Positions 1 to 61,552 of a stretch of 61,552 bases of DNA are shown here, in pieces. The position numbers and the translations under genes are program-made. Every line of letters begins with the position of its first letter. Position 1 is the first letter of the stretch. Source of the DNA: a virus; IMG/VR virus record IMGVR_UViG_3300027706_000010, positions 1 to 61,552 of that record, one strand, 5' to 3'. A model generated the notes under the pieces. It saw only the letters and a program-made list of their open reading frames with translations, was not told the DNA's origin and ran no database searches.

Positions 1-70
1 TGCGGCTGCAACTGGTTTGACCTACTACCAGGTGCAAAAGATTACCTCCAAACGGGCTGCGAATCAGTGA
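1..70 (+). CDS. C-terminal fragment of membrane/HTH protein (same gene as 59425-59895)
   Basis: The last 23 codons and stop of the gene complete at 59425-59895, seen again because of the 127-bp end repeat. They encode the recognition-helix end of a helix-turn-helix (TYYQVQKITSKRAANQ). In a circular molecule this is not a second copy but the same gene. Confidence 0.75.
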   Translation, partial: AAATGLTYYQVQKITSKRAANQ

Positions 71-127
71 TTGATTGATTGGCCTGATTGATTTCCCAGC
101 GAAAATTTTTTGCGCTCAACGTGTGTG
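1..127 (+). repeat. 127-bp exact direct repeat, copy A (circle junction)
   Basis: These 127 bases are identical to 59826-59952 and diverge at the next base (a here, g at 59953). The repeat starts at the very first base of the window. The length equals a common maximum k-mer of short-read assemblers, so it most likely marks a graph overlap: the element closes as a circle of 59,825 bp, and a second path leaves this node into the IS607-like insertion. A genuine biological duplication is the alternative. Confidence 0.9.
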
Positions 128-195
128 ATTGATTGGCGATTGATCGGCCAATCACGCGTATTCGCGTATACCGCGTAAGCGGGGGAGTGAGAGAG

Positions 196-1113
196 ATGTC
201 AAGTTGGAGAGATAGCGCCATTGAAAAATCTCAGGCCATCAGTGATGCCTGGGACGTGGTAAAAGCCTATGCAGGTCGCGCCGCCGAGTGGCTGCTTTTT
301 GCCTGCATGATTGTGGATATTGCTGAAATGCTGCCTGGGAGTATCGTCCCGGTGGCCGTGGCAAACGGCGTGCTTGCCGTGCAGGCGATCACGCTCGATG
401 TAGCCGGGTTTGGCCTGCAATCGCTGGCTGACCATGCTGAACGTCTGGGGGATGAGCGGGCAGCGAGGAAAGCGCGGAGCACTGGCGCTGTGCTTATCAG
501 TATCATGATCGCCACGCTGGTAAGCGTGACCTTGCCGCTTTTGTGGCCTGCGCTCTCAGTCTATACTGGCCCGGCTGATAAGGTGCTTATCCTCGTGCGT
601 GTGGTGATGACCGTTATCTACGGCCATGTGATGCATAGTCTTCGGCAGTATGCCGAAGTACGCGCGCAGCGTGAGCTTGAAGAGGTGCGCGCGGAGGTGC
701 AGGGCCTTCGAGAAGAACTGGTGCAGGTGCGTGAAGCTGCTGGTCAGCAGGCAGCGGACATGGTACAAGAGGTGCGCGCAAAAGTTGATGATCTGGCGCA
801 ACAATTGGAGGAACAAAGAGCGTACAAAAACGACACTCCTGACGAAACAGAAACCGCACTCGAATCAACACTCGAAGAGCCATGTTGTGTGCCTGGAAAC
901 GAAACTCGAAACATCACGTTGTTGCGCACAGAGAGGCGCACAAAAACCGAAACTCGAAGGCGCACTCGTACACCTGCTGACAAGGCTTCCCAGGCGGCGC
1001 GATACATCAAGAAAAATCCAGAAATGACGGCGTCAGAACTGGCGAAAAAGGCGGGGATCAGCGAGACATATGCGCGCACGTTGTTGCGTGAGTATCGCGC
1101 GGCGAATGCATAA
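196..1113 (+). CDS. Membrane protein with coiled coil and C-terminal HTH
   Basis: About 305 aa. The ATG at 196 is preferred over an upstream TTG at 133 because a purine-rich GGGGGAGTGAGAGAG lies just before it. Residues about 20-150 hold several hydrophobic segments, for example around WLLFACMIVDIAEML and VLISIMIATLVSVTL. These are followed by a long charged coiled coil (RELEEVRAEVQGLREELVQV), a basic low-complexity linker, and a C-terminal helix-turn-helix (MTASELAKKAGISETYARTLL). In the circular form it follows 59425-59895, which has the same membrane-plus-HTH plan. A role as an inner-membrane-tethered DNA-binding or SpdB/TraB-like protein is possible, but no family is recognised with certainty. 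Confidence 0.7.
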   Translation: MSSWRDSAIEKSQAISDAWDVVKAYAGRAAEWLLFACMIVDIAEMLPGSIVPVAVANGVLAVQAITLDVAGFGLQSLADHAERLGDERAARKARSTGAVLISIMIATLVSVTLPLLWPALSVYTGPADKVLILVRVVMTVIYGHVMHSLRQYAEVRAQRELEEVRAEVQGLREELVQVREAAGQQAADMVQEVRAKVDDLAQQLEEQRAYKNDTPDETETALESTLEEPCCVPGNETRNITLLRTERRTKTETRRRTRTPADKASQAARYIKKNPEMTASELAKKAGISETYARTLLREYRAANA

Positions 1114-1120
1114 AAAAAGG

Positions 1121-1228
1121 CTATTCAGTGAGCAGCCTGACCGATTCAAGCTGGTAGCCGGGCAGCTTGCCCCAGTACTCATTCCAGTAGTCGGCCACCT
1201 CTTGCCGTGTAAAGTGACGCTGTGCCAT
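1121..1228 (-). CDS. Small hypothetical protein (35 aa)
   Basis: Starts MAQRHFTRQEVADYWNEYWG and ends QLESVRLLTE. The ATG at 1228 is chosen because GGAGAACGAAAA precedes it; a longer in-frame extension upstream is low-complexity and overlaps the next gene. It is the last gene of a minus-strand group (1121-1870) driven from the promoter at 1906-1934. No function recognised. Confidence 0.55.
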   Translation of the reverse strand: MAQRHFTRQEVADYWNEYWGKLPGYQLESVRLLTE

Positions 1229-1247
1229 TTTTCGTTCTCCTCTCTTT

Positions 1248-1424
1248 TTAATTGACGTGTTTGAGCCAGCGAAGAGCGACGAAGGCGTATTCTTTGTGGT
1301 GTGCGCGCATGTCCTCTTTGAATGCGGCCTTTGCTTCTTCGCGTGATGTGGCGTGTTTGGTGACTTTGTAGTCATGGCCGTAGATCGAATAGGTGATTTC
1401 GTAGCATCGTAGTTTTCTCTGCAT
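1248..1424 (-). CDS. Small hypothetical protein (58 aa)
   Basis: Begins MQRKLRCYEITYSIYGHDYK and continues with an alternating charged helix (SREEAKAAFKEDMRAHHKEY). The ATG at 1424 has AAAGAGAACACC before it. Size and fold pattern resemble small phage accessory proteins; no family recognised. It lies between the 35-aa gene and the SWIM-like gene in the same minus-strand group. Confidence 0.55.
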   Translation of the reverse strand: MQRKLRCYEITYSIYGHDYKVTKHATSREEAKAAFKEDMRAHHKEYAFVALRWLKHVN

Positions 1425-1480
1425 GGTGTTCTCTTTCTTGCTCGGAGGTGCGTTTATGTGCACCTCCGAACGTCTTGACT

Positions 1481-1870
1481 TCAGATCTTGAGAATGCTAA
1501 AAGGACGGTTGCCGTTGAGCGGTGCCAGTTCGTGGCGTTGCGCGTCTTTGGCCGCCTCGTCGGCGCGTCGCCAGGCTTCGATCTCTGCCAGGCGTGCTTC
1601 ATGCGCGGCGGCCTGGGTGCGTACTTTGTTGGCTTGCTCTGTAGCGCGGGCTTTGCTGCGCTCAGCTTCGCGCTGCTCCAGTTGGCGCATGTGGTAGCAG
1701 GGTTTGGTGGCAGGACAGGAGCACCCGGTAGCCCTGCCGTTCACAAGTGTGGTGTGATATTCGTCTTTGCCGTTTGATGAACGCACGAGGTATACAACGT
1801 GGCTGTTGCGTTTGATCTCGTAGCGAGCAATGACCTGGACCTGTTTGGTGTTGAGCGGTGTGGTTGTCAT
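1481..1870 (-). CDS. SWIM-type zinc-finger-like protein
   Basis: 129 aa. The N-terminal third is a beta-rich segment (VIARYEIKRNSHVVYLVRSS) followed by GCSCPATKPCYHM, which fits the C-x-C-xn-C-x-H pattern of SWIM zinc fingers, a DNA/protein-binding module. The second half is a highly charged alpha-helical tail rich in Ala, Arg and Glu. It is expressed from a consensus promoter at 1906-1934, divergent from the MerR-like gene at 2034. Role unknown; a DNA-associated accessory protein is the most that can be inferred. Confidence 0.65.
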   Translation of the reverse strand: MTTTPLNTKQVQVIARYEIKRNSHVVYLVRSSNGKDEYHTTLVNGRATGCSCPATKPCYHMRQLEQREAERSKARATEQANKVRTQAAAHEARLAEIEAWRRADEAAKDAQRHELAPLNGNRPFSILKI

Positions 1871-1905
1871 TTGGATGTCTCCTTTGTGTTTCTCTTGATG
1901 TTCTT

Positions 1906-1934
1906 AGTATAGCAGATGTCTCTATGTTTGTCAA
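1906..1934 (-). promoter_or_regulatory. Sigma-70 promoter for the 1121-1870 group
   Basis: On the minus strand TTGACA (1934-1929) and TATACT (1911-1906) are separated by 17 bp, an almost perfect consensus. It fires away from the + promoter at 1969-1997. Confidence 0.75.
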
Positions 1935-1968
1935 GCTTTTTCTATGTTTTATTTGGTGATATGAAGGA

Positions 1969-1997
1969 TTGACATTTTGAGACAAGGATAGTATAAT
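1969..1997 (+). promoter_or_regulatory. Consensus sigma-70 promoter for 2034
   Basis: TTGACA at 1969-1974, 17 bp spacer, TATAAT at 1992-1997: a perfect consensus. Followed by AAAGGAGG (about 2018-2025) and the ATG at 2034. Confidence 0.85.
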
Positions 1998-2033
1998 CTT
2001 TATGGTAGCATAATCTTAAAGGAGGACATTTGA

Positions 2034-2288
2034 ATGTCAGAGGAACAGTATATCTCGTTTGAAGAAGCTGAAGATAAGCTTGGAGTCACCAGGGCGACGC
2101 TTCACTACTATATGCGAGAATTAAAGATTGAGCGTTATAAGTTTCCGCTTGATAAGAGGGCGTATATGAAGCTGTCTGATTTTGAGCGGATACAGGCGGC
2201 GAAAGGTGCGGCAAGTCGAAGAAGTGGGCCGACAAACGGCGATCAAGCAGCAAAGGAGGAGTCGCATGCGAAAACAGCAGCAAGTTGA
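2034..2288 (+). CDS. MerR/excisionase-like HTH protein
   Basis: 84 aa. The N-terminal half (ISFEEAEDKLGVTRATLHYY) is a winged-helix of the MerR/Xis type: helix, turn GVTRATL, recognition helix, then a short wing. The C-terminal 25 residues are low complexity. Strong RBS AAAGGAGG and a perfect promoter suggest it is made constitutively unless repressed. Its end overlaps the start of 2266-3288, so the two are probably translationally coupled. It may control the island behind it or act in excision. Confidence 0.7.
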   Translation: MSEEQYISFEEAEDKLGVTRATLHYYMRELKIERYKFPLDKRAYMKLSDFERIQAAKGAASRRSGPTNGDQAAKEESHAKTAAS

Positions 2289-3288
2289 ATCCATCGAGGA
2301 GATGACCGGTGAGGCACTGATTGCGCAATTGCGGCTGTCGAAAGACCTGCAATTGGCCGCGAGGTTGCTTTCCCGTGAGCAAATTCGATTCCTGGTGGAT
2401 CTCTATTATATCCTCCAGGAGAATCGCATCCGTGCGCAAGCCCAGGTGCGCACGGCAGGGGAGGAGCCAAACCTGCTCATTTCCTGGACATACGATCTCT
2501 ACCGGCAACTTGAGACGGATGTAAGGCAGGCGCTCTTGCACTTTGCTGAGGGGCATATTCCGGGCCAATGGGCGCTTAGCGTTAAGGGGATCGGCCCGGT
2601 GCTTGCGGCGGGCCTCATCGCCCGCATTGACATCACCAAGACCCCAACGGTAGGCGCCCTCTGGCGCCGGGCGGGCTACGATCCGACCTCACACTGGTTG
2701 GGGAAGGGAGATGCGCAGAGGATCATGAAAAAGTACCCCGGTCCCCTCTCTGATGAGGTGTTGGTCGAGATCGCCCGTGAAACCGGGCGCAACGCCTCCC
2801 GGCTGTACCAGGCATGCGTTGATCCTGACACCGGCGAAGTTTCCCGGGCTGCTTTGACCGCGTTGCTGGCGAAACGTCCCTGGGATGCGGCCCTCAAGCG
2901 ATTGTGCTGGCTTGCCGGGCAATCCTTTGTCAAATCGAGTGGCCGGGAAGGATCCTTTTACGGGCCGCTCTACAGGCAGAGGAAATTATACGAAATGCAA
3001 AAAAATGAGGAGGGAGCCTATGCGGATGAGGCCGCGCGGGTGCTCAAAGAGAAGTTCTATGGAAAGGACACAGAAGCGTATAAATGGTATGCGCAGGGGA
3101 AGTTGCCCCCGGCCCACATCCAGGCCCGGGTGGAGAGATGGGTAGTCAAGCTTTTCTTGAGCCACCTTCATGCGGTCATGTATGAGGACTATTTTGGGAA
3201 GCCTGCGCCCAGGCCCTACATCATCGCTATCGGAGGACACCAGGATTATATCGAGATCCCGAACTGGCCCATATTATCCAACAAATAG
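2266..3288 (+). CDS. IS110-like (Transposase_20) helix-hairpin-helix protein
   Basis: 340 aa from the ATG at 2266, chosen because AAAGGAGGA precedes it; the frame is open further upstream. Near residue 110-125 it has VKGIGPVLAAGLIARID, followed by LWRRAGYDP, the helix-hairpin-helix signature of the C-terminal Transposase_20 domain of IS110/IS116 recombinases. The N-terminal DEDD (RuvC-like) domain of true IS110 transposases is not visible, so it is not a complete transposase. Phages carry stand-alone relatives of this domain with unknown function. It is directly followed by the structured noncoding region 3289-3634, which is worth noting because IS110 recombinases work with a noncoding RNA encoded next to them. 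Confidence 0.65.
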   Translation: MRKQQQVESIEEMTGEALIAQLRLSKDLQLAARLLSREQIRFLVDLYYILQENRIRAQAQVRTAGEEPNLLISWTYDLYRQLETDVRQALLHFAEGHIPGQWALSVKGIGPVLAAGLIARIDITKTPTVGALWRRAGYDPTSHWLGKGDAQRIMKKYPGPLSDEVLVEIARETGRNASRLYQACVDPDTGEVSRAALTALLAKRPWDAALKRLCWLAGQSFVKSSGREGSFYGPLYRQRKLYEMQKNEEGAYADEAARVLKEKFYGKDTEAYKWYAQGKLPPAHIQARVERWVVKLFLSHLHAVMYEDYFGKPAPRPYIIAIGGHQDYIEIPNWPILSNK

Positions 3289-3313
3289 ACCTCATAGGTC
3301 TCAAAAACGCGAA

Positions 3314-3563
3314 GTGAACCAATAGCTGCATGAGTACCAAGTTACGTGAGTGAGCCATTGACTGAATGCACGCCTCTCCTGGGGCGCACATTCAGTCAGA
3401 ATGGGCGTGCGAGCCACAGCAGCAATATGTACCATCGAGAGGGGGCGATCCAATCAAGAGAGCGAACCAATGAGTTCGAGCAGCATCCAACGGCAAAGCG
3501 TGAGCCATTTTACTAGTGTGTACCATCTGCTCAGAGCGAACCAGGCTTTAGGCGAGTAACCAA
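3314..3563 (+). repeat. Degenerate 18-bp-period repeat array
   Basis: A short core resembling GNGNRCCAW recurs at 3314, 3332, 3350, 3409, 3427, 3445, 3462, about 3482, 3500, 3518, 3536 and 3554, almost always exactly 18 bp apart; the 3350-3409 gap is about three periods and contains a 10-bp-stem hairpin (3359-3368 with 3389-3398). Between the cores the remaining 9 bp vary. Both strands are interrupted by stop codons, so this is not a coding repeat. It sits immediately upstream of csf1. Nothing I know matches it. Confidence 0.7.
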
Positions 3564-3606
3564 TGGAGCAGAGAATCAGGGGATCCTGATTCTCTGCTCC
3601 ATTGGT
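3559..3606. promoter_or_regulatory. Long perfect hairpin upstream of csf1
   Basis: Arms 3559-3580 and 3585-3606 pair over 22 bp without mismatch around a 4-nt loop (GGAT). No T-run follows, so it is not a classical terminator. It ends 28 bp before the csf1 GTG. In RNA it would be an RNase III-type duplex; in DNA it is a cruciform-capable operator-like site. Confidence 0.8.
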
Positions 3607-3634
3607 ATACTAGAGCCAAAAATCGGAGGCCCTG

Positions 3635-4513
3635 GTGTCTTTTCCTCTTTCCTGGCTCTATCATCAATATGGCGGCTCCTTCCCGGTGGGAAGTGAGCGC
3701 TGCTACCTCTGTGGAGCATCCTGTGCCGCGACATATACCGTTGCGGCAGGCATTGCCGATACCTTCAATTCTCATTTTCTGGCAGTGTGCCCTCATTCGC
3801 CCTATCTTTGTGCTGCCTGCGCCTGGTACCTCGATGGCAAAGCGGACCATCCCGAATTTCGCAAGATGAGCCTGGTCGTTACCCGGCAAGCGTGGCGCAA
3901 TTGGGAGCGGGCAACTATGAAGCAGGATATTGCACGCTGGCTTGCCGGTGGTTTGCCGGAGGATGCCTACCTTGTGGTATCGCTGAGCAAGAAAAAGCAT
4001 ATCCTTCTGCAAGCGCCACTCAATGTAAGCAGCAGCTCCACGCTTGCGGTGCAGATCGAGGAACAGGTCGCCTATTTGACTGCGAGCGTGTGGGGAGAGA
4101 TGGATGCTGCATTTATGGCTCTGCTCGAATTAGGACACGGGAAAGGCGAAATTTTGAGTGGCGCATTGCATCCATCCGTGCTGCGCAAGCATGGCAGGAT
4201 TGCCGAGGCCCTCGCGCTCTCACGACAATTAGAGCGGTGGCGTGCCTCATCCTCTCTTGAGTTGCTGAGTTATGTTACAATCACGGAAAACAAGGAGGAG
4301 GCACCCCATGATGGACATAGAGGAAGAGGTGATCCCCCCGTATCGGCAGGAACTCGAACGGCATCAGATCGCGGCGGCGTTTCTGCGCGCCGTCTACAAC
4401 GGGATCGAGTGGGACGAGTGGGGGAAATATCGGATGACGATCTGGACGATTCTAGAGACGACGGTAGCCAATGCGGCCCGTATGTCTGCCAGTCTGCTCT
4501 CTTTCCAGAGTAA
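3635..4513 (+). CDS. csf1: Csf1-like large subunit of type IV-B CRISPR complex
   Basis: 292 aa from GTG 3635, supported by GGAGG five bases upstream. N-terminal zinc-binding pairs C23-x2-C26 and C59-x2-C62 fit the zinc finger of Csf1, the Cas8-like subunit of type IV effector complexes. Position as first gene of a csf1-cas11-csf2-csf3-cysH series supports this. Odd: the last about 70 residues (after about residue 224) are out of frame over the next gene, 206 nt of overlap, and look like a shadow reading (GRGDPP, DDDLDDSRDD). The family is usually shorter, so the native stop has probably been lost or an indel has extended the frame. Confidence 0.72.
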   Translation: MSFPLSWLYHQYGGSFPVGSERCYLCGASCAATYTVAAGIADTFNSHFLAVCPHSPYLCAACAWYLDGKADHPEFRKMSLVVTRQAWRNWERATMKQDIARWLAGGLPEDAYLVVSLSKKKHILLQAPLNVSSSSTLAVQIEEQVAYLTASVWGEMDAAFMALLELGHGKGEILSGALHPSVLRKHGRIAEALALSRQLERWRASSSLELLSYVTITENKEEAPHDGHRGRGDPPVSAGTRTASDRGGVSARRLQRDRVGRVGEISDDDLDDSRDDGSQCGPYVCQSALFPE

Positions 4514-4715
4514 GATCGCGCAGATGATGCACGTGGCCGAGATTGGCCGCGATGATGCTGAGCGCCGTTATGTTGCCGATGTGCTCGCGGGCCGCTACGG
4601 CGATCCTGATGCTATTCTTGCGGCGCTGCGGCGTGATCCGCAGGTCTGCGTCATGCTCATGCGCCTCCAGAAAGATGAGGAGAAAGCCTATGCCAACCAG
4701 CAGCTATCGTTTTGA
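4308..4715 (+). CDS. cas11: Cas11-like small subunit (type IV-B)
   Basis: 135 aa, all alpha-helical in appearance, no Cys cluster. ATG 4308 has AAGGAGGAG before it; an ATG immediately after (4311) is equivalent. It starts MMDIEEEVIPPYRQELERHQ and ends in the first codons of csf2. Size, helical composition and position between csf1 and csf2 match the small (Cas11) subunit of type IV-B complexes. The call rests mainly on context, because these subunits are poorly conserved. Confidence 0.6.
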   Translation: MMDIEEEVIPPYRQELERHQIAAAFLRAVYNGIEWDEWGKYRMTIWTILETTVANAARMSASLLSFQSKIAQMMHVAEIGRDDAERRYVADVLAGRYGDPDAILAALRRDPQVCVMLMRLQKDEEKAYANQQLSF

Positions 4716-5643
4716 GGGAATCGCACGCGCGCTCAGCGCTGTGTCGCATGTAGGGGACAGCGCCGGGGGCACAACTGCCATCTTTCGCCGGGAGAAGGTT
4801 CTGGCTGATGGGCGGGTGATCGAGGTCCCGATTCTCAGTGGGAATGCCTTTCGCGGGCAACTCCGGGATACTGGCATGCGTTTTATGCTGCGCGAGCTGG
4901 GCAATCCGCAATTATCCCCGTCGGCCTTCCATTTCTTGACCAGCGGTGGAGCGCTGACAAAGGATGCGGGGCGCGGTCTTGATATCGGCCAGGCGCGGCG
5001 CCTGCGACAGCTTATCCCCCTTGTGGGCGTCTTTGGGGGTGCCTGTGGACGGCAAATCCTCGAAGGGAAACTTCGGGTCGGCAAGTGGTATCCGATCTGC
5101 CGCGAGTTGCGCTCGTTCCTGCCGCCGCACTATCGCGACATGCCCGAGGCTGACGTCAGCATCTACGAGATGACGGACCTGCACAGCTTCACGCGTATCG
5201 ACGATGCCAGATCTGAGCGCTGGCAACAATTCTTGCCGGAGGCGGAGCGCGCGCATTTGGAAGCGCCAAAGGTGAGGCAGGCAAAGGATGGCACCGAGAT
5301 CGCTGAGAAGGCGGGCACGGCGCAGCAGATGCGTTACTCGCAGGAGGTGCTGGTCGCTGGTACGCGCTTCTACTGCTGGCTACAACTTTGCGATGTGACC
5401 GATCTCGAATATGAAGCCTTTGCCTCAGCGCTCGTAGAGTGGAGCCGTGCGCCTTTTGTTGGTGGGCAATCGCGGCATGGCTGCGGCGAGGTGGAGCTGC
5501 GCTTTGATAAGTGGCTCTCGGTCTCGCCGCTCTCGCGTGCGGCTTCTGAGATGGCGGTAGGGCTGCCTGCCGGGCAGGCATACGTTGAGCATCTGCATAA
5601 AGAGCGTGATGCCATTCTGCATGCCCTCAAGGAGATCGTGTGA
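4690..5643 (+). CDS. csf2: Csf2, Cas7-like backbone subunit of type IV-B
   Basis: 317 aa from ATG 4690 (AGGAGA upstream, 26-nt overlap with cas11). It is an RRM-fold RAMP protein: N-terminal strand YRFEGIARALSAVSHVGD, then VPILSGNAFRGQLRDTGMRF, the conserved motif of Csf2/Cas7 proteins, and near the end a glycine-rich FVGGQSRHGCGEVELRF loop. Csf2 polymerises along the guide RNA to form the complex filament. No catalytic acid for target cleavage is evident, as usual for type IV. Its stop overlaps the csf3 start (TGATG). Confidence 0.85.
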   Translation: MPTSSYRFEGIARALSAVSHVGDSAGGTTAIFRREKVLADGRVIEVPILSGNAFRGQLRDTGMRFMLRELGNPQLSPSAFHFLTSGGALTKDAGRGLDIGQARRLRQLIPLVGVFGGACGRQILEGKLRVGKWYPICRELRSFLPPHYRDMPEADVSIYEMTDLHSFTRIDDARSERWQQFLPEAERAHLEAPKVRQAKDGTEIAEKAGTAQQMRYSQEVLVAGTRFYCWLQLCDVTDLEYEAFASALVEWSRAPFVGGQSRHGCGEVELRFDKWLSVSPLSRAASEMAVGLPAGQAYVEHLHKERDAILHALKEIV

Positions 5644-6401
5644 TGCGTCCTCTGCGAGTCGTCGCGCGCCTGGCTGGTTCCATCGCTCTTGCGCGCGCGG
5701 AAGATATCGCGCTTGATGGCCTGCTGGCCTATCAGATGCTGCGGCGCCATTTTGGCGAGGAATTTTATCATCTCCCGGATGCGAAAGAGCATCTGGTCTT
5801 CGCGGATCTTCCGCTGGAACGGCGCGGCGCGCCGTCGGCGCGTATTGCCACGCTCCAGACCGGGGATACCTGGATGCAGCCGGGGCGAGGGATTGTCGAT
5901 GAAAGTTTCTGGTACTGGGCCTGCTCCTCAGCACAGATCGAGGTCCAGGGATACGCAACGCAGTACTGGAACAAACGGTTTGATACTCAGGCCGCGCTCT
6001 CCGATCATATCGACTTTGGCGGCAAAGTCGAGAAGGTTCTGATTGAGCAGGGCCGCTATAAGAGCTACCATATGCCGCTGCCAACGCTCGTTACAGATCG
6101 CGTCGTCTGGTATGCCTATGGCGATCTGGAGAGGGTCAAAGACCTCTTGCAGGATGTAATGAGTCTGGGGAAAAAGCGCAATTACGGTAATGGCATGGTG
6201 ATCGCCTGGAGTATTGATCCGATGGATGAAGACTGGTCTACCTGGCGCGGTGATCGCCTGATGCGGCCCGTTCCCGGACCGCTGCTTGCTGATATAGAGT
6301 GGAATGGACCGTTCAATATGCAGTATATTGCCTATCGCGCGCCGCAGTGGCACCCGGCCAATCAGGCGTTGTGTGTTGTGATAGGAAAACGGTATGCATG
6401 A
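5643..6401 (+). CDS. csf3: Csf3, Cas5-like subunit of type IV-B
   Basis: 252 aa, start at the ATG in the TGATG overlap with csf2. N-terminal MRPLRVVARLAGSIALA is the first RAMP strand. The glycine-rich LGKKRNYGNGMVIAW near residue 175 is the RAMP G-loop that in Cas5 proteins caps the 5' end of the guide RNA. Length and order (after csf2, before cysH) match Csf3. Overlap with cysH is 8 nt, so the operon is tightly coupled. Confidence 0.82.
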   Translation: MRPLRVVARLAGSIALARAEDIALDGLLAYQMLRRHFGEEFYHLPDAKEHLVFADLPLERRGAPSARIATLQTGDTWMQPGRGIVDESFWYWACSSAQIEVQGYATQYWNKRFDTQAALSDHIDFGGKVEKVLIEQGRYKSYHMPLPTLVTDRVVWYAYGDLERVKDLLQDVMSLGKKRNYGNGMVIAWSIDPMDEDWSTWRGDRLMRPVPGPLLADIEWNGPFNMQYIAYRAPQWHPANQALCVVIGKRYA

Positions 6402-7182
6402 GGCAGAACGACTCTCGCACCAGTTGCATGCTCGTTTGCCCACATTTGCCCGTAAAGTGGAGCAGGCGCAAACGAGTATTGAGGAGGCACTGGGCTGCAT
6501 GCATGCGCCCTATGTCGCTTTTAGCGGCGGGATTGATAGCACGGTCCTGCTCGATCTGCTCTTTCAGGCAGGATATCATCTCCCTGTGCTGTGGGGAGAT
6601 GACGGCTACGACTATCCTGAATCTCTGACATTTCTTCGAGAGAGCGAGCAGCGGTATGGCTTTCACCTTCAGCGTATTCGCTGCATGCAGCCCTGGCGCG
6701 ATTGGTGCCTGGAGATGGCCCGACCAGATCTTGCCGAGGATCCTGCGGCGCGTGCCTCCTGGGGGAATCCTCCTCTGTGGGATGCTACGTGGAACTCGCT
6801 CAAAGATGCCTCTTTGCATGCATATGACGGTGTATTTCTGGGCTTGCTCGCTTGTGAGAGTCGAGGGCGCAGATATGCGCTCAAAGGCGGTAGACGCGTA
6901 GTCTATCAGGTACAAGGCGAGGGGGGCATGTGGCATTGCAGTCCGCTCGCGCAGTGGAGCAAACGTGACATCTGGGCATATGCCATAGCACGCAATCTTC
7001 CTTATAATCCCGTCTATGATCGCCTGGCTGCCTACGGTATCCCCTGCGAGCAGCGCCGTGTTGCCCCGCTCACCTGCTTTCGCGTCGTGCAGTACGGGAG
7101 TCATGTATGGCTCAAATCTGGCTGGCCCGATCTCTACAATTCTCTTGCTGGTACGTTCCCCCGTGTGCGCTCCTCCGTCTAG
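6394..7182 (+). CDS. cysH: CysH-like PP-loop ATPase of type IV-B locus
   Basis: 262 aa. The PP-loop SGGIDS is at residues 44-49 (YVAFSGGIDSTVLLDLL), typical of PAPS reductase/ATP pyrophosphatase proteins. Further motifs: LWGDDGYDYPES (substrate loop), LLACESRGRR, and CSPLAQWSKRDIWAYAIARN, which matches the W-T/S-x-D-I/V motif of the CysH family. A cysH gene beside csf genes is the hallmark that separates type IV-B from other type IV subtypes; its job in those systems is not established. It is the last gene of the operon. Confidence 0.85.
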   Translation: MHEAERLSHQLHARLPTFARKVEQAQTSIEEALGCMHAPYVAFSGGIDSTVLLDLLFQAGYHLPVLWGDDGYDYPESLTFLRESEQRYGFHLQRIRCMQPWRDWCLEMARPDLAEDPAARASWGNPPLWDATWNSLKDASLHAYDGVFLGLLACESRGRRYALKGGRRVVYQVQGEGGMWHCSPLAQWSKRDIWAYAIARNLPYNPVYDRLAAYGIPCEQRRVAPLTCFRVVQYGSHVWLKSGWPDLYNSLAGTFPRVRSSV

Positions 7183-7257
7183 AAGCTCATTTTGCGATCC
7201 TTCGGCCCACCCACTGATGAATTTTTGCGAGTGCACGGAAACTCGTGGCAAAAGGGC

Positions 7258-7287
7258 TTGACAAAGCATATATCTCTGATATATACT
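7258..7287 (+). promoter_or_regulatory. Promoter for the 7336-8461 gene group
   Basis: TTGACA 7258-7263, 18-bp spacer, TATACT 7282-7287, followed by AAAAGGAGG before ATG 7336. The spacer and start area contain several GATATA/GATATC half-sites, so a repressor may bind here. Confidence 0.7.
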
Positions 7288-7335
7288 AAAGATATCAAAG
7301 ATATACGCTTTCTGAGAGAAAAGGAGGACACAGAA

Positions 7336-7566
7336 ATGGCACAGATGACATGGAATGAGACCGCGTATCAGTATGAGTTTGCATTGCCCAATGGGGATCT
7401 GCTCACGGTATCGGGCGACGAGTTCGCCGAGGCTGTGTACGAGGCCGAGCAGGGAAATCCTGAAGCATTTGAAGAGATGCTTGAGCCGATGCAGTGGATG
7501 GCGCTCGTGGGGGATAATCCCAACGTCGAGATTATCCCCGCCCATGAGCGGGGGGTGTGCCTGTGA
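7336..7566 (+). CDS. Small acidic hypothetical protein (76 aa)
   Basis: Starts MAQMTWNETAYQYEFALPNG with a strong RBS (AAAAGGAGGACACAGAA). Very acidic, with a central GDEFAEAVYEAEQGNPEAFEEM segment. It overlaps the next gene by 10 nt. No family recognised. Its promoter separates it from the csf operon, so it need not belong to the CRISPR system. Confidence 0.65.
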   Translation: MAQMTWNETAYQYEFALPNGDLLTVSGDEFAEAVYEAEQGNPEAFEEMLEPMQWMALVGDNPNVEIIPAHERGVCL

Positions 7567-7922
7567 CAGATATTCTTATCCGGGATATCTCGGAAGAGGT
7601 AGCCGCCCGGCTGTCTGAGAAGGCAGCCGGGGAGGGTATGGATCGGATGTCATGGCTGCGTGCGCAACTGGTCCGACTGGCGGAAACGCCAGTTATCCGC
7701 AAAAAGTATACCCTCCGTGCATTTGGCCCAGGTGGGGCCTATGCGCAAATTACGCGGCGTTGGGCTGATGGCACCATCCAACGTGGTGCCAGAAACTGCT
7801 CACAGGAGCAGTTCGAAGCATATCAGAAAGCTGCGCTCTATTGTGAGCGCAATGAGATCGGCGACTATGAGCAAGCATATAAGCTATTGGCCGATCACTT
7901 TGAGGAAGTGATCGCGCTTTGA
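7557..7922 (+). CDS. Ribbon-helix-helix-like protein
   Basis: 121 aa from a GTG (7557; GTG 7563 is an alternative). Residues 2-40 (DILIRDISEEVAARLSEKAA then MSWLRAQLVRL) have the strand-helix-helix pattern of FitA/Arc-type ribbon-helix-helix DNA-binding domains. The remaining 80 residues are a compact unknown domain. Translationally coupled to 7336. A regulator of its own group is a reasonable inference; a toxin partner is not visible. Confidence 0.6.
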   Translation: MPVTDILIRDISEEVAARLSEKAAGEGMDRMSWLRAQLVRLAETPVIRKKYTLRAFGPGGAYAQITRRWADGTIQRGARNCSQEQFEAYQKAALYCERNEIGDYEQAYKLLADHFEEVIAL

Positions 7923-7936
7923 GAAAGGAACAAACA

Positions 7937-8461
7937 ATGAATGTATTTACTGTTTTGAGCATGAGGGCGAAACATGCAGAAGAAGCTGCGTTGCTGTATG
8001 AAGCAGCGAGGGAGACTTTTAGCAGTCTTCCGCCAGTAGAGATACTGGCAACATACAAAGAGTCGTACCGAAAGTGGTACGACGAGCATTTCACCGACAA
8101 AGACGAATGGAGCATGGGGCCAGATCTCTTCATGTACCCATTTTACGGAGAAGGGAAACCTCTGGATTTCCTCCTTCAAACCCCAACGAGCGGGAGGCTT
8201 GTGAGGGTGGGGATGAGGGATGGAAAGGTGATTGCCTGTGAGGTCATGTTTCCACGAGGCAGCCGCAAAGCGGCTGTCCAACTCATCAATGCGTATCGAC
8301 GTAATACTATGCCCGGTGACGGGCATCGGAACCTCGTCATTTACTTTATTGGAGATGACGGAAAAACTCACTTCAGTGGTGAGAACCAGATCACTGCAAC
8401 CAAAATCGAAGACAGGGACTTCGATTTTGGCTACGACTATGAGATTGAGGTCTCATTCTGA
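7937..8461 (+). CDS. Hypothetical protein (174 aa)
   Basis: ATG 7937 with AGAAAGGAACAAACA upstream. Begins MNVFTVLSMRAKHAEEAALL; beta-rich second half ending FDFGYDYEIEVSF. No motif identified. It closes the small group and is followed by the terminator at 8528-8557, whose sequence is nearly the same as the terminator at 37910-37939 next to another group of small genes, hinting at a shared moron-type module design. Confidence 0.6.
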   Translation: MNVFTVLSMRAKHAEEAALLYEAARETFSSLPPVEILATYKESYRKWYDEHFTDKDEWSMGPDLFMYPFYGEGKPLDFLLQTPTSGRLVRVGMRDGKVIACEVMFPRGSRKAAVQLINAYRRNTMPGDGHRNLVIYFIGDDGKTHFSGENQITATKIEDRDFDFGYDYEIEVSF

Positions 8462-8527
8462 CAACGCGGAGTGTTTACATTCCCCGTGCCAGAACCAGAA
8501 AAAGAGATTTGATGCCGCGCAGAGGCA

Positions 8528-8557
8528 AAGCGTCCGGGCATTCTTGCCCGGACGCTT
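8528..8557 (+). terminator. Rho-independent terminator
   Basis: 13-bp stem AAGCGTCCGGGCA (8528-8540) paired with 8545-8557, loop TTCT, then CTTTTGTTG. Confidence 0.85.
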
Positions 8558-8723
8558 CTTTTGTTGCTTTCTGCCACGTTGTTCTACTTGTTTGTATTCT
8601 CTGATATTTTCATATAGTACTATGAAGTTGTGAAGAGTCTAGGTAAATTGATGAGACTATGATATACTGTACAGGCATCCACACGGATGCCTATTTCTTT
8701 TGTCTCTGGATGGTTGTTTTCGT

Positions 8724-10175
8724 ATGCGAACGTTTAAGTATCGGCTCTATCCGACAAGGCGACAACAGGATGCCCTGCGATGGATTCTTGCCCGGTGTTG
8801 CGAATTATATAATGCTGCGCTCCAGGAGCGTCGTGATGCCTATGAGATGTGTGTCAGGCGGCATCCTGGCTATTATGATAAAGAGACGCGCCGAAAACAG
8901 ACGAGAGCGTATGCAATTACCAAATATGCTCAATCCAGAGAACTGACTGAAATTAAACATGAGATTCGCCCGGAGTATCAAGAAATTGGCGATCATGTTC
9001 TGCGCAATGTTTTGCAGCGTATTGATCTTGCATTTCAAGCGTTCTTTCGACGGGTGGCAGAGCGAGAGAAACACGGGGGTACAGGCAAAGTTGGGTATCC
9101 TCGTTTCAAAAGCTCCAGGCGGTATGATTCCTTTGCCACGGATAGCGCCTGTAAAATCCGCGATGGCCGTCTTGAGGTCAAGGGTGTGGGATGGGTTAAA
9201 GTCAAGCTCCATCGCCCGCTGTCAGGTGAGATTAAAACCTGGACGGTCAAACGGGAAGGGGAGCACTGGTATGTCTGTATCGTGTGCGATCAGGCGGCGC
9301 AAGAGACACCGCTCCCCTTCAATGGTGAGGCGGTTGGTATTGATCTTGGACTCCTGCATTTTGCCACGCTTTCGACCGGGGAAACGATTGAGAATCCGCG
9401 TTACTTTCGGCAGGCTGAGAAGAAGCTGGCCTTGCACCAGCAGGCGCTTGCGCGTAAGAAACGCAAAGATAAACGAACCGGATGTAAAGGGCATCGGCGG
9501 GAACGCGCGGTGAAACTGGTTGTCGCAGCGCATCGCAAGATCCGGAATCAGCGCCGCGATTTCCAGCACAAGGCATCGCGCCAGCTAGTGAATCGGTATG
9601 GCGCAATCGTATTCGAGGAGCTACAGCCTGCGAATCTCAGCAGGCGCCCAAAGGCGAAACAGGCTGAGGATGGGCATTACTTGCCCAATGGGGCCTCGGC
9701 AAAATCAGGACTCAATAAATCTATCTTAGATGCTGGTTGGGGCACGTTTGTACAGATGTGTGCGTACAAGGCGGAAGGGGCTGGTCGTGCGCTTGTGCAA
9801 GTCGATCCCAGAAATACCAGTCAGATCTGCTCAGGATGTGGAGAAATAGCCCATAAGAAGGATCTCAGCGAGCGCTGGCACGCATGTGCATGCGGGTGCT
9901 CGCTGGACCGCGACCATAATGCGGCGATCAACATTGTGCGGCGTGGGTTGGCATCTCTGAACCATGCAGATCTGAATTATCCAGCATTCCGCGAGGCAGA
10001 AAGCGGTGCTTTTCTCAAGCAGGATGCCTCGCAGCACACCGATGGGGGCGGGCCGCCCCTGCGCACCCGCAAGGGTGCGTGCACCCGCGAGGGTGCGTGC
10101 GCCCGCAAGGGCGCACTCAAGTCCTCTTCTTCTTCTCATGCTGCCTCGCAATTGGCGCTGTGGCCTGGCCTGTAA
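8724..10175 (+). CDS. TnpB/Cas12-like RuvC nuclease adjoining CRISPR array (type V-U candidate)
   Basis: 483 aa from ATG 8724 (MRTFKYRLYPTRRQQ, the usual TnpB start; eight more in-frame codons lie upstream). RuvC motifs are intact: D207 in VGIDLGLLHFATLS, E298 in IVFEELQPANL, and D395/D397 in DRDHNAAINI. The zinc ribbon CSGCG...CACGC lies between motifs II and III. So it should be an active RNA-guided nuclease. Unlike the two IS-borne tnpB genes in this window it has no transposase partner and no IS end; instead a CRISPR array starts 21 bp after its stop. The last 70 or so residues (RKGACTREGACARKGA, SSSSS) are low complexity because the DNA there encodes four RNA-like hairpins. Alternatives: solitary IS1341-type tnpB that landed beside an array. 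Confidence 0.85.
   Translation: MRTFKYRLYPTRRQQDALRWILARCCELYNAALQERRDAYEMCVRRHPGYYDKETRRKQTRAYAITKYAQSRELTEIKHEIRPEYQEIGDHVLRNVLQRIDLAFQAFFRRVAEREKHGGTGKVGYPRFKSSRRYDSFATDSACKIRDGRLEVKGVGWVKVKLHRPLSGEIKTWTVKREGEHWYVCIVCDQAAQETPLPFNGEAVGIDLGLLHFATLSTGETIENPRYFRQAEKKLALHQQALARKKRKDKRTGCKGHRRERAVKLVVAAHRKIRNQRRDFQHKASRQLVNRYGAIVFEELQPANLSRRPKAKQAEDGHYLPNGASAKSGLNKSILDAGWGTFVQMCAYKAEGAGRALVQVDPRNTSQICSGCGEIAHKKDLSERWHACACGCSLDRDHNAAINIVRRGLASLNHADLNYPAFREAESGAFLKQDASQHTDGGGPPLRTRKGACTREGACARKGALKSSSSSHAASQLALWPGL
10045..10116 (+). ncRNA. Tandem GNRA-capped hairpins (omegaRNA/tracr-like candidate)
   Basis: Four consecutive hairpins: 10045-10059 (6 bp, GC-only stem), 10062-10079 (7 bp, loop GCAA), 10081-10096 (6 bp, loop GCGA) and 10097-10116 (8 bp, loop GCAA). 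Three carry GNRA tetraloops. They overlap the 3' end of the tnpB-like gene, where TnpB guide RNAs (omegaRNA) are encoded, and end 80 bp before the first CRISPR repeat. RNA function is inferred from structure only. Confidence 0.6.
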
Positions 10176-10196
10176 AGCGGCCTCTCATCACCGGCC

Positions 10197-10750
10197 CTTG
10201 CAAGGCATGATAAGGAAGATGGGGATAGGCCACTCGACAAAACTTAGGCAGCTAAAAGTACCGGTAATACCTTGCAAGGCATGATAAGGAAGATGGGGAT
10301 AGGCCACAGGAAGATTTTCAAAGATCCCGAACGGATGCCGCAGACCTTGCAAGGCATGATAAGGAAGATGGGGATAGGCCACACAGATTAAGAGCGGTGT
10401 CACACTGCCACTTCTTAACTTGCAAGGCATGATAAGGAAGATGGGGATAGGCCACGATTTAGACCATTGCGTTGACGAAGATGGGAACATCTTGCAAGGC
10501 ATGATAAGGAAGATGGGGATAGGCCACGCTCCGGTGGTATTCGCGCCCTGCACGGATATGCCGAACTTGCAAGGCATGATAAGGAAGATGGGGATAGGCC
10601 ACCCGTTCAATCCCCGTACCGGCGCTGGCGCTAGAGGACCTTGCAAGGCATGATAAGGAAGATGGGGATAGGCCACCCGTTCAATCCCCGTACCGGCGCT
10701 GGCGCTAGAGGACCTTGCAAGGCATGATAAGGAAGATGGGGATAGGCTAC
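10197..10750 (+). CRISPR. CRISPR array, 8 repeats of 37 nt, 7 spacers
   Basis: Repeats begin CTTGCAAGGCATGATAAG and end GGGGATAGGCCAC, at 10197, 10271, 10346, 10419, 10491, 10566, 10640 and 10714. Seven copies are identical; the last has GGCTAC for GGCCAC, which marks the right side as the leader-distal end and suggests + strand transcription from the tnpB side. Spacers are 37, 38, 36, 35, 38, 37 and 37 nt. Spacers 6 (10603-10639) and 7 (10677-10713) are identical, a repeat-spacer duplication. No cas1/cas2 and no cas6 lie nearby. Effector candidates are the TnpB-like protein just upstream and the type IV-B complex. Confidence 0.96.
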
Positions 10751-10791
10751 CACCTATGAGAAGGAGATGGCTTGTGCGCCAGGAGAACCGG

Positions 10792-10974
10792 ATGAGACAA
10801 ACCTTATATCAGCAATTGGCTGATTTTAAGCGACAGAATCCTAAAGTAGTGGAGGCAATGGAGCTTTTTGGCATAACGCTAATTCAGTACCAGCGAGCTT
10901 TAGAGGCTTTATATAATCCGCGTATTTACCAGAGTACTTCTACTGTGAGTGAGGAGAAGCCCTATTACTCATAA
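10792..10974 (+). CDS. Small hypothetical protein (60 aa)
   Basis: ATG 10792 with CCAGGAGAACC upstream. Sequence runs MRQTLYQQLADFKRQNPKVV then a helix MELFGITLIQYQRALEAL and a tail STSTVSEEKPYYS. It begins 41 bp after the last CRISPR repeat, so read-through from the array could express it. No family recognised. Confidence 0.55.
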   Translation: MRQTLYQQLADFKRQNPKVVEAMELFGITLIQYQRALEALYNPRIYQSTSTVSEEKPYYS

Positions 10975-11425
10975 ACATTCGTGGCGCGGCCTTAATTAAT
11001 TTTCACAGAACAACAGACGCGCTTTTCTTGCAATACTCCGAGCTATCGTGATACAATGGTAGTGGCCGATCGAATGGTTGTTGCGAATATGTATGTTCTC
11101 CTTGCGAGACGCGGATCTCTGTATGGTCGGGATAGCAGAGGTCCGCGTTTCGTTTTCGTGTAGCGTTGTATAGGTACGTGCGAGTGAGAGTGATCTTTAC
11201 AAATCTCAGTGTGGTATGGTATGCTTTGCGCATGGATCCTTCAGGTTGTAATGTTTTTTAGGTTCCTTTTTGACCGGCGACATGAGAAGAGCCAGGTCCG
11301 TTCTCGCGCTGCTTGTGAAGACGGCCTGGTTTCTTCTTATGTGGCTCGTGTATCTCCTCTCGGCGCGTATCCAAGTGCGCTATGGGCCATTGTACGGTCA
11401 AGATGTTGACATTGAAAGTGGCTGA
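10975..11425. other. Intergenic region with two terminator-like hairpins
   Basis: No convincing gene. A 13-bp stem with one wobble (11109-11121 with 11136-11148) is followed by TTCGTTTTCG, and a second stem with one bulge (about 11291-11330) is followed by TTTCTTCTT. These would insulate the late operon from the accessory island. I see no clear consensus promoter for the late genes here; they may need a phage activator. Confidence 0.55.
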
Positions 11426-11845
11426 ATGGCAAAAGAGGTTATCACGCGTGATGTGAACGCGGCGCAGCGTGCGATGCAGGCCATCGAACTGCGCAAGCAG
11501 AAGCTTTCTTATGATGAGATTGCTGCCAGGTGTGGCTATTCGGGCCGTAGCGCGGCGCGTAAGGCCATCATGCGTGAGCTTCAGAGAGTCGCCGTGCGTA
11601 ATATTGAGGAGTTGCGCACGGAAGAGCTTGCCATTCTCGATGCCATGCATGCTGAATGCTGGCAACTGGCGATGGATCGCAAGAATCGGGGTCGGCTTTT
11701 TGCGATGGACCGATTGCTCCAGATCAGTAAAGCGCGTAGGGAACTAATGGGTCTCGATATGGGGCCGGAGGATCACATCGCGCAGCAGAACTATACCAAA
11801 CGGGTCATCCTCACCCACGAGGAGGTGGGTAGTGCAGGCCATTGA
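11426..11845 (+). CDS. terS: Terminase small subunit
   Basis: 139 aa. N-terminal helix-turn-helix (KLSYDEIAARCGYSGRSAAR) for recognition of the packaging site, then helical segments for ring assembly. It sits directly before terL and overlaps it by 14 nt, the standard arrangement. Start ATG 11426 has a weak RBS. No database check, but position and HTH make the call good. Confidence 0.75.
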   Translation: MAKEVITRDVNAAQRAMQAIELRKQKLSYDEIAARCGYSGRSAARKAIMRELQRVAVRNIEELRTEELAILDAMHAECWQLAMDRKNRGRLFAMDRLLQISKARRELMGLDMGPEDHIAQQNYTKRVILTHEEVGSAGH

Positions 11846-13142
11846 AGAAACCTATACGGCCTATGGGGCCTGCTCTCGCCTTTTCACCTGCACTGCGCCG
11901 GAGGTAATGCTAGATGGTCCAGCCGGGACCGGCAAATCACGCGCGAACCTCGAATATTTGAACTACTGGGCAACCGAATATCCTGGCTGCCGCCTGTTGA
12001 TGGTGCGCAAGACGCGCCGCTCGCTCACTGAATCGGGCATGGTGACACTTGAGCAAAAAGTGCTGCACCCGGCGCAAGGGGTGTATTTTTCCTCTACAAA
12101 GCAGCAATATCAGTATCCCAATGGCTCGATCATTGCCGTTGGCGGTCTCGATAAACCCTCAAAGATCATGTCCTCGGAATGGGACATCATCTATGTGCAG
12201 GAAGCTACGGAACTCTCGCTCGATGACTGGGAGTCGTGCAGTATCCGGTTGCGCAATGGGAAATTGCCGGTGCAGCAGATGATTGGAGACTGTAATCCAG
12301 GTGCGCCCACGCACTGGATCAGGCAGCGTGCCAGCGAGGGCACGTTATTGATGCTGGAAACCCGGCATGAGGATAATCCGCTACTCTTTCATCGGGATGG
12401 CACGATGACGGCGGAGGGCGAGCGTTATCTTGAGAAGCTGGATCGGCTGACTGGTGTGCGGTATGCTCGCTACCGGCGTGGGTTATGGATTGCGGCGGAA
12501 AACATGGTATATGAAGATGCCTGGGACCCGGCGCGCAATGTCGTAGATCGGCAGCCGATTCCGAAGGAGTGGCCGCGCTATCTTGCTATCGACTTCGGGT
12601 ATACTCATCCGTTTGTATGCCTGTGGGCTGCGCTTGATTCTGATGGCCGCTTGTGGGTATACCGGCAGCTGTACAAAACAAAGCAGTTGGTAGAGGATCA
12701 CGCGCGCGAAATTCGGAAATTGTCGAACTGGGGCGCGCCGGGGGGTGATCCTCTGCCCCGGGCTATCATCTGCGATCACGATGCCGAGGATCGCGCGACC
12801 TTAGAGCGGCACCTGGGACTTACGACGATACCGGCCTATAAAAATGTGAGTGCGGGCATTCAGGCCGTAGCCTCACGGTTTCGTGTGGCCGGTGATGGGA
12901 AGCCGCGTATCTTGATTGTGCGTGACTCGCTGGTCCAGCGTGACCCAGATCTGGCGGAAGGAAAGCAGCCAACGTGTCTGGAAGAGGAGCCAGAGTCGTA
13001 TGTGTGGGATATACGGCAGGGGATGAAACATGGTGAGCAGCCGGTGAAGGAGTCGGATCACGCGCTTGACGCGCTCCGGTATCTGGTCGCACACCTGGAC
13101 TTGAGACCAACGGATGTCCGTTACTCCAGTAGAGTGTATTGA
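11832..13142 (+). CDS. terL: Terminase large subunit
   Basis: 436 aa from GTG 11832. Walker A GPAGTGKS at residues 29-36; Walker B WDIIYVQEATE with the catalytic Glu; C-terminal RNase H-like nuclease with acid residues in AIDFGYTHP, IICDHDAED and SDHALDALRYL. It packages DNA into the prohead through the portal. Length and motif order match Terminase_6/3-type proteins of siphoviruses. Next gene portal follows 10 bp later. Confidence 0.93.
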   Translation: MQAIEETYTAYGACSRLFTCTAPEVMLDGPAGTGKSRANLEYLNYWATEYPGCRLLMVRKTRRSLTESGMVTLEQKVLHPAQGVYFSSTKQQYQYPNGSIIAVGGLDKPSKIMSSEWDIIYVQEATELSLDDWESCSIRLRNGKLPVQQMIGDCNPGAPTHWIRQRASEGTLLMLETRHEDNPLLFHRDGTMTAEGERYLEKLDRLTGVRYARYRRGLWIAAENMVYEDAWDPARNVVDRQPIPKEWPRYLAIDFGYTHPFVCLWAALDSDGRLWVYRQLYKTKQLVEDHAREIRKLSNWGAPGGDPLPRAIICDHDAEDRATLERHLGLTTIPAYKNVSAGIQAVASRFRVAGDGKPRILIVRDSLVQRDPDLAEGKQPTCLEEEPESYVWDIRQGMKHGEQPVKESDHALDALRYLVAHLDLRPTDVRYSSRVY

Positions 13143-13152
13143 GGGGATACAG

Positions 13153-14688
13153 ATGATGCAAACTGTCATGCCAGCCGCACAACAGCAACCTCCTGCCCGG
13201 TCTCAATTACAGCAGCCGCGTTATCAGATGACCGACGCGGACCGCAAACGGGTCAAGCGTATTGCCGACGCCTGGCAGGCGTATTGTGGTGATCTGGACA
13301 AGCCGCTACAGACGCTGCCCGGCCAGCCAGATGACAACGTGCTTACAAATCGTATGCAGGCGGTAGTAGATCGCGGCGTCGATTTCCTCTTTGGCAAAGA
13401 GATCGAGATCAGCGTGGAGGAGGGCGCGCCGCAAGAGGCACAGAACTTTTTAAATCAGACCTGGGGTCGTAAAGAGCAGCGCATCCCCCTTTTGCAAAAA
13501 CTGGCGATGAATGGCGCGGTGTGCGGGCAGGCGTTCTTGCGTATTGTGCCTGAACCCAATGGGACGTTTCGCCTCGTTGTGGTTGATCCCTCCACGGTTT
13601 TCGTGAAGACGGCTCCGCAGGACTGTGAAACGGTTCTCCTGTACTGCATCCAGTACGAGAGCGACGAACCGGACAGCACGGGCCGGGCCGTGCGTATCCA
13701 GTATCGAGAAGAGATCAGTCGCATCGACCCCGATCACGATGGGGATGACGGCAACCCGTTTGCCGATGTGGATGCCACGTGGCAGATTCAGCACTGGTCG
13801 CGTATCGGTGAGCGCGGCCCCTGGACGCCAGCGGGCGAGCCAATCATGTGGCCGTACCCATTCCCCCCATTATTTTCCTGCCAGAACTTACCAAACCCGA
13901 ATGATTTTTGGGGCAGGCCCGATATCACACCCGACCTTATCGGGGTCAATACGGCGCTTAATCTGGTGCAATCAAACATTAATCGCTCGGAGAAGCTCTA
14001 CGGCAATCCATTAATTTACGCTACTGGTACGGGTGAGCAGATCATTGATATCAAGCCGGGCAAGATCATCGGCCTGCCTTTGAGCGAGAGCAAAATTGTG
14101 GCCGTTCAACTGCATACCGATGTCGCCAACGCGCTCACCTTTGCCAACAATTTGCGTTCCGATATCGATGAGCAATCCGCCGTGCCAGGCGTTGCGACTG
14201 GTCGCCTCGCGGAGTTGCCACGTGGCAATCTGTCAGGGATTGCCATTGAATTATTGTTCATGCCGCTCCTGAAAAAGACGGATAAGAAGCGCTGCCTGTA
14301 TGGGGAATTAATCATTAATGTCTCGAAGGCGCTGCTTGTGCTCAATCGGATGAGCGGAGATATTGAAATAATGCTCGCGTGGCAGAGTCCGCTGCCATCC
14401 GACGATTTGCCGTCGGTGCAATCTGCGATAGCGAAAAAAGAGATTGGAATTAGCAATACGACGCTCATGCGGGAGCTTGGCTACGACCCGGATGAGGAAC
14501 TGGAACTGAATCAGGTGGAAGATGAGCAAAAGCTGATCGCCTTTTCTCGTGGGCAGGGGCTGCCGCCTGGTGTGCCTGGTGCGCCGAAATTGCCAGGACA
14601 GTTATATCCGCCCCCGGCACCGGGGCAGGGGACACCCGGCCAGTCAGCGCCAGCACAACCGTCAGCGCAGGGAGGCGCGCCCGCATGA
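13153..14688 (+). CDS. Portal protein (SPP1 Gp6-like)
   Basis: 511 aa from the ATG at 13153 (GAGGGG upstream; the frame is open earlier but overlaps terL). Features: N-terminal PADD-rich helices, PNPNDFWGRPDITPDLIGVN wing/stem region, GVATGRLAELPRGNLSGIAI, and the Pro/Gly/Gln-rich C-terminus. It forms the dodecameric ring at the capsid vertex and docks terminase. Between terL and the MuF-like gene as in SPP1-type phages. Confidence 0.85.
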   Translation: MMQTVMPAAQQQPPARSQLQQPRYQMTDADRKRVKRIADAWQAYCGDLDKPLQTLPGQPDDNVLTNRMQAVVDRGVDFLFGKEIEISVEEGAPQEAQNFLNQTWGRKEQRIPLLQKLAMNGAVCGQAFLRIVPEPNGTFRLVVVDPSTVFVKTAPQDCETVLLYCIQYESDEPDSTGRAVRIQYREEISRIDPDHDGDDGNPFADVDATWQIQHWSRIGERGPWTPAGEPIMWPYPFPPLFSCQNLPNPNDFWGRPDITPDLIGVNTALNLVQSNINRSEKLYGNPLIYATGTGEQIIDIKPGKIIGLPLSESKIVAVQLHTDVANALTFANNLRSDIDEQSAVPGVATGRLAELPRGNLSGIAIELLFMPLLKKTDKKRCLYGELIINVSKALLVLNRMSGDIEIMLAWQSPLPSDDLPSVQSAIAKKEIGISNTTLMRELGYDPDEELELNQVEDEQKLIAFSRGQGLPPGVPGAPKLPGQLYPPPAPGQGTPGQSAPAQPSAQGGAPA

Positions 14689-15107
14689 AAAGCTATCATG
14701 ATCCTGTGACGGGCGATGAACTTTCGGCAGGCGAGCATGTATCATGGATGATTCAGTCGGTCATTCGGCGCTGGTCCTTCTTGATTACATTCTCGTTATT
14801 GACCCTTCTTGCCTGGGCATTGTCGCTTTTCCTGCCGGGCGGCGGCGCGATCCTGGTCTGGTGGAATCTCATCGCGTCCTACATGGCGATTGTGATTGAG
14901 TCAATCGTCGGCCTTGCCATGTTCAACCAGACCAGGCGAGATGCCGTGATTATTCGAGAGGTGCGCACGCTTGCTCGACAGCATGAGCAGGCGCTTGCGA
15001 GAATGATTGATCTTGAAGAGAAAACAGAGAAGCAGACTGAGATGTTATATGAACTTTTGAAAGAGCAGGCAGAGATCAAACGGAGAACAGGATGGTTGCG
15101 TTCATGA
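14685..15107 (+). CDS. DUF1003-like membrane protein
   Basis: 140 aa. Two transmembrane segments (FLITFSLLTLLAWALSLFL and LIASYMAIVIESIVGLAMF) with a glycine-rich PGGGAILVWWN between, then QTRRD and a C-terminal coiled coil. The pattern resembles DUF1003 integral membrane proteins. Its presence inside the head operon is odd and suggests a moron. Overlaps portal and the next small gene by 4 nt. Confidence 0.6.
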   Translation: MKSYHDPVTGDELSAGEHVSWMIQSVIRRWSFLITFSLLTLLAWALSLFLPGGGAILVWWNLIASYMAIVIESIVGLAMFNQTRRDAVIIREVRTLARQHEQALARMIDLEEKTEKQTEMLYELLKEQAEIKRRTGWLRS

Positions 15108-15229
15108 TGAGACGCTTTTTGTGTTTGCTTGGATTGCATGCCTACCGGCCTGTGGGCTGGTCGCCCTCGTCGCGTTGGGTTACCTGCTGGCATTGTTGCA
15201 AGGTCAAGAAAGTAAGATTGCGGGGATAA
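15104..15229 (+). CDS. Tiny Cys/Trp-rich zinc-ribbon-like protein (41 aa)
   Basis: Starts MMRRFLCLLGLHAYRPVGWS and contains TCWHCCK, a C-x2-C knuckle, with an earlier Cys and His. The ATG overlaps the end of 14685-15107 (ATGA), so it is translationally coupled. Small phage proteins of the pattern CLxGxH...CxxC are common and of unknown function. Confidence 0.55.
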   Translation: MMRRFLCLLGLHAYRPVGWSPSSRWVTCWHCCKVKKVRLRG

Positions 15230-15233
15230 TGGT

Positions 15234-15476
15234 ATGGTATCGGAGAAATTTCAGGAAATCGAGGATAAGATGGGGGCGGCGCTGCTGCTGTACGCGGACG
15301 TTGTTGGAGAGATTGCCGGCGAACTTAAACGAGAACGAGCCGATATTGAGCATGCTTTGCTCATGGCTTGCGTGGCGACGGGAACGCGCCCACTTGATAC
15401 TGCTTTTTGTATTAATGAGTTCCTTGTAGCGTTACACGAGAGTATACCGTTGCAGCATGAGGATAGCGCCGTATGA
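15234..15476 (+). CDS. Hypothetical protein (80 aa)
   Basis: Begins MVSEKFQEIEDKMGAALLLY; mostly helical, acidic. GGGGATAATGG precedes the ATG. Overlaps the MuF-like gene by 4 nt. Unknown function; conserved spacing argues it is real. Confidence 0.6.
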   Translation: MVSEKFQEIEDKMGAALLLYADVVGEIAGELKRERADIEHALLMACVATGTRPLDTAFCINEFLVALHESIPLQHEDSAV

Positions 15477-16465
15477 TGCAGGGCCGTTTGCAGCAGGTCA
15501 CAGCGCATTACAAACAGCAACTTCTGCATCACGAAGTGCAGGCAGAGCACGCGCTTGTAGAAGCGCACCAGCACACGCTAGCCCAGGTGCAGGCACATCT
15601 TGTCGGGCTGTATCACCAGATCGCTACTGCCGGGCAATCTGGTGGTCATGTGCCGGTTTCGCGCCTCTTTGATGTCAGCCGGTTGCAATCGGCAAAGCAT
15701 TTTATTATTACCCAACTCGATCATTATGGCGTTCTGGCGCAGCAGGCAACACAGCATTTGCAGCAGCAAGGAGTGTTGCTTGGGCAGCAAGCCGCGCAGG
15801 CGCAGTTGCACGCTGTTTCTGGCGTCTGGACGTTCACCCCTCCCTCTCCCGGTGTTATTCACAGCCTGGTTGGTGCGACGCGTGCGGGTTCCCCGCTTTC
15901 GGACCTCTTCAATGGTTTTGGGAGTGAAGCTGCGAAGGGGGCAAGCGAGGCGCTGATCCGGGGTGTCACGCTTGGCAGCAGCGTACAGCAGATTGCCAGA
16001 GAGGTGCAGCAGGCGCTTGACGTGTCGCGTTATCGGGCGCTCACCATTGCGCGAACGGAAACGCTGAGAGCGTTCCGCACGGCCAATCTCGATACCTACC
16101 AGGCAAGCGGGCTGGTGCAAGCCTGGCAGTGGACTGCTTCTTTATCGGCGCGCACCTGCGCGGCCTGCATTGCGATGGATGGCAGCATCCACGATCTGTC
16201 AGAGCCGATGGATAGCCATGTGAACTGTCGGTGCACTATGACACCTGTATTGATTGGCGCTACAGTCACCAACACGACACGCGGCGCTGACTGGTTTGAT
16301 AACCAGGATGAATCGGTGCAGCAAGCTATTCTGGGGAGTGCTGGCTACGATCTCTATCGTTCGGGGCAGGCCAGCCTGCACGATTTTGTCGGGGTACGTC
16401 ATGATGCGCAGTGGGGCAGTTCTATTTACGTGAAATCGGTCAGGCAACTCAAGAAAGGAGCGTAA
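15473..16465 (+). CDS. Phage Mu F-like minor head protein
   Basis: 330 aa. The C-terminal third has the MuF/SPP1 gp7 signature: IARTETLRAFRTANLDTYQ, WTASLSARTCAACIAMDG and SHVNCRCTMTPVL. N-terminal half is helical and Gln/His-rich. Such proteins bind the portal and are co-packaged in the head. Position after portal matches SPP1-like phages. Confidence 0.85.
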   Translation: MMQGRLQQVTAHYKQQLLHHEVQAEHALVEAHQHTLAQVQAHLVGLYHQIATAGQSGGHVPVSRLFDVSRLQSAKHFIITQLDHYGVLAQQATQHLQQQGVLLGQQAAQAQLHAVSGVWTFTPPSPGVIHSLVGATRAGSPLSDLFNGFGSEAAKGASEALIRGVTLGSSVQQIAREVQQALDVSRYRALTIARTETLRAFRTANLDTYQASGLVQAWQWTASLSARTCAACIAMDGSIHDLSEPMDSHVNCRCTMTPVLIGATVTNTTRGADWFDNQDESVQQAILGSAGYDLYRSGQASLHDFVGVRHDAQWGSSIYVKSVRQLKKGA

Positions 16466-16466
16466 A

Positions 16467-16616
16467 ATGGGAGGCAAACCGAAAACGAGTACGCCGAGGG
16501 ATATGCGTTTGAAGCGCAACAATCCGAACGCTGGCAGGCCAGCGCAGAAACCAGCGCAGCCACAGCCAGCACAACAGCTAACAAAGAAAGGAGCAATGCA
16601 AAATGGCCGTAGTTGA
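16467..16616 (+). CDS. Small basic protein (49 aa)
   Basis: MGGKPKTSTPRDMRLKRNNP, then an Ala/Pro/Gln-rich stretch. GAAAGGAGCGTAAA precedes ATG 16467. It overlaps the next gene by 14 nt. Likely a disordered head-operon protein; no function assignable. Confidence 0.5.
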   Translation: MGGKPKTSTPRDMRLKRNNPNAGRPAQKPAQPQPAQQLTKKGAMQNGRS

Positions 16617-16926
16617 TAAACCCTGGGACGGCTCAGCATCACGCTGGCCTGACACCGACGCATATTGTGCATCGTGTCTCATCGACACCAACCCGCCTGG
16701 TAAGCCAAAAATACAGGCCAATTGCAAATTGCCGATTAAAGAGCCGGGTGGGGACATCAATAAGAATGCGCTTGGGGCGGCTGCCGCTGCTCTTGCCGGG
16801 GCGCGCGGTGGGATCAAAGGCGTTTCACCGGCTGACAAAGCAAAAGCGGCTCGTGCGCTCATTCGAGCCTATAATGAGGCAAAGATGGATGTCCCGGATA
16901 GTTTGCGGCGGATGGCGGGGTCCTGA
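16603..16926 (+). CDS. Phage head-region protein, DUF6582-like
   Basis: 107 aa. Pattern WDGSASRWPDTDAYCASCLI, CKLPIKEPGGDINKNALGAA, AALAGARGGIKGVSPADKAKA is a recurrent phage motif found near or fused to prohead maturation proteins. No protease catalytic triad is visible in it. RBS AAAGGAG. Confidence 0.65.
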   Translation: MAVVDKPWDGSASRWPDTDAYCASCLIDTNPPGKPKIQANCKLPIKEPGGDINKNALGAAAAALAGARGGIKGVSPADKAKAARALIRAYNEAKMDVPDSLRRMAGS

Positions 16927-17172
16927 ATGGCAAAGAAATCGGATTCGCGTCACCGGCGGCGGACCGAGGATGAGATGCTAAAAGCGCTTTCTGTGATTGA
17001 GGGGAAGCGGGCTGTGCTACATGTCAATGCTGATGACGAGCATGTTGATGTGCTGGCTGATGTTGTCGCGGAGCTTCTTGCCCTGCGAGGGATCACGACA
17101 AAGCTTGTGCAGGTGGTGAGTATCGCGCAGCAGGAAGCCACGACGATGCTGAAGAACCTCTTCTCATCCTGA
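16927..17172 (+). CDS. Hypothetical protein (81 aa)
   Basis: Begins MAKKSDSRHRRRTEDEMLKA directly after the previous stop. Basic N-terminus, then an alpha/beta pattern (RAVLHVNADDEHVDVLADVV). Unknown; in the head operon before the scaffold. Confidence 0.6.
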   Translation: MAKKSDSRHRRRTEDEMLKALSVIEGKRAVLHVNADDEHVDVLADVVAELLALRGITTKLVQVVSIAQQEATTMLKNLFSS

Positions 17173-17207
17173 CACCATGTTGACAGTTTTTGTGAAAGTA
17201 ACGTACA

Positions 17208-17867
17208 ATGGCGGATAATGACGAGATAGCAGGGGAACCCCAGGCGGGCGAACCTGAGCAGAGCACCCCGGCCCCAGGCGGGCCAACGACAACTACATCA
17301 ACACCCCCGGCGGGCGGCGATGGCAACACTACTACCGAAACGATCTCTCTGGAAGAGGCGCGCAAGCTGCGATCTGAGGCTCAGAACCTGCGCAAACGGC
17401 TGAAATCTTATGAGGATGCTGAGCGAGCCGCGCAGGAGGCGCAGATGACGGCGCAGCAGAAGCTTGAGAAGCAGTACGCCGACTTGCAAGCGCAGCATGA
17501 AGCGCACGTGCGCAGCACGCAAGAGCGTATCATTCGCTACGAGGTCGAAGCGCAGGCCCGTAAGCTCAACATCATCGATCCAGATGCCGCCGCGAAGCTT
17601 CTGGACTGGTCCGAGTTGGAGTTTGATGATGAGGGCTTGCCGATCAATGCGGGCAAGCTGCTGGAGAAGCTGATAAAAAACAAACCGTATCTTGTAGCGC
17701 AAGCTACTCAGCAATCGAGCCAGCCAACAGATCAGTCACTCCAATCGGGCAGGCCAGCGACACCGGCCATCCCGGCGATGAATCCGGGGCGCTCACAGAT
17801 CGCGCAGCCGGGGACTACGCCTCCAGGGAAAATTCCGCGCCTCTCCGATGTGTGGTCAAGGCGCTAA
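17208..17867 (+). CDS. Capsid scaffold protein
   Basis: 219 aa. Disordered Pro/Thr/Gly N-terminus, long coiled coil (LEEARKLRSEAQNLRKRLKS and following about 80 residues), then a conserved EFDDEGLPINAGKLLEKLIK segment and a Pro/Gln-rich tail ending IPRLSDVWSRR. This architecture and the position just before the major capsid gene identify an internal scaffold (DUF4355/phage scaffold type). Confidence 0.8.
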   Translation: MADNDEIAGEPQAGEPEQSTPAPGGPTTTTSTPPAGGDGNTTTETISLEEARKLRSEAQNLRKRLKSYEDAERAAQEAQMTAQQKLEKQYADLQAQHEAHVRSTQERIIRYEVEAQARKLNIIDPDAAAKLLDWSELEFDDEGLPINAGKLLEKLIKNKPYLVAQATQQSSQPTDQSLQSGRPATPAIPAMNPGRSQIAQPGTTPPGKIPRLSDVWSRR

Positions 17868-17885
17868 ACAGATATTCTATCCAAT

Positions 17886-17954
17886 CTCGTGTATCTCGTC
17901 CTGAGCACCATTCTTGCCGGGTGATGTTCGGGAGGGGATGATAGGAGTTTTCTT
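17886..17954 (+). promoter_or_regulatory. Structured leader before major capsid gene
   Basis: Shares GGAGGGGATGATAGGAG (17931-17947) and an upstream CGTGTAT...CCTGAG block with the leader at 21423-21490 in front of the tail tube gene. TCCTGA can pair with TCGGGA across a loop; the pairing is kept by compatible changes in the other copy. Confidence 0.65.
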
Positions 17955-19019
17955 ATGGCAATTGCAGCCGGGACGGTCACACTTGCCGATTACGCTCAGA
18001 TGAGCAATAGTCCGCTTGTGCAGGCCGTTACCTATTCGCTTATCTTGTATAGCAACGTCTTGCAAGATGTTCCTCTGATCGAGAAGAAATCCCTCATCAT
18101 TAATGGTGCGCGCTTCGAGGGCAACCTGCCGACGGTCAACTGGTCGCAGTTGAACGCCGAAGGTGTGACCACCAAAGGCACGCCTACCGCTTATCAGGAA
18201 CAGGCGTACATCATCCGTAACTACATTGATGTGGATAAGTTCCTGGTGGAAGAGGAAAACGCCATTGTTGATCCACGCGCGGTGCAGACTGAAGCCTACT
18301 TGAAGGCGTTGACCTATGACATGAATTACAAATTCTTCAAGAACGATCATGTCACTGGCGACCAGAACGCACCGGTCGGGATACGCTACCGCATCAATAA
18401 CGGCGGGATCTTTGGCGTTCGCCCTGAGAACCTGATTAACGCTGGTGGCCTTGATCTCACGCAGGCGACGCTTACCAACGGTACTGGCGGTCAGTGGAAC
18501 GGCAACAAACTGATCGAGTTTCTGGATCAGTTGCTCTGGTCCGTCGATAGCCCTGAAGGACAGGGTGTGGTGCTGTATATGAACGAAGTTATGCGGCGCC
18601 GCCTGACCTTTGCCGTTCGACAATTGGGCACCTCCGGTGGTTTCAGCGTGATGCAGGATCAGTTTGGGCGCTCGATTGAGATGTACAAAGGTGCGATCAT
18701 TCGTGATCCGGGCTACCGCGCCGATCAGCAGACGCGTATCATTCTTGGTCCACCGGCCGCCTCTATCCCCAACCAGTACGGTGAGGATGCCAATGGCAAT
18801 GACACCACCAACAACACCTCTCCGCTTTACACCTCGATCTATGCTGTGAATTTCGACACGGACCATTTTATGGGCTGGCAGTTCGCGCCGCCGAACGTGC
18901 AGGATCTTGGTCTGATCTATAACGGTGTGATTTACAGAACGCTGATCGATTGGGCCGTAGGCTTCAACAATGCTTCGACGCGTTCGCTTGGGCGTCTGTA
19001 CGGCATCAAGATCGCATAA
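17955..19019 (+). CDS. Major capsid protein (HK97-fold)
   Basis: 354 aa. Features: N-arm, FEGNLPTVNWSQLNAEGVTT (E-loop region), VDKFLVEEENAIVDPRAVQT spine helix, VVLYMNEVMRRRLTFAVRQL and P-domain, and GWQFAPPNVQDLGLIYNGVI near the end. Pattern and position after the scaffold fit the phage major capsid family. Highly expressed: special leader upstream with TAGGAG as RBS. No N-terminal prohead protease domain, consistent with a separate scaffold. Confidence 0.88.
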   Translation: MAIAAGTVTLADYAQMSNSPLVQAVTYSLILYSNVLQDVPLIEKKSLIINGARFEGNLPTVNWSQLNAEGVTTKGTPTAYQEQAYIIRNYIDVDKFLVEEENAIVDPRAVQTEAYLKALTYDMNYKFFKNDHVTGDQNAPVGIRYRINNGGIFGVRPENLINAGGLDLTQATLTNGTGGQWNGNKLIEFLDQLLWSVDSPEGQGVVLYMNEVMRRRLTFAVRQLGTSGGFSVMQDQFGRSIEMYKGAIIRDPGYRADQQTRIILGPPAASIPNQYGEDANGNDTTNNTSPLYTSIYAVNFDTDHFMGWQFAPPNVQDLGLIYNGVIYRTLIDWAVGFNNASTRSLGRLYGIKIA

Positions 19020-19028
19020 GGAGGCACG

Positions 19029-19229
19029 ATGATGAACCAGGATGAACTGACTGCCCTGCGCAGTCAGGCTGATGCCGTTCATAATCAGGACGTGCATTTA
19101 GGCCGCTTCCTGCACAGCTTGATTGACCATCTTGCGCGGCTTTCCTCGCCTGCGATTGTGGCAAAAGAAGATGATACCTCGCCGAAGCTGAAAGCGGTGG
19201 CGAAAGGAGATATTACCAATGCCAACTGA
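19029..19229 (+). CDS. Small hypothetical head protein (66 aa)
   Basis: MMNQDELTALRSQADAVHNQ then HLGRFLHSLIDHLARL, helical. RBS AAGGAGGC. Between the capsid and the decoration-like gene, overlapping the latter by 11 nt. Unknown function. Confidence 0.6.
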   Translation: MMNQDELTALRSQADAVHNQDVHLGRFLHSLIDHLARLSSPAIVAKEDDTSPKLKAVAKGDITNAN

Positions 19230-19611
19230 TGCCCTGCTTGCTCTTCAGGCAAGCGTTACGAAGACGGCGACCTTTAACGGCGCCGCGCTCATCCTTCCAA
19301 CTGGCACGCCGCGCCGGGGACTTAAGGCGCGTGTGATTTATAGCGCCGCCGCGAATGCCAGTGGGAGCAACACCGTTGTTTTTTCCATTGACGTAAGCTA
19401 CGACGGCGGCTCGACCTGGAATAGCGATTTTCTTGCTCCGCCAATTACGCTTTCGACAACGGCGCAAAGTGGTGAGATTGCGATCCCGTTTGAGATTTCG
19501 CCAACCAGCGTTATCAATGGCACGCAGATTCGGCTGACGGCTACCATTGCTGGATCAGGTACGTCGCCGACGATCACCTACCAGGGCGATATTATGCTTG
19601 GGCGTCCGTAA
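19219..19611 (+). CDS. Putative capsid decoration or head-associated beta protein
   Basis: 130 aa, Thr/Ser/Ala-rich, almost all beta strand: RVIYSAAANASGSNTVVFSI, DVSYDGGSTWNSDF, TIAGSGTSPTITYQGDI. An immunoglobulin/jelly-roll-like fold is likely. Location right after the capsid gene suggests a decoration protein, by inference only. Confidence 0.55.
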   Translation: MPTDALLALQASVTKTATFNGAALILPTGTPRRGLKARVIYSAAANASGSNTVVFSIDVSYDGGSTWNSDFLAPPITLSTTAQSGEIAIPFEISPTSVINGTQIRLTATIAGSGTSPTITYQGDIMLGRP

Positions 19612-19660
19612 TCTGGTTGGTATGGTCCGTTGAATTGTTCGTTGAAAGGAAGCGCATACA

Positions 19661-20272
19661 ATGGCAGTCAGATCCAGCATGGCGGCGCTCATTGCCCGTG
19701 TGCGCCTGCTCATCAATGATACGCTGCCACAAGGATCAGGTCAGATCTGGTCGGATCAAACGATCCAGGATGTGATGGATGAGAGCCGTGAGGACCTGAT
19801 GAATGTCGTGCTCACGCCGAAGCCAACATTTACTGGCTCAACGATCCAATTTCTTGATTACTACTACGAGCTTGGTGGATGGGAGGATGATTATGTTATC
19901 AAGCAATACCTGGTCAATCCCGTCACCCCGGCAACATCCGAGCCGATAGCGGCGCACTGGCAATTTGCGCAGACCACGCTTCCTCCACTGTATATCAGTG
20001 GCAAGCTTTACGATGTGTACCGTTCGGCAGCCGATCTTTTAGAGCGGCAGGCAGCGCAATGGGCGCTTTCCTACAACATCAGTGTCGATGGACAAAATTT
20101 GCAGCGCAGTCAGGCCGCCGTTGCTTTGCAAAATCTGGCAAAGACCTATCGCATGAAGCAGCGAGCGCGCACCATAAGCCTGATTCGTACTGACCAGAAC
20201 AGGATGGGGACACTCGCAGCCGCGCTTGGAGCGCAAGAAATCGACTATATGGGTTCAGGTGATGGGAGATGA
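19661..20272 (+). CDS. Head-tail connector (adaptor) protein
   Basis: 203 aa. N-terminal helices (LIARVRLLINDTLPQGSGQI, WSDQTIQDVMDESRED) are the pattern of HK97 gp6/SPP1 gp15-like adaptors that dock under the portal. The C-terminal half is helical. RBS GAAAGGAAG. First of four connector genes in the usual order. Confidence 0.75.
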   Translation: MAVRSSMAALIARVRLLINDTLPQGSGQIWSDQTIQDVMDESREDLMNVVLTPKPTFTGSTIQFLDYYYELGGWEDDYVIKQYLVNPVTPATSEPIAAHWQFAQTTLPPLYISGKLYDVYRSAADLLERQAAQWALSYNISVDGQNLQRSQAAVALQNLAKTYRMKQRARTISLIRTDQNRMGTLAAALGAQEIDYMGSGDGR

Positions 20273-20634
20273 ATTCGATTACAGCCTCAGAACTGGCGCA
20301 AATCCAGGCGGATGCGGCACAGGCCGCGTGCGATCAGCCCTGCATAATCCAGCGTGCCAATCGCACGCCAGAAGGACAGGGCGGCGCGACAACCGTCTGG
20401 AATACGGTCACGACCTGTCTGGCTGGAATGAGCCAGCCAACCGCCAGCCAGTTGCAGAACTTTGATTATCTGATTGGCTCAATGGCAGTCTGGCAGGTGA
20501 AGCTGCCAATTGGCACGCCGGTAGAAGAATTGGATCATCTCATCATTGCCGGGCAAACGCTGGAAGTCGTGAAGGATCTCACGCCGCGTAGTTATCCAGC
20601 GCTCATAACGGTGCTGGCAAGCGAGGTGCTTTGA
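20269..20634 (+). CDS. Head-tail stopper/closure protein
   Basis: 121 aa. QPCIIQRANRTPEGQGGATTV, then beta strands (MAVWQVKLPIGTPVEELDHL, IIAGQTLEVVKDL) match the SPP1 gp16/HK97 gp7-type stopper barrel. Overlaps both neighbours by 1-4 nt. Confidence 0.7.
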   Translation: MNSITASELAQIQADAAQAACDQPCIIQRANRTPEGQGGATTVWNTVTTCLAGMSQPTASQLQNFDYLIGSMAVWQVKLPIGTPVEELDHLIIAGQTLEVVKDLTPRSYPALITVLASEVL

Positions 20635-21080
20635 TGGCTGATCCGGCGGGTGCGGTCCAGGCATCGGTCATCGCCAGATTGCGCGGGGATGCCACCTTGC
20701 AAGGACTGATGACGGGCGCGTCATCGCCAGAATGGAACATCTACGATCAGGGTGGCAGTGGCGCGAACGTGCCACTGTGGCCGTATGTGTTTATCCACCC
20801 GATCACGACTCAACTCGGTGAAATTTTTGCGATGGGAATGGATTCGATGGATGTGTTCTTGCAGGTGTCGGTCTTTACACAGGGAGAAGGGTTTGCCCAG
20901 GCGCGCGCGATAGCTGCGCGCTGCTATGCTCTTCTGCATGGCCCGCTTGCTGGTGCCTTGAGTGTGACAGGGTTTACCAACGTGCTCACGCTCTTTGCGA
21001 ACAGACAGGAGCTTGAAGAGGTGCATGATCGATTAGTTCAGCATATTGTTGACAGATACAAGGTGGTGATAGCTGGATGA
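20634..21080 (+). CDS. Tail terminator (DUF3168-like)
   Basis: 148 aa from ATG in TGATG. QASVIARLRGDATLQGLMTG at the start, WPYVFIHPITTQLGEIFAMG and MDVFLQVSVFTQGEGFAQAR in the middle are the DUF3168 pattern. These proteins cap the tail tube at the head end. Confidence 0.75.
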   Translation: MADPAGAVQASVIARLRGDATLQGLMTGASSPEWNIYDQGGSGANVPLWPYVFIHPITTQLGEIFAMGMDSMDVFLQVSVFTQGEGFAQARAIAARCYALLHGPLAGALSVTGFTNVLTLFANRQELEEVHDRLVQHIVDRYKVVIAG

Positions 21081-21421
21081 GTGTCACGATTTCGGGGCAG
21101 GCTCAGGTTCTTGCGGCAATGAATCTGGCCGTTGCCGGGTTGACCGATGCCACAGATAGAGCTATTCAGAGTGCCGGTCTTGCCTGTGAGGCGGATGCAA
21201 AGGGGCGATGCCCGGTGGATACGGGTCGGCTCAGAGCGAGCATCGAATACCAGAGGACGGGCCTGTGTGAATGTCAGGTCGGGACGAATGTGTCCTATGC
21301 GCCCTACGTCGAACTGGGGCATCATACGCGTTCCGGGTCGTGGGTGCCCGCGCAGCCATTTCTGTTCCCGGCCTATGCGCAGGCCGTGTCTGACTTAAAA
21401 GATACTCTTGTGAAATTGTAA
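21077..21421 (+). CDS. HK97 gp10-like connector protein
   Basis: 114 aa. DAKGRCPVDTGRLRASIEYQ and VGTNVSYAPYVELGHHTRSG, WVPAQPFLFPAY are the classic HK97 gp10 motifs. Overlap of 4 nt with the tail terminator gene. Confidence 0.88.
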   Translation: MSVTISGQAQVLAAMNLAVAGLTDATDRAIQSAGLACEADAKGRCPVDTGRLRASIEYQRTGLCECQVGTNVSYAPYVELGHHTRSGSWVPAQPFLFPAYAQAVSDLKDTLVKL

Positions 21422-21422
21422 A

Positions 21423-21490
21423 TCGTGTATTTCCTCCTGAGTACCTTGCCCGGCAGAATATTCAGGAGGGGATGATAGGAGAAAAAATCT
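21423..21490 (+). promoter_or_regulatory. Structured leader before tail tube gene
   Basis: CCTCCTGA (21433-21440) pairs perfectly with TCAGGAGG (21462-21469); then GGGATGATAGGAG provides the RBS 10 bp before ATG 21491. Related to the leader of the capsid gene at 17886-17954. Confidence 0.65.
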
Positions 21491-21886
21491 ATGGCCGCCG
21501 TTGCTGGCTATCTTGGTACGCTCAAACTTGGGGCAAGCGGGGGCGCCAATACCGTCGCCAACGTGAAAGACTGGGAAATTCCGCTTGCCGCTGATATGTA
21601 CGATGTTTCCGCACTTGGCAACCAGTGGAAAGCCTATATTCCTGGCCTCACGGGCGCCTCCGCGAAGGCTACCGTGTTCTGGGACACCACCGATACCAAT
21701 GGGCAAGTCGCGATTCAGAACGCTTTTCTTGCAGGGACGCAACTGACCGCCAATTTCTGGCTGAATGGCACGCACTATTATTCGTCGGCCTGCTATATCA
21801 AGCAGATTGATATTAAGGTGGCAGTCAATGCTGCTGAGGAAGCATCGCTTGACCTGCAACTGACCGGCCCAATCAGCTACACCTAA
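21491..21886 (+). CDS. Major tail (tube) protein
   Basis: 131 aa. AAVAGYLGTLKLGASGG, then NVKDWEIPLAADMYDVSALG, GASAKATVFWDTTD and C-terminal VAVNAAEEASLDLQLTGPIS: the phage tail tube pattern (beta sandwich with W-E-I-P and D-x-T/S-x2-G motifs). Strong leader. It makes the tube around the tape measure. Confidence 0.8.
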   Translation: MAAVAGYLGTLKLGASGGANTVANVKDWEIPLAADMYDVSALGNQWKAYIPGLTGASAKATVFWDTTDTNGQVAIQNAFLAGTQLTANFWLNGTHYYSSACYIKQIDIKVAVNAAEEASLDLQLTGPISYT

Positions 21887-21909
21887 ACCTTGCAAGGGAG
21901 GATACGATT

Positions 21910-22569
21910 ATGACCGCTCTTGCCGGGTATGTGGGAAGCGTGCTTATCACGAGCACGCCGAATGTGGCGCTGACCAATGAGGTGCTGACCGATGCGGGGG
22001 ATCATCAGACCTTTAATGAGCCGACAGCGAGCAAGCGTTACTGGGACCGCACGGCCTCATTCACCGTGCAGACGGCGCCCGACGGTGTCACCTGGACCAC
22101 GGCCACGCCCGGCACGTATACCATTCGCTACGTCACCGGGCAGGTAGTTTTCAATACGCCCGTCAGTGGTGCGACGCCCTCCTGCCGCATTAGTAGCGGA
22201 GCGTACCTGCCCTATTCGACGCTTGGGCAGGGCAAGGACTGGGAATGTATCCCGGCAATGGATATGCTTGACAGCACAACCTTGCAGGGATATGGTGGCT
22301 CGCACTGGAAGACCTATGTCCCCTCGCTGCAGGGCGCCAGCATCAAACTGACACGATTCTGGGCTGACTCGACCTTCTGGACTATCCTGCAAAATACACC
22401 TACCAATCTGCTGATTGTTTCGCTGGTGACAGGTCGTACCAGCACCGGGGACCGGTACGAGGGCTATGCGCGTGTGAAGCAGGATGACATCAAATTGTCC
22501 GTTTCTGCTCTGGTAGAGGAAGGCTTGGATATGGATATCGATGGGCAGCTTTACTACTTTGCCAATTAG
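21910..22569 (+). CDS. Second tail tube-like protein (paralogue)
   Basis: 219 aa. Same start (ALAGYVGSVLI) and same core as 21491: KDWECIPAMDMLDSTTLQGY, HWKTYVPSLQGASIKLTRFW, and VSALVEEGLDMDIDGQLYY. An inserted beta segment (TVQTAPDGVTWTTATPGTYT) makes it longer, perhaps displayed outside the tube or used for a special tail ring. RBS GCAAGGGAGG. Confidence 0.7.
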   Translation: MTALAGYVGSVLITSTPNVALTNEVLTDAGDHQTFNEPTASKRYWDRTASFTVQTAPDGVTWTTATPGTYTIRYVTGQVVFNTPVSGATPSCRISSGAYLPYSTLGQGKDWECIPAMDMLDSTTLQGYGGSHWKTYVPSLQGASIKLTRFWADSTFWTILQNTPTNLLIVSLVTGRTSTGDRYEGYARVKQDDIKLSVSALVEEGLDMDIDGQLYYFAN

Positions 22570-22590
22570 GCAGGATGAAAGGACACACGG

Positions 22591-23001
22591 ATGAATGCTC
22601 AGGATGCGCGAAATTACATTTATAGCCAGCCAGCCAAGCAGCAGGATGTTGCCACGCCATTCTGGCCGAAATTGGATGGCAAACTGGCGCTGCGCGATGT
22701 GCCGTCGGATGTGCTGACGCAGCTTTCGACCAGCATCAAAGATCCGATGTTGGTGAGTGCCGCGATGCTCTGTAAATCTTTGATCCTCAAGGAGACAGGG
22801 GAGCAACTCTTTCCCGATACCGATAGAGAGCAGGTTGCTCAACTTGGGGCCACCATGCTCACACCGATCATCACGCAGATGACGCAATTCTTCGGCTTTT
22901 CCGGCAATGTGGATATGGACACGCTAAAAAAAATCTCAGAAATGAGCCTGAACGGCTCTGGTGGCATGTCCTCTGTGAAAGAAGCCTCCATTGTTCCGTA
23001 G
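22591..23001 (+). CDS. Tail assembly chaperone, short form (gpG-like)
   Basis: 136 aa, helical, no motif. Location between tail tube and tape measure identifies the assembly chaperone. An A8 run (22926-22933) gives the heptamer A-AAA-AAA exactly in phase with the reading frame (22926-22932), the classical -1 slippery site, and the -1 frame is open to 23117. Confidence 0.75.
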   Translation: MNAQDARNYIYSQPAKQQDVATPFWPKLDGKLALRDVPSDVLTQLSTSIKDPMLVSAAMLCKSLILKETGEQLFPDTDREQVAQLGATMLTPIITQMTQFFGFSGNVDMDTLKKISEMSLNGSGGMSSVKEASIVP

Positions 23002-23117
23002 CTGAGGCGCGTAATCGTGTGGGGCGAGCCGAATTTCTGGACTGGATGGCCTATTTCATGATCCAGCAGGAAGAGGAAGAGAAAGCGATTGAGCAGGCAA
23101 AGCGAAAGGCGCGCTAG
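22932..23117 (+). CDS. Frameshift extension of tail chaperone (gpGT-like)
   Basis: After slippage at A-AAA-AAA the ribosome would read about 61 codons ending VGRAEFLDWMAYFMIQQEEE and a Lys/Arg-rich tail, giving a fusion of about 175 aa. The part after 22998 is clearly protein-like although it has no good start of its own, which supports expression by frameshift. The exact slip site could instead lie nearer 22998. Confidence 0.6.
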   Translation, partial: NLRNEPERLWWHVLCERSLHCSVAEARNRVGRAEFLDWMAYFMIQQEEEEKAIEQAKRKAR

Positions 23118-23120
23118 CGT

Positions 23121-25274
23121 ATGACCGATCTTGGCACCCTGGTTGTCAAATTTCAAGCGGATCTTTCAGGTCTCAAACGTGGGACGGAGGAAGCGCAGAA
23201 TACGGTGCAGAGCGCTGCTGGCAGTATCGCCAAAGTAGCGGGCGCCGGGCTGCTCATCGCGGGCGCAGCGGCGGTAGCGTTCGGTGTCTCCTCGGTGAAG
23301 GCGGCGGCTGATTTTCAATCGGGCATGACCACGCTGGTCACGGGTGCCGGTGAGGCACAGAAAAATATCAAGATGGTGTCAGACGGCATTCTCTCGCTCG
23401 CCCAATCCACTGGTACCAGTACGCAGCAGCTTACGGCTGGTATGTACATGATCGAGAGTGCGGGCTTTCATGGCGCGGATGCCTTGCAGGTCTTACAGGC
23501 CGCCGCGCAGGGCGCGAAAGTTGGCAACGCCGATTTAGGCACTGTTGCCAACGCGACTACGACGATCATGAAAGATTTTGCCTCACAGGGTGTCACAGCG
23601 TCTCAGGCTGTCAATACGCTGGTGGCAACGGTTGCCAGTGGCAAGACGACGATGCAAGATCTGGCCGCTTCGCTTTCTCAAGTACTGCCGACGGCTTCGG
23701 CGGCGCATGTTGGCTTAAATGGTGTGATGGCAGCAATGGCGACCATGACTGGCGAAGGCGTTCCTGCTGCCGATGCCGCGACCTATTTACGCCAGACGTT
23801 GATGTCGCTATCTAATCCCTCTACGGCGGCTCAGACGGCGCTGAAAAGTGTCGGGTTGTCAGCCGATCAAGTTTCCGCTGAACTCCATAAATCCTTGCCG
23901 GGCGCGATCCAGATGATTGCCGATGCCGTCGGCAAGAAATTCCCAGAAGGGTCATCAGCCTGGATGAAGGCTATGACCGATATTGCCGGTGGAGCGAAGC
24001 AGATGCAAGGCATGCTGGACCTTACGGGTTCGCATCTCCAAGATTTTATCGCTAACGCCGGGGGCATTGCTGATGCCGTGAAAAAAGGTGGCTCCTCGAT
24101 TACGGGCTGGTCCAAAGTGCAGGAGGACTTTAATTATCAATTGGATCGAGCCAAAGAAGCGTTTGAAGTGCTGCAAATCAAGGTTGGATCCGCGCTTCTG
24201 CCCGTGCTTGGCAAGCTCATGGCGCAGGTCACGCCATTGATTACGCAATTCGGCGACTGGCTTATCAAAAGTGGCACATTGCAAGGAGCTATTAATGTCC
24301 TTGCCGGGGCTATTGGTGCGCTTGCCTCAATTGTGAGTGGGGTGGTGGGATTTTTCGCCCGCAATCAGGCAGCGTTGACTGCTTTAAAGATCGTGGGTAT
24401 TGCTGTGGCTGGCGCGATTGCGGCCACGATGGTTGTAGCTTTCTACAGTTGGGCGGTAGCTGCTGGTGCGGCGGCTATTGCCACGTTGGCCGCGACATGG
24501 CCGATTCTGGCTATAGGGGCTGTAATCGCGCTGGTTGTCGTAGGGATTGTACTGGCAATCCAGCATTGGGGCGCTATTGGACAATGGCTACAAGGTGTAT
24601 GGCAGGGGATTGGGAATTTTCTGGCAAATATCTGGCATGGCATTCAGACAGCGTTTCAGGCTGCTATCAATTTCCTGGTGAACGCGGCAAAAGTTGGGAT
24701 GGCGGTTATGCTGGTCACGATCACCGGGCCAACGGGCGTGCTGGTGCTGTTCATCATGTCACACTGGCAGCAGGTCAAGGACTGGTTTACCGGTTTCTGG
24801 GCAAGTTTGCAGCATCTCTTTCAGATGGGCATGGCGGTTATAGCCGGGATTATTCAGGGCATGACGGACACGCTCTATAATCTCTTCGTCGCGCCGTTCA
24901 TGCATGCATGGCAGACGATTTCGGGCATTTTCGATCAGATTGGGACACGGGTAAATGATCTGCTGTCCGGGAATTTCGGTGGCGCGCTTGGGGGACTCAG
25001 CATTCCTGGCTTTGCTGCTGGCGTGCAGAACTTTTCTGGTGGCCTTGCTGTTGTAGGGGAGAATGGCCCGGAGCTTGTTTCACTGCCACGTGGCGCGAAT
25101 GTGACGCCGATGACGAGCTTGAATAATCGGAGCGCCACTGTCGCGGCAGCAGGTGCGGGGACTGGTACGACGACGGTTGTCCTGCAATTGGATAGCCAGA
25201 TCGTCGCGCAAGTCGTAGCGCCACATCTGGATAGCATGGTACGCGCGAAATTCGGGCCGAGGTCTCGCGTATGA
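23121..25274 (+). CDS. Tape measure protein
   Basis: 717 aa. N-terminal half: long Ala/Gly-rich helices with the TP901-1 type signature (FQSGMTTLVTGAGEAQKNIK, QSTGTSTQQLTAGMYMIESA). Residues about 390-540 hold several transmembrane-like segments (GALASIVSGVVGFFARN, IAVAGAIAATMVVAFYSWAV, AIGAVIALVVVGIVLAIQ). C-terminus SGGLAVVGENGPELVSLPRG is the usual tape-measure tail motif. From the roughly 0.15 nm per residue rule the tail would be near 105-110 nm. Confidence 0.92.
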   Translation: MTDLGTLVVKFQADLSGLKRGTEEAQNTVQSAAGSIAKVAGAGLLIAGAAAVAFGVSSVKAAADFQSGMTTLVTGAGEAQKNIKMVSDGILSLAQSTGTSTQQLTAGMYMIESAGFHGADALQVLQAAAQGAKVGNADLGTVANATTTIMKDFASQGVTASQAVNTLVATVASGKTTMQDLAASLSQVLPTASAAHVGLNGVMAAMATMTGEGVPAADAATYLRQTLMSLSNPSTAAQTALKSVGLSADQVSAELHKSLPGAIQMIADAVGKKFPEGSSAWMKAMTDIAGGAKQMQGMLDLTGSHLQDFIANAGGIADAVKKGGSSITGWSKVQEDFNYQLDRAKEAFEVLQIKVGSALLPVLGKLMAQVTPLITQFGDWLIKSGTLQGAINVLAGAIGALASIVSGVVGFFARNQAALTALKIVGIAVAGAIAATMVVAFYSWAVAAGAAAIATLAATWPILAIGAVIALVVVGIVLAIQHWGAIGQWLQGVWQGIGNFLANIWHGIQTAFQAAINFLVNAAKVGMAVMLVTITGPTGVLVLFIMSHWQQVKDWFTGFWASLQHLFQMGMAVIAGIIQGMTDTLYNLFVAPFMHAWQTISGIFDQIGTRVNDLLSGNFGGALGGLSIPGFAAGVQNFSGGLAVVGENGPELVSLPRGANVTPMTSLNNRSATVAAAGAGTGTTTVVLQLDSQIVAQVVAPHLDSMVRAKFGPRSRV

Positions 25275-28200
25275 CTACCTCACTTTCAGTCTATGGCCTG
25301 AATGGGGCTTCGGCAACTCTCCCAGGAGCGCATACGCTTGCCACTGCCACCGGCGGTACCGGTGCGAATATCTCGACGAAAGTTGGGACGGCCACCGGGT
25401 GGGGTGAGATTCAGGGCAGCAGTAATCCCTGGGGGGCACTTGGCAGTATTGGGTCTCAAAGTGGGGGAGGCTGGCTCCTCGACAGTACGCTATTAGAGGG
25501 ACAGGAGCTTATCGCGGGGACGTGGGGCGCGTCCATCCGATTATCAACAAGTGCTGGCTCTATCACGGCCACCATTACAATGCGAGCCAGCAAATACAAT
25601 GCTACCAGCGCAACCTATACGACTATTGGCTCGCTCACCAGTACCAGTGTCACGATCAACACGACACTGACCACCTTTACCCTCTCCTCGGCAAATTTAC
25701 CGGCGATGATCTTTGCCACCGGTGATAAGCTCTACATCGATGTGTGGCTTGATGTTACGACGAATAGCACCGGGTCTAGTACCGCGACAATTAACTGTTC
25801 CGTATCCTCGACGACAACCGGTCTTGCCGGGCGTGTGGAGATGGATACAGCAGGCTATCAGCCCTACCGGCAAAAAGATTTTAGTTTGCGGGCACGGATC
25901 GCGCAGGCAAAAAATTTCGCGCTGCGTGCACGGGTTGCACAGACGCGGAACTGGTCTTTACGCGCTCGCGTTCAGAATGCTGCCAATAGCCGTGCCAAAG
26001 ATTTCGCGCTACGCGTCAGAATCGCGCAATCAAAAGATTTTCGGCTGCGTGCCAGATTAGCGCAATCAAAAGATTTTAAGATGCGCGCCAGACTGGCCCG
26101 TGCGAAAGATTTCGCGCTGCGGGCTGCTATCCAGTCACCGGGTGTGCTGGCTACCGACACGTTTATTCGGGTTAATCAGTCAGGATGGGGCATTGCCAGT
26201 GACGGGGAAACGTGGGCCTATATTGACGGCAGTCAGGCATCGAGCATCGTGAGTGATGCCGGGCAAATCACCAGAGGCACCGGCTCAGCGCTGTTTGTGC
26301 TTGGCAGCAAGACGGCTGCCGCTGTCGATCTCAAAATTCGGGCATACATCACCGGCGCCGCCGGGGACCGCATGGGCGTGCTTGCCCGACTGCAAAACAC
26401 CACCACGTATTATCGGATGGCCTGGGAGGGTGGCGGCAATCTCAAGATCGAGAAGAGCCTGGCCGATACCGTGACAACGCTGGCCTCAAGCGCGTACAGC
26501 GTCACCTCACTGCAGTATTACTGGATACGCGCGCAGATTTATGATGTGGCCTCCGGTACACAGATCAACGCGAAAATCTGGCAGGATGGCACAACAGAGC
26601 CGTCCAGTTGGACGGTGACGACCACCGACATCAATCCGCTCACCGGCGCCGGGCAATTTGGCGTCTATCTCTTTACCGGCTCATCGTCCAATGTCGTCTC
26701 CGTCAACAATTTTACCGCGCTCTCGCTCACCAATCCGCGTGACTTTGCCTTGCGAGCACGTATCGGCGGGCGTGGCCTGCAAGATATTGCGCTGCGAGCA
26801 CGAGTGGGCGGCTTCCCACACTGGAAAGATTACGCGCTGCGCGCCCGAATGCGGGGCCTGGGCATCCGTGATTTCGCGCTGCGAGCAAGTCTGGACAATG
26901 CCGTCATCGCGCTGCCTGCCTACACGCCCGGTGCACTTTCTGTGACGATCAGTGGCACGACCTACCCGATTCTGGAAGGCTCGCTCAAGATCAGCGAGGA
27001 TATCACCGGACGCTCAACCTGCTCGTTCACCCTGCTCGACCCCACCGGTAACGTGCATTTTCGTTTTCGGCAGCCAGTTATCGTCACGCACAGTCAGCGC
27101 GGCCAACTTTTCCGAGGCTTTGTCGATACGCCGCAAGAACAAAATTTGCCACCCAATACAGCCAATGAGATTCAGATATCATGCATCGATGAGCACTGGC
27201 TAGCTGACAAACGCGCCTACGAGGGAGATGAATTCGTCAACCAGTATGCCGGTGATATTGCCACGTTCTATGCGCAAGAGCTTGCCCAGGATGGTGTATC
27301 GCAAGGCTACGCCATTGACCATGACACGACTCAGGCTGATTTTAGTGACGGCACGCTTTCAAATGTGGTCGCAGCGGCCAATATTGGCTCGACAAACATT
27401 GGAGATGGTGATCTGGAACTTGCGCCAGCCGGGACGGCACTCACCATCTTAGAAGGGACGCTCGGTGACTTTTTAAGTGGCACGCTGACAAACACGCAGG
27501 CCAATGGCCTCTATGGTCCTGATCTGAATAGTGCAGGCTATCTGAGCTTGCAGGTTCAAAATGGCATCAAATTGACCGGCAGCGCGACGATTGCGGGTGG
27601 GGGCAATCTCTATTCCTATGTCAAGATCTGGCAAGGGAGCTACACGATCCAATCCGGGGACGCGCTTTCGTATCGTGTGTGGATTGCCTCGACATCTCCT
27701 GAAATCAAAAGTGCCGTAGATATCGTCTTCACGGATGGCTCGACCTTGCGCGACTCGTCCTGTATCGATCAGCAGGGTATTGGCGCACACCCCAACAATG
27801 ATCTGTCCTTCTTTGCCTCAGACCAGTGGTATACGCGTAACATTCCCCTTGCATCTCTCGCAGGCAAAACAACGGCGTATGTGACCGTGGCGTTCGAAGG
27901 AGATAGCACCGGGGACTATGCCGCGTATTTTGAAAACATTCAGCTTGGCAGTACGACAATTTTTAACGGCAGCCGCTTAAATGTCTCGCCAGCGCAACAG
28001 ATGCAAAATGCTGGCTATACCAATGTACAGGTCGTGGTACAAGGCTTATTTGAAAAGACAGGATACCGGATCTCACCGGCATACGATCTCTCTGGTGTGG
28101 TGATTGCGCGCTCCTCGCTCATTTCCTGGCAGGATACCACCACGCAAACGGACAATGGCATCTTTGCACTGGCGGCAAAAGGCGTTACCGTTACCGTCGA

Positions 28201-31153
28201 ATCATCACTGGATGGCGGTGTCACGTGGCAATCGTGCACCAGTGGGCAGCCGATCCCCGGCCTTTTGCCAGGAATGAGCCTGGCAGGGAAATCATTGATG
28301 CTGCGAGAAACGATCACCAATGGCTCCGGGGATGCCACGCAAACGGCAGCGTTTTACGCCTTGCAGGCAACCATTGAGCCATCCTTTGCCGGGTCGCAAA
28401 AAGTTGATATTACGCGCATTGTAACCAGCCAGCAGGACTGGCAAAATGCCACATTGACCAATCTTCTCTGGCAAAATGGCGCACTTGGTCTCAATGGCTA
28501 TTATCTCAATTGGGGCAATGCGCAACTCGGCGGCATGACCATCTTTGGCAGCGCGTCACCATCCGCCGGGATATTCGAAACAGAACTGGTGCTGCACAGT
28601 GGCACGGGCGCGGCCTGTGTCGCGCGGCTCGATAACGCTGGCTCATGGCAAAACTTTATCGCGGAATGTGACGTGTACGTCGGAGTCGGCAATGGCAACT
28701 ATGGCTTTGTCTATCGTACCACGGGCTGGCAGAACAACAACGATACCTATGCCTATAGCGCGTTTGTGAATACGTCCCAGATCGCGCTTGGCAAAGGAAC
28801 CAATAGTAGTAGTGGCGCAGGAGCATTTACGCTCATCCAATCCGCCACGCTCGCGTTGTCCAGCGGCAACTGGCACCGGCTGAAAGTCGTGGTGAATGGC
28901 TCAACGCATCAATTGTACCTGGATGATGTTTTATACATTACGGCAACAGACAGTACCTATACCGGGGCCGGGCAATTTGGCCTGCGCTACTACAACAATA
29001 GTGGTGCCACAGCCGCCGGGAATTTCGGTGATTTCGGCGTGGTGCAAGCGCTTTCTGGCACGCGTATCAGTCCAGCATTTGATCTTTCTTCGGCGAAGAG
29101 CGTGCAGGATTCCTATATTGCCTGGACAGCCAGTACGCCAGGCAGTTCCACGGTCAATGTCGAAGTGAGTACCGATGGCGGCAACACCTGGATTGCCGCA
29201 CTGCCGAATGCGTCGATTTACGGCTATACCGGCCTGCTGGTCCCCGGTCAATCCTTGCAAGGTATGAAACTCCAGACACGGGTTACGCTTACCAGCGCGA
29301 CAGCGACCCAACAGCCAACCATTTCAGGATTGTCCTGGTGGGTGATCGGGACCATGACCGCTGCCGGGTATCGACTGAATCCGCCACTCGCACTAGGGCC
29401 AGTAGGCCGGGTTGGTTCATCGTTGGTAAACTGGACTGCAACCTTGCCGAACGATGACACAACGGTGGGCGTTGATGTTTCGCTCGACGGCGTGAACTGG
29501 ACCGATGTCTCCGGTCTCAACGGACAGCCTATTCCCTTATTTACCGCGCAGCAGGACCCGCCGTTTATTGACACGTTCACAAGCGATAACACAGCCAGTT
29601 ACACCTCCGGGAATATCATCGCGCCCGGAAACTTCGCCGCCCCCTGGTCGGTATTCACACCGGGACGCTACATCGTAGGAACCGGCGGGCAAGGTGCCCT
29701 TCTGGTGATGACCACCCTGCAAGGGGATGGTGAAATCTGGATTGATACCGACTGGTGCGACAATGGCGGAGTCGTGTGGGCATTGAGCGCAGATGCCACC
29801 ACCTGTTACCTCCTGCAAATACAGGACGGGAGCGCCAGCCGAACGCCGAACCGGATGCGTCTTTTCAAGGTGGTGAATGGCGCCTACAGCCAGCTTGGGG
29901 AAGGGGCCGCGCTCTCGTTTACGCGCGGCACGCCAACACGCTTTCAGATTGTGCAACTCAACGGGACTATCACCATTACCGTTCATAGTGCCGCTGCCAA
30001 CCCGGATGGCGCGGTCTATGGTGATCTGGCGCAAACGCTTACGTATACCGATCCATCCCCGCTCCTGCCTGGCAGTGTCGCGCTTTATAGCAATGGAGGC
30101 ACCAATCGCTATTACCAGTTGCGCGTCATGGCCTACGGCCAGGATGTAACGCAGGCAACGCTTTACGCCCGGCTCCGACTGACCACCACTGATCCAACCA
30201 GCACGCCGCAAATTCAGGATTTCGTGATAGCGGTGCGCAGTCCAGCCATTGCCACTGGCGTGCTGATCCCGACTACGACGCACAGCAGCAAATCAGGCAG
30301 CACAAACACAATCGCGCAAAATCTGGATGATTGTGCCCGGCAATCATCGATTACCGATACCTACTGGTGGCGCATTCTGAATGGTGTGCTGTACTTTCAA
30401 CCTCAGACAGCCAGCATGGCGCCCTGGATTGCCACGCCACAACTCATGCTCGCCGCCAATATTACCGTTTCCTACGACGCATCGCTCTACCGCAACGAGC
30501 AGATTGTCATTGGCGGCACGGATATACAAAACAACATCGAGACCTACGTGGCCGATGGCTTCAGCCAGGCATTTACTACCGGCGACCCGATAGAGTCGGT
30601 AACGGCCATCCTGGTTAACGGACAACCGCAAAGCTTCGGTGTCGAAAAGGTGGATACGGGCAAGCAGTGGTACTACCAGATCGGCAAATCCGGTATCACT
30701 CAGGATGCGAATGCCCTGCCACTTCCCCAGGGCACACGTATCCAGATCCAGTATCAAGGGCAGGTTAACGTCATCGCCAAAGCACGCAATAACGGACAGA
30801 TCGCGCTTATGGCCTCAATTGACGGCACAAGTGGCATCGTCACGGTGATTGAGCAAGCCCAGGGCTTGAATAGCGCGGCGGCGCAAACGCTGGCGCAAGC
30901 CAGAATTGCCCAGTACGCAAAACTGGCAAAAACGATCTCATTCACAACCAACAGGCCAGGGCTGCATATGGGACAGGTGCTCACCGTCTTCTTGCCACAG
31001 CATGGGATTCAAAATGAATCATTCCTGGTGACACAGGTGGACTATCAGCCGATCACGGCTTTGATCGGTGGGAGTGTCACCCTGCTGGAGCAATACAAAG
31101 TCACCTGTACAAGCGGTCCCGTTGTAGGTGGCTTTCAACATCTGTTTGGCTGA
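25271..31153 (+). CDS. Giant tail tip/hub protein (1960 aa)
   Basis: Several parts are visible. Residues 1-190: beta-rich. About 195-285: tandem repeats of about 10-15 aa around KDFALRARIAQ. About 290-480: lectin-like domain starting DTFIRVNQSGWGIASDGETW. More ALRAR repeats follow near 490-540. About 560-690: hub-like domain (GSLKISEDITGRSTCSFTLL, RQPVIVTHSQRGQLFRGFVD). The middle consists of beta sandwich/LamG-like repeats. About 1670-1950: second hub part (NLDDCARQSSITDTYWWRIL, ITFTTNRPGLHMGQVLTVFL). It overlaps the tape measure gene by 4 nt. It likely combines the baseplate hub with carbohydrate-binding modules for host contact. Confidence 0.8.
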   Translation: MTTSLSVYGLNGASATLPGAHTLATATGGTGANISTKVGTATGWGEIQGSSNPWGALGSIGSQSGGGWLLDSTLLEGQELIAGTWGASIRLSTSAGSITATITMRASKYNATSATYTTIGSLTSTSVTINTTLTTFTLSSANLPAMIFATGDKLYIDVWLDVTTNSTGSSTATINCSVSSTTTGLAGRVEMDTAGYQPYRQKDFSLRARIAQAKNFALRARVAQTRNWSLRARVQNAANSRAKDFALRVRIAQSKDFRLRARLAQSKDFKMRARLARAKDFALRAAIQSPGVLATDTFIRVNQSGWGIASDGETWAYIDGSQASSIVSDAGQITRGTGSALFVLGSKTAAAVDLKIRAYITGAAGDRMGVLARLQNTTTYYRMAWEGGGNLKIEKSLADTVTTLASSAYSVTSLQYYWIRAQIYDVASGTQINAKIWQDGTTEPSSWTVTTTDINPLTGAGQFGVYLFTGSSSNVVSVNNFTALSLTNPRDFALRARIGGRGLQDIALRARVGGFPHWKDYALRARMRGLGIRDFALRASLDNAVIALPAYTPGALSVTISGTTYPILEGSLKISEDITGRSTCSFTLLDPTGNVHFRFRQPVIVTHSQRGQLFRGFVDTPQEQNLPPNTANEIQISCIDEHWLADKRAYEGDEFVNQYAGDIATFYAQELAQDGVSQGYAIDHDTTQADFSDGTLSNVVAAANIGSTNIGDGDLELAPAGTALTILEGTLGDFLSGTLTNTQANGLYGPDLNSAGYLSLQVQNGIKLTGSATIAGGGNLYSYVKIWQGSYTIQSGDALSYRVWIASTSPEIKSAVDIVFTDGSTLRDSSCIDQQGIGAHPNNDLSFFASDQWYTRNIPLASLAGKTTAYVTVAFEGDSTGDYAAYFENIQLGSTTIFNGSRLNVSPAQQMQNAGYTNVQVVVQGLFEKTGYRISPAYDLSGVVIARSSLISWQDTTTQTDNGIFALAAKGVTVTVESSLDGGVTWQSCTSGQPIPGLLPGMSLAGKSLMLRETITNGSGDATQTAAFYALQATIEPSFAGSQKVDITRIVTSQQDWQNATLTNLLWQNGALGLNGYYLNWGNAQLGGMTIFGSASPSAGIFETELVLHSGTGAACVARLDNAGSWQNFIAECDVYVGVGNGNYGFVYRTTGWQNNNDTYAYSAFVNTSQIALGKGTNSSSGAGAFTLIQSATLALSSGNWHRLKVVVNGSTHQLYLDDVLYITATDSTYTGAGQFGLRYYNNSGATAAGNFGDFGVVQALSGTRISPAFDLSSAKSVQDSYIAWTASTPGSSTVNVEVSTDGGNTWIAALPNASIYGYTGLLVPGQSLQGMKLQTRVTLTSATATQQPTISGLSWWVIGTMTAAGYRLNPPLALGPVGRVGSSLVNWTATLPNDDTTVGVDVSLDGVNWTDVSGLNGQPIPLFTAQQDPPFIDTFTSDNTASYTSGNIIAPGNFAAPWSVFTPGRYIVGTGGQGALLVMTTLQGDGEIWIDTDWCDNGGVVWALSADATTCYLLQIQDGSASRTPNRMRLFKVVNGAYSQLGEGAALSFTRGTPTRFQIVQLNGTITITVHSAAANPDGAVYGDLAQTLTYTDPSPLLPGSVALYSNGGTNRYYQLRVMAYGQDVTQATLYARLRLTTTDPTSTPQIQDFVIAVRSPAIATGVLIPTTTHSSKSGSTNTIAQNLDDCARQSSITDTYWWRILNGVLYFQPQTASMAPWIATPQLMLAANITVSYDASLYRNEQIVIGGTDIQNNIETYVADGFSQAFTTGDPIESVTAILVNGQPQSFGVEKVDTGKQWYYQIGKSGITQDANALPLPQGTRIQIQYQGQVNVIAKARNNGQIALMASIDGTSGIVTVIEQAQGLNSAAAQTLAQARIAQYAKLAKTISFTTNRPGLHMGQVLTVFLPQHGIQNESFLVTQVDYQPITALIGGSVTLLEQYKVTCTSGPVVGGFQHLFG

Positions 31154-31190
31154 TTGTCTTTTTAGTTTTTGTTGAAAGGAGGTCGCCACT

Positions 31191-31928
31191 TTGAGCGACT
31201 TTACGACATTCACGGTCCAGTACAATACCGGAACCGATGCCAGTCCAAACTGGACAGGCACCGCTATCGCACCGGGCGGCTCAAGCGGAGCAAATGAAAT
31301 CAGGTTCGCGCCAACCGGAGGAGGACAGACAGGTAGTACCTCCTCGGCAAGTTGGCCGCTGGCGACCAAGCCCGGCAGCGGAACGTCCGTCTTTCAAGAG
31401 GCATGGGCGTTTACCACGGATACGTCAGGCAGCAAGACCAATTATACCGGCGACAATACCGTTGGTCTTGTCTTTCGGTTTAGTTGGGATAACCTCGGCA
31501 CGTTTGCCAGCGCGCCACAATTCTCCTGTTTTGACAGTTCGGCGCACAACACCCCCTCGCCCGGCACACAGCCGTCAATTGTCAATGGATCAGCAGATAC
31601 CAGCAACACATCCTACATGAAGGCCAATGCCTACGGACGCGGCGCGGCAGCTTCCGGCAGCGTGCAGGACACACCATCTGCCGGGAGCGCTGGCAGTGCG
31701 CCAACGGCCACCACTGGCACAGCAGGCGCCGTCTCACCGCCGACCACACCTGCCTGGCTCACCACCTGGCAGAGCTTGCAAGGCTGGATGCAATACATTC
31801 AGGATGCCGTGACACCCCAGGCGACCTTTGCCGCGTACTGGTACTTTACGCTGATCCTGTTCTACGGGGCGAACATTTCGGCAAGTACCTATACATTCGT
31901 GCTGACGATGCAGTACACGTATTCATAG
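31191..31928 (+). CDS. Tail fibre/tip-associated protein
   Basis: 245 aa from TTG 31191 with GAAAGGAGGTCG upstream. Ser/Thr/Gly-rich, all beta (TTFTVQYNTGTDASPNWTGT, GLVFRFSWDNLGTFASAPQF), and ends with aromatic strands (WYFTLILFYGANISASTYTF). Position after the hub suggests a minor tail protein; fold unknown. Confidence 0.65.
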   Translation: MSDFTTFTVQYNTGTDASPNWTGTAIAPGGSSGANEIRFAPTGGGQTGSTSSASWPLATKPGSGTSVFQEAWAFTTDTSGSKTNYTGDNTVGLVFRFSWDNLGTFASAPQFSCFDSSAHNTPSPGTQPSIVNGSADTSNTSYMKANAYGRGAAASGSVQDTPSAGSAGSAPTATTGTAGAVSPPTTPAWLTTWQSLQGWMQYIQDAVTPQATFAAYWYFTLILFYGANISASTYTFVLTMQYTYS

Positions 31929-31939
31929 GAGCTACCTGG

Positions 31940-32482
31940 ATGCTGATCTTTTCACAAAGCGGCTTCCCCATTGGCACGATCCCGCGTGCCGGGGAGCCGT
32001 GCTATTGGGCTTTAAAACGCTCGGATGGCGTGTGGCTCTGCGAATACGATACGGTATCCGATGTGCTCTTCGGGGGCAAACGTCAGCTTGACTGGACGCT
32101 CGATATTGCCTCAACCCGGGACTGGCGCCGTATCAAAGAATTGTGGCTCTTTTGCCCGGCCACCCCCACAAGCCCGGCAGGGAACACGGCATGCTTGCCG
32201 ATCACCACGCCGGGCACGGCATTTCAACTCAAAGTTGCAACGATGGATAGCGTCATCTCTGAATCCATGCGTGCCGTACAGGCACACATCATTGGCCGGG
32301 TGATGGATGAATCTGGTGCCTGCGAGTGCTTCATCTTCGATTATGCCTTGCAAGGAATGCTGGCGAAGTGGACATCAAATATCTATCGTTTCGGAAGTTG
32401 GCGCGACGGGATCGCGCCCCTGGGGGCGCTGGCTCTGCCGGTGTTGGGGATCAATCTGCCGGTGATAACAGGAGGGAGATAA
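31940..32482 (+). CDS. Minor tail protein (180 aa)
   Basis: Starts MLIFSQSGFPIGTIPRAGEP; mixed alpha/beta with LDIASTRDWRRIKELWLFCP and GACECFIFDYALQGMLAKW. RBS ATAGGAGCTACC. No family recognised; assigned to the tail by position between tip proteins. Confidence 0.6.
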   Translation: MLIFSQSGFPIGTIPRAGEPCYWALKRSDGVWLCEYDTVSDVLFGGKRQLDWTLDIASTRDWRRIKELWLFCPATPTSPAGNTACLPITTPGTAFQLKVATMDSVISESMRAVQAHIIGRVMDESGACECFIFDYALQGMLAKWTSNIYRFGSWRDGIAPLGALALPVLGINLPVITGGR

Positions 32483-32495
32483 TGAGACAACAAAA

Positions 32496-32524
32496 AGGGC
32501 TGCCTGTACGAAACAGGCAGCCCT
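32496..32524 (-). terminator. Terminator (minus-strand transcripts)
   Basis: 12-bp perfect stem AGGGCTGCCTGT (32496-32507) with 32513-32524. Read on the minus strand it is followed by TTTTTG, so it terminates transcripts of the gene at 32554-32766. On the + strand it lacks a T-run and runs into the poly-G tract. Confidence 0.75.
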
Positions 32525-32527
32525 GTA

Positions 32528-32548
32528 GGGGGGGGGGGGGGGGGGGGG
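32528..32548 (+). repeat. Poly-G tract (21 G)
   Basis: Twenty-one consecutive G bases between the terminator hairpin and the stop of 32554-32766. Such a homopolymer is prone to slippage; the true length may differ from the assembled one. Confidence 0.9.
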
Positions 32549-32553
32549 AACGA

Positions 32554-32766
32554 TCAATGGCTGCCATCAGTTGGCAGGTTGCCATTCAGTTGCTTCACGC
32601 GCCGGTAGGCGTTCTGGCGATGCTTATACATCTTCCCGCCATCTGTCAGGCGACTGTTCCCCTGCTCGTCGAGAAACTGGATATACCATCCGTTTCCATG
32701 CGGTCCAAGTCCTTTATATGCCTTGTAGGTTCCCGGAGTGTGATTGACGAAAATTGTCTCTGCCAT
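32554..32766 (-). CDS. Small hypothetical protein (70 aa)
   Basis: MAETIFVNHTPGTYKAYKGL, GNGWYIQFLDEQGNSRLTDG then a basic helix; looks like a small beta-barrel DNA/RNA-binding or AP2-like fold. The only minus-strand gene inside the late operon, with its own repressible promoter (32795-32848) and terminator: a typical moron expressed from the prophage. RBS AAAGGAACCACC. Confidence 0.6.
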   Translation of the reverse strand: MAETIFVNHTPGTYKAYKGLGPHGNGWYIQFLDEQGNSRLTDGGKMYKHRQNAYRRVKQLNGNLPTDGSH

Positions 32767-32794
32767 GATGGTGGTTCCTTTCTTCTTTTCAAAT

Positions 32795-32848
32795 TGTCAT
32801 CTTTATTGGTGACATTTACCGTATACCTGACATCAATAAAGATGTCAA
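32795..32848 (-). promoter_or_regulatory. Repressible promoter of the moron gene, two operators
   Basis: Minus-strand TTGACA (32848-32843), 17-bp spacer, TATACG (32825-32820). The spacer holds a perfect palindrome TGACATC-N6-GATGTCA (32828-32847) and a second copy with one mismatch lies at 32795-32814 (TGTCATC-N6-GGTGACA). The arrangement says a dimeric repressor blocks it. Confidence 0.75.
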
Positions 32849-32902
32849 GAGGTTTAGCGATCAATTTTTGTCAGGCGCAAAAATTGATCGGGGAGGGATA
32901 AC

Positions 32903-35900
32903 ATGGGCTTACCAGGCAACAAGCCGCTTGCCGGTGGGAAAGGATGGTCATTCATTTTCGGGAGTAATTTCCCGCCGAACTACACCACCAACACCATTGA
33001 AAATACGCCTGCCATCCAGAATCTTGTCAAGCAGGCAGGGATCACGTTGCTACGCGTGGCTATTGCTGATGGCGCTGCCGACAGCGAGATCAATGCACGC
33101 GCCAATGCCTGCGCGGCGTGTGGATGCGCCATGCTGGTGATTTTGCCACATAATGACCTCACGTTTAATGAGCATCTTGTCACCCTGCTTGGCTCAAAAT
33201 GCAATCTCTATGAGCTATCAAACGAGCCAGACCTGAACTCCATTACGTGGCAGCAATACCTGTCATACTGGAATAATCAGATCCCGGCGCTGCGCAAGAT
33301 TAATCCGAATGCCGCCTTCGGCGGGCCAGCATTGGGAGCCTTTAGCAATGTTTCGTCGTATCTTGTCCCGTGGCTCAACGGCTGCAAGTCCAGTGGAGTC
33401 ATCCCTGATTTTGTAAGTTATCACGACTATCCGTGCTATCAGATTAGCCAGACAGCCTGCCAGCCAAAGGCACCGAACATCGGCAACGACGGCGCATCAC
33501 TCCGACAGACGGTCATCAACACGCTTGGCTACAGCCTGCCTATCGCCTGTACTGAGTGGAATATCGATCCCACGAGCAGCCCGCCGAGCTACACAACACA
33601 ATCATCATTCGTCACCCCGTGGTTCCACACAGCGCTTGATAGCATGGTGAGCAATAATCTCGATATGGCCTGCCAGTTCGATGCCGGGTCTGGCGACTCC
33701 TACCGAGATATGATCTCGACCTCAAGCTACCAGCCACAGGCCGACTATCAGCCGATGGTAGACAAGATCAAGCAATACCTGGGAACCAATTCCATCCTCA
33801 CGGGGCCTGATACCCCCATCGGCCTCACGCAAGGCACAAAAAATAATGCGGCCATCCCGTCTCAGATGATCTCAGATCTCAAGACAATGGGGATCAGATG
33901 GCTCAGATGGCAGCCCTACGCGAACGCTATCGAGCTAAGCCAGGGACAATATACCTGGGGCAATCTCGACGCGAATGTAAAGGCGTGCAATCAAGCTGGT
34001 ATCAATCTGATGCTGACCGTGCTCTTCCCCCCATCCTGGGGACAGTCTGGCGGCTTCCCGACGCCCCAATGGACGTTGCAATTCGCGCAGGCAATGGCAT
34101 CCAGGTACGACGGAACGCACGGCTTTGGACAAATTCAAGGTATTGAGCTTGGCAACGAGGATTATTCAATCAATGGTGATAATCCCACAGCGCTCGCGGC
34201 CACCATGAATTATTGCTACGATAAGCTCAAACAGCAGTATCCAAATCTCATTGTTGGCCCTGGCTGCTGCCTGCACAGAAATACCAGCACCATTACCAGT
34301 TTCTTTCAAACGCTCTGGAAGAATGCGCCCGCGAAATACGATTACATCAATTTTCATTTTTACTGCCAGAATAACAATTCGAGCGATCCAAGCGTTGGCG
34401 GTTCATCCTTTTCCAGCTTTCCGCAACTGTTGCAGCAGCTTCAGACAGCAGCCCAGAATGCCGGGCACCCCAACTTCCCCATCTGGATTACCGAAAGTGG
34501 CTGGCCTGTGAACTCAAATGGGGGGTTTGCCAGCAATTATGTTGTGAGTCCACAAAATCAGGCAAATTATATCAAATATTGCCTTGATACGCTCAAAGGT
34601 CTCAATCAGCCAGCGAAATATTTTATCTATACGCTCGGTTATGCTGACCAGGGCGCGCCTGCTGTGGGAATAGGGCACTCACTTGGCATGAGTCTCTATC
34701 AGGTCAGTTATTCCGGGAATCCACTGCCAGCCTATACAATGGTTCAGAATTACCCCAAGAATTGGGGTGGAGGTTCTTCGACAGGGACCGGCATTCGAGA
34801 TTATGCCTGCCGGGCCGGGGTGCGCGTGGGAAGTGGCACTTCTCTGCATGATTACGCGCTGCGAGCAGGTATCAAACTACCAGGAAACGAGATTCTACGA
34901 GATTGGACAATGCGCGCCAGCGTATCGGGTGGTGCTTCCATCTTTGATTCATTTCTCCGTGCCGAGGCGCCATCCTGGGGCAATGCCAGCGACGGGGAAA
35001 ACTGGGTACAGGCCGGGGGGAGCGCTACACCGTCGATTGTCAGCGTGGCACCTGCAACGGCGCTGGCAAGCGATACCTTCGCGCGAGCCAACCAATCGGG
35101 ATGGGGCACGGCAAGCGATAGCGAAACGTGGAGCATCAAGGTTGGCCCCGGGACGCTCTCTATTGCCAATAACGAGGGGGTATGTATCTCAACAGGCACG
35201 GACACAGATGTGCAACTGGGCACACACACCACATCCGATTTTGATATCCTCTGCCGTATGGCAATCAACAATTATAACGATATCTGCGGCGTGCAGGCTC
35301 GCTTTACCGTGTCCGGGGGCCAGCCAACATGCTACAAACTGCTCTGGTATACTACCGGCCTGCATATCAACAAAGCTGTCGCAGGCGTCAATACGCAGCT
35401 GGCAACGGCCACCTTCGGGATGAATCCAGGCCAGTTTGCCTGGATGCGCTTCCGGGGCGTTGGCAGCACACTCTATGGACGCGCGTGGCAGGATGGCACA
35501 ACGGAACCAACAACGTGGCAAGTCACGGTACAAGATACGAGCGTGACGGGTCCCGGCGGCTTCGCGCTGCTTGCGAATACAGCATCCGGCTCAAGTGGAG
35601 TAGAGTTCGATCATTTTCAAGCCAGTGCCTATGCGTCGGTGGGGCAGATTACCGGGGCGACGGGGACGAATACCCTCAGACTTGGCACGCAAACGCCAAC
35701 TGATGCCGAGGCTCTGGTACGTGTCTCGTTTACTCAGCCCGGGGATATCGTCGGCCTCACGCTCAGAGATCAGGGCCTCTCTCAATTTGTGCGGCTTCGG
35801 CTCACGGCGTCGCAATTACAGATCTGCCAGCAAACCCCATCCGGTGGCTTTGTCATTCTGTCCAATTACGCGTTTACCCCGGCTTCCGCAACCCCCTACT

Positions 35901-36283
35901 GGCTGAAATTCAGAGTACAGGGAACAAATGTATACGGCAAGATCTGGCAGGACGGAACACCGGAACCTGCTGCCTGGCTGGTGACTGCCACCAGTAGCGC
36001 AGTCTCAGGCGGCGGTCAGGTTGGTCTGTCAGTGGCACTCAGCCAACCATCCGATATTGCGCAATTTGACCATTACAGCGTGACGACAGCCAGCCAGAAT
36101 GCTCCACCACCCCAGACACGCAATCTTGATTTCGCGTGCCGGGCCAACGTACAGGCAAAGTCCACCACGCCGCAGCTTGATTTTACGTGCCGGGCCAATG
36201 TGGCTGATCTTATCAGCGATACAGAGGTTCTGGTCTATGCCGCTCGGCAGGGGCCGATCATTCGCGTATTCCCGAAATCTTAG
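32903..36283 (+). CDS. Tail fibre with two glycosidase-like barrels (1126 aa)
   Basis: ATG 32903 with GGGGAGGGATAAC upstream. First barrel (about 1-300): NEP motif with E108 (LYELSNEPDLNS) and E218 in ACTEWNIDP, the acid/base and nucleophile positions of clan GH-A. Second barrel (about 310-620): E419 in IELGNEDYS and E531 in WITESGWPV. Then ALRAG-type repeats and two lectin-like domains (DTFARANQSGWGTASDSETW), and C-terminal CRANVQ repeats shared with the hub. Probably a tail spike/depolymerase acting on a host surface glycan. The substrate cannot be told from sequence. Confidence 0.75.
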   Translation: MGLPGNKPLAGGKGWSFIFGSNFPPNYTTNTIENTPAIQNLVKQAGITLLRVAIADGAADSEINARANACAACGCAMLVILPHNDLTFNEHLVTLLGSKCNLYELSNEPDLNSITWQQYLSYWNNQIPALRKINPNAAFGGPALGAFSNVSSYLVPWLNGCKSSGVIPDFVSYHDYPCYQISQTACQPKAPNIGNDGASLRQTVINTLGYSLPIACTEWNIDPTSSPPSYTTQSSFVTPWFHTALDSMVSNNLDMACQFDAGSGDSYRDMISTSSYQPQADYQPMVDKIKQYLGTNSILTGPDTPIGLTQGTKNNAAIPSQMISDLKTMGIRWLRWQPYANAIELSQGQYTWGNLDANVKACNQAGINLMLTVLFPPSWGQSGGFPTPQWTLQFAQAMASRYDGTHGFGQIQGIELGNEDYSINGDNPTALAATMNYCYDKLKQQYPNLIVGPGCCLHRNTSTITSFFQTLWKNAPAKYDYINFHFYCQNNNSSDPSVGGSSFSSFPQLLQQLQTAAQNAGHPNFPIWITESGWPVNSNGGFASNYVVSPQNQANYIKYCLDTLKGLNQPAKYFIYTLGYADQGAPAVGIGHSLGMSLYQVSYSGNPLPAYTMVQNYPKNWGGGSSTGTGIRDYACRAGVRVGSGTSLHDYALRAGIKLPGNEILRDWTMRASVSGGASIFDSFLRAEAPSWGNASDGENWVQAGGSATPSIVSVAPATALASDTFARANQSGWGTASDSETWSIKVGPGTLSIANNEGVCISTGTDTDVQLGTHTTSDFDILCRMAINNYNDICGVQARFTVSGGQPTCYKLLWYTTGLHINKAVAGVNTQLATATFGMNPGQFAWMRFRGVGSTLYGRAWQDGTTEPTTWQVTVQDTSVTGPGGFALLANTASGSSGVEFDHFQASAYASVGQITGATGTNTLRLGTQTPTDAEALVRVSFTQPGDIVGLTLRDQGLSQFVRLRLTASQLQICQQTPSGGFVILSNYAFTPASATPYWLKFRVQGTNVYGKIWQDGTPEPAAWLVTATSSAVSGGGQVGLSVALSQPSDIAQFDHYSVTTASQNAPPPQTRNLDFACRANVQAKSTTPQLDFTCRANVADLISDTEVLVYAARQGPIIRVFPKS

Positions 36284-36325
36284 CGAAGAAAGAAAGAAAG
36301 AAAAAGAGAAAGCGAGGGATGAACA

Positions 36326-36559
36326 GTGAGTCACTGGCTCCAGGTCGCAACGACGATCTTTGATATTCTCTGGCTTTGTGCCGTGCTGACGCTCCTCTGG
36401 TTTATCTGGCGCTCAAGCGTCAGGCATGTACAACGCATTGAGCAAACGTTGATTGATGTGTCAATGAAAAACGCGGAAATCGCGCAGCGCGCAGCACAGG
36501 CCGCGTTGATGATCGCCGAACGGTATCAGACAGAGCGGCAGCCGAAGAAATCGGGGTAG
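36326..36559 (+). CDS. Small membrane protein, holin candidate
   Basis: 77 aa from GTG 36326. One transmembrane helix (IFDILWLCAVLTLLWFIW), then a charged coiled coil. It is the first of two small membrane proteins directly upstream of the endolysin, so holin or spanin-like roles are likely. RBS AAGCGAGGGATGAACA region. Confidence 0.6.
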   Translation: MSHWLQVATTIFDILWLCAVLTLLWFIWRSSVRHVQRIEQTLIDVSMKNAEIAQRAAQAALMIAERYQTERQPKKSG

Positions 36560-36564
36560 GAGCC

Positions 36565-36942
36565 ATGAATCTTGTTAATGTCCTGCCCTATCTTTCGACG
36601 CTCATCACCATCTGCATTGCCATTGGCGGCTTCTTCGCGCTGCGCACTGGCTATAGCAAGCAAGCAAACGAAATACAGGATCGGGTGATTGCCGCGCTGA
36701 AATTGCAAAACGAAGTGCAGGCACGCCAGATTGCCGCGCATGAAAAAGAGATTTCTCATCTGAAACAGATCGTCACCACCATCCAGGTTGCCCTCAAGCG
36801 CCGGGGGCTGCGCATCGAAGTAGACAACGACACGATCACGCTGATAGACGATCACGCACGACGGGCACATACCGTCAAGATCCAGATGACGGCAGGCGAT
36901 AAAGACGACGACAACGACACAACGAAAGGAACAGGACCATGA
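36565..36942 (+). CDS. Small membrane/coiled-coil protein
   Basis: 125 aa. N-terminal transmembrane helix (LPYLSTLITICIAIGGFFAL) followed by a coiled coil (NEIQDRVIAALKLQNEVQAR) and a hydrophilic acidic tail (DKDDDNDTTKG). Overlaps the endolysin by 4 nt. Holin/antiholin or lysis accessory by position. Confidence 0.6.
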   Translation: MNLVNVLPYLSTLITICIAIGGFFALRTGYSKQANEIQDRVIAALKLQNEVQARQIAAHEKEISHLKQIVTTIQVALKRRGLRIEVDNDTITLIDDHARRAHTVKIQMTAGDKDDDNDTTKGTGP

Positions 36943-37904
36943 CTGACGAAACCGGGGCACTGTGGATTCCCAGTCCAAACTATTGGCAGGGCCGCAACGG
37001 CAATACACCCAGGTGGATTATCCTGCATGGCACCGCCGGGGGCACCAGCGCGCAAAATATCGCTGGCTGGTTCGCACAAAGCACTGCCCAGGTATCGGCG
37101 CATTATGTCGTTGGACAGGATGGCACTATCGTGCAATGTGTACTGGAGCAAGATAGCGCGTGGGCCAATGGCATCATAACCGCCGGTCATGATCCCTGGT
37201 GGTCCAATACGCTTAATCCCAATTTGCTCACGATCAGCATTGAGCATGTTAAGCCGTCAAGCGATAATAGCGACGTGCTCACCACAACGCAGCAACAGGC
37301 CAGTTTCGGGCTTATCAAAGCTATCTGCCAACGCTGGCAGATCCCTGCACGACAAGCTGACGTATCGGGAGGCATCACCGGGCACTTCTCGCTCGATCCC
37401 GTTAATAGAGCACGCTGCCCCGGCACCTATCCCTGGTCCGACCTCTGGCAATTTTTGCAAGGAGAGGATGAAATGTTACAGATTACTGATCCGTTCGCCG
37501 CGAAGTATTTCACGCAAACATCAGCTACTTGTTGGCACTGCCCGGCGACTGGCTGTGATATTCATGATGCGATATTGGATTATTGGAGAAGAACACAGGG
37601 CGCGTTTCGGTTGCCACGCACCAACGAAATCTACGGCGCCATTACCGGCGGGGGAAGCATGCAGATCTTTGAGGCAGGGGTGCTCGTCTACGATCCACAG
37701 GGAAAATTTGATAATCCCGGTCTGGGCATCGTCTACGCCATGCACCTCGACGAAAATACGCCAGGATTACAGCAACTCATGAAACTGGCAGGGGTAAGTG
37801 GAACAGCTACATCAGCGCCAACATCAGCCCCGCCAGTGGCAAGCGTTCTGCCCCAGATCGCTCAGCTTGCACAGCAGATTATCAAGCTGAGCGAGCCATC
37901 ATAA
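36939..37904 (+). CDS. Endolysin, N-acetylmuramoyl-L-alanine amidase
   Basis: 321 aa. Amidase_2 domain in the first 170 residues: zinc-ligand His in WIILHGTAGG, HYVVGQDGTIVQCV, and later GHFSLDPVNRARCPGTYPW with His and Cys ligands. It cleaves the amide bond between muramic acid and the stem peptide. The C-terminal half is a separate domain (about 190-285) plus a Ser/Pro/Ala linker, probably cell-wall binding. No signal peptide, so it needs the holin. Confidence 0.9.
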   Translation: MTDETGALWIPSPNYWQGRNGNTPRWIILHGTAGGTSAQNIAGWFAQSTAQVSAHYVVGQDGTIVQCVLEQDSAWANGIITAGHDPWWSNTLNPNLLTISIEHVKPSSDNSDVLTTTQQQASFGLIKAICQRWQIPARQADVSGGITGHFSLDPVNRARCPGTYPWSDLWQFLQGEDEMLQITDPFAAKYFTQTSATCWHCPATGCDIHDAILDYWRRTQGAFRLPRTNEIYGAITGGGSMQIFEAGVLVYDPQGKFDNPGLGIVYAMHLDENTPGLQQLMKLAGVSGTATSAPTSAPPVASVLPQIAQLAQQIIKLSEPS

Positions 37905-37909
37905 CAAAA

Positions 37910-37939
37910 AAGCGTCCGGGTATTGTTACCCGGACGCTT
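37910..37939 (+). terminator. Bidirectional terminator at end of late operon
   Basis: 13-bp stem (37910-37922 with 37927-37939) AAGCGTCCGGGTA, loop TTGT; T/A-rich on both sides. Near copy of 8528-8557. It separates the endolysin from the convergent minus-strand genes. Confidence 0.88.
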
Positions 37940-37954
37940 TGCTTTTATGGGTGA

Positions 37955-38479
37955 TTATTTTACCATTTCAACCCACTTGCGTGGGTCTTCTTGCAGGATA
38001 TGATTGTACATATCCTGCAAGTATGGTTGCTTGAAGAGCTGAGGGTCCCCCTCATGCTCTTTCAAGAACTCTTTTGCATAGGGAGAATTCCCTACGATCT
38101 CCCATTTTTCAAAGGGGGACTTCTTTCTCCATATTTTAAAGTCCCCATCTTTCTCGAAAGATGGAAGTTCTCCTTGAAAGACTTGCAATCCCTTTTCGTC
38201 GAGAAGATACTCGACGAAAAGGGAGCCATCTGGCAAACGGAAAAACCGCACCGTTTCCGGGACCGATGGACCCTGTTTATAATAGGGGTCATAGTCCTCC
38301 GGGATAGAGATATCCCGGTAGAATCCATTGTTTCCTTCCTCGGTCCCCTCCGGAAAGGTGACTTCCCAGAACTCCCGCATCGTATGATGGGTTACGCGTA
38401 TACGATACTCGATATGACATTCATGATCGCGCAAAGCGACCATCGCTTCGTCGGTGATACTGGTAAAAGTCTTTTTCAT
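37955..38479 (-). CDS. Hypothetical protein (174 aa)
   Basis: MKKTFTSITDEAMVALRDHE; rich in charged and aromatic residues, no motif. RBS AAAGGGGAACAAACA. Last gene of a four-gene minus-strand group from the promoter at 39463-39491. Same size class as 7937-8461, but no clear homology by eye. Confidence 0.65.
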   Translation of the reverse strand: MKKTFTSITDEAMVALRDHECHIEYRIRVTHHTMREFWEVTFPEGTEEGNNGFYRDISIPEDYDPYYKQGPSVPETVRFFRLPDGSLFVEYLLDEKGLQVFQGELPSFEKDGDFKIWRKKSPFEKWEIVGNSPYAKEFLKEHEGDPQLFKQPYLQDMYNHILQEDPRKWVEMVK

Positions 38480-38497
38480 TGTTTGTTCCCCTTTCTT

Positions 38498-38899
38498 TCA
38501 CTCAATGTTGAGGGTGTACTCCAGCACACCCTCAACCCGATTGATTTCCGCCCGAAATCGCTCTTGCTCCGAGGCCGTGAGCAATCTCGGCGATTCATAC
38601 GTGAGGATGGTATTCTCACCTTCTGGCAGCACACCTGCCAGTTTCAAACCTGCAAAGTCAGTGTGCGCCTGCGCTTGGAAGCGCTGCGCAGCTTCGTCCG
38701 ACTCGAAGACGATGTAATGATAGATGAAATCTATCGGGCCGTGTTCTCGCTCGAAACGAGACACCCAGGCCCGGCAGGCATCCACAATCTCATCATTCGT
38801 GGAGCGCTGCTTATGTGACTGCTGGCTATGAACGCGCCCGATAGCGTCCAACTGGCGAAAAAGATCGGGTGGGAGCCGCAAGACGAACCGATGGGGCAT
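38498..38899 (-). CDS. Hypothetical protein with RHH-like N-terminus (133 aa)
   Basis: PHRFVLRLPPDLFRQLDAIG, then STNDEIVDACRAWVSRFERE is a ribbon-helix-helix-like start; the rest is an alpha/beta domain (PIDFIYHYIVFESDEAAQRF). It begins next to the stop of 38900-39109. Role unknown; perhaps autoregulatory. Confidence 0.6.
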   Translation of the reverse strand: MPHRFVLRLPPDLFRQLDAIGRVHSQQSHKQRSTNDEIVDACRAWVSRFEREHGPIDFIYHYIVFESDEAAQRFQAQAHTDFAGLKLAGVLPEGENTILTYESPRLLTASEQERFRAEINRVEGVLEYTLNIE

Positions 38900-39109
38900 T
38901 TAATACTCTTTCATGGCTGCTTTGACAAGCGCCATTACAGCTCCATTCCATTCTGACGCCAGTTGCAAGCCGACCAGCCCTTCCTCGCGTGCAATGCGAT
39001 TGACGGCCCCTACCGCTATCCACATCACATCCTCCTCATCAAGCCCCTCTTCACGAGATTGCTCCAGAGATTTTTGGAGCGTATCGACAACTTTTTTGTT
39101 ATATTGCAT
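38900..39109 (-). CDS. Small helical protein (69 aa)
   Basis: MQYNKKVVDTLQKSLEQSRE, then DEEDVMWIAVGAVNRIAREE; all alpha. RBS GGAGGTGGAGA. No family recognised. Part of the minus-strand group 37955-39405. Confidence 0.6.
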   Translation of the reverse strand: MQYNKKVVDTLQKSLEQSREEGLDEEDVMWIAVGAVNRIAREEGLVGLQLASEWNGAVMALVKAAMKEY

Positions 39110-39123
39110 TCTCCACCTCCAGA

Positions 39124-39405
39124 TTAGCGCCGAATGTACGTGCCATTCCCCTGCTCATCGCAGAGGCGCAGCGACGCAGGGAACAGAGAATTGGAAAGAG
39201 TAAAGCCCAGCAGCCGGGAAGCGCTCTCCCGGAGAAAACGCAGATCGCCGCATTCCTCGTCGTTGGGATACGCACTATGGACAGCCTGTGCCAACTGCTC
39301 AGCCGTGAACACGGTCCCACTGGACAAAGCCCGAACAGTTTCCCGCATGGTTTCATCGGCGTCCACATCGCGCCCGTTGCGGTAGTACTTCGTGATGATT
39401 TCCAT
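39124..39405 (-). CDS. Hypothetical protein (93 aa)
   Basis: MEIITKYYRNGRDVDADETM; middle part (TVFTAEQLAQAVHSAYPNDE) resembles a winged-helix pattern. RBS GGAGAACAAAA. First gene behind the repressible promoter at 39463-39491. Confidence 0.6.
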   Translation of the reverse strand: MEIITKYYRNGRDVDADETMRETVRALSSGTVFTAEQLAQAVHSAYPNDEECGDLRFLRESASRLLGFTLSNSLFPASLRLCDEQGNGTYIRR

Positions 39406-39462
39406 TTTTGTTCTCCTTGCTTTTCCTTTTTTTGAGAACCCTGTGTTCTCTTCACTGAGATA

Positions 39463-39491
39463 ATGATATCATTTTTGATATCAATTGTCAA
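39463..39491 (-). promoter_or_regulatory. Repressible promoter with TGATATCA operator
   Basis: Minus-strand TTGACA (39491-39486), 17-bp spacer, TATCAT (39468-39463). TGATATCA-N4-TGATATCA (39464-39483) covers the spacer and -10. The geometry (TGATATC-N6-GATATCA) is the same 7-6-7 layout as the operator at 32828-32847 with one half-site change. Confidence 0.75.
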
Positions 39492-39571
39492 GAGGGTTGG
39501 GGAGCAATTTTTACCGTTCGCAGAAATCTCAGAAAATTGGTATACTGGACCCGGCAAAGGAGGTCCTTATC

Positions 39572-39934
39572 ATGTCATCAAAAACCCAACAGGCCCTTAT
39601 CCAACTTCTCGAAAGTATGGCGATAACCGCGCTTATTGCCGGGCTGTTCAGTATCGGCACGATCCTTGCCGGGAATGGACCGATAGACTGGCGCCAGGTC
39701 GGCATCGCCTTTGGCCTCGCTGTCGCGTTCAGCCTCGCGCACAGCCTGGCAACCTATTTCAAAGCCAGCAACCAGGTCGAACTTGGCACCGCGATTGAAG
39801 CGGTAATCGACGCCATAGAACAGCGCTTCGGCGCTCTCGCCCAACCGATCACACCAGATCAAGCACCAATGGCCCCGAATCGCACTACGATGCTCAACAC
39901 GCCGTCTGTTGTCCAGGAGCATCCACCAGACTGA
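39572..39934 (+). CDS. Two-helix membrane protein, holin-like
   Basis: 120 aa from ATG 39572 (AAAGGAGGTCC upstream). Hydrophobic ALIAGLFSIGTILAGNGPI and VGIAFGLAVAFSLAHSLATY, then a coiled coil and a Pro-rich tail. Resembles phage holins of the two-TM type. It lies apart from the endolysin, and the IS605 insertion starts right at its stop. Confidence 0.6.
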   Translation: MSSKTQQALIQLLESMAITALIAGLFSIGTILAGNGPIDWRQVGIAFGLAVAFSLAHSLATYFKASNQVELGTAIEAVIDAIEQRFGALAQPITPDQAPMAPNRTTMLNTPSVVQEHPPD

Positions 39935-39968
39935 CACTCCCCGCCTTAAAAGAGCGGGGGTTCTTCCT

Positions 39969-41174
39969 TCATCCAGCCACCTTGCCCGCTCTGGCCTTGC
40001 CAGAACGAGTAGCGGGTGTCTGTCCAGAAGCGTTTCGCCTCTTCTGAGAGAGGCCCGTTTCCGATTGCCCACCGGTACGGTCTAATGCCTTTGCGAGAAT
40101 GTTGAGAGCGGCATTGTGATCTCGATCAAGCACCAATCCACATCCAGAACAGATGTGTGTCCTGACAGAGAGGCTCTTCTTGACTCGTGTGCCACACGCT
40201 GAGCAATCCTGCGACGTCCAGGCCGGTTCAACGGCTATCACAGGGATGGTATGCACTTGCCCATAATAGGTGAGCCACGAGAGAAAGCGCCCCCAGGCCG
40301 CATCACTGATGCTCTTCGAGAGGTGTCGGTTTCTGACGAGGTTGGCTATCTTCAAGTCTTCGTAGGCAATGAAATCGCTAGATGTCACGAGCGTGCTTGC
40401 CGTTTTACGGGCAAAGTCTTCACGCTGCCTACTGACTTTCAGATACGCCTTTGCCAGTGCTTTCCTGGCTTTCTTCCTATTCTGAGATTGCTTTTGCTTG
40501 CGAGAAAGTCGTCTGTGCAGCTTCTTCAAGCGTTTTTCGGCTTTGCGCAGATGACGAGGGTTAGCTACAGTATTGCCTTCTGAGTCCGTTAAGAACGCCT
40601 TCAAGCCCATATCGATGCCAACCTGTTTGCCGGTAGGGATATGCTCAATCTGTCTCTCTGCATCAACAGCAAACTGAGCATAGTAGCCATCGGCCCGCTT
40701 GACAATCCGTACCCGCTTGATTTGCTTCGTGGGGAACTCTTCAATGCGTTGGTTCTTGTTGCCTACAAGCCGCAAGCGTCCAATGTTGCAACCATCGGTG
40801 AAGGTGATATGCTTGCCATCCGGCTCCAACTTCCAGCCCGTTTGTTTATACTCGACACTCCTGTTATCATGCTGGAAGCGGGGATAGCCCTTCTTGCCGG
40901 GCTTGTGGGTCTTGCAATTGGCATAGAAGCGTGAGATAGCCGCCCACGCTCGTTCAGCAGCCGCTTGCCGCGCTTGAGAATTGAGTTTTGAGGCAAAAAG
41001 AAACTCTTTTGCAAGCTGAGAGCAAGCTGCGTTAAGATCATAGCCATTCGTGCCACGAGTGTCCATCCACAAGCGAAGTGCCTTGTTACGGATGAACTGC
41101 ACAATGCGTATCGCCTCATCAATGGCGGCATATTGTTCTTTGGTGCCACGCAGCTTGTACTCAAAAATCAGCAT
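39969..41174 (-). CDS. tnpB: TnpB RNA-guided nuclease of IS605 element
   Basis: 401 aa. Intact RuvC motifs: VGIDMGLKAFLTDSEG (Asp), DFIAYEDLKIANL (Glu), LDRDHNAALNI (Asp), with zinc ribbon CSACG...CSGCG. Start overlaps the tnpA stop. It nicks or cuts the empty donor site guided by omegaRNA from the element's right end, favouring IS retention. Confidence 0.92.
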   Translation of the reverse strand: MLIFEYKLRGTKEQYAAIDEAIRIVQFIRNKALRLWMDTRGTNGYDLNAACSQLAKEFLFASKLNSQARQAAAERAWAAISRFYANCKTHKPGKKGYPRFQHDNRSVEYKQTGWKLEPDGKHITFTDGCNIGRLRLVGNKNQRIEEFPTKQIKRVRIVKRADGYYAQFAVDAERQIEHIPTGKQVGIDMGLKAFLTDSEGNTVANPRHLRKAEKRLKKLHRRLSRKQKQSQNRKKARKALAKAYLKVSRQREDFARKTASTLVTSSDFIAYEDLKIANLVRNRHLSKSISDAAWGRFLSWLTYYGQVHTIPVIAVEPAWTSQDCSACGTRVKKSLSVRTHICSGCGLVLDRDHNAALNILAKALDRTGGQSETGLSQKRRNASGQTPATRSGKARAGKVAG

Positions 41175-41569
41175 CAGGTTCGACTCTGCCTCTCAATGTA
41201 TTTCTGTATCGTGTCCTGACTGACAAAGCCAGCCGTGCTATAGAAGGTGCTTCGTGTCCACAGCGAGGGCATCCGCTTGAGATGAGGAAATTCTTCCCGC
41301 ATGTGATGCGAGGAACGGCCCTTTATCAAGCGGGGAATGTCCGTAGGCAGCGTGTAGGGATTGGCCTGAATGAACAGATGCACGTGATCTGGCTGAATTG
41401 CCAGTTCGACAATTTTCCACCCGTTTTCTTCTGCCACTTCACGGACGATCTGCTCGAAACGGTCACGTACTGGCCCTACCAGTATCTTGCGCCTTCGTTT
41501 CGGGCAAAAGATGATATGGTAGAGAATGTGATGAACCGTATGTTGTTCGTGAATATACTCGTCACTCAT
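41174..41569 (-). CDS. tnpA: IS200/IS605 Y1 transposase
   Basis: 131 aa from ATG 41569 (MSDEYIHEQHTVHHILYHII). HUH motif in IQPDHVHLFIQ and catalytic Tyr in QDTIQKYIERQ near the C-terminus. It excises and inserts single-stranded IS DNA at the hairpin ends. Confidence 0.93.
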   Translation of the reverse strand: MSDEYIHEQHTVHHILYHIIFCPKRRRKILVGPVRDRFEQIVREVAEENGWKIVELAIQPDHVHLFIQANPYTLPTDIPRLIKGRSSHHMREEFPHLKRMPSLWTRSTFYSTAGFVSQDTIQKYIERQSRT

Positions 41570-41767
41570 GTATACAAGTATAGCGCAAACAACATACCTT
41601 GTCAACATTCCCCACCCTATCCCCAACTAAGGAACGGCGCTCTCATCCCCCGCTTGAAAGACGGGGGTTTTCCCGCGCCGGTTGTATAACCCCAGGCACC
41701 ACCCCCGTCAGATATGGCTCAGAATGCAAAATTGAAAGCCCCAATGCAGGTACAGGCGCAATAAAAG

Positions 41768-41802
41768 AAAAGCGACCAGGCAAGGGAAGCCTGGTCGCTT
41801 TT
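41768..41802 (-). terminator. Bidirectional terminator
   Basis: 14-bp stem AAAAGCGACCAGGC (41768-41781) with 41789-41802, T-rich on both sides. It ends the minus-strand early operon at 41819. Confidence 0.85.
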
Positions 41803-41818
41803 CTTTTGAGAATGAGCA

Positions 41819-42511
41819 TCATTTCTCTTCATATTCAGCAAGCACCGCAACACGCTCATCCATCCACCGTGAAATTTTTTCAATGATCTCATCCCCCGCC
41901 ATTGCCGCCGACCACTCCGCCGCCCACGCCGACTCCGCCGACCACGCCGACCACGCCGACCACTCCGCCGACCTTGCCGCCCTTGCCGTCGACCACTCCC
42001 CCGCCATTGCCGTCGACCACTCCGCCGCCCACGCCGACTCCGCCGCCATTGCCGCCGACTCCGCCGCCATTGCCGCCGACCTTGCCGACTCCGCGTTTTC
42101 TTCTGTTGGGGCAGCAAGCCATCGTCTTGCAGCATCTATCGCGGCACGCGGGCGCTTGTCATCTGGATACATCTTTTCAAAGTTTTCTAGCACAAGTTCA
42201 GCGGCAAAGATAGACAATGCAACACTATCGTGTTTTTGCCAGCGCCAGACACGCACCAGGCGCATCTTTTGCCAGGCTTCTTTGTCATCATTGACAATAG
42301 AAGCTCCACTCACTTCGACTTGTGCAAGGATTTCCCCTTGCACATAGGTAAACGCCTGGTAGCACGTCCGCGAACAATGGAAGCCATTTTCACAGATGAT
42401 AAGCTCGTTGTCACGAACGGATTGCCATTCGCCGATGTGCCAGATGCAATCGCCTGATTCTGACCTGATTTCGTTATCAATCAGGCACAAAAATTTATAC
42501 CGCCGCTGCAT
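41819..42511 (-). CDS. Phage protein with Ala/Trp/Ser tandem repeats (DUF7666-like)
   Basis: 230 aa. N-terminal domain (ICENGFHCSRTCYQAFTYVQ, GEILAQVEVSGASIVNDDKE) resembles the phage DUF7666 pattern. Residues about 135-205 are tandem five-to-eight-residue repeats such as SAAMAAESAWAAEWS, encoded by GCC/GGC-rich repeats in which alternative frames also stay open. Repeat number is likely variable. Function unknown. Confidence 0.7.
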   Translation of the reverse strand: MQRRYKFLCLIDNEIRSESGDCIWHIGEWQSVRDNELIICENGFHCSRTCYQAFTYVQGEILAQVEVSGASIVNDDKEAWQKMRLVRVWRWQKHDSVALSIFAAELVLENFEKMYPDDKRPRAAIDAARRWLAAPTEENAESARSAAMAAESAAMAAESAWAAEWSTAMAGEWSTARAARSAEWSAWSAWSAESAWAAEWSAAMAGDEIIEKISRWMDERVAVLAEYEEK

Positions 42512-42730
42512 TTATCGTTCCTCCAAGCGGGCCATGATCTTGCCCGGCTTTTCTTTGTCCATCTTGATTTCGACAATCTGATACAATTTCCCTTGCGCCG
42601 TGATGTATCGACTTAGCCACACCGTCTTGTAGGCATCGAGGATCACCCGACTCCCAATCGGCGCAATCTGCAAGAATGCCAGTGGGATCGCGCCGATTTG
42701 AATCATGAGATCAGTCTGTTGCACACTCAT
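42512..42730 (-). CDS. Hypothetical protein (72 aa)
   Basis: MSVQQTDLMIQIGAIPLAFL, then a beta-rich half (SRYITAQGKLYQIVEIKMDK). ATG 42730 overlaps the stop of the next upstream gene (ATGA). Possibly a small barrel protein; unknown. Confidence 0.55.
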   Translation of the reverse strand: MSVQQTDLMIQIGAIPLAFLQIAPIGSRVILDAYKTVWLSRYITAQGKLYQIVEIKMDKEKPGKIMARLEER

Positions 42731-42909
42731 TGCACGCGCCTCGCTTCCATCTCTGCATGCAGCAGGAGATTTCGATAACACCCACGATAGCCCCGGCATT
42801 GCCACCAGAACCAGATCCACAGCGCCTTTCCAGGAATCCGACCAGACCAGATAGCCCACGCAAAGCAGAGAGCCAGCGTCAAGAGGCCAATAATAACCTG
42901 CACACTCAC
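42727..42909 (-). CDS. Small membrane protein (60 aa)
   Basis: MSVQVIIGLLTLALCFAWAI is a signal-anchor/transmembrane segment, followed by WIWFWWQCRGYRGC. Overlaps both neighbours by 4 nt, so co-translated. Unknown function. Confidence 0.55.
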   Translation of the reverse strand: MSVQVIIGLLTLALCFAWAIWSGRIPGKALWIWFWWQCRGYRGCYRNLLLHAEMEARRVQ

Positions 42910-43301
42910 GCCTCACCTCTCACCAGCACTTCATATATGCAACCAGTCTCATAATCTATTGGGATGCTTACACCGATAAGGGGCGAATAGGATTTTTGCC
43001 ATACTCCCCATGTCAGATACCGGAATGCCGAAAGCAAAATGACGGCAGGATACTCCCCCTGCAAGGAGATATAGCGCTCGACAAGCGCCTGCACCAGCGC
43101 TTGCGTTTCTTCATACGGATTCAGCGTTTCGCAGTATGGCCTGCCCTTTGCGTCCAGAGGCAAAAGAGGGCGCGTGGTAGCTGGCATACGCACCGGGCGC
43201 TGTACCTGGATAGCTGGCAATTCCTGCGTTGGCTGCTTCGCGAGAGCGAGCAGCCGGGTACGCTGCGCTGCTCGCTGGCGAGCCGAAAGAAGTTGCGTCA
43301 T
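42906..43301 (-). CDS. Hypothetical protein (131 aa)
   Basis: MTQLLSARQRAAQRTRLLAL, proline-rich linker, then PYEETQALVQALVERYISLQ and a beta/alpha C-terminus. No motif. ATGA overlaps on both sides place it firmly in the operon. Confidence 0.6.
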   Translation of the reverse strand: MTQLLSARQRAAQRTRLLALAKQPTQELPAIQVQRPVRMPATTRPLLPLDAKGRPYCETLNPYEETQALVQALVERYISLQGEYPAVILLSAFRYLTWGVWQKSYSPLIGVSIPIDYETGCIYEVLVRGEA

Positions 43302-43828
43302 TGCGTCTTCTCCTCTCCTAGCGTCTTCTCCTCTCCTAAAAGGGTTCTGGCACGCTCCGCAAGCGCATCAGCCCGTTCCGAGAGAGCATGCGCCTCATCC
43401 ATGTCCCGATAGGCGTCATACCAGATGGCATACACCTCCCGGACAAAATCCCGATACTCACGCACCAGCGCTTGCAGGCCATCAGTCTGCTGAGCAAGCG
43501 GCGCGATATAGCGCGTGTGGATACCACCGGCGATCACCTCGTAGACAGTCTGGAATTGCTCATCCAGATCTTCCCAGGTCACGCCATTGTCATCTTCGGG
43601 CGGCCAGCTCGCCCGGTAAGCATCATAGACATCTTTGCCAGTAAGCAAATCCACTGGCTCCCCCGATTGTTTCGCTTCCTCATCCAGCATCCTGATAAGC
43701 GGCGTGAGCATGCCGGTGATACGCGTGATAGTGAGTCGAATGTCAAATGTTGTGATTGATGGCGCTGAGAGAAGATCAACGTCATGATGCATCATTTGCA
43801 AACAATGTAAGAGCACAGACCGATTCAT
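43298..43828 (-). CDS. Hypothetical helical protein (176 aa)
   Basis: MNRSVLLHCLQMMHHDVDLL; long helices; C-terminus has an exact tandem duplication of 18 bp (LGEEKTLGEEKTQ). Overlaps both neighbours by 4 nt. Unknown. Confidence 0.6.
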   Translation of the reverse strand: MNRSVLLHCLQMMHHDVDLLSAPSITTFDIRLTITRITGMLTPLIRMLDEEAKQSGEPVDLLTGKDVYDAYRASWPPEDDNGVTWEDLDEQFQTVYEVIAGGIHTRYIAPLAQQTDGLQALVREYRDFVREVYAIWYDAYRDMDEAHALSERADALAERARTLLGEEKTLGEEKTQ

Positions 43829-44043
43829 TTACGCTGTTCTCCTTTTTTTGTTTTCGTGGCAAGTGCTCGCCACGTTTCGTACTTGACTGGATGTCCGCGC
43901 TTATCCGTATGACATAAACAATGACACGTCGCATCCAGACATTTCAGCAAACTACAGGACACCTCGTAGCGCGCCGCCATGCAGCGCATCGCATCAGGAT
44001 GCATACAGTGACACATAATGCTACACAAACAGATGAACAACAT
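43825..44043 (-). CDS. Cys/His-rich small protein (72 aa)
   Basis: MLFICLCSIMCHCMHPDAMR then CSLLKCLDATCHCLCHTDKR: nine or more Cys with paired C-x-C and C-x3-H spacing, so one or two zinc sites, similar in flavour to HNH-type zinc knuckles but without a clear H-N-H. An upstream in-frame ATG at 44064 is possible. Confidence 0.5.
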   Translation of the reverse strand: MLFICLCSIMCHCMHPDAMRCMAARYEVSCSLLKCLDATCHCLCHTDKRGHPVKYETWRALATKTKKGEQRK

Positions 44044-44326
44044 ATCCACACCCCAGAACAACAAGCGGATAGAAAAAGCTCCACGCCAGCGCCACGGTCA
44101 GCGCCTTTGCCGCATCTTCTTTATCTTCTTGCCGGGCTGCTGGTATGGTATACGTGAGAAGTCGCACGATACAATTGATACCAATCGCCAGCACAATGCT
44201 GATCTGGGCAACATGGAACGCTGGAACAATGAACCATCCCCAAAGCACTACCAGAACAAAGCCACCCCAGATGGCCCCAAGAATGAGCGCCATCATGCCG
44301 CCCAGAAAAAGCAAAACGGTTTTCAC
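44021..44326 (-). CDS. Three-helix membrane protein (101 aa)
   Basis: Hydrophobic segments VLLFLGGMMALILGAIWGGF, VVLWGWFIVPAFHVAQISIV and ALAWSFFYPLVVLGCGYVV. RBS GGAGAACAGCTAAGTG. Located between the Cas4-like nuclease and the Cys-rich gene. Function unknown. Confidence 0.6.
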   Translation of the reverse strand: MKTVLLFLGGMMALILGAIWGGFVLVVLWGWFIVPAFHVAQISIVLAIGINCIVRLLTYTIPAARQEDKEDAAKALTVALAWSFFYPLVVLGCGYVVHLFV

Positions 44327-45073
44327 TTAGCTGTTCTCCTTTATCCTCCCACTAAAACAGAAATCGCGTACCGGGCACTTTTCGGCCCGGTGCTCCTGGC
44401 AGGACTGACATATCCTTGCAGGAATGTGTCCCGTCGTCACGGCACCCTTCACGCTGTAGCACCGGTCCATGTAGGGCCGGGCCAGCAGCGCATCATGCTC
44501 AATGCACCAGACTTTTAGCTCTTGCGTGTCCTTGCACTCAACGAGTATCAGCCCCCGCTCGATGCCAAGCACATGCATGTAGAGATTGCATTGGTGCCAC
44601 GCAGCTTCCGGGGGATCGCCCACCTCATCGAGCCGGGCAAAGTGATCGAGCTTATACCCCTTGATCTCGACCACGTACCGCTGCCCGGCCCAAAAGATCA
44701 CAGCATCCGGCGTGAAATGGAGAAAACGAACCTCGTCGAAGTGCGAACACTCAACTTCGACAATCTGGCCGAACTCGGCAAAGAGGCGCTGGTACTTTTC
44801 GTGCAGGTGCCAGCCATGCAGAAAGACCGCATTCTGGTGCGCGTCCCAGGGCTTCTGTTCGAGGGGACGCGCCTCTTCGGGATACAAAGCAAGTAGGACC
44901 TGGCGCCGCAGGCACCATTCTGAATCAGACTGCAAGATAGCGCTCACATGTGGCGCGCCCGTGCGCAGGGGCTTAGAGAGGCCCCATTGCACGAACATCT
45001 CTTCAACCTCCTGCTTGAAAAGCGCGGCGACGGTGCGCAGGCTAGAACGCTGGTGCGCTATCGTCATCCTCAT
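44327..45073 (-). CDS. Cas4/RecB-like PD-(D/E)XK nuclease with Cys cluster
   Basis: 248 aa from ATG 45073 (GCAGGAGAAGAGG upstream). Nuclease core FTPDAVIFWAGQRYVVEIKG gives D-xn-E-I-K, followed by WHQCNLYMHVLG (QxxxY). Cys ligands: EWCLRRQ early, and C-terminal CQSCQEHRAEKCPVRDFC, the Cas4/AddB-type Fe-S pattern. In phages such nucleases work in replication/recombination; Cas4 also trims CRISPR prespacers, but no cas1 is present here. Follows the SSB-like gene with overlap. Confidence 0.8.
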   Translation of the reverse strand: MRMTIAHQRSSLRTVAALFKQEVEEMFVQWGLSKPLRTGAPHVSAILQSDSEWCLRRQVLLALYPEEARPLEQKPWDAHQNAVFLHGWHLHEKYQRLFAEFGQIVEVECSHFDEVRFLHFTPDAVIFWAGQRYVVEIKGYKLDHFARLDEVGDPPEAAWHQCNLYMHVLGIERGLILVECKDTQELKVWCIEHDALLARPYMDRCYSVKGAVTTGHIPARICQSCQEHRAEKCPVRDFCFSGRIKENS

Positions 45074-45767
45074 CCTCTTCTCCTGCATCGCTCTCAATAC
45101 CAGCAGCGCCCCCAAACGCGCCATCGTCGCCAACGAGCGGCGGGCAGGCTTCCAGGATGCGCTGCTTGACCTGTTCTGGCGTCAGCTTGATTGCCTGCAA
45201 TTTGGCGCTCATCGGCGCAGGCGTTTTCACCATGATGATGAAATCCTTTTTTGGACCAGAACCACTCTGCTCAATCGAGAAATCAGCCACCCGGATGTCA
45301 TGGCCGTTATCCGGGTCCTTGTAGAAGCTCATGAAAAATTTGAGGATGGCAGAGACACGTCCGAATGATGAAAGCTCCAGCAGACGAATACCGGCAATTG
45401 GTTTTTCTTCCTGCGTCTCAGGATCTTTGTAAGTGATATGCTGTCCGGTGTGCGTGTCTACAACGTTGTAGACATACATCGGCAGGTAAAAGAAATTGCT
45501 AGCACGCAATTTCTTATCATCGGCGGCCCGTTCGCAGTAGCCACATGACTTCCCAATTTCTTTGGCACAGATCGCATTGACCCGGTAGTCCGGGTCGTCA
45601 TTCCACTTACTATGCTTGCTCAAAGCCAGCATCTTATCCAGGTTGTACAGTGGACGAACGAGGGCTTTGTAGCCCTCAGAGAGAAACAGAAACACCGGCT
45701 TACGCGATGCACGGGGCGCACTCGCGCGATTTAACTCTTCATCGATCAGGTTAAGAACGTTGGTCAT
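45042..45767 (-). CDS. Putative phage ssDNA-binding protein
   Basis: 241 aa (ATG 45767; an upstream in-frame start at 45800 is possible). Zinc-like Cys pair in KEIGKSCGYCERA, beta-rich core, and an acidic C-terminus EEDEDDDSAPAF that looks like the protein-interaction tail of single-strand binding proteins. Promoter-proximal in the minus-strand early operon, next to the Cas4-like nuclease, in keeping with a replication/recombination role. Confidence 0.6.
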   Translation of the reverse strand: MTNVLNLIDEELNRASAPRASRKPVFLFLSEGYKALVRPLYNLDKMLALSKHSKWNDDPDYRVNAICAKEIGKSCGYCERAADDKKLRASNFFYLPMYVYNVVDTHTGQHITYKDPETQEEKPIAGIRLLELSSFGRVSAILKFFMSFYKDPDNGHDIRVADFSIEQSGSGPKKDFIIMVKTPAPMSAKLQAIKLTPEQVKQRILEACPPLVGDDGAFGGAAGIESDAGEEDEDDDSAPAF

Positions 45768-45875
45768 TTCTTTCTTTTTGCTCCTTTTTGCCCTACTCAA
45801 AAAACTTCAAAAAGTCAGGGGACGCGCCGTCTGAAAGGCCGAGGAGAAAGAACAGCGCATCACCAACTACACACA

Positions 45876-45938
45876 AGTATAGCATAGTAACATGTACTTG
45901 TCAATACTCTAGACAAGTATCTTTAGGTATGCTATACT
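45876..45938. promoter_or_regulatory. Divergent early promoters with shared operator
   Basis: Minus: TTGACA (45904-45899), 17 bp, TATACT (45881-45876). Plus: TAGACA (45910-45915), 17 bp, TATACT (45933-45938). ACTTGTC-N9-GACAAGT (45896-45918) covers both -35 boxes, so one bound repressor would silence both directions. The same half-sites occur at 52357-52393. Confidence 0.8.
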
Positions 45939-45979
45939 AGCTGAAAATATAGACATCTACTCAGTAAAGGAGTAAGGCA

Positions 45980-46174
45980 TTGGAGCAATTTTTTACGGTC
46001 AAGCAACTGGCCGAAATCTTGCAGGTCAACCCAGTTACTATCCTGGACGCTATCCGGGATGGAGAACTTGAAGCGCTCGACATCGGACGCGGCTATCGCA
46101 TCTCGCCCGATGCGTTTGAAACGTTCAAAGAAAAAATCAAGGTGAAGAAGCAGCCAGCCGAAGCAAAAGAATGA
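45980..46174 (+). CDS. Excisionase-family HTH protein (64 aa)
   Basis: TTG start with AAAGGAGTAAGGCA. FTVKQLAEILQVNPVTILDA IRDG then LDIGRGYRISPDAFETF is the helix-turn-helix plus wing of MerR/Xis-type (HTH_17) proteins. Overlaps the helicase gene by 4 nt. Possible directionality factor or regulator. Confidence 0.75.
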   Translation: MEQFFTVKQLAEILQVNPVTILDAIRDGELEALDIGRGYRISPDAFETFKEKIKVKKQPAEAKE

Positions 46175-47829
46175 TGGATATTCTTCTGAGAGATTACCAG
46201 GAAGAATGCATCAAGCTGATTCTCGACGCCTACCGGCGCGATCCGCACGGACAGGAGCTGGTGGTGCTGCCCACCGGTGCAGGCAAAACAGTGATCTTTT
46301 GCCAGGTCATTGCTGCGCTGGCAAAAGAGGGCAAGAATGCCCTGATTATTGCGCACCGGGACGAATTGCTCCAGCAGGCTGCTGAGAAATATCGCCTTGT
46401 GAAACCCGATGCCGTTATTGGCAAGGTCGGTGCAGGGATGCACGAATACGGCGGCGAAGTCACGGTGGCTTCCATAGCCACCATATCCAGGCCGGAGCAT
46501 ATCAAACGGCTGCGCGCCATTGACTATGGCCTCATCATTATTGATGAGACCCATCACGCGATGGCAGAAAGCTATCAGCGTGTGCTTTCGGCCTTGCCGG
46601 ATGCATTCGTATTAGGCGTGACAGCCACGCCAGACCGGCTCGACAAAAAAGCGCTCTTCGGGGGAAAAGAGCCGCTCTACCAGGCAACGATAGAAGATAT
46701 GATTCAGGCCGGGTATCTGTGCGACCTGAAAGCCATTGCCGTGAAAACAGACATTAGCCTGGACGGTATCAAGACTACGGCTGGCGACTATAACGAGCAG
46801 GAGCTTGATCGCGCCGTCAATACTCCGGAAAGAAACCGGCTTATCGTCGAAAAATATCAAGAGCACGCGCAGCGCAAACGCGCCGTCGCGTTTTGCGTCA
46901 CCGTCGCGCACGCGACGGCACTCGCAACAGCGTTCAATAACGCTAGCATCCCGGCAGAGGTCATTACGGGAGAGACACCACTTCCAGAACGCGCGAAAAT
47001 CTATACAGCGTTTCGAGCCGGGACTGTTCGCGTTTTGTGTAATGTGATGGTACTCACAGAAGGGTGGGATGAGCCACTCTGTGAGGTGGCGATCATGGCC
47101 CGTCCGACACAATCGAGAGCGCTCTATACGCAGCAGGTGGGGCGCATCCTCAGATTAGCGCCAGCAAAGCCATACGCGCTTGTGCTGGACATTACCGATA
47201 ATTGTTATCGGCTGCGCTTGACCCCACAACGTATCCAACGCGCGCTGGCGCTCGACATCGAAGACGGCGAAACCGTTACCGAAGCCATCGCAAAGAAAGA
47301 AGAGAAACAGGCCACGGCGCGCCGTGCCCTTATCAGAAAACTCAATGAGAAACGTGATAAGGACCAGGAAATCAATCTTTTCGCACTGCCAGAATGGCAG
47401 GAACGTGACAACGGGATGTTTGTCCTGGAAGTCGGACTCGAAAAGCATCGAATTGCGCTTGTGCCCGTATCGGTTGGAAGTCTGGGGCAGTTGTACGAGG
47501 TCTGGGCACGGCTGGCTCCGCGCTTTGCCGGGCAGAAATGGATGGGCGCGCAGCCGTTAGATTACGCGCTGCAATTCGCCGAAAAGCGCGCCCGGCAACT
47601 GCTCGCTGAGCCAGCAAGCACAAAACTGCTCGACAAAACAGCAAGCTGGCGCGCACTGCCAATTTCAACTGGACAAATCAAGATGCTCAAATGGTATCGG
47701 ATACCGTATCATATGGGCATGACCAGAGGCGAGGCCAGTGACCTGATTGACGCGCACCAGGAAGAGTTAGCTGCCAAAAAAGCGAAGAAAGAAGCGCGCA
47801 AGCAAGCGCGTTTAGAGCAAAAAGCATAA
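46171..47829 (+). CDS. SF2 DEAD/DEAH helicase
   Basis: 552 aa. Motif I LPTGAGKTVIF, motif II IIIDETHHAM (DETH), motif III GVTATPDR, motif V/VI NVMVLTEGWDEPLCEVAIMA and QQVGRILRL. N-terminal Q-like LRDYQEECI. Order matches the RAD25/type-III-restriction-like phage helicases. C-terminal 200 residues form an extra domain including a Lys/Ala-rich tail (KKAKKEARKQARLEQKA). Likely acts in phage replication. Confidence 0.9.
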   Translation: MMDILLRDYQEECIKLILDAYRRDPHGQELVVLPTGAGKTVIFCQVIAALAKEGKNALIIAHRDELLQQAAEKYRLVKPDAVIGKVGAGMHEYGGEVTVASIATISRPEHIKRLRAIDYGLIIIDETHHAMAESYQRVLSALPDAFVLGVTATPDRLDKKALFGGKEPLYQATIEDMIQAGYLCDLKAIAVKTDISLDGIKTTAGDYNEQELDRAVNTPERNRLIVEKYQEHAQRKRAVAFCVTVAHATALATAFNNASIPAEVITGETPLPERAKIYTAFRAGTVRVLCNVMVLTEGWDEPLCEVAIMARPTQSRALYTQQVGRILRLAPAKPYALVLDITDNCYRLRLTPQRIQRALALDIEDGETVTEAIAKKEEKQATARRALIRKLNEKRDKDQEINLFALPEWQERDNGMFVLEVGLEKHRIALVPVSVGSLGQLYEVWARLAPRFAGQKWMGAQPLDYALQFAEKRARQLLAEPASTKLLDKTASWRALPISTGQIKMLKWYRIPYHMGMTRGEASDLIDAHQEELAAKKAKKEARKQARLEQKA

Positions 47830-47853
47830 CCACAAAAAGGAGAACGATACAGC

Positions 47854-48114
47854 ATGGGAAAGCGACAAGAGATAGCACTCAACAAGAGCGAAATTCAGGA
47901 ACTCGTCGAATTCGCACAACGTACCGTGAATCAGGATTGGCCTCACCCACACCCGACAATCTCTGTGCAGGTACGCCTGCAACACGCGGCCCATCTCGAT
48001 GATGCCAAAAACGAGCAGGTGGCACAGATATACCTTGCCACGCTCAGAGGAGAAAAGAGCATTCAAAATGCTGTAGATGAACTGGATCAAATGCTCAATG
48101 GCAACCAGGGATGA
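47854..48114 (+). CDS. Hypothetical helical protein (86 aa)
   Basis: MGKRQEIALNKSEIQELVEF; RBS AAAGGAGAACGATACAGC. Helical, no motif. Last gene of the plus-strand helicase operon before the terminator at 48160. Confidence 0.6.
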   Translation: MGKRQEIALNKSEIQELVEFAQRTVNQDWPHPHPTISVQVRLQHAAHLDDAKNEQVAQIYLATLRGEKSIQNAVDELDQMLNGNQG

Positions 48115-48159
48115 AGCACGATAAAGTATGAAAAAGCAGAGCTTCCCTATTCAAATAAC

Positions 48160-48187
48160 AAAGCCGCCCTGGTGTTTGGGCGGCTTT
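48160..48187 (+). terminator. Bidirectional terminator
   Basis: 10-bp stem AAAGCCGCCC (48160-48169) with 48178-48187, loop of 8 nt. Between convergent operons. Confidence 0.75.
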
Positions 48188-48220
48188 CCCCTTCCCTCTT
48201 CTCACAACAAACGATGACGA

Positions 48221-48472
48221 CTAGTCGTCATCCACCTCTTGCACAGCCTCGCGCCTGATCCGGTCCAGATCTTTCCTCAAAACATATTTGGCGTTCGAGT
48301 ACACGAGCTTGTTACGAAACTTTTGCACGCGCTCACGCTCTAAAATCTTGTTGAGCGTGTACGGCGTGCGCACACCTAAGTAGATTTGTGCCTGCTGGAG
48401 ATTGAACGCTTCCTCGTCTTTGCCGTCCACAGGCAAAATAGTCGGCGTCATGTCAATATCAGGTTGTTGCAT
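48221..48472 (-). CDS. Small putative DNA-binding protein (83 aa)
   Basis: MQQPDIDMTPTILPVDGKDE; then FNLQQAQIYLGVRTPYTLNK and YVLRKDLDRIRREAVQ give a MerR/HTH_17-like helix-turn-helix followed by a wing. Its own promoter with a palindromic operator lies at 48509-48555. Regulator by inference. Confidence 0.6.
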   Translation of the reverse strand: MQQPDIDMTPTILPVDGKDEEAFNLQQAQIYLGVRTPYTLNKILERERVQKFRNKLVYSNAKYVLRKDLDRIRREAVQEVDDD

Positions 48473-48508
48473 AATGTTCCCTTTCCTTGCCGAGCATTGC
48501 TGATAAAA

Positions 48509-48555
48509 GCTATCAGTTCATACTGATAGCATAACATATTAGCAAGGTGTGTCAA
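48509..48555 (-). promoter_or_regulatory. Promoter with palindromic operator for 48221-48472
   Basis: Minus-strand TTGACA (48555-48550), 16-bp spacer, TATGCT (48533-48528). GCTATCAGT-TCAT-ACTGATAGC (48509-48530) is a perfect 9-bp inverted repeat abutting the -10, a good autoregulation site. Confidence 0.65.
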
Positions 48556-48601
48556 CGTATCGCAAGTATCAAAGAGAACACCACACTGTATCCTATTGCA
48601 T

Positions 48602-49993
48602 TCATCGCCAGTAATTCTTGAGCTTTTCAAACTCTTTTTCACATTCCTGTGCCTGTAATGCTTCCTGCCAGAGCAGCTCTTTGTACTCCTGGTCCGAGTA
48701 GCCAGAAAAGACGCGCACCCCATCAATGATCTCAATACGCTTCTCAGTCTGTGCAGCAGCGACAGGCTGCACAAAAAATGGATCATCCTCGATGGTCCGG
48801 GCGTCATGCGCTGTGTATTGCGCGGCCTCTATCCCGTACTGCACCCACTCTCGCAGCGTACATACCCCGTTCGGCTGTGACTGCAAGAGTTCGTTCGGAT
48901 CTTTCCAGAGCGCCGGGGACCAGCGTGTTACGCAATTCGATAGCGCTCCAGGACGATACAAGACCGGCCCGGTATCTGGTTCCGCATACCAGACACCCAT
49001 CCAATACTCTGATCCAGCATCACCAGCTGCATCATCATCAAACGATTGCAGCACAAAGCTGGCTAGTGAGAGATCCCCAAGCCAGCGTGCCACCCGCGCA
49101 CCACCTGCACCACCCGTCGCCACACAGGCAATGAGATCGCCAGCTTCCTGCATGACCGATAAGCAATCAAACTCACCTTCGACCAGCATGGCCGGGTGAT
49201 CGGGCCGGATCGCATCAACGTTATACAGGCCCTTGCCGCTGCCAGGCACCTGCCCATACGAGAAGTCGGGATCATGGGGGCGTTTGATTGCAATTTTCCA
49301 GAGTCGATCCCCCTCGAACCAGGGAATCACTATGCCGTCCGGGATACGCACGCCCCTCCTGCACTGTTCTTCGGTAAGCTGGTCGGGATCAAGGCCCCAG
49401 TCGGCAAAGCTGAATTGCCACCACGAACCATCCTTTTGCCGGGGGATACAGCCCAGGTGCGCGTATTTGATCGTCTCATCGGATAAGCCCCTGCCTCTCA
49501 GATAGGCCAGCCAGCGCTGCCCCTCCGAGGATTTCGAATGCCACAAATAGCGTTCAGCCCGCTCAACGATGAGCTTGCCGAAATCTTGCCATTTTTTGCA
49601 CGGGGGCGCATCTTTCGCAGTGAGTTCGGCAATATCGGGCGGCGTGACAGTTGCACCAGACAGATCGCCAGGATCAAGGCCCAACTCCTGGCAAGCATCG
49701 ACAAACGAAAGATGACAATACTGGCGCAAAAAGTCAACGCCGTCCCCCTTTGCATCACAGACCCGGCACCAGTAATGTGGACGCCCGGCATGCGGCCAGA
49801 CATGAAATCGGTTATCGCCCGTCCCGCAAAACGGACAAGCTCCCCAATATTCACCCCCGCCCGTTGTCGCACGCCGAACAAGACGAATACCGGAGCGCTG
49901 CTCGATGAGAGAGACAAGATCAATAGTTGGCGCTTGCAGCACAGCGCGCCTCCTCTTCACTGGCAAAGAGATGGATCGATGCTTTACAGTCAA
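48602..49993 (-). CDS. DNA primase with CHC2-type zinc finger and Toprim domain
   Basis: 463 aa. Zinc finger CPFCGTGDNRFHVWP...WCRVCD near residues 53-80 (four Cys instead of CHC2). Toprim motifs: MLVEGEFDCLSVMQ with the catalytic Glu, and LQSFDDDAAGDAG with the DxD. No C-terminal helicase is fused; the DUF3987-like ATPase upstream in the operon is the probable partner. Synthesises RNA primers for phage replication. Confidence 0.88.
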   Translation of the reverse strand: MTVKHRSISLPVKRRRAVLQAPTIDLVSLIEQRSGIRLVRRATTGGGEYWGACPFCGTGDNRFHVWPHAGRPHYWCRVCDAKGDGVDFLRQYCHLSFVDACQELGLDPGDLSGATVTPPDIAELTAKDAPPCKKWQDFGKLIVERAERYLWHSKSSEGQRWLAYLRGRGLSDETIKYAHLGCIPRQKDGSWWQFSFADWGLDPDQLTEEQCRRGVRIPDGIVIPWFEGDRLWKIAIKRPHDPDFSYGQVPGSGKGLYNVDAIRPDHPAMLVEGEFDCLSVMQEAGDLIACVATGGAGGARVARWLGDLSLASFVLQSFDDDAAGDAGSEYWMGVWYAEPDTGPVLYRPGALSNCVTRWSPALWKDPNELLQSQPNGVCTLREWVQYGIEAAQYTAHDARTIEDDPFFVQPVAAAQTEKRIEIIDGVRVFSGYSDQEYKELLWQEALQAQECEKEFEKLKNYWR

Positions 49994-50273
49994 GCAGGAT
50001 GTTCAGCGCGTACCAACGCGCCGCCGCTTCGCTATAGCTGAGATCATCCAATAAAGCCCGCTGTTTCGGATACCATTTTTTCGTTGCCTGGTCAACGAAT
50101 GCGCCAAACACCTCCTGCTCGCAGCACTCAACATTATAGGCGCGCCCATCGTGGACAAACCACGCGCGCAAGGCTGTATGATAGCTGATCTTCGGCGGAT
50201 GTGGCACGTCGAGCACATCGTTATGCGATTTGTGGAAAACGATTGTTTGCCGTCGGGCCATTACACTCACCAT
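49920..50273 (-). CDS. Hypothetical protein (117 aa)
   Basis: ATG 50273 or 50261 (MARRQTIVFHKSHNDVLDVP). Contains YNVECCEQEVFGAFVDQATK and a C-terminal alpha region. Overlaps the primase start by 74 nt and the upstream winged-helix gene by 7 nt. Unknown, in the replication operon. Confidence 0.55.
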   Translation of the reverse strand: MVSVMARRQTIVFHKSHNDVLDVPHPPKISYHTALRAWFVHDGRAYNVECCEQEVFGAFVDQATKKWYPKQRALLDDLSYSEAAARWYALNILLDCKASIHLFASEEEARCAASANY

Positions 50274-50542
50274 CCTTTCGCATCAGTTACACGCGATGGA
50301 CGCGGCTCAACACGCGCCGGGCGCGATGGCTCCGGGAAAGTCAGACATTCCTGCCCCTGCGCATCTTTCGAGAGGAATCCAAAATCGCGCAACTGCGCGA
50401 CGGCACGCGCCAACGTGCCACACTCTGTAATACCGGAGGTGGCAATGGCGACATCGTAGGTCGCTCCTTCTCGCTGCATGGCAAGAAAGGCCAGCAAAAG
50501 TCGGGCCGATGACGGCCTGAGTTTCGCGATAGTGGGATTCAT
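50267..50542 (-). CDS. Winged-helix protein (91 aa)
   Basis: LLLAFLAMQREGATYDVAIA TSGITECGTLARAVAQLRDFGFL: helix, helix-turn-helix and wing as in small wHTH regulators or replication-initiator wings. Starts in an ATGA overlap with the DUF3987-like gene. Confidence 0.6.
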   Translation of the reverse strand: MNPTIAKLRPSSARLLLAFLAMQREGATYDVAIATSGITECGTLARAVAQLRDFGFLSKDAQGQECLTFPEPSRPARVEPRPSRVTDAKGW

Positions 50543-52236
50543 GGTTCAATGTCCTCCTGTGGTTCTTCGATCAGCTTATATTTGGTTGCATGCGAGGTCG
50601 CAAACGATTCGACCTTGCCGTATTTCATCAACTGCGACAACATGCTTTCTAACTGTTTCGTGCTGTAATTCTTCATATAGCTAGTGCGCAGCGCATTCAG
50701 TGTAAGTGGGCCGACGCGTTTCAAATGCCGCAGGATGGCATCCTCAAGTTTCGCGTCCTCAGACTCAACCTCCTGCGGCGCATTGACCTGCATATAGATC
50801 TCGTGCAGGCTTTGCCGCAGCAACTCGGCAAGCTCTTGCGCCCTGGCCCAATGTCTGAGTTCAATGCGATTGTTATTTTCGAGCGAGGCCATCAAAAGCG
50901 CCATACGCAAAGCCGTTTCAGGCAGGCGCGCATATGAAGCGTTGAAATCCTCGTGCTCGAACGCCTGGAATAAGCGTTTGAGCGCCGACCGATAGCGCTT
51001 ATAGGCGTCATAGGCCAGCTGCGACATACGCGCTTCCGTTTCGGGCAGGGCTGTGCAGCGCGACTCGTATTTGCCAGATGGCTCACCTTTCTTATCAAAA
51101 ATTGGCTCCATCTCGCATTCTGGCACGCCTAAGCGCTCGTGCCAGGCCACCAGCGGCGCAATGAGTTCGGACGGAATGGGGAGATCGCCTAAATCGAGCG
51201 TCGCGTCACTGCCAGGGCCCGGAGGTGCCGCGACAAACGAAAAACGCCCCCAGAAGCCATCCGTCCAGAAATCCGCACCGGAGCGCGCATTGTCTTTCAG
51301 ATTGGCCGGAACCATTAAACCAAGCAAGGAAAGGTAGGGCTTCTCGATGGTTTCGGCCCCGCGCGAAATGGTACTGGTGTCGAAATGATCCGGGCAGCCG
51401 TCAAGCTCCAGAAAGATCGACATGTATTCGGCGTTGGTACTATTCTTTCTAAGCATCGATTGTACAAATTTGCCGAACTCATCGAAATACATTCCACGCT
51501 GCCCGGCCATCGCCAATTTCTGCTCCATACGACGCTGCCCGGCAGGTGACGCTTTATCGTAAGCAGCTACGTCAAAATAGCCAGCCATGTCAGACAAGAG
51601 CTTTGACGGCGTGATCCGGCGAGGAGTCAAGAGATACTCCAGACCAGCAGCAGAGAGCACGTCCAGCGCGACTTCCGCCGTCGTCGATTTGGCATAGACT
51701 GATGAGGTGCCATACAAGGCAATCATCAGGTTGGTTGTAATCCGCTTGCGCTGAAGTGGCAGATATACGCGCCGCGCGGCAACCGTTGAGAGCAGCCACA
51801 GGCCACAAAACACATGATACTGCTCGTAGCCCTCCGGCGATGCTTCTTTGCTGAATTGCTCGTACCTATCCAGCCACGCGCACGCCCCCCGACTGGCATC
51901 CGGGGGCAATCGCGCCTCAACTGGTAACTCTGGCATGCCACTATCACGCTCTGGCACAACCAGGCAAGAAGCAGACGAAGAAGAGAGCAGATCAGCCAGC
52001 TGTGGATACTGGCGCTCGTAGACAGCAAAAAGCCGGGCCATCGCCCCGGCATCACCGTGATATTTCTCGAAGCGCTCAACAAGCTCGCACACAATGTTTG
52101 CCCACGAGCCACAATCAGCCGGGCGATGCTCTGGCATTACTCCTTCTCGCAGCGCAAGCAGGTACGCGCGTACCGCACGATCTGTGTCTATTTTTTCAGG
52201 CATCAGTAAAACCATACCGGGATCTTTCTTTAGCAT
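50539..52236 (-). CDS. DUF3987-like ATPase, replicative helicase-type
   Basis: 565 aa. P-loop-like ALYGTSSVYAKSTTAEVALD; Walker B-like GMYFDEFGKFVQSML; KPYLSLLGLMVPANLKDNAR and GFWGRFSFVAAPPG fit the DUF3987/phage-plasmid primase-associated ATPase family. C-terminal winged helix (LKRVGPLTLNALRTSYMKNY). Start is uncertain: ATG 52236, 52215 or 52203. First gene after the divergent promoter at 52339-52411. Confidence 0.7.
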   Translation of the reverse strand: MLKKDPGMVLLMPEKIDTDRAVRAYLLALREGVMPEHRPADCGSWANIVCELVERFEKYHGDAGAMARLFAVYERQYPQLADLLSSSSASCLVVPERDSGMPELPVEARLPPDASRGACAWLDRYEQFSKEASPEGYEQYHVFCGLWLLSTVAARRVYLPLQRKRITTNLMIALYGTSSVYAKSTTAEVALDVLSAAGLEYLLTPRRITPSKLLSDMAGYFDVAAYDKASPAGQRRMEQKLAMAGQRGMYFDEFGKFVQSMLRKNSTNAEYMSIFLELDGCPDHFDTSTISRGAETIEKPYLSLLGLMVPANLKDNARSGADFWTDGFWGRFSFVAAPPGPGSDATLDLGDLPIPSELIAPLVAWHERLGVPECEMEPIFDKKGEPSGKYESRCTALPETEARMSQLAYDAYKRYRSALKRLFQAFEHEDFNASYARLPETALRMALLMASLENNNRIELRHWARAQELAELLRQSLHEIYMQVNAPQEVESEDAKLEDAILRHLKRVGPLTLNALRTSYMKNYSTKQLESMLSQLMKYGKVESFATSHATKYKLIEEPQEDIEP

Positions 52237-52338
52237 AGATGAGGACAGGCAGGAGCAGAAAACGGGATGGATACAACAGAGAAGATGGGCATAACTGTTC
52301 TCCTACCACGTGGTAACGCGCCAGGGCGCGTACTCAGA

Positions 52339-52411
52339 AGTATATGGTATTCATTGCTACTTGTCAAGAATACAATATACTCTTGACAAGTAGTATGAAA
52401 TAGTCTATACT
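52339..52411. promoter_or_regulatory. Divergent promoters with 13-bp inverted-repeat operator
   Basis: Minus: TTGACA (52367-52362), 17 bp, TATACT (52344-52339). Plus: TTGACA (52383-52388), 17 bp, TATACT (52406-52411). CTACTTGTCAAGA (52357-52369) and TCTTGACAAGTAG (52381-52393) are a perfect inverted repeat spanning both -35 boxes. Same half-site as at 45896-45918. Confidence 0.85.
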
Positions 52412-52456
52412 ACAGTATAGCAAACTTTCCAAATTACACCCATAAAGGAGAACTGC

Positions 52457-52915
52457 ATGGAGATTTTGAAGGACGACAATTATAGCCGCATCGTCGCACT
52501 GGACCGTATCGTCATCGGTGAAATGGTCGAACTGTACGCACGCTTCAACGCTGAGAAAGCACAATTTATCCGACTGGTCGAATATGGCAAAAACAGGCAT
52601 TTCGATCTCTCGTCAGCACAGGCCGACGCATTCTGTGAAGCGTGGCTGGCATACCGCGCCGACCAGAAAGCAAAAAGCGAGAAAGAAGCCGCGCGCAACG
52701 CTGAATTGATCGCCAAAGCCTACCACATCGCGCAGGAATGCCCGGCAATTAAAATCCAGGATGATCGAACAAACAATGGCACGCTGATGTGGTCTGTGTC
52801 CGTGCCAGAACTCGGTTTCTGGTGGGCTGATGATTGGTTTGATTCGCCAGAAATCCTCCTTAAGAGAGTCAAGGACGCACGCGATATCTGGGAACATGCA
52901 CGCCTAGCAGAATAA
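52457..52915 (+). CDS. Hypothetical protein (152 aa)
   Basis: MEILKDDNYSRIVALDRIVI; helical middle (AYRADQKAKSEKEAARNAEL) and a Trp-rich end (FWWADDWFDSPEILL). RBS AAAGGAGAACTGC. Expressed from the repressible plus promoter at 52383, so an early gene. Unknown function. Confidence 0.65.
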   Translation: MEILKDDNYSRIVALDRIVIGEMVELYARFNAEKAQFIRLVEYGKNRHFDLSSAQADAFCEAWLAYRADQKAKSEKEAARNAELIAKAYHIAQECPAIKIQDDRTNNGTLMWSVSVPELGFWWADDWFDSPEILLKRVKDARDIWEHARLAE

Positions 52916-52978
52916 TACCTTCTTGTCGCCCACTGCCCGGACTACCAGCATCGTAGGCAGCCCTGAAAGGAGAACGCA

Positions 52979-53161
52979 ATGGCTAAAAAGAAAAAGAAAC
53001 TCTTAAGGCGCATCACACACGCTCTGGAAGCTGCGAATACAATCAGCGCCGCAACCTGTGGCGCACTTTCCATTATAGCCCACACGGCAGCAACGGCAGC
53101 AACCGCCGCTGCTGAGCCATCCCGGCAAGAACAGGAGGTGAATGACAGAACAGACAACTGA
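52979..53161 (+). CDS. Small basic/Ala-rich protein (60 aa)
   Basis: MAKKKKKLLRRITHALEAAN, then an Ala/Thr-rich hydrophobic helix (SIIAHTAATAATAAA). RBS AAAGGAGAACGCA. A positively charged N-terminus plus a weakly hydrophobic helix could bind DNA or membrane; unknown. Confidence 0.5.
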   Translation: MAKKKKKLLRRITHALEAANTISAATCGALSIIAHTAATAATAAAEPSRQEQEVNDRTDN

Positions 53162-53188
53162 ATAGGTGGCACAATCAGGTACTTGCCC

Positions 53189-53236
53189 AAAAGCGCCAGG
53201 CAAAGCGAGACGGGAACCCCGCCAGCCTGGCGCTTT
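53189..53236 (+). terminator. Rho-independent terminator
   Basis: AAAAGCGCCAGGC (53189-53201) pairs with GCCTGGCGCTTT (53225-53236); loop of 23 nt; TCTTCT follows. Confidence 0.75.
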
Positions 53237-53272
53237 CTTCTAGCCCTTGCATAACTATGCTATACTAAAAGT

Positions 53273-53490
53273 GCCTTTGCCGAAGTAGCACGCAAAATCG
53301 GCGTTCGCCTGCAGGCGGTATACGGCGCACATCAAGAGGCGTTGCAGGTTCAACTCCTGCCGGGCGATTTGATACCAGGTGGGACGGCCCACCGCTGAGG
53401 CCAATTTGCCGAAGCTAACTGCCGTGATGAGCTACAAATCATCGCACACGAGCCAGCAACGTAGAAAGTTGCTGGCCCCTCTGTTTTTTA
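53273..53490 (+). ncRNA. Putative small RNA 1 of a tandem pair
   Basis: An extended -10 (TGCTATACT, 53258-53266) precedes it, and a terminator (stem GCCAGCAAC, loop GTAGAAA, 53452-53476, then CCCTCTGTTTTTT) ends it. Shares with RNA 2 the box GATACCAGGT (53371) followed by a hairpin (GGTGGG/CCCACC), the terminator loop and about 70 bp of downstream sequence. It contains a tRNA-like minihelix: TCGCCTG (53305-53311) pairs with CGGGCGA (53361-53367), adjoining a T-arm GCAGG-TTCAACT-CCTGC (53344-53360). No anticodon arm can be drawn, so it is not a tRNA. No ORF. Confidence 0.6.
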
Positions 53491-53579
53491 CGGCTTGCTT
53501 CTTGTTACTCCCATCAGCCCTTTTCATTTTACCGAATATAATTATTGACAAGCCTGGATGAATATGATAGACTCCTGAC

Positions 53580-53770
53580 GAGTAAGGTGCAGGCCAAAGT
53601 ACCTCCTACAAACTACCAGCCGGGCAGGTCCTGAATATCTCCCCGGATGAGTAGCTCCACAGAGGATACAATGGCCTGCTATCTTTTTGATACCAGGTAG
53701 TGGACCGGCCACCACTAAAACGGCACACGGGGCAGCAGCATAGAAAGCTGCTGGCTCCTCTGTTTCTTAC
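53580..53770 (+). ncRNA. Putative small RNA 2 of a tandem pair
   Basis: Promoter TTGACA (53545-53550), 17 bp, TAGACT (53568-53573). Long-range stem GCAGGCC/GGCCTGC closes most of the RNA; then GATACCAGGT (53689) and hairpin TAGTGG/CCACTA, then terminator CAGCAGC-ATAGAAA-GCTGCTG with CTCCTCTGTTTCTT. Its stems differ from RNA 1 by paired changes, which argues for a conserved RNA structure. Function unknown. Confidence 0.62.
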
Positions 53771-53874
53771 GGCTTGCTTCTTGTTACTCCCATCAGCCCT
53801 TTTCGTCGTATCGAATCGAATCTCTTCTTTTTTTTATTGTCGCTCTAACATTACGTCACTACGGGAGAACATCT

Positions 53875-54507
53875 ATGCATAACTACCTGGATTTCTTTTT
53901 CAATCATCTCGCGAAACCATTTATTGCCGTCTGCCTCACCCTCGCCCTCTGCGGATTTGGCTATGTTGGCTATATGCTCATCACCCTGCCACCTGCACAG
54001 CATAGTGGCACCAACGACATAGCCATGATTCCTCCGCCCCGAGGCATCGCAGGCGGAGGCACAGCCAGCACCACAACTCTGACAGCCAGCTTGCCCTCAC
54101 CTACAGCCACCTCAATGCCGATCACCGCCGCACAGCCCACACCATCCCCTATCATTACCATACAGCCCACACAACAAGCACCGGCAACCCAACCAACGCC
54201 CACGCCAAAACCAACCCGAATACCTGCCACCCCAACGCCCACACCCATCCCTCCACAGCCCTCCCCATCTCCACCTATCCAGCCCGGCGTGAATGGCAAC
54301 CCCTGGGGCTATGACTTCAATCCAGGAACGGTGATTACCCATCCACCAGCCCAGTTCTGTCAATACTTCAATTGCATCCCCTCATTCTGGCAAGGAAACG
54401 GTTACGTGGAGGAATGCCAGGACGGCACCTATAGCTTATCAGGTGGCATTCAAGGCTCCTGCTCATTTCATGGAGGAGATTGGCGCACACTCTACCAGCA
54501 CCACTAA
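53875..54507 (+). CDS. Exported/anchored Pro-Thr-rich protein with DUF3761-like C-terminus
   Basis: 210 aa. One transmembrane segment (FIAVCLTLALCGFGYVGYML) near residues 20-40, then about 90 residues of Thr/Pro-rich linker (TPTPKPTRIPATPTPTPI), then a compact C-terminal domain FCQYFNCIPSFWQGNGYVEE and GTYSLSGGIQGSCSFHGG with four Cys and His. This module is familiar to me from secreted proteins of Ktedonobacteria, which is my main hint at the host. As a lysogenic-conversion moron it would sit on the cell surface. Confidence 0.7.
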   Translation: MHNYLDFFFNHLAKPFIAVCLTLALCGFGYVGYMLITLPPAQHSGTNDIAMIPPPRGIAGGGTASTTTLTASLPSPTATSMPITAAQPTPSPIITIQPTQQAPATQPTPTPKPTRIPATPTPTPIPPQPSPSPPIQPGVNGNPWGYDFNPGTVITHPPAQFCQYFNCIPSFWQGNGYVEECQDGTYSLSGGIQGSCSFHGGDWRTLYQHH

Positions 54508-54607
54508 CCAGTGTGCTATACTGTCTATGGCGAGACTGTCATGCAGCAAGCTGTCTGGCGCGTTCCCAGACGGTCAAAGCCCTTTCTTTCAATGCTAAGC
54601 ACAACAA

Positions 54608-54636
54608 AAAGCCACCTCAAACAGCGAGGTGGCTTT
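54608..54636 (+). terminator. Rho-independent terminator
   Basis: AAAGCCACCTC (54608-54618), loop AAACAGC, GAGGTGGCTTT (54626-54636), then CTTCTTGCTTTT. Confidence 0.85.
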
Positions 54637-55069
54637 CTTCTTGCTTTTGTCTGCGTTCTGGCTGTGCCATTACAAAAGTTTGATAGCGCCAGTATACCAG
54701 AAATTACCGATTCAGACAAACAACAGAAAGTGCAGAACCCCATCTGCACTTTGAAAATAACCATCAATCCAGGCAGGAAGCTGGCCCAATGGTAAAGTAC
54801 AGAAGTGCAGAAACAAAAGACAGGAAACACACATACACAGAGCCGCACACAACAACAGCATTACTTTTCAGTAGACCGTTCGCTTGCATAGATAGAATTA
54901 CCAGCATAGCGTATACTGTGTTACACAGTACGCTCACTAACTAGAGACTAGAAAGGAGCACAAAAAGACGCCGCGCCCACCATACAAGCAGCACGCGGCG
55001 CCAACTCGAACTGTCGTCCCACGTAGCGAAACTACAGATGAGTCCAATGTAGGTAGAAAGAGATTTGTT
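54637..55069. other. Noncoding stretch with iteron-like boxes and palindromes
   Basis: No convincing gene. Boxes AGTGCAGAA recur (about 54730 and 54804), one inside AAAGTGCAGA/CTGCACTTT; the same word occurs in the inverted repeats at 56530 and 59150. A palindrome TACTGTG-TTA-CACAGTA lies near 54913-54929 and CGCCGCG/CGCGGCG near 54969-55001. Probably regulatory. Confidence 0.5.
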
Positions 55070-55252
55070 ATGATACCTATTGCCTCACTTGATGCCCTCA
55101 CCTCCGGCGACTATATTTTTACCCAATGGGATGATGGCAGCATCACTATCGAACATGTCAACTATGCCAATGATCCCACGCTCGAACATGTACTACTGCC
55201 AGCCGAGCAGGTCATTGACCTGCTACAATTTCTCACGAAAATAACCGCATAA
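55070..55252 (+). CDS. Small hypothetical protein (60 aa)
   Basis: MIPIASLDALTSGDYIFTQW DDGSITIEHV, mixed beta/alpha. Weak RBS (AAAGAGATTTGTT). A good terminator follows at 55271. Unknown. Confidence 0.55.
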   Translation: MIPIASLDALTSGDYIFTQWDDGSITIEHVNYANDPTLEHVLLPAEQVIDLLQFLTKITA

Positions 55253-55270
55253 CTTTTCATTATTCTTTCC

Positions 55271-55295
55271 CTCCTGGCAAACCCATTGCCAGGAG
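55271..55295 (+). terminator. Bidirectional terminator
   Basis: CTCCTGGCAA (55271-55280) pairs with TTGCCAGGAG (55286-55295), followed by TCTTTTTTTATTT. It lies between the convergent genes 55070 and 55303. Confidence 0.88.
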
Positions 55296-55302
55296 TCTTT
55301 TT

Positions 55303-55515
55303 TTATTTCGAATCATTCGGCACGCTCTCTACCAACTCCCTCACATCCACTCCGAGCGCTTTCGCGATCTTATCCAGGAGTTCTGTCGAAACCGGCCGGT
55401 ACGGATCACGCCAGAGCCGTTTGATCGTCGAAAAACTGACATCCGATCTGCGCGATAATTGCGACATGTTGAGTCCTTTCGCTTGCGCGACTTCCTTGAT
55501 TTTCAAACGGATCAT
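55303..55515 (-). CDS. XRE-family HTH repressor
   Basis: 70 aa from ATG 55515 (GAAAGAAAGGACG upstream; the longer frame has no good start). Cro/C1-type HTH: KIKEVAQAKGLNMSQLSRRS DVSFSTIKRLW followed by LLDKIAKALGVDVRELVE. Single-domain, like small immunity repressors or plasmid copy regulators. Candidate for the protein that binds one of the operator families at 45.9/52.4 kb or 32.8/39.5 kb. Confidence 0.82.
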   Translation of the reverse strand: MIRLKIKEVAQAKGLNMSQLSRRSDVSFSTIKRLWRDPYRPVSTELLDKIAKALGVDVRELVESVPNDSK

Positions 55516-55718
55516 CGTCCTTTCTTTCTGCACTTTGCTGCGCGCGATTGTAACACAGCCTGCTTGTTGACACCATTCAGCATGATAGGTTAAGCTCTCT
55601 CTATTGAGCACTACTGCTTAATCAGTACAGCACCAATAATCGACAAAAAATTGGACACGGAGAGAGGAACACATTTTCAATGTCTCATTATGAGTGAGTA
55701 GAAAGAGGAGAACACAAC

Positions 55719-56054
55719 ATGCAATCCTGGCATCCATCCCGGCCCATCTCGACACCACCACAGGAGCCGATCACCGATCTCACCATCGACAATGCTCCAG
55801 GTCGCTATTCAGGTGACGCACTCCTCTTCCTCGTCCAGCACGGCGCCCGCGTCGAGGAAGAACGCTTTATTCTGAGAATTACCTTCCCCCCAAACACTAC
55901 CATCCAGGATTTGCCACGCGCTATCGCCCGACGCCGCAGGATTACCTTCCCCGATGGCGCGTGTGTCATCTCCATCGAGGATGACACGCTGCCCATCGGC
56001 AGCCGTCGTGCCCTGCTGATCCCACAACTACACAAGGAGGTGCCGCGTGGCTGA
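55719..56054 (+). CDS. Hypothetical protein (111 aa)
   Basis: MQSWHPSRPISTPPQEPITD, then ALLFLVQHGARVEEERFILR and PDGACVISIEDDTLPIGSRR, beta-rich. RBS AAAGAGGAGAACACAAC. Overlaps the next gene by 8 nt. Unknown. Confidence 0.6.
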   Translation: MQSWHPSRPISTPPQEPITDLTIDNAPGRYSGDALLFLVQHGARVEEERFILRITFPPNTTIQDLPRAIARRRRITFPDGACVISIEDDTLPIGSRRALLIPQLHKEVPRG

Positions 56055-56310
56055 ACCAATCATCACCCGCGACCTGGCCGCGCAGCAGATTGGCTGGTTC
56101 TATGTGCTCTACGACAACCAGGGATGCACCATCATCCCCGCATGGCCGTCACCAGAACGTTTTCGCATTACCAGTCCCAGAGCAAGTAATCCCATTCTAT
56201 TTTTTCAGCATTATACCCTGCTTTTCCGCCAACTCCGCGACGGGAAAGCAGGGATGATCCCGCCGGGACTGGAGCCATACCGGCTTGACAAAACAGGCTA
56301 TCTTTCTTAA
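56047..56310 (+). CDS. Hypothetical protein (87 aa)
   Basis: GTG 56047 with AAGGAGGTGCC upstream. MAEPIITRDLAAQQIGWFYV; alpha/beta, no motif. Translationally coupled to 55719. Confidence 0.55.
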   Translation: MAEPIITRDLAAQQIGWFYVLYDNQGCTIIPAWPSPERFRITSPRASNPILFFQHYTLLFRQLRDGKAGMIPPGLEPYRLDKTGYLS

Positions 56311-56455
56311 CCTGAGCAATGAGATCTATCGCATCGTCTAGCGATCCGCCGCTAAGGACGCCTGCGCGCGCGCTGTTGCTTTAGCAGGTGGGAAAAGGGG
56401 AACGCGGCGGCCCTGCGTGGGATTCCCCACAAGGAACTCCCCTGGATAGATCACC

Positions 56456-56493
56456 AGATTGCCCGATAGAAGTTGGCCCCTATCGGGCAATCT
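56456..56493. promoter_or_regulatory. 14-bp stem hairpin
   Basis: AGATTGCCCGATAG (56456-56469) pairs perfectly with 56480-56493, loop of 10 nt, no T-run. Next to the iteron region; possible origin or regulatory element. Confidence 0.7.
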
Positions 56494-56529
56494 CCACATA
56501 GAACAGCGCTCAGACATAACTCAGCAAAC

Positions 56530-56689
56530 AAACTACAGAACATCTACAGATTACCTCACACGGCTTTACAGGCCGATCTATGACCAATGTGCAGAAACTA
56601 CAGAGAAAGTGCAGAACAAAAAAAATGTCCATAGATCGGCCTGGCAAGCGGCGCGAGAGGTGCAAACTACAGAACTACAGAAGATTTTC
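56530..56689 (+). repeat. Left arm of 160-bp iteron-rich inverted repeat
   Basis: Contains many CTACAGAA and GTGCAGAA boxes. Its outer 21 bp (56530-56550) and inner 18 bp (56672-56689) recur exactly, inverted, at 59288-59308 and 59150-59167. Inside it, GGCCGATCTATG and CATAGATCGGCC form a further inverted repeat. Looks like a replication origin or a recombinase/partition binding locus. Confidence 0.75.
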
Positions 56690-56860
56690 CCGAAAATAAA
56701 AAAATATCTCCCAGGCAAGAGGTGGGCGATTAACTTGTTATCTTGTCTGTACAAGTCATCCCTTTTCTTTAAAAATCCTGGCAAGAAGGAAGAGGCATTT
56801 ATCTTGTCCGAACAACCTGACATACGGACATACGAAAAATGGCCTATACGTAGTATAGGA

Positions 56861-56943
56861 ATATTATAAGTAATAATAATTAATATAAGTAATATAATAT
56901 CTTACAGTAATGGATTGTTCATGATGTACGTACATCATAACAT
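56861..56943. other. Very AT-rich tract beside the iterons
   Basis: About 80 bp of nearly pure A/T (ATATTATAAGTAATAATA repeats). An unwinding element next to iterons is the normal layout of plasmid origins. The rest of 56690-57114 shows no gene apart from the start of 57115. Confidence 0.6.
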
Positions 56944-57114
56944 CCTATTCTTGCCTGGATAAACAAGCTTTTTTTCTTGCCTGGCTAATCTGTAGATCTG
57001 AGATAGCTGTACTTGTAGAAAGAATGTTCATTGGCGCTAGGAATCAGACAAAAGACTTGCTATGCTGATTTTACTAGCTCATTCCTATCCATTCTTGCCT
57101 GGAGGTGTATCATT

Positions 57115-57330
57115 ATGGCGCGAAAACGTGATAGTATTTCAGAGATACCGGCACAGTTGCCTGATAATCTTTTGACAATTGAAGATGTGCAGCAGAGACT
57201 CAAAATTGGACGGAAACAAATTCTGTGGCTGATCGCTCATGAAGGGTTGCCCTGCATCCGGTGGGGATACCGGACGCTGCGCTTTCATCCCGACGCGCTT
57301 GCCCGGTGGCTGGCTGAGCAGGCCATGTAG
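57115..57330 (+). CDS. Excisionase-like DNA-binding protein (71 aa)
   Basis: ATG 57115 with GGAGGTGTATCATT upstream. LLTIEDVQQRLKIGRKQILW LIAHEG then RWGYRTLRFHPDALARWLAE: HTH_17/Xis fold. Two genes before the integrase, as expected for a recombination directionality factor. Confidence 0.78.
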   Translation: MARKRDSISEIPAQLPDNLLTIEDVQQRLKIGRKQILWLIAHEGLPCIRWGYRTLRFHPDALARWLAEQAM

Positions 57331-57353
57331 CACAAAAGAAAGGAGGATAAGCC

Positions 57354-57728
57354 ATGTCAGAAATAAGAAAGCCCGATGAGGATCTCAAAGATTACCTGGG
57401 ATACAACAGGGATATCTTCATGCTTGAAGATATCGCTAATATCCATGCAATGGTGCCGGGACATAACGACGATGATAACTGGTACTGGATCATCGAATTA
57501 AAAGACGGGCGTTTCCTGCTGACTTCTGCCCGGTGTGATTATACCGGGTGGGATTGTCAATCCGGTGGCAGTAGCCAGGTTGCAGCAAGCGCGATGGAAG
57601 CCGCTCAACTTGCACCGGAGAAAGAAGAGTATACCTGGCGTGACATCAGGCACAATCTTATTGCCCAGTTGCAAGGCGAACAGCCGTTCGGATTGGAGGT
57701 AACACCGAAAAATCCATCCAGGTATTAG
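57354..57728 (+). CDS. Hypothetical protein (124 aa)
   Basis: MSEIRKPDEDLKDYLGYNRD, then WYWIIELKDGRFLLTSARCD. RBS AAAGGAGGATAAGCC. Between the excisionase-like gene and the integrase. The pattern of a beta-sheet nucleic-acid or antirestriction-like small protein; not identified. Confidence 0.6.
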   Translation: MSEIRKPDEDLKDYLGYNRDIFMLEDIANIHAMVPGHNDDDNWYWIIELKDGRFLLTSARCDYTGWDCQSGGSSQVAASAMEAAQLAPEKEEYTWRDIRHNLIAQLQGEQPFGLEVTPKNPSRY

Positions 57729-57751
57729 ATCGGCAGAAAGGAGAACATACC

Positions 57752-58867
57752 ATGTCAAAGAAGCGTGCTGATGGTCGCTATGCGCGTAGTTTTCGGCTGG
57801 CTGATGGCACGCGCAAATATGTCTATGGTCGGACGCGTCAGGAAGCGGAGCGCAAGCTGATCGAGGCAAAGCAGCAGGCGGAGCGCGGCCAGCTTGTCAA
57901 AGCGGATCGCCAGCGCACAGGCGACTTCCTGGAGTACTGGCTGTCCGTCAAAAAGCCAGGACTGCGCGCCAGCACCTACGTGCAGTATCAGTCGCGTATT
58001 CGTTCACGCATCATTCCTCTGCTCGGCAAATACCAGCTCCAGAAGCTCACGATGGCGCATATGCAGCGCTTTGTGAGTGACCTGGTGGCTGCCGATCTAG
58101 CGCCAGCGACGGTGCGCAAGATTTACACTATTCTCAAGACGGCGCTTGCTGATGCGGTGGACTGGGGGATGATCGCTGTTTCGCCGTGTAGGCGCGGAGT
58201 GAAGCTGCCATGTGAGGATGAGCGTGAAAAGGCCGTGCTCGATGAAGAGCAGGCGCGTTTGCTGCTCGATGCGGCGCGCGGCACCGATCTTGAAGCGCTT
58301 GTGACGGTGGCGCTGGCGACAGGGATGCGCTACGGCGAACTCTGCGCACTGAAATGGTCCGATATCGACTTCGAGCGCGGTGTGCTGCGCGTACAGCGTT
58401 CACTGACCTTTGTCAATGGCGAAGGGTACAGTGAGACAGCGCCGAAGACACGGAGTAGCCGTCGTTCGATTGTGCTGGCCGGTTTTGCGCTGGATGCTTT
58501 GCGGGTGCATCGTAGTGCGCAGCGCAAAGCGCGTCTGGCGGCGCCAGTCTGGGAGGATCGTGATCTGATCTTCTGTAATGCAAAGGGTGGCTATCTGTCG
58601 CATATGACGTTCTCGCGCCATTTTAAAAAGCTCCTGGCGAGTGCTGAACTTCCAGCCATGCGTTTTCACGATGTGCGCCATTCTTGTGCCACGCTGTTGT
58701 TTCGGATGCGTGTCCCGGCAAAGGTGGTGCAGGAGATCTTAGGGCATAGCACCATCAAGACAACGATGGACGAGTACGGTCATGTGCTTGCCGGGATGCA
58801 GGATGAGGCGATCAATGATCTTGACCGATTATTGTCCTCTGGGGAGCGCAAAAATGCCGCGAATTAA
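57752..58867 (+). CDS. int: Tyrosine integrase
   Basis: 371 aa. N-terminal AP2-like arm-binding part (GRYARSFRLADGTRKYVYGR), SAM-like core-binding domain, and catalytic domain with Arg in ATGMRYGELCALKW, H-x2-R in FHDVRHSCATLL, His in LGHSTIKTTMDEYGHV and the nucleophilic Tyr in that last motif. All five key residues are present. It sits inside the inverted repeat pair. RBS AAAGGAGAACATACC. Mediates integration; no attP core can be identified here. Confidence 0.95.
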   Translation: MSKKRADGRYARSFRLADGTRKYVYGRTRQEAERKLIEAKQQAERGQLVKADRQRTGDFLEYWLSVKKPGLRASTYVQYQSRIRSRIIPLLGKYQLQKLTMAHMQRFVSDLVAADLAPATVRKIYTILKTALADAVDWGMIAVSPCRRGVKLPCEDEREKAVLDEEQARLLLDAARGTDLEALVTVALATGMRYGELCALKWSDIDFERGVLRVQRSLTFVNGEGYSETAPKTRSSRRSIVLAGFALDALRVHRSAQRKARLAAPVWEDRDLIFCNAKGGYLSHMTFSRHFKKLLASAELPAMRFHDVRHSCATLLFRMRVPAKVVQEILGHSTIKTTMDEYGHVLAGMQDEAINDLDRLLSSGERKNAAN

Positions 58868-59149
58868 CCTGATTTTAGCCGGTTGGCGGTCAATCTGGAT
58901 GTCAACAGCCCATAGAACAAAGTGCAGAATGGCTTTGCAGGCTGATCGAGTGGGGGCGCGGGGTAAACTATTTGCGATTATACGCTATCGTTTTCCCGTG
59001 CAGCAAGTTGGGCTGGCTGTCAGAAACAGCAGGATGATTGCCTGCTATTCTTGTCTATTCTTGCGCAATCCGGTGCTGGTTGGTGGGCAGGTTGGCGGTC
59101 AGCTTCTCCTTTTTGCCCCGGTTGTTCTGTTCTTCATTTTCATTTCAGT

Positions 59150-59308
59150 GAAAATCTTCTGTAGTTCTGCACTTTGTCACGTAGATCGGCCTGACAGGCG
59201 GTCTGAGTGCCATTTTTGACGTTCTGTGGTTTCTCTGCACTTTCTGTACATTGGTACTAGATTGGCCTGTGGAGCGGGCTGAGTAGTTCTGTAGATGTTC
59301 TGTAGTTT
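59150..59308 (-). repeat. Right arm of 160-bp iteron-rich inverted repeat
   Basis: Inverted counterpart of 56530-56689 with the same order of boxes (TTCTGTAG, TTCTGCAC) and the same spacing between the outer and inner exact blocks. 58868-59424 has no convincing gene besides this. Confidence 0.75.
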
Positions 59309-59424
59309 GCTTGCTGTAGATGGAAACGCGCCAGTCGCGGTTGTTTCGCGCTGGCGCGGACCTCCTGAGTTATCGGTTCAGGCGTCGTCTGAAGGATACG
59401 ACGGTGCTGGAAGGAGAATCAAGT

Positions 59425-59895
59425 ATGCAGCGCCTTTTTCTCATTGCGATGGCCGCCGTTGTCATCCTGGCAATTGGCTTTGTGACAATCATCGTGGTCA
59501 GCATTCTCCCGTACTTTGACTTGATCGGCAAGGTAGCCACTGGCGTTGTCATCGTCATGCTGGCCTGCCTGGCAGCGTTGATGCTTTCATTTACGTGGAG
59601 TCGTATCGGTATCTGGCAGCATCGCAGGCGTACTATCATTGCTGGGGATATTGTCGTGTATGTGGGCAGGGATGGCGAGCTATCCCACCTCTCTGCCATG
59701 CACGAGCAGGCCAAAGTCCCCGTAACCATCCAGGCAGAGAAAGCCTTGCCTGCGCCGAAAAAGCCGGAGGTGGATGAAGACACGGTGTTAGAGTTGTTCG
59801 ATCATGGTTCGTCCATCCGTTCAATTGCGGCTGCAACTGGTTTGACCTACTACCAGGTGCAAAAGATTACCTCCAAACGGGCTGCGAATCAGTGA
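59425..59895 (+). CDS. Membrane protein with C-terminal HTH (156 aa)
   Basis: ATG 59425 with GAAGGAGAATCAAGT upstream. Two transmembrane helices (FLIAMAAVVILAIGFVTIIV, VATGVVIVMLACLAALMLSF), a cytosolic stretch, and C-terminal HTH (DTVLELFDHGSSIRSIAAAT GLTYYQVQKITSKRA). Same plan as 196-1113, its downstream neighbour in the circular form. A membrane-anchored DNA-binding pair is unusual; partition or replication-site anchoring is possible. Confidence 0.68.
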   Translation: MQRLFLIAMAAVVILAIGFVTIIVVSILPYFDLIGKVATGVVIVMLACLAALMLSFTWSRIGIWQHRRRTIIAGDIVVYVGRDGELSHLSAMHEQAKVPVTIQAEKALPAPKKPEVDEDTVLELFDHGSSIRSIAAATGLTYYQVQKITSKRAANQ

Positions 59896-59952
59896 TTGAT
59901 TGATTGGCCTGATTGATTTCCCAGCGAAAATTTTTTGCGCTCAACGTGTGTG
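59826..59952 (+). repeat. 127-bp exact direct repeat, copy B
   Basis: Identical to 1-127. It ends exactly where the IS607-like insertion begins (59953). GATTGATTGG words are repeated on both sides of the junction. Confidence 0.9.
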
Positions 59953-59982
59953 GAGAACGTTTCTAAGAAATGATGTCACCTG

Positions 59983-60011
59983 TTGACATGTGCGTACAAA
60001 CATGCTACAAT
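59983..60011 (+). promoter_or_regulatory. Promoter of IS607 tnpA
   Basis: TTGACA (59983-59988), 17 bp, TACAAT (60006-60011), a few bases before ATG 60018, so the message is nearly leaderless. Confidence 0.7.
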
Positions 60012-60017
60012 CCTTCC

Positions 60018-60593
60018 ATGAAGTTAAGTCAGTACGCCAAACAACAAGGCATCAGCTATCGAACAGCTTTACGCTGGTTTCGGGCGGGTACCATCAAAGG
60101 CTATCAGGCTCCCACTGGCACCATCATCGTGACAGAGGGAGAAAAACCGCCTGTTCATCTTGAGAAGGTTGCCATTTATGCTCGCGTCTCATCTGCTGAA
60201 CACAAAGCCAACTTAGAGAGACAAGCAGAACGGTTGCTACAGTATTGTGAGGCGCGCGGCTATCAGGTGGTACAAGTGGTGAAAGAGATTGCATCGGGCG
60301 TCAATGATAGCCGCCCGAAACTCATTGGACTCTTGAAGGATACGAGCATCACCCTGATTGTGGTAGAGCATCGAGACCGTCTGACTCGTTTCGGGTTTCA
60401 CTATCTGGAAACGCTCTTAGAAGTTCAGGGACGCAAGATCGAAGTGGTGAATGTGGCTGAGGATGACAAAGAGGACTTGATTGCTGATCTGGTAGCCATT
60501 GTTTACTCATTCACCGCCCGATTGTATGGGCAACGACGTGCTAAGCGGAAGACAGAAGCCTTAGTTGAGCAGTTACAAAGTGAGGACAAGTAG
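60018..60593 (+). CDS. tnpA: IS607-family serine recombinase
   Basis: 191 aa. N-terminal MerR-like HTH (MKLSQYAKQQGISYRTALRW) and serine recombinase domain with the catalytic Ser in IYARVSSAEHKANLERQ, and HRDRLTRFGFHYLE with the conserved Arg residues. The HTH-first order is the IS607 hallmark. Stop is directly followed by the tnpB ATG. Confidence 0.93.
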   Translation: MKLSQYAKQQGISYRTALRWFRAGTIKGYQAPTGTIIVTEGEKPPVHLEKVAIYARVSSAEHKANLERQAERLLQYCEARGYQVVQVVKEIASGVNDSRPKLIGLLKDTSITLIVVEHRDRLTRFGFHYLETLLEVQGRKIEVVNVAEDDKEDLIADLVAIVYSFTARLYGQRRAKRKTEALVEQLQSEDK

Positions 60594-61427
60594 ATGCAAC
60601 TGGTAGAGCAGCATGTGATTCGTAAAAATGACCCACGCTATGAGGCCATAGATCGTGCTGCTTTCGCGTCCAAGAATCTCTACAATGCTGCAAACTACCT
60701 TGTCCGACAAGCCTTCATCTTTCAGGGCACCTACCTGGGTTATGCTGAAATCTTCCATCTGCTGAAGGGGCATGACGCCTATCAAGCCTTACCACGTAAG
60801 GTGAGCAACGATGTCCTGAGGCTCTTAGATAAGAACTGGAAAAGCTTCTTCAAAGCAATCAAAGCGTGGAAAGCCCATCCTGAGCAGTTTTTAGGGCGGC
60901 CCAAACTGCCTGGTTACAAGGATAAAATCGAGGGGCGAAACATTCTTATCTATGATATTCAAGCACTCAGTAAGACGGCATTGCGAAAGGGGATAATTGC
61001 GCCGTCGCAACTTGGTATCACTGTTCAGACACAGCAGACGAACGTTAAGCAAGTCCGTATCATTCCTAAATCTACTCATTACGTGATTGAAGTGGTCTAT
61101 GAGCAAGAGCCTGAACAGGCAAGCGTGGATGCTTCACTCGTGGCCGGTATTGATTTGGGATTAGACAATCTGGCAACGCTTACCAGTAACAAGCCTGGTT
61201 TTGCGCCACGTCTGATAAGCGGCAAGCTCCTGAAGAGTATCAATCAGGGCTATAACAAGCGACGTGCAGAGCTTCAAAGCCAACTCAAGAACCGTTTTAC
61301 ATCCCGCCAACTTGAGCGGCTTACCGACAAGCGCAATCGACGTATCAAGCACCTTCTCCATAGTGCGTCCAAACAGATTGTTGCTTTGTTGGTAGCGGAA
61401 GGCATTGGCACCCTGGTCATCCTATAG
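60594..61427 (+). pseudogene. tnpB: tnpB, C-terminally truncated
   Basis: 277 aa. Has the N-terminal domain and RuvC-I (AGIDLGLDNLATLTSN), but ends EGIGTLVIL at the place where other TnpBs continue GTLVIGKN... with the zinc ribbon and the last RuvC Asp. It is followed immediately by the right-end hairpin, so about 100 or more codons have been deleted. Expected to lack nuclease activity, though RNA binding may remain. Confidence 0.8.
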
Positions 61428-61472
61428 GCGCAGGAGACCCCTGCCTTCAGGCGTGGGGAGGAATGCGCCCTC
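61427..61472 (+). ncRNA. omegaRNA-like right-end hairpin
   Basis: GGCGCA and TGCGCC form an outer stem enclosing CCCC...GGGG and GCC-TTCA-GGC. This is the usual 3' scaffold next to the guide segment in tnpB elements. Present although the nuclease gene is broken. Confidence 0.5.
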
Positions 61473-61520
61473 TCCTTTCTCGTGCTGACAATATCCTGGT
61501 ATATATGATATACTCTCTGT

Positions 61521-61552
61521 ATGGATAGAACAATAATTGTCCAACTGAAGCC
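61521..61552 (+). CDS. Start of another TnpB-like protein (partial)
   Basis: Reads MDRTIIVQLKP up to the window end, the typical first residues of TnpB proteins. TATATGATATACT just before it is promoter-like. Only 10 codons are visible. Confidence 0.5.
   Translation, partial: MDRTIIVQLK

What the first reader, a model, noticed from the sequence alone, without database searches (positions are those of the whole stretch)
3314..3606. Noncoding 18-bp-period array plus 22-bp hairpin directly upstream of the csf operon
Seen: about 12 copies of a GNGNRCCAW-like core spaced 18 bp apart, with variable 9-bp intervals, interrupted by a 10-bp-stem hairpin and ending in a perfect 22-bp hairpin. It is not coding. 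It matches no CRISPR, iteron or terminator type I know. Because type IV-B has no known guide source, a structured repeat tract at its 5' side could be a guide/precursor RNA, a regulator-binding array or a relic of a mini-array.
Basis: partly seen in the sequence, partly recalled or inferred. Interest (0 to 1): 0.82.

Follow-up and report, generated by a model that had tools for sequence, protein, structure and literature searches.

The report
Phage TIGR guide-RNA array with TasA
The repeated tract is the guide-RNA array of a recently described RNA-guided DNA-binding system (TIGR-Tas) carried by this phage. It belongs to the gene just upstream, not to the CRISPR type IV-B genes downstream, so it is a new example of a known kind in an unusual neighbourhood.

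Summary
The 3312-3606 tract is a short, divergent dual-repeat TIGR array of a TIGR-Tas system (Faure et al. 2025, PMC12045711). Its protein is TasA, the ORF ending 24 nt upstream (2266-3288).

Evidence:
- A DNA-only pattern from the array fetched viral loci, of which 38 encode homologues of that ORF (38-51% identity in the 36 aligned) beside the same array.
- Conversely, 71 of 80 loci found by the protein carry a same-strand array scoring at least as high as the window's.
- A repeat model built only from relatives picks this tract as the best in the whole window: 39.2 against 19.3 elsewhere, 0 of 1000 shuffles.
- The protein passes NCBIfam's TIGR-Tas cut-off (165 bits against 100), and its AlphaFold model's top 10 PDB matches are all TasR or TasH.
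- It lacks a nuclease domain, so it is TasA.

No other csf locus examined has Tas. Unusual features are a perfect 22-bp terminal hairpin, an internal 16-bp hairpin seen in none of 98 relatives, and the abutting type IV-B operon. Biological function, and whether this degenerate array is still used, remain open.

The parts
1969..1997 (+). Sigma-70-type promoter match, 12 of 12 (TTGACA-17-TATAAT); candidate promoter for HTH-tas-TIGR (and possibly csf)
   Evidence: consensus match only
2034..2288 (+). Small MerR/excisionase-like HTH gene; overlaps the start of tas by 23 nt
   Evidence: (phrog_66 E=2e-7)
2266..3288 (+). tasA: Nop-domain TIGR-associated protein, 340 aa, ATG start with GGAGG upstream, no nuclease domain
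   Evidence: NCBIfam NF052498 165 bits (cut-off 100); PDB 9mty TasR E=1e-12; AlphaFold/Foldseek; homologues beside arrays
3312..3357 (+). TIGR unit 1: edge AAGTGAACCA, spacer A ATAGCTGC, loop ATGAGTACCA, spacer B AGTTACGT, edge GAGTGAGCCA
3359..3398 (+). Internal hairpin (16-nt arms, 88% paired, 8-nt loop) splitting the array
   Evidence: none inside arrays of 98 relatives
3407..3452 (+). TIGR unit 2: edge GTGCGAGCCA, spacer A CAGCAGCA, loop ATATGTACCA, spacer B TCGAGAGG, edge GGGCGATCCA
3460..3489 (+). Degenerate stretch: edge-like GAGCGAACCA (3460) and poor GCAGCATCCA (3480)
   Evidence: scores 16.4 and -10.4
3498..3543 (+). TIGR unit 3: edge GCGTGAGCCA, spacer A TTTTACTA, loop GTGTGTACCA, spacer B TCTGCTCA, edge GAGCGAACCA
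3553..3606 (+). Last loop-like repeat CGAGTAACCA, running into a perfect 22-bp palindrome (3559-3580/3585-3606) at the array end; no U-tract follows
3635..7182 (+). Neighbouring type IV-B operon (csf1, cas11, csf2, csf3, CysH-like); adjacent, not part of the TIGR system
   Evidence: PADLOC and NCBIfam

Best explanation
The tract is a short dual-repeat TIGR array of a phage-encoded TIGR-TasA system. Shown here: alternating 10-nt edge and loop repeats ending in box C (CCA), 8-nt spacers, a 36-nt double unit, and a Nop-domain Tas gene 24 nt upstream on the same strand. Inferred from the characterised systems: the array is transcribed (probably with tas, from the 12/12 promoter at 1969), processed in the edge repeats into 36-nt tigRNAs, and bound by a TasA dimer. 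Spacer A and spacer B then pair with opposite strands of an adjoining DNA target. With no nuclease domain, TasA would bind and bend the target rather than cut it, silencing or disturbing a competing element or a host or phage locus. The terminal hairpin sits where TIGR arrays usually carry a terminator. The csf operon is a separate neighbouring module.
For: Array to protein: a pattern made from the array DNA alone fetched viral loci, 38 of which encode homologues of the upstream ORF besides the window's own (phmmer E 1e-82 to 7e-30) beside arrays. Protein to array: of 80 loci found by Tas protein, 71 have a same-strand array scoring at least 39; the reverse-strand control never exceeds 16.8; the array often starts about 15 nt after tas. 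A repeat model from relatives finds this tract as the best in the window. NCBIfam TIGR_Tas_endo 165 bits against a cut-off of 100. PDB sequence hits TasR 9mty E=1e-12 and TasH E=5e-5. AlphaFold pLDDT 90; the top 10 Foldseek PDB matches are all TasR/TasH, then IS110. Published array anatomy matches.
Against: The array is short (12 repeats; median of relatives 25) and more divergent than 88 of 98 related loci. It is broken by an internal hairpin, and the Tas protein sits on a long branch (1.51), so it may be decaying. The terminal hairpin has no U-tract. There are no transcript data. No target was found for the three clear spacer pairs in the loci held.
Confidence: 0.94

Rival explanations
1. 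The array is the missing guide source or a regulatory leader of the type IV-B Csf complex.
For: It lies between tas and csf1 on the same strand, ending 28 nt before the csf1 start; no promoter was predicted in between; the type IV-B complex assembles on heterogeneous RNA of regular length (PMC7937560).
Against: The closest csf relatives (69-72% identity) have no such array upstream of csf1. No Tas in any other csf locus examined, and no array in the viral, phage and plasmid ones. No csf2 in any Tas locus at E<0.01. The same arrays are widespread without csf.
Confidence: 0.03
2. It is a decayed TIGR relic: same origin, but the array is no longer a working guide source.
For: Few repeats, two poor repeats, low mean repeat score (10 of 98 loci lower), internal hairpin absent from relatives, long protein branch.
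Against: tasA is an intact ORF with a good ribosome-binding site; the invariant residues of the 37-row alignment are by definition kept; three edge-loop-edge units are clear; some relatives have similarly variable arrays (L097).
Confidence: 0.25
3. A DNA-level regulator-binding or iteron array (origin, operator or partition site) with a cruciform palindrome.
For: Regular spacing and a perfect palindrome close to a gene start.
Against: The repeats match TIGR edge and loop repeats in about 100 loci beside a Tas gene, with two alternating repeat classes and freely varying spacers.
Confidence: 0.02

Closest known systems
TIGR-TasA dual-repeat systems (Faure et al. 2025, PMC12045711)
   Same: Alternating 8-12-nt edge and loop repeats ending in CCA, 8-9-nt spacers, 36-nt unit, Nop-domain protein without nuclease beside the array, phage-borne, hairpin at the array end.
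   Different: Only about three clear units, more variable repeats, an internal hairpin, terminal hairpin without U-tract, type IV-B operon directly downstream.
TIGR stem-loop arrays (same paper)
   Same: Hairpins occur within a TIGR locus.
   Different: Here edge and loop repeats are present, and the hairpins do not enclose the box C/D-spacer units.
IS110 bridge-RNA transposases
   Same: Related Nop-like fold; next-best Foldseek hits after TasR/TasH and weak Pfam Transposase_20.
   Different: No DEDD/RuvC domain, no bridge RNA or element ends recognised; NCBIfam IS110 far below its cut-off (25.7 against 140).
Type IV-B CRISPR (csf)
   Same: Adjacent in this phage; also nuclease-free and carried by mobile elements.
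   Different: The array does not recur at other csf loci.

Membership tests
TIGR-Tas (dual-repeat) | Tas protein with Nop domain | tested here: met
   NCBIfam NF052498 165 bits, cut-off 100; 9mty E=1e-12; Foldseek TasR/TasH
TIGR-Tas (dual-repeat) | Alternating edge and loop repeats of 8-12 nt with box C (CCA) | tested here: met
   degenerate at 3460-3489
TIGR-Tas (dual-repeat) | Spacers of about 9 nt (8-12), unit about 36 nt | tested here: met
   8-nt spacers by this repeat boundary, lag 36
TIGR-Tas (dual-repeat) | Array adjacent to the tas gene | tested here: met
   24 nt downstream, same strand; 71 of 80 relatives likewise within 3 kb
TIGR-Tas (dual-repeat) | Usually 5-15 units, ending with a truncated edge repeat and rho-independent terminator | tested here: inconclusive
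   About 3 clear units; 22-bp terminal hairpin but no U-tract
TIGR-Tas (dual-repeat) | Processing into 36-nt tigRNAs and tandem-spacer DNA targeting | not testable with these tools
   Needs RNA sequencing and biochemistry
TasA subtype | No RuvC or HNH domain | tested here: met
   Nop/IS110-C-like match only; the model is nearly all helical with no RuvC- or HNH-like domain
Part of the type IV-B system | Array recurs upstream of csf1 in related loci | tested here: not met
CRISPR array | Identical 25-40-nt repeats with similar-sized spacers | tested here: not met
   10-nt alternating repeats, 8-nt spacers

The most novel reading that the evidence does not exclude
TIGR-TasA and type IV-B form one co-transcribed module in this phage, in which tigRNA processing frees the csf message or tigRNAs also load or regulate the Csf complex: two nuclease-free RNA-guided systems working together.
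Probability: 0.05. Interest if true: 0.85.

Novelty: new member of a known kind. Interest (0 to 1): 0.4.

Why it matters
It moves the tract from 'mystery next to IV-B' to a named system, which stops it being counted as a IV-B guide source. It gives a natural case where two nuclease-free, RNA-guided systems of unknown biology sit head to tail in one phage. That arrangement fits, but does not prove, the published suggestion that TasA acts against other mobile elements without cutting, as type IV does.

Tried and rejected
Rfam and tRNA searches were empty. Single-sequence scans with the Tas protein in genome and viral contigs found nothing, probably because the peptide patterns were too specific; the array pattern solved this. 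Many hits of that pattern are coding repeats in long ORFs and were set aside by ORF length and absence of Tas. The exact hairpin arm occurs nowhere else in viral contigs. Target search: no exact two-strand target for the three clear spacer pairs in the loci held, and nothing better than 3 mismatches in 16 in the window; 16 bases is too short for a meaningful whole-collection scan, so none was made. No Tas homologue in the phage or plasmid collections at E<=1e-5.

Full report
The observation. The window is a 61,552-base virus record. Between 3312 and 3606 there are twelve CCA-ended cores. Neighbouring cores are 17-20 bp apart, mostly 18, apart from a 59-bp step across a hairpin. Autocorrelation is highest at 36 bp (0 of 1000 dinucleotide shuffles as high) and next at 18 bp (4 of 1000). 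A 16-nt-arm hairpin (88% paired) interrupts the tract and a perfect 22-bp palindrome closes it.

From the array to a protein. I scanned viral contigs with a pattern made only from three consecutive cores. The hits fell into two groups: coding repeats inside long ORFs, and long arrays alternating GAGCGAGCCA and GAGAGNACCA with free 8-nt spacers. Of these loci, 38 encode a homologue of the ORF directly upstream of the window's array, at E 1e-82 to 7e-30. The 36 aligned are 38-51% identical to it.

From the protein to the array. A scan with the protein alignment gave 80 loci. In 71 of them an array of the same type lies within 3 kb on the same strand with a score at least that of the window (39). 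The reverse-strand control never exceeded 16.8. The array often starts 15 nt after the tas stop codon; in the window the gap is 24 nt. A repeat model trained only on the relatives, run over the entire window, picks 3312-3357 as the best place: 39.2, against 19.3 for the rest of both strands, and 0 of 1000 shuffles of the region reach it.

What the protein is. The ORF (ATG 2266, stop 3288, 340 aa) matches the NCBIfam equivalog for TIGR-Tas at 165 bits against a cut-off of 100, and IS110 only far below its cut-off. In the PDB by sequence it hits TasR (9mty, 1e-12) and TasH (5e-5). Its AlphaFold model (pLDDT 90) has TasR and TasH structures as its ten best Foldseek matches, with IS110 recombinases next. 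It has no RuvC or HNH domain, so it is a TasA.

How it most likely works. Published work on TIGR-Tas (PMC12045711) describes edge and loop repeats with box C and D, spacers of about 9 nt, processing to 36-nt tigRNAs, and a Tas dimer whose two spacers pair with opposite DNA strands. The main sequence features of this scheme are present here; box D is less clear than box C. Expression, processing and targeting are inferred. A perfect sigma-70-type promoter match lies at 1969-1997, upstream of a small HTH gene that overlaps tas. Three edge-loop-edge units are clear (3312-3357, 3407-3452, 3498-3543); the stretch between the second and third is degenerate. The biological role of TasA is unknown in the literature; binding without cutting is the simplest expectation.

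What is unusual. The array is short and its repeats are more variable than those of 88 of 98 related loci. The protein is on a long branch. The internal hairpin has no counterpart inside 72 kb of related arrays from 98 loci. Terminal hairpins occur in a minority of relatives. These points leave open that the array is decaying.

The csf operon. csf1, cas11, csf2, csf3 and a CysH-like gene follow from 3635. The two closest csf relatives have no array before csf1. None of the other csf loci examined (viral contigs, phage SPI1, seven plasmid loci, eight genome loci) carries a Tas gene in the flanks held, and the viral, phage and plasmid loci were also scanned for the array without success. The plasmid collection has 69 records with csf2 and no Tas. 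No Tas locus carries csf2 at E<0.01. The adjacency was therefore seen only in this phage, and the guide-source hypothesis for IV-B is not supported.

Verdict. This is a new, divergent member of the TIGR-TasA kind in a notable neighbourhood. It is not a new class of array.

Noticed in passing
10197-10750: A CRISPR-like array: eight copies of a 36-nt repeat (CTTGCAAGGCATGATAAGGAAGATGGGGATAGGCCA), about 37-38-nt spacers, the last repeat altered and the last two spacers identical. It lies about 3 kb downstream of the type IV-B operon, whose relatives mostly lack a nearby array, so it is a better candidate guide source for csf than the TIGR tract.
   Followed up: partly
8700-10175: TnpB/Cas12u4-like (C2c8-related) protein directly beside the CRISPR-like array; could be a type V-U effector.
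   Followed up: partly
39969-41626 and 59970-61427: Two further TnpB-like genes by sequence, one beside an IS200-like TnpA and one beside an IS607-like serine recombinase (by eye).
   Followed up: no
L076: hairpins at 107-143 and 1445-1479 (orientation of tas): Nearly identical 15-16-bp hairpins flank the whole tas-TIGR cassette on both sides, perhaps cassette boundaries.
   Followed up: no
1906-1997: Divergent near-perfect sigma-70 promoter matches (11 and 12 of 12) between the reverse gene 1481-1870 and the HTH-tas genes.
   Followed up: no
41883-42094: Low-complexity repeats with 9-30-bp periods inside an ORF, probably coding.
   Followed up: no
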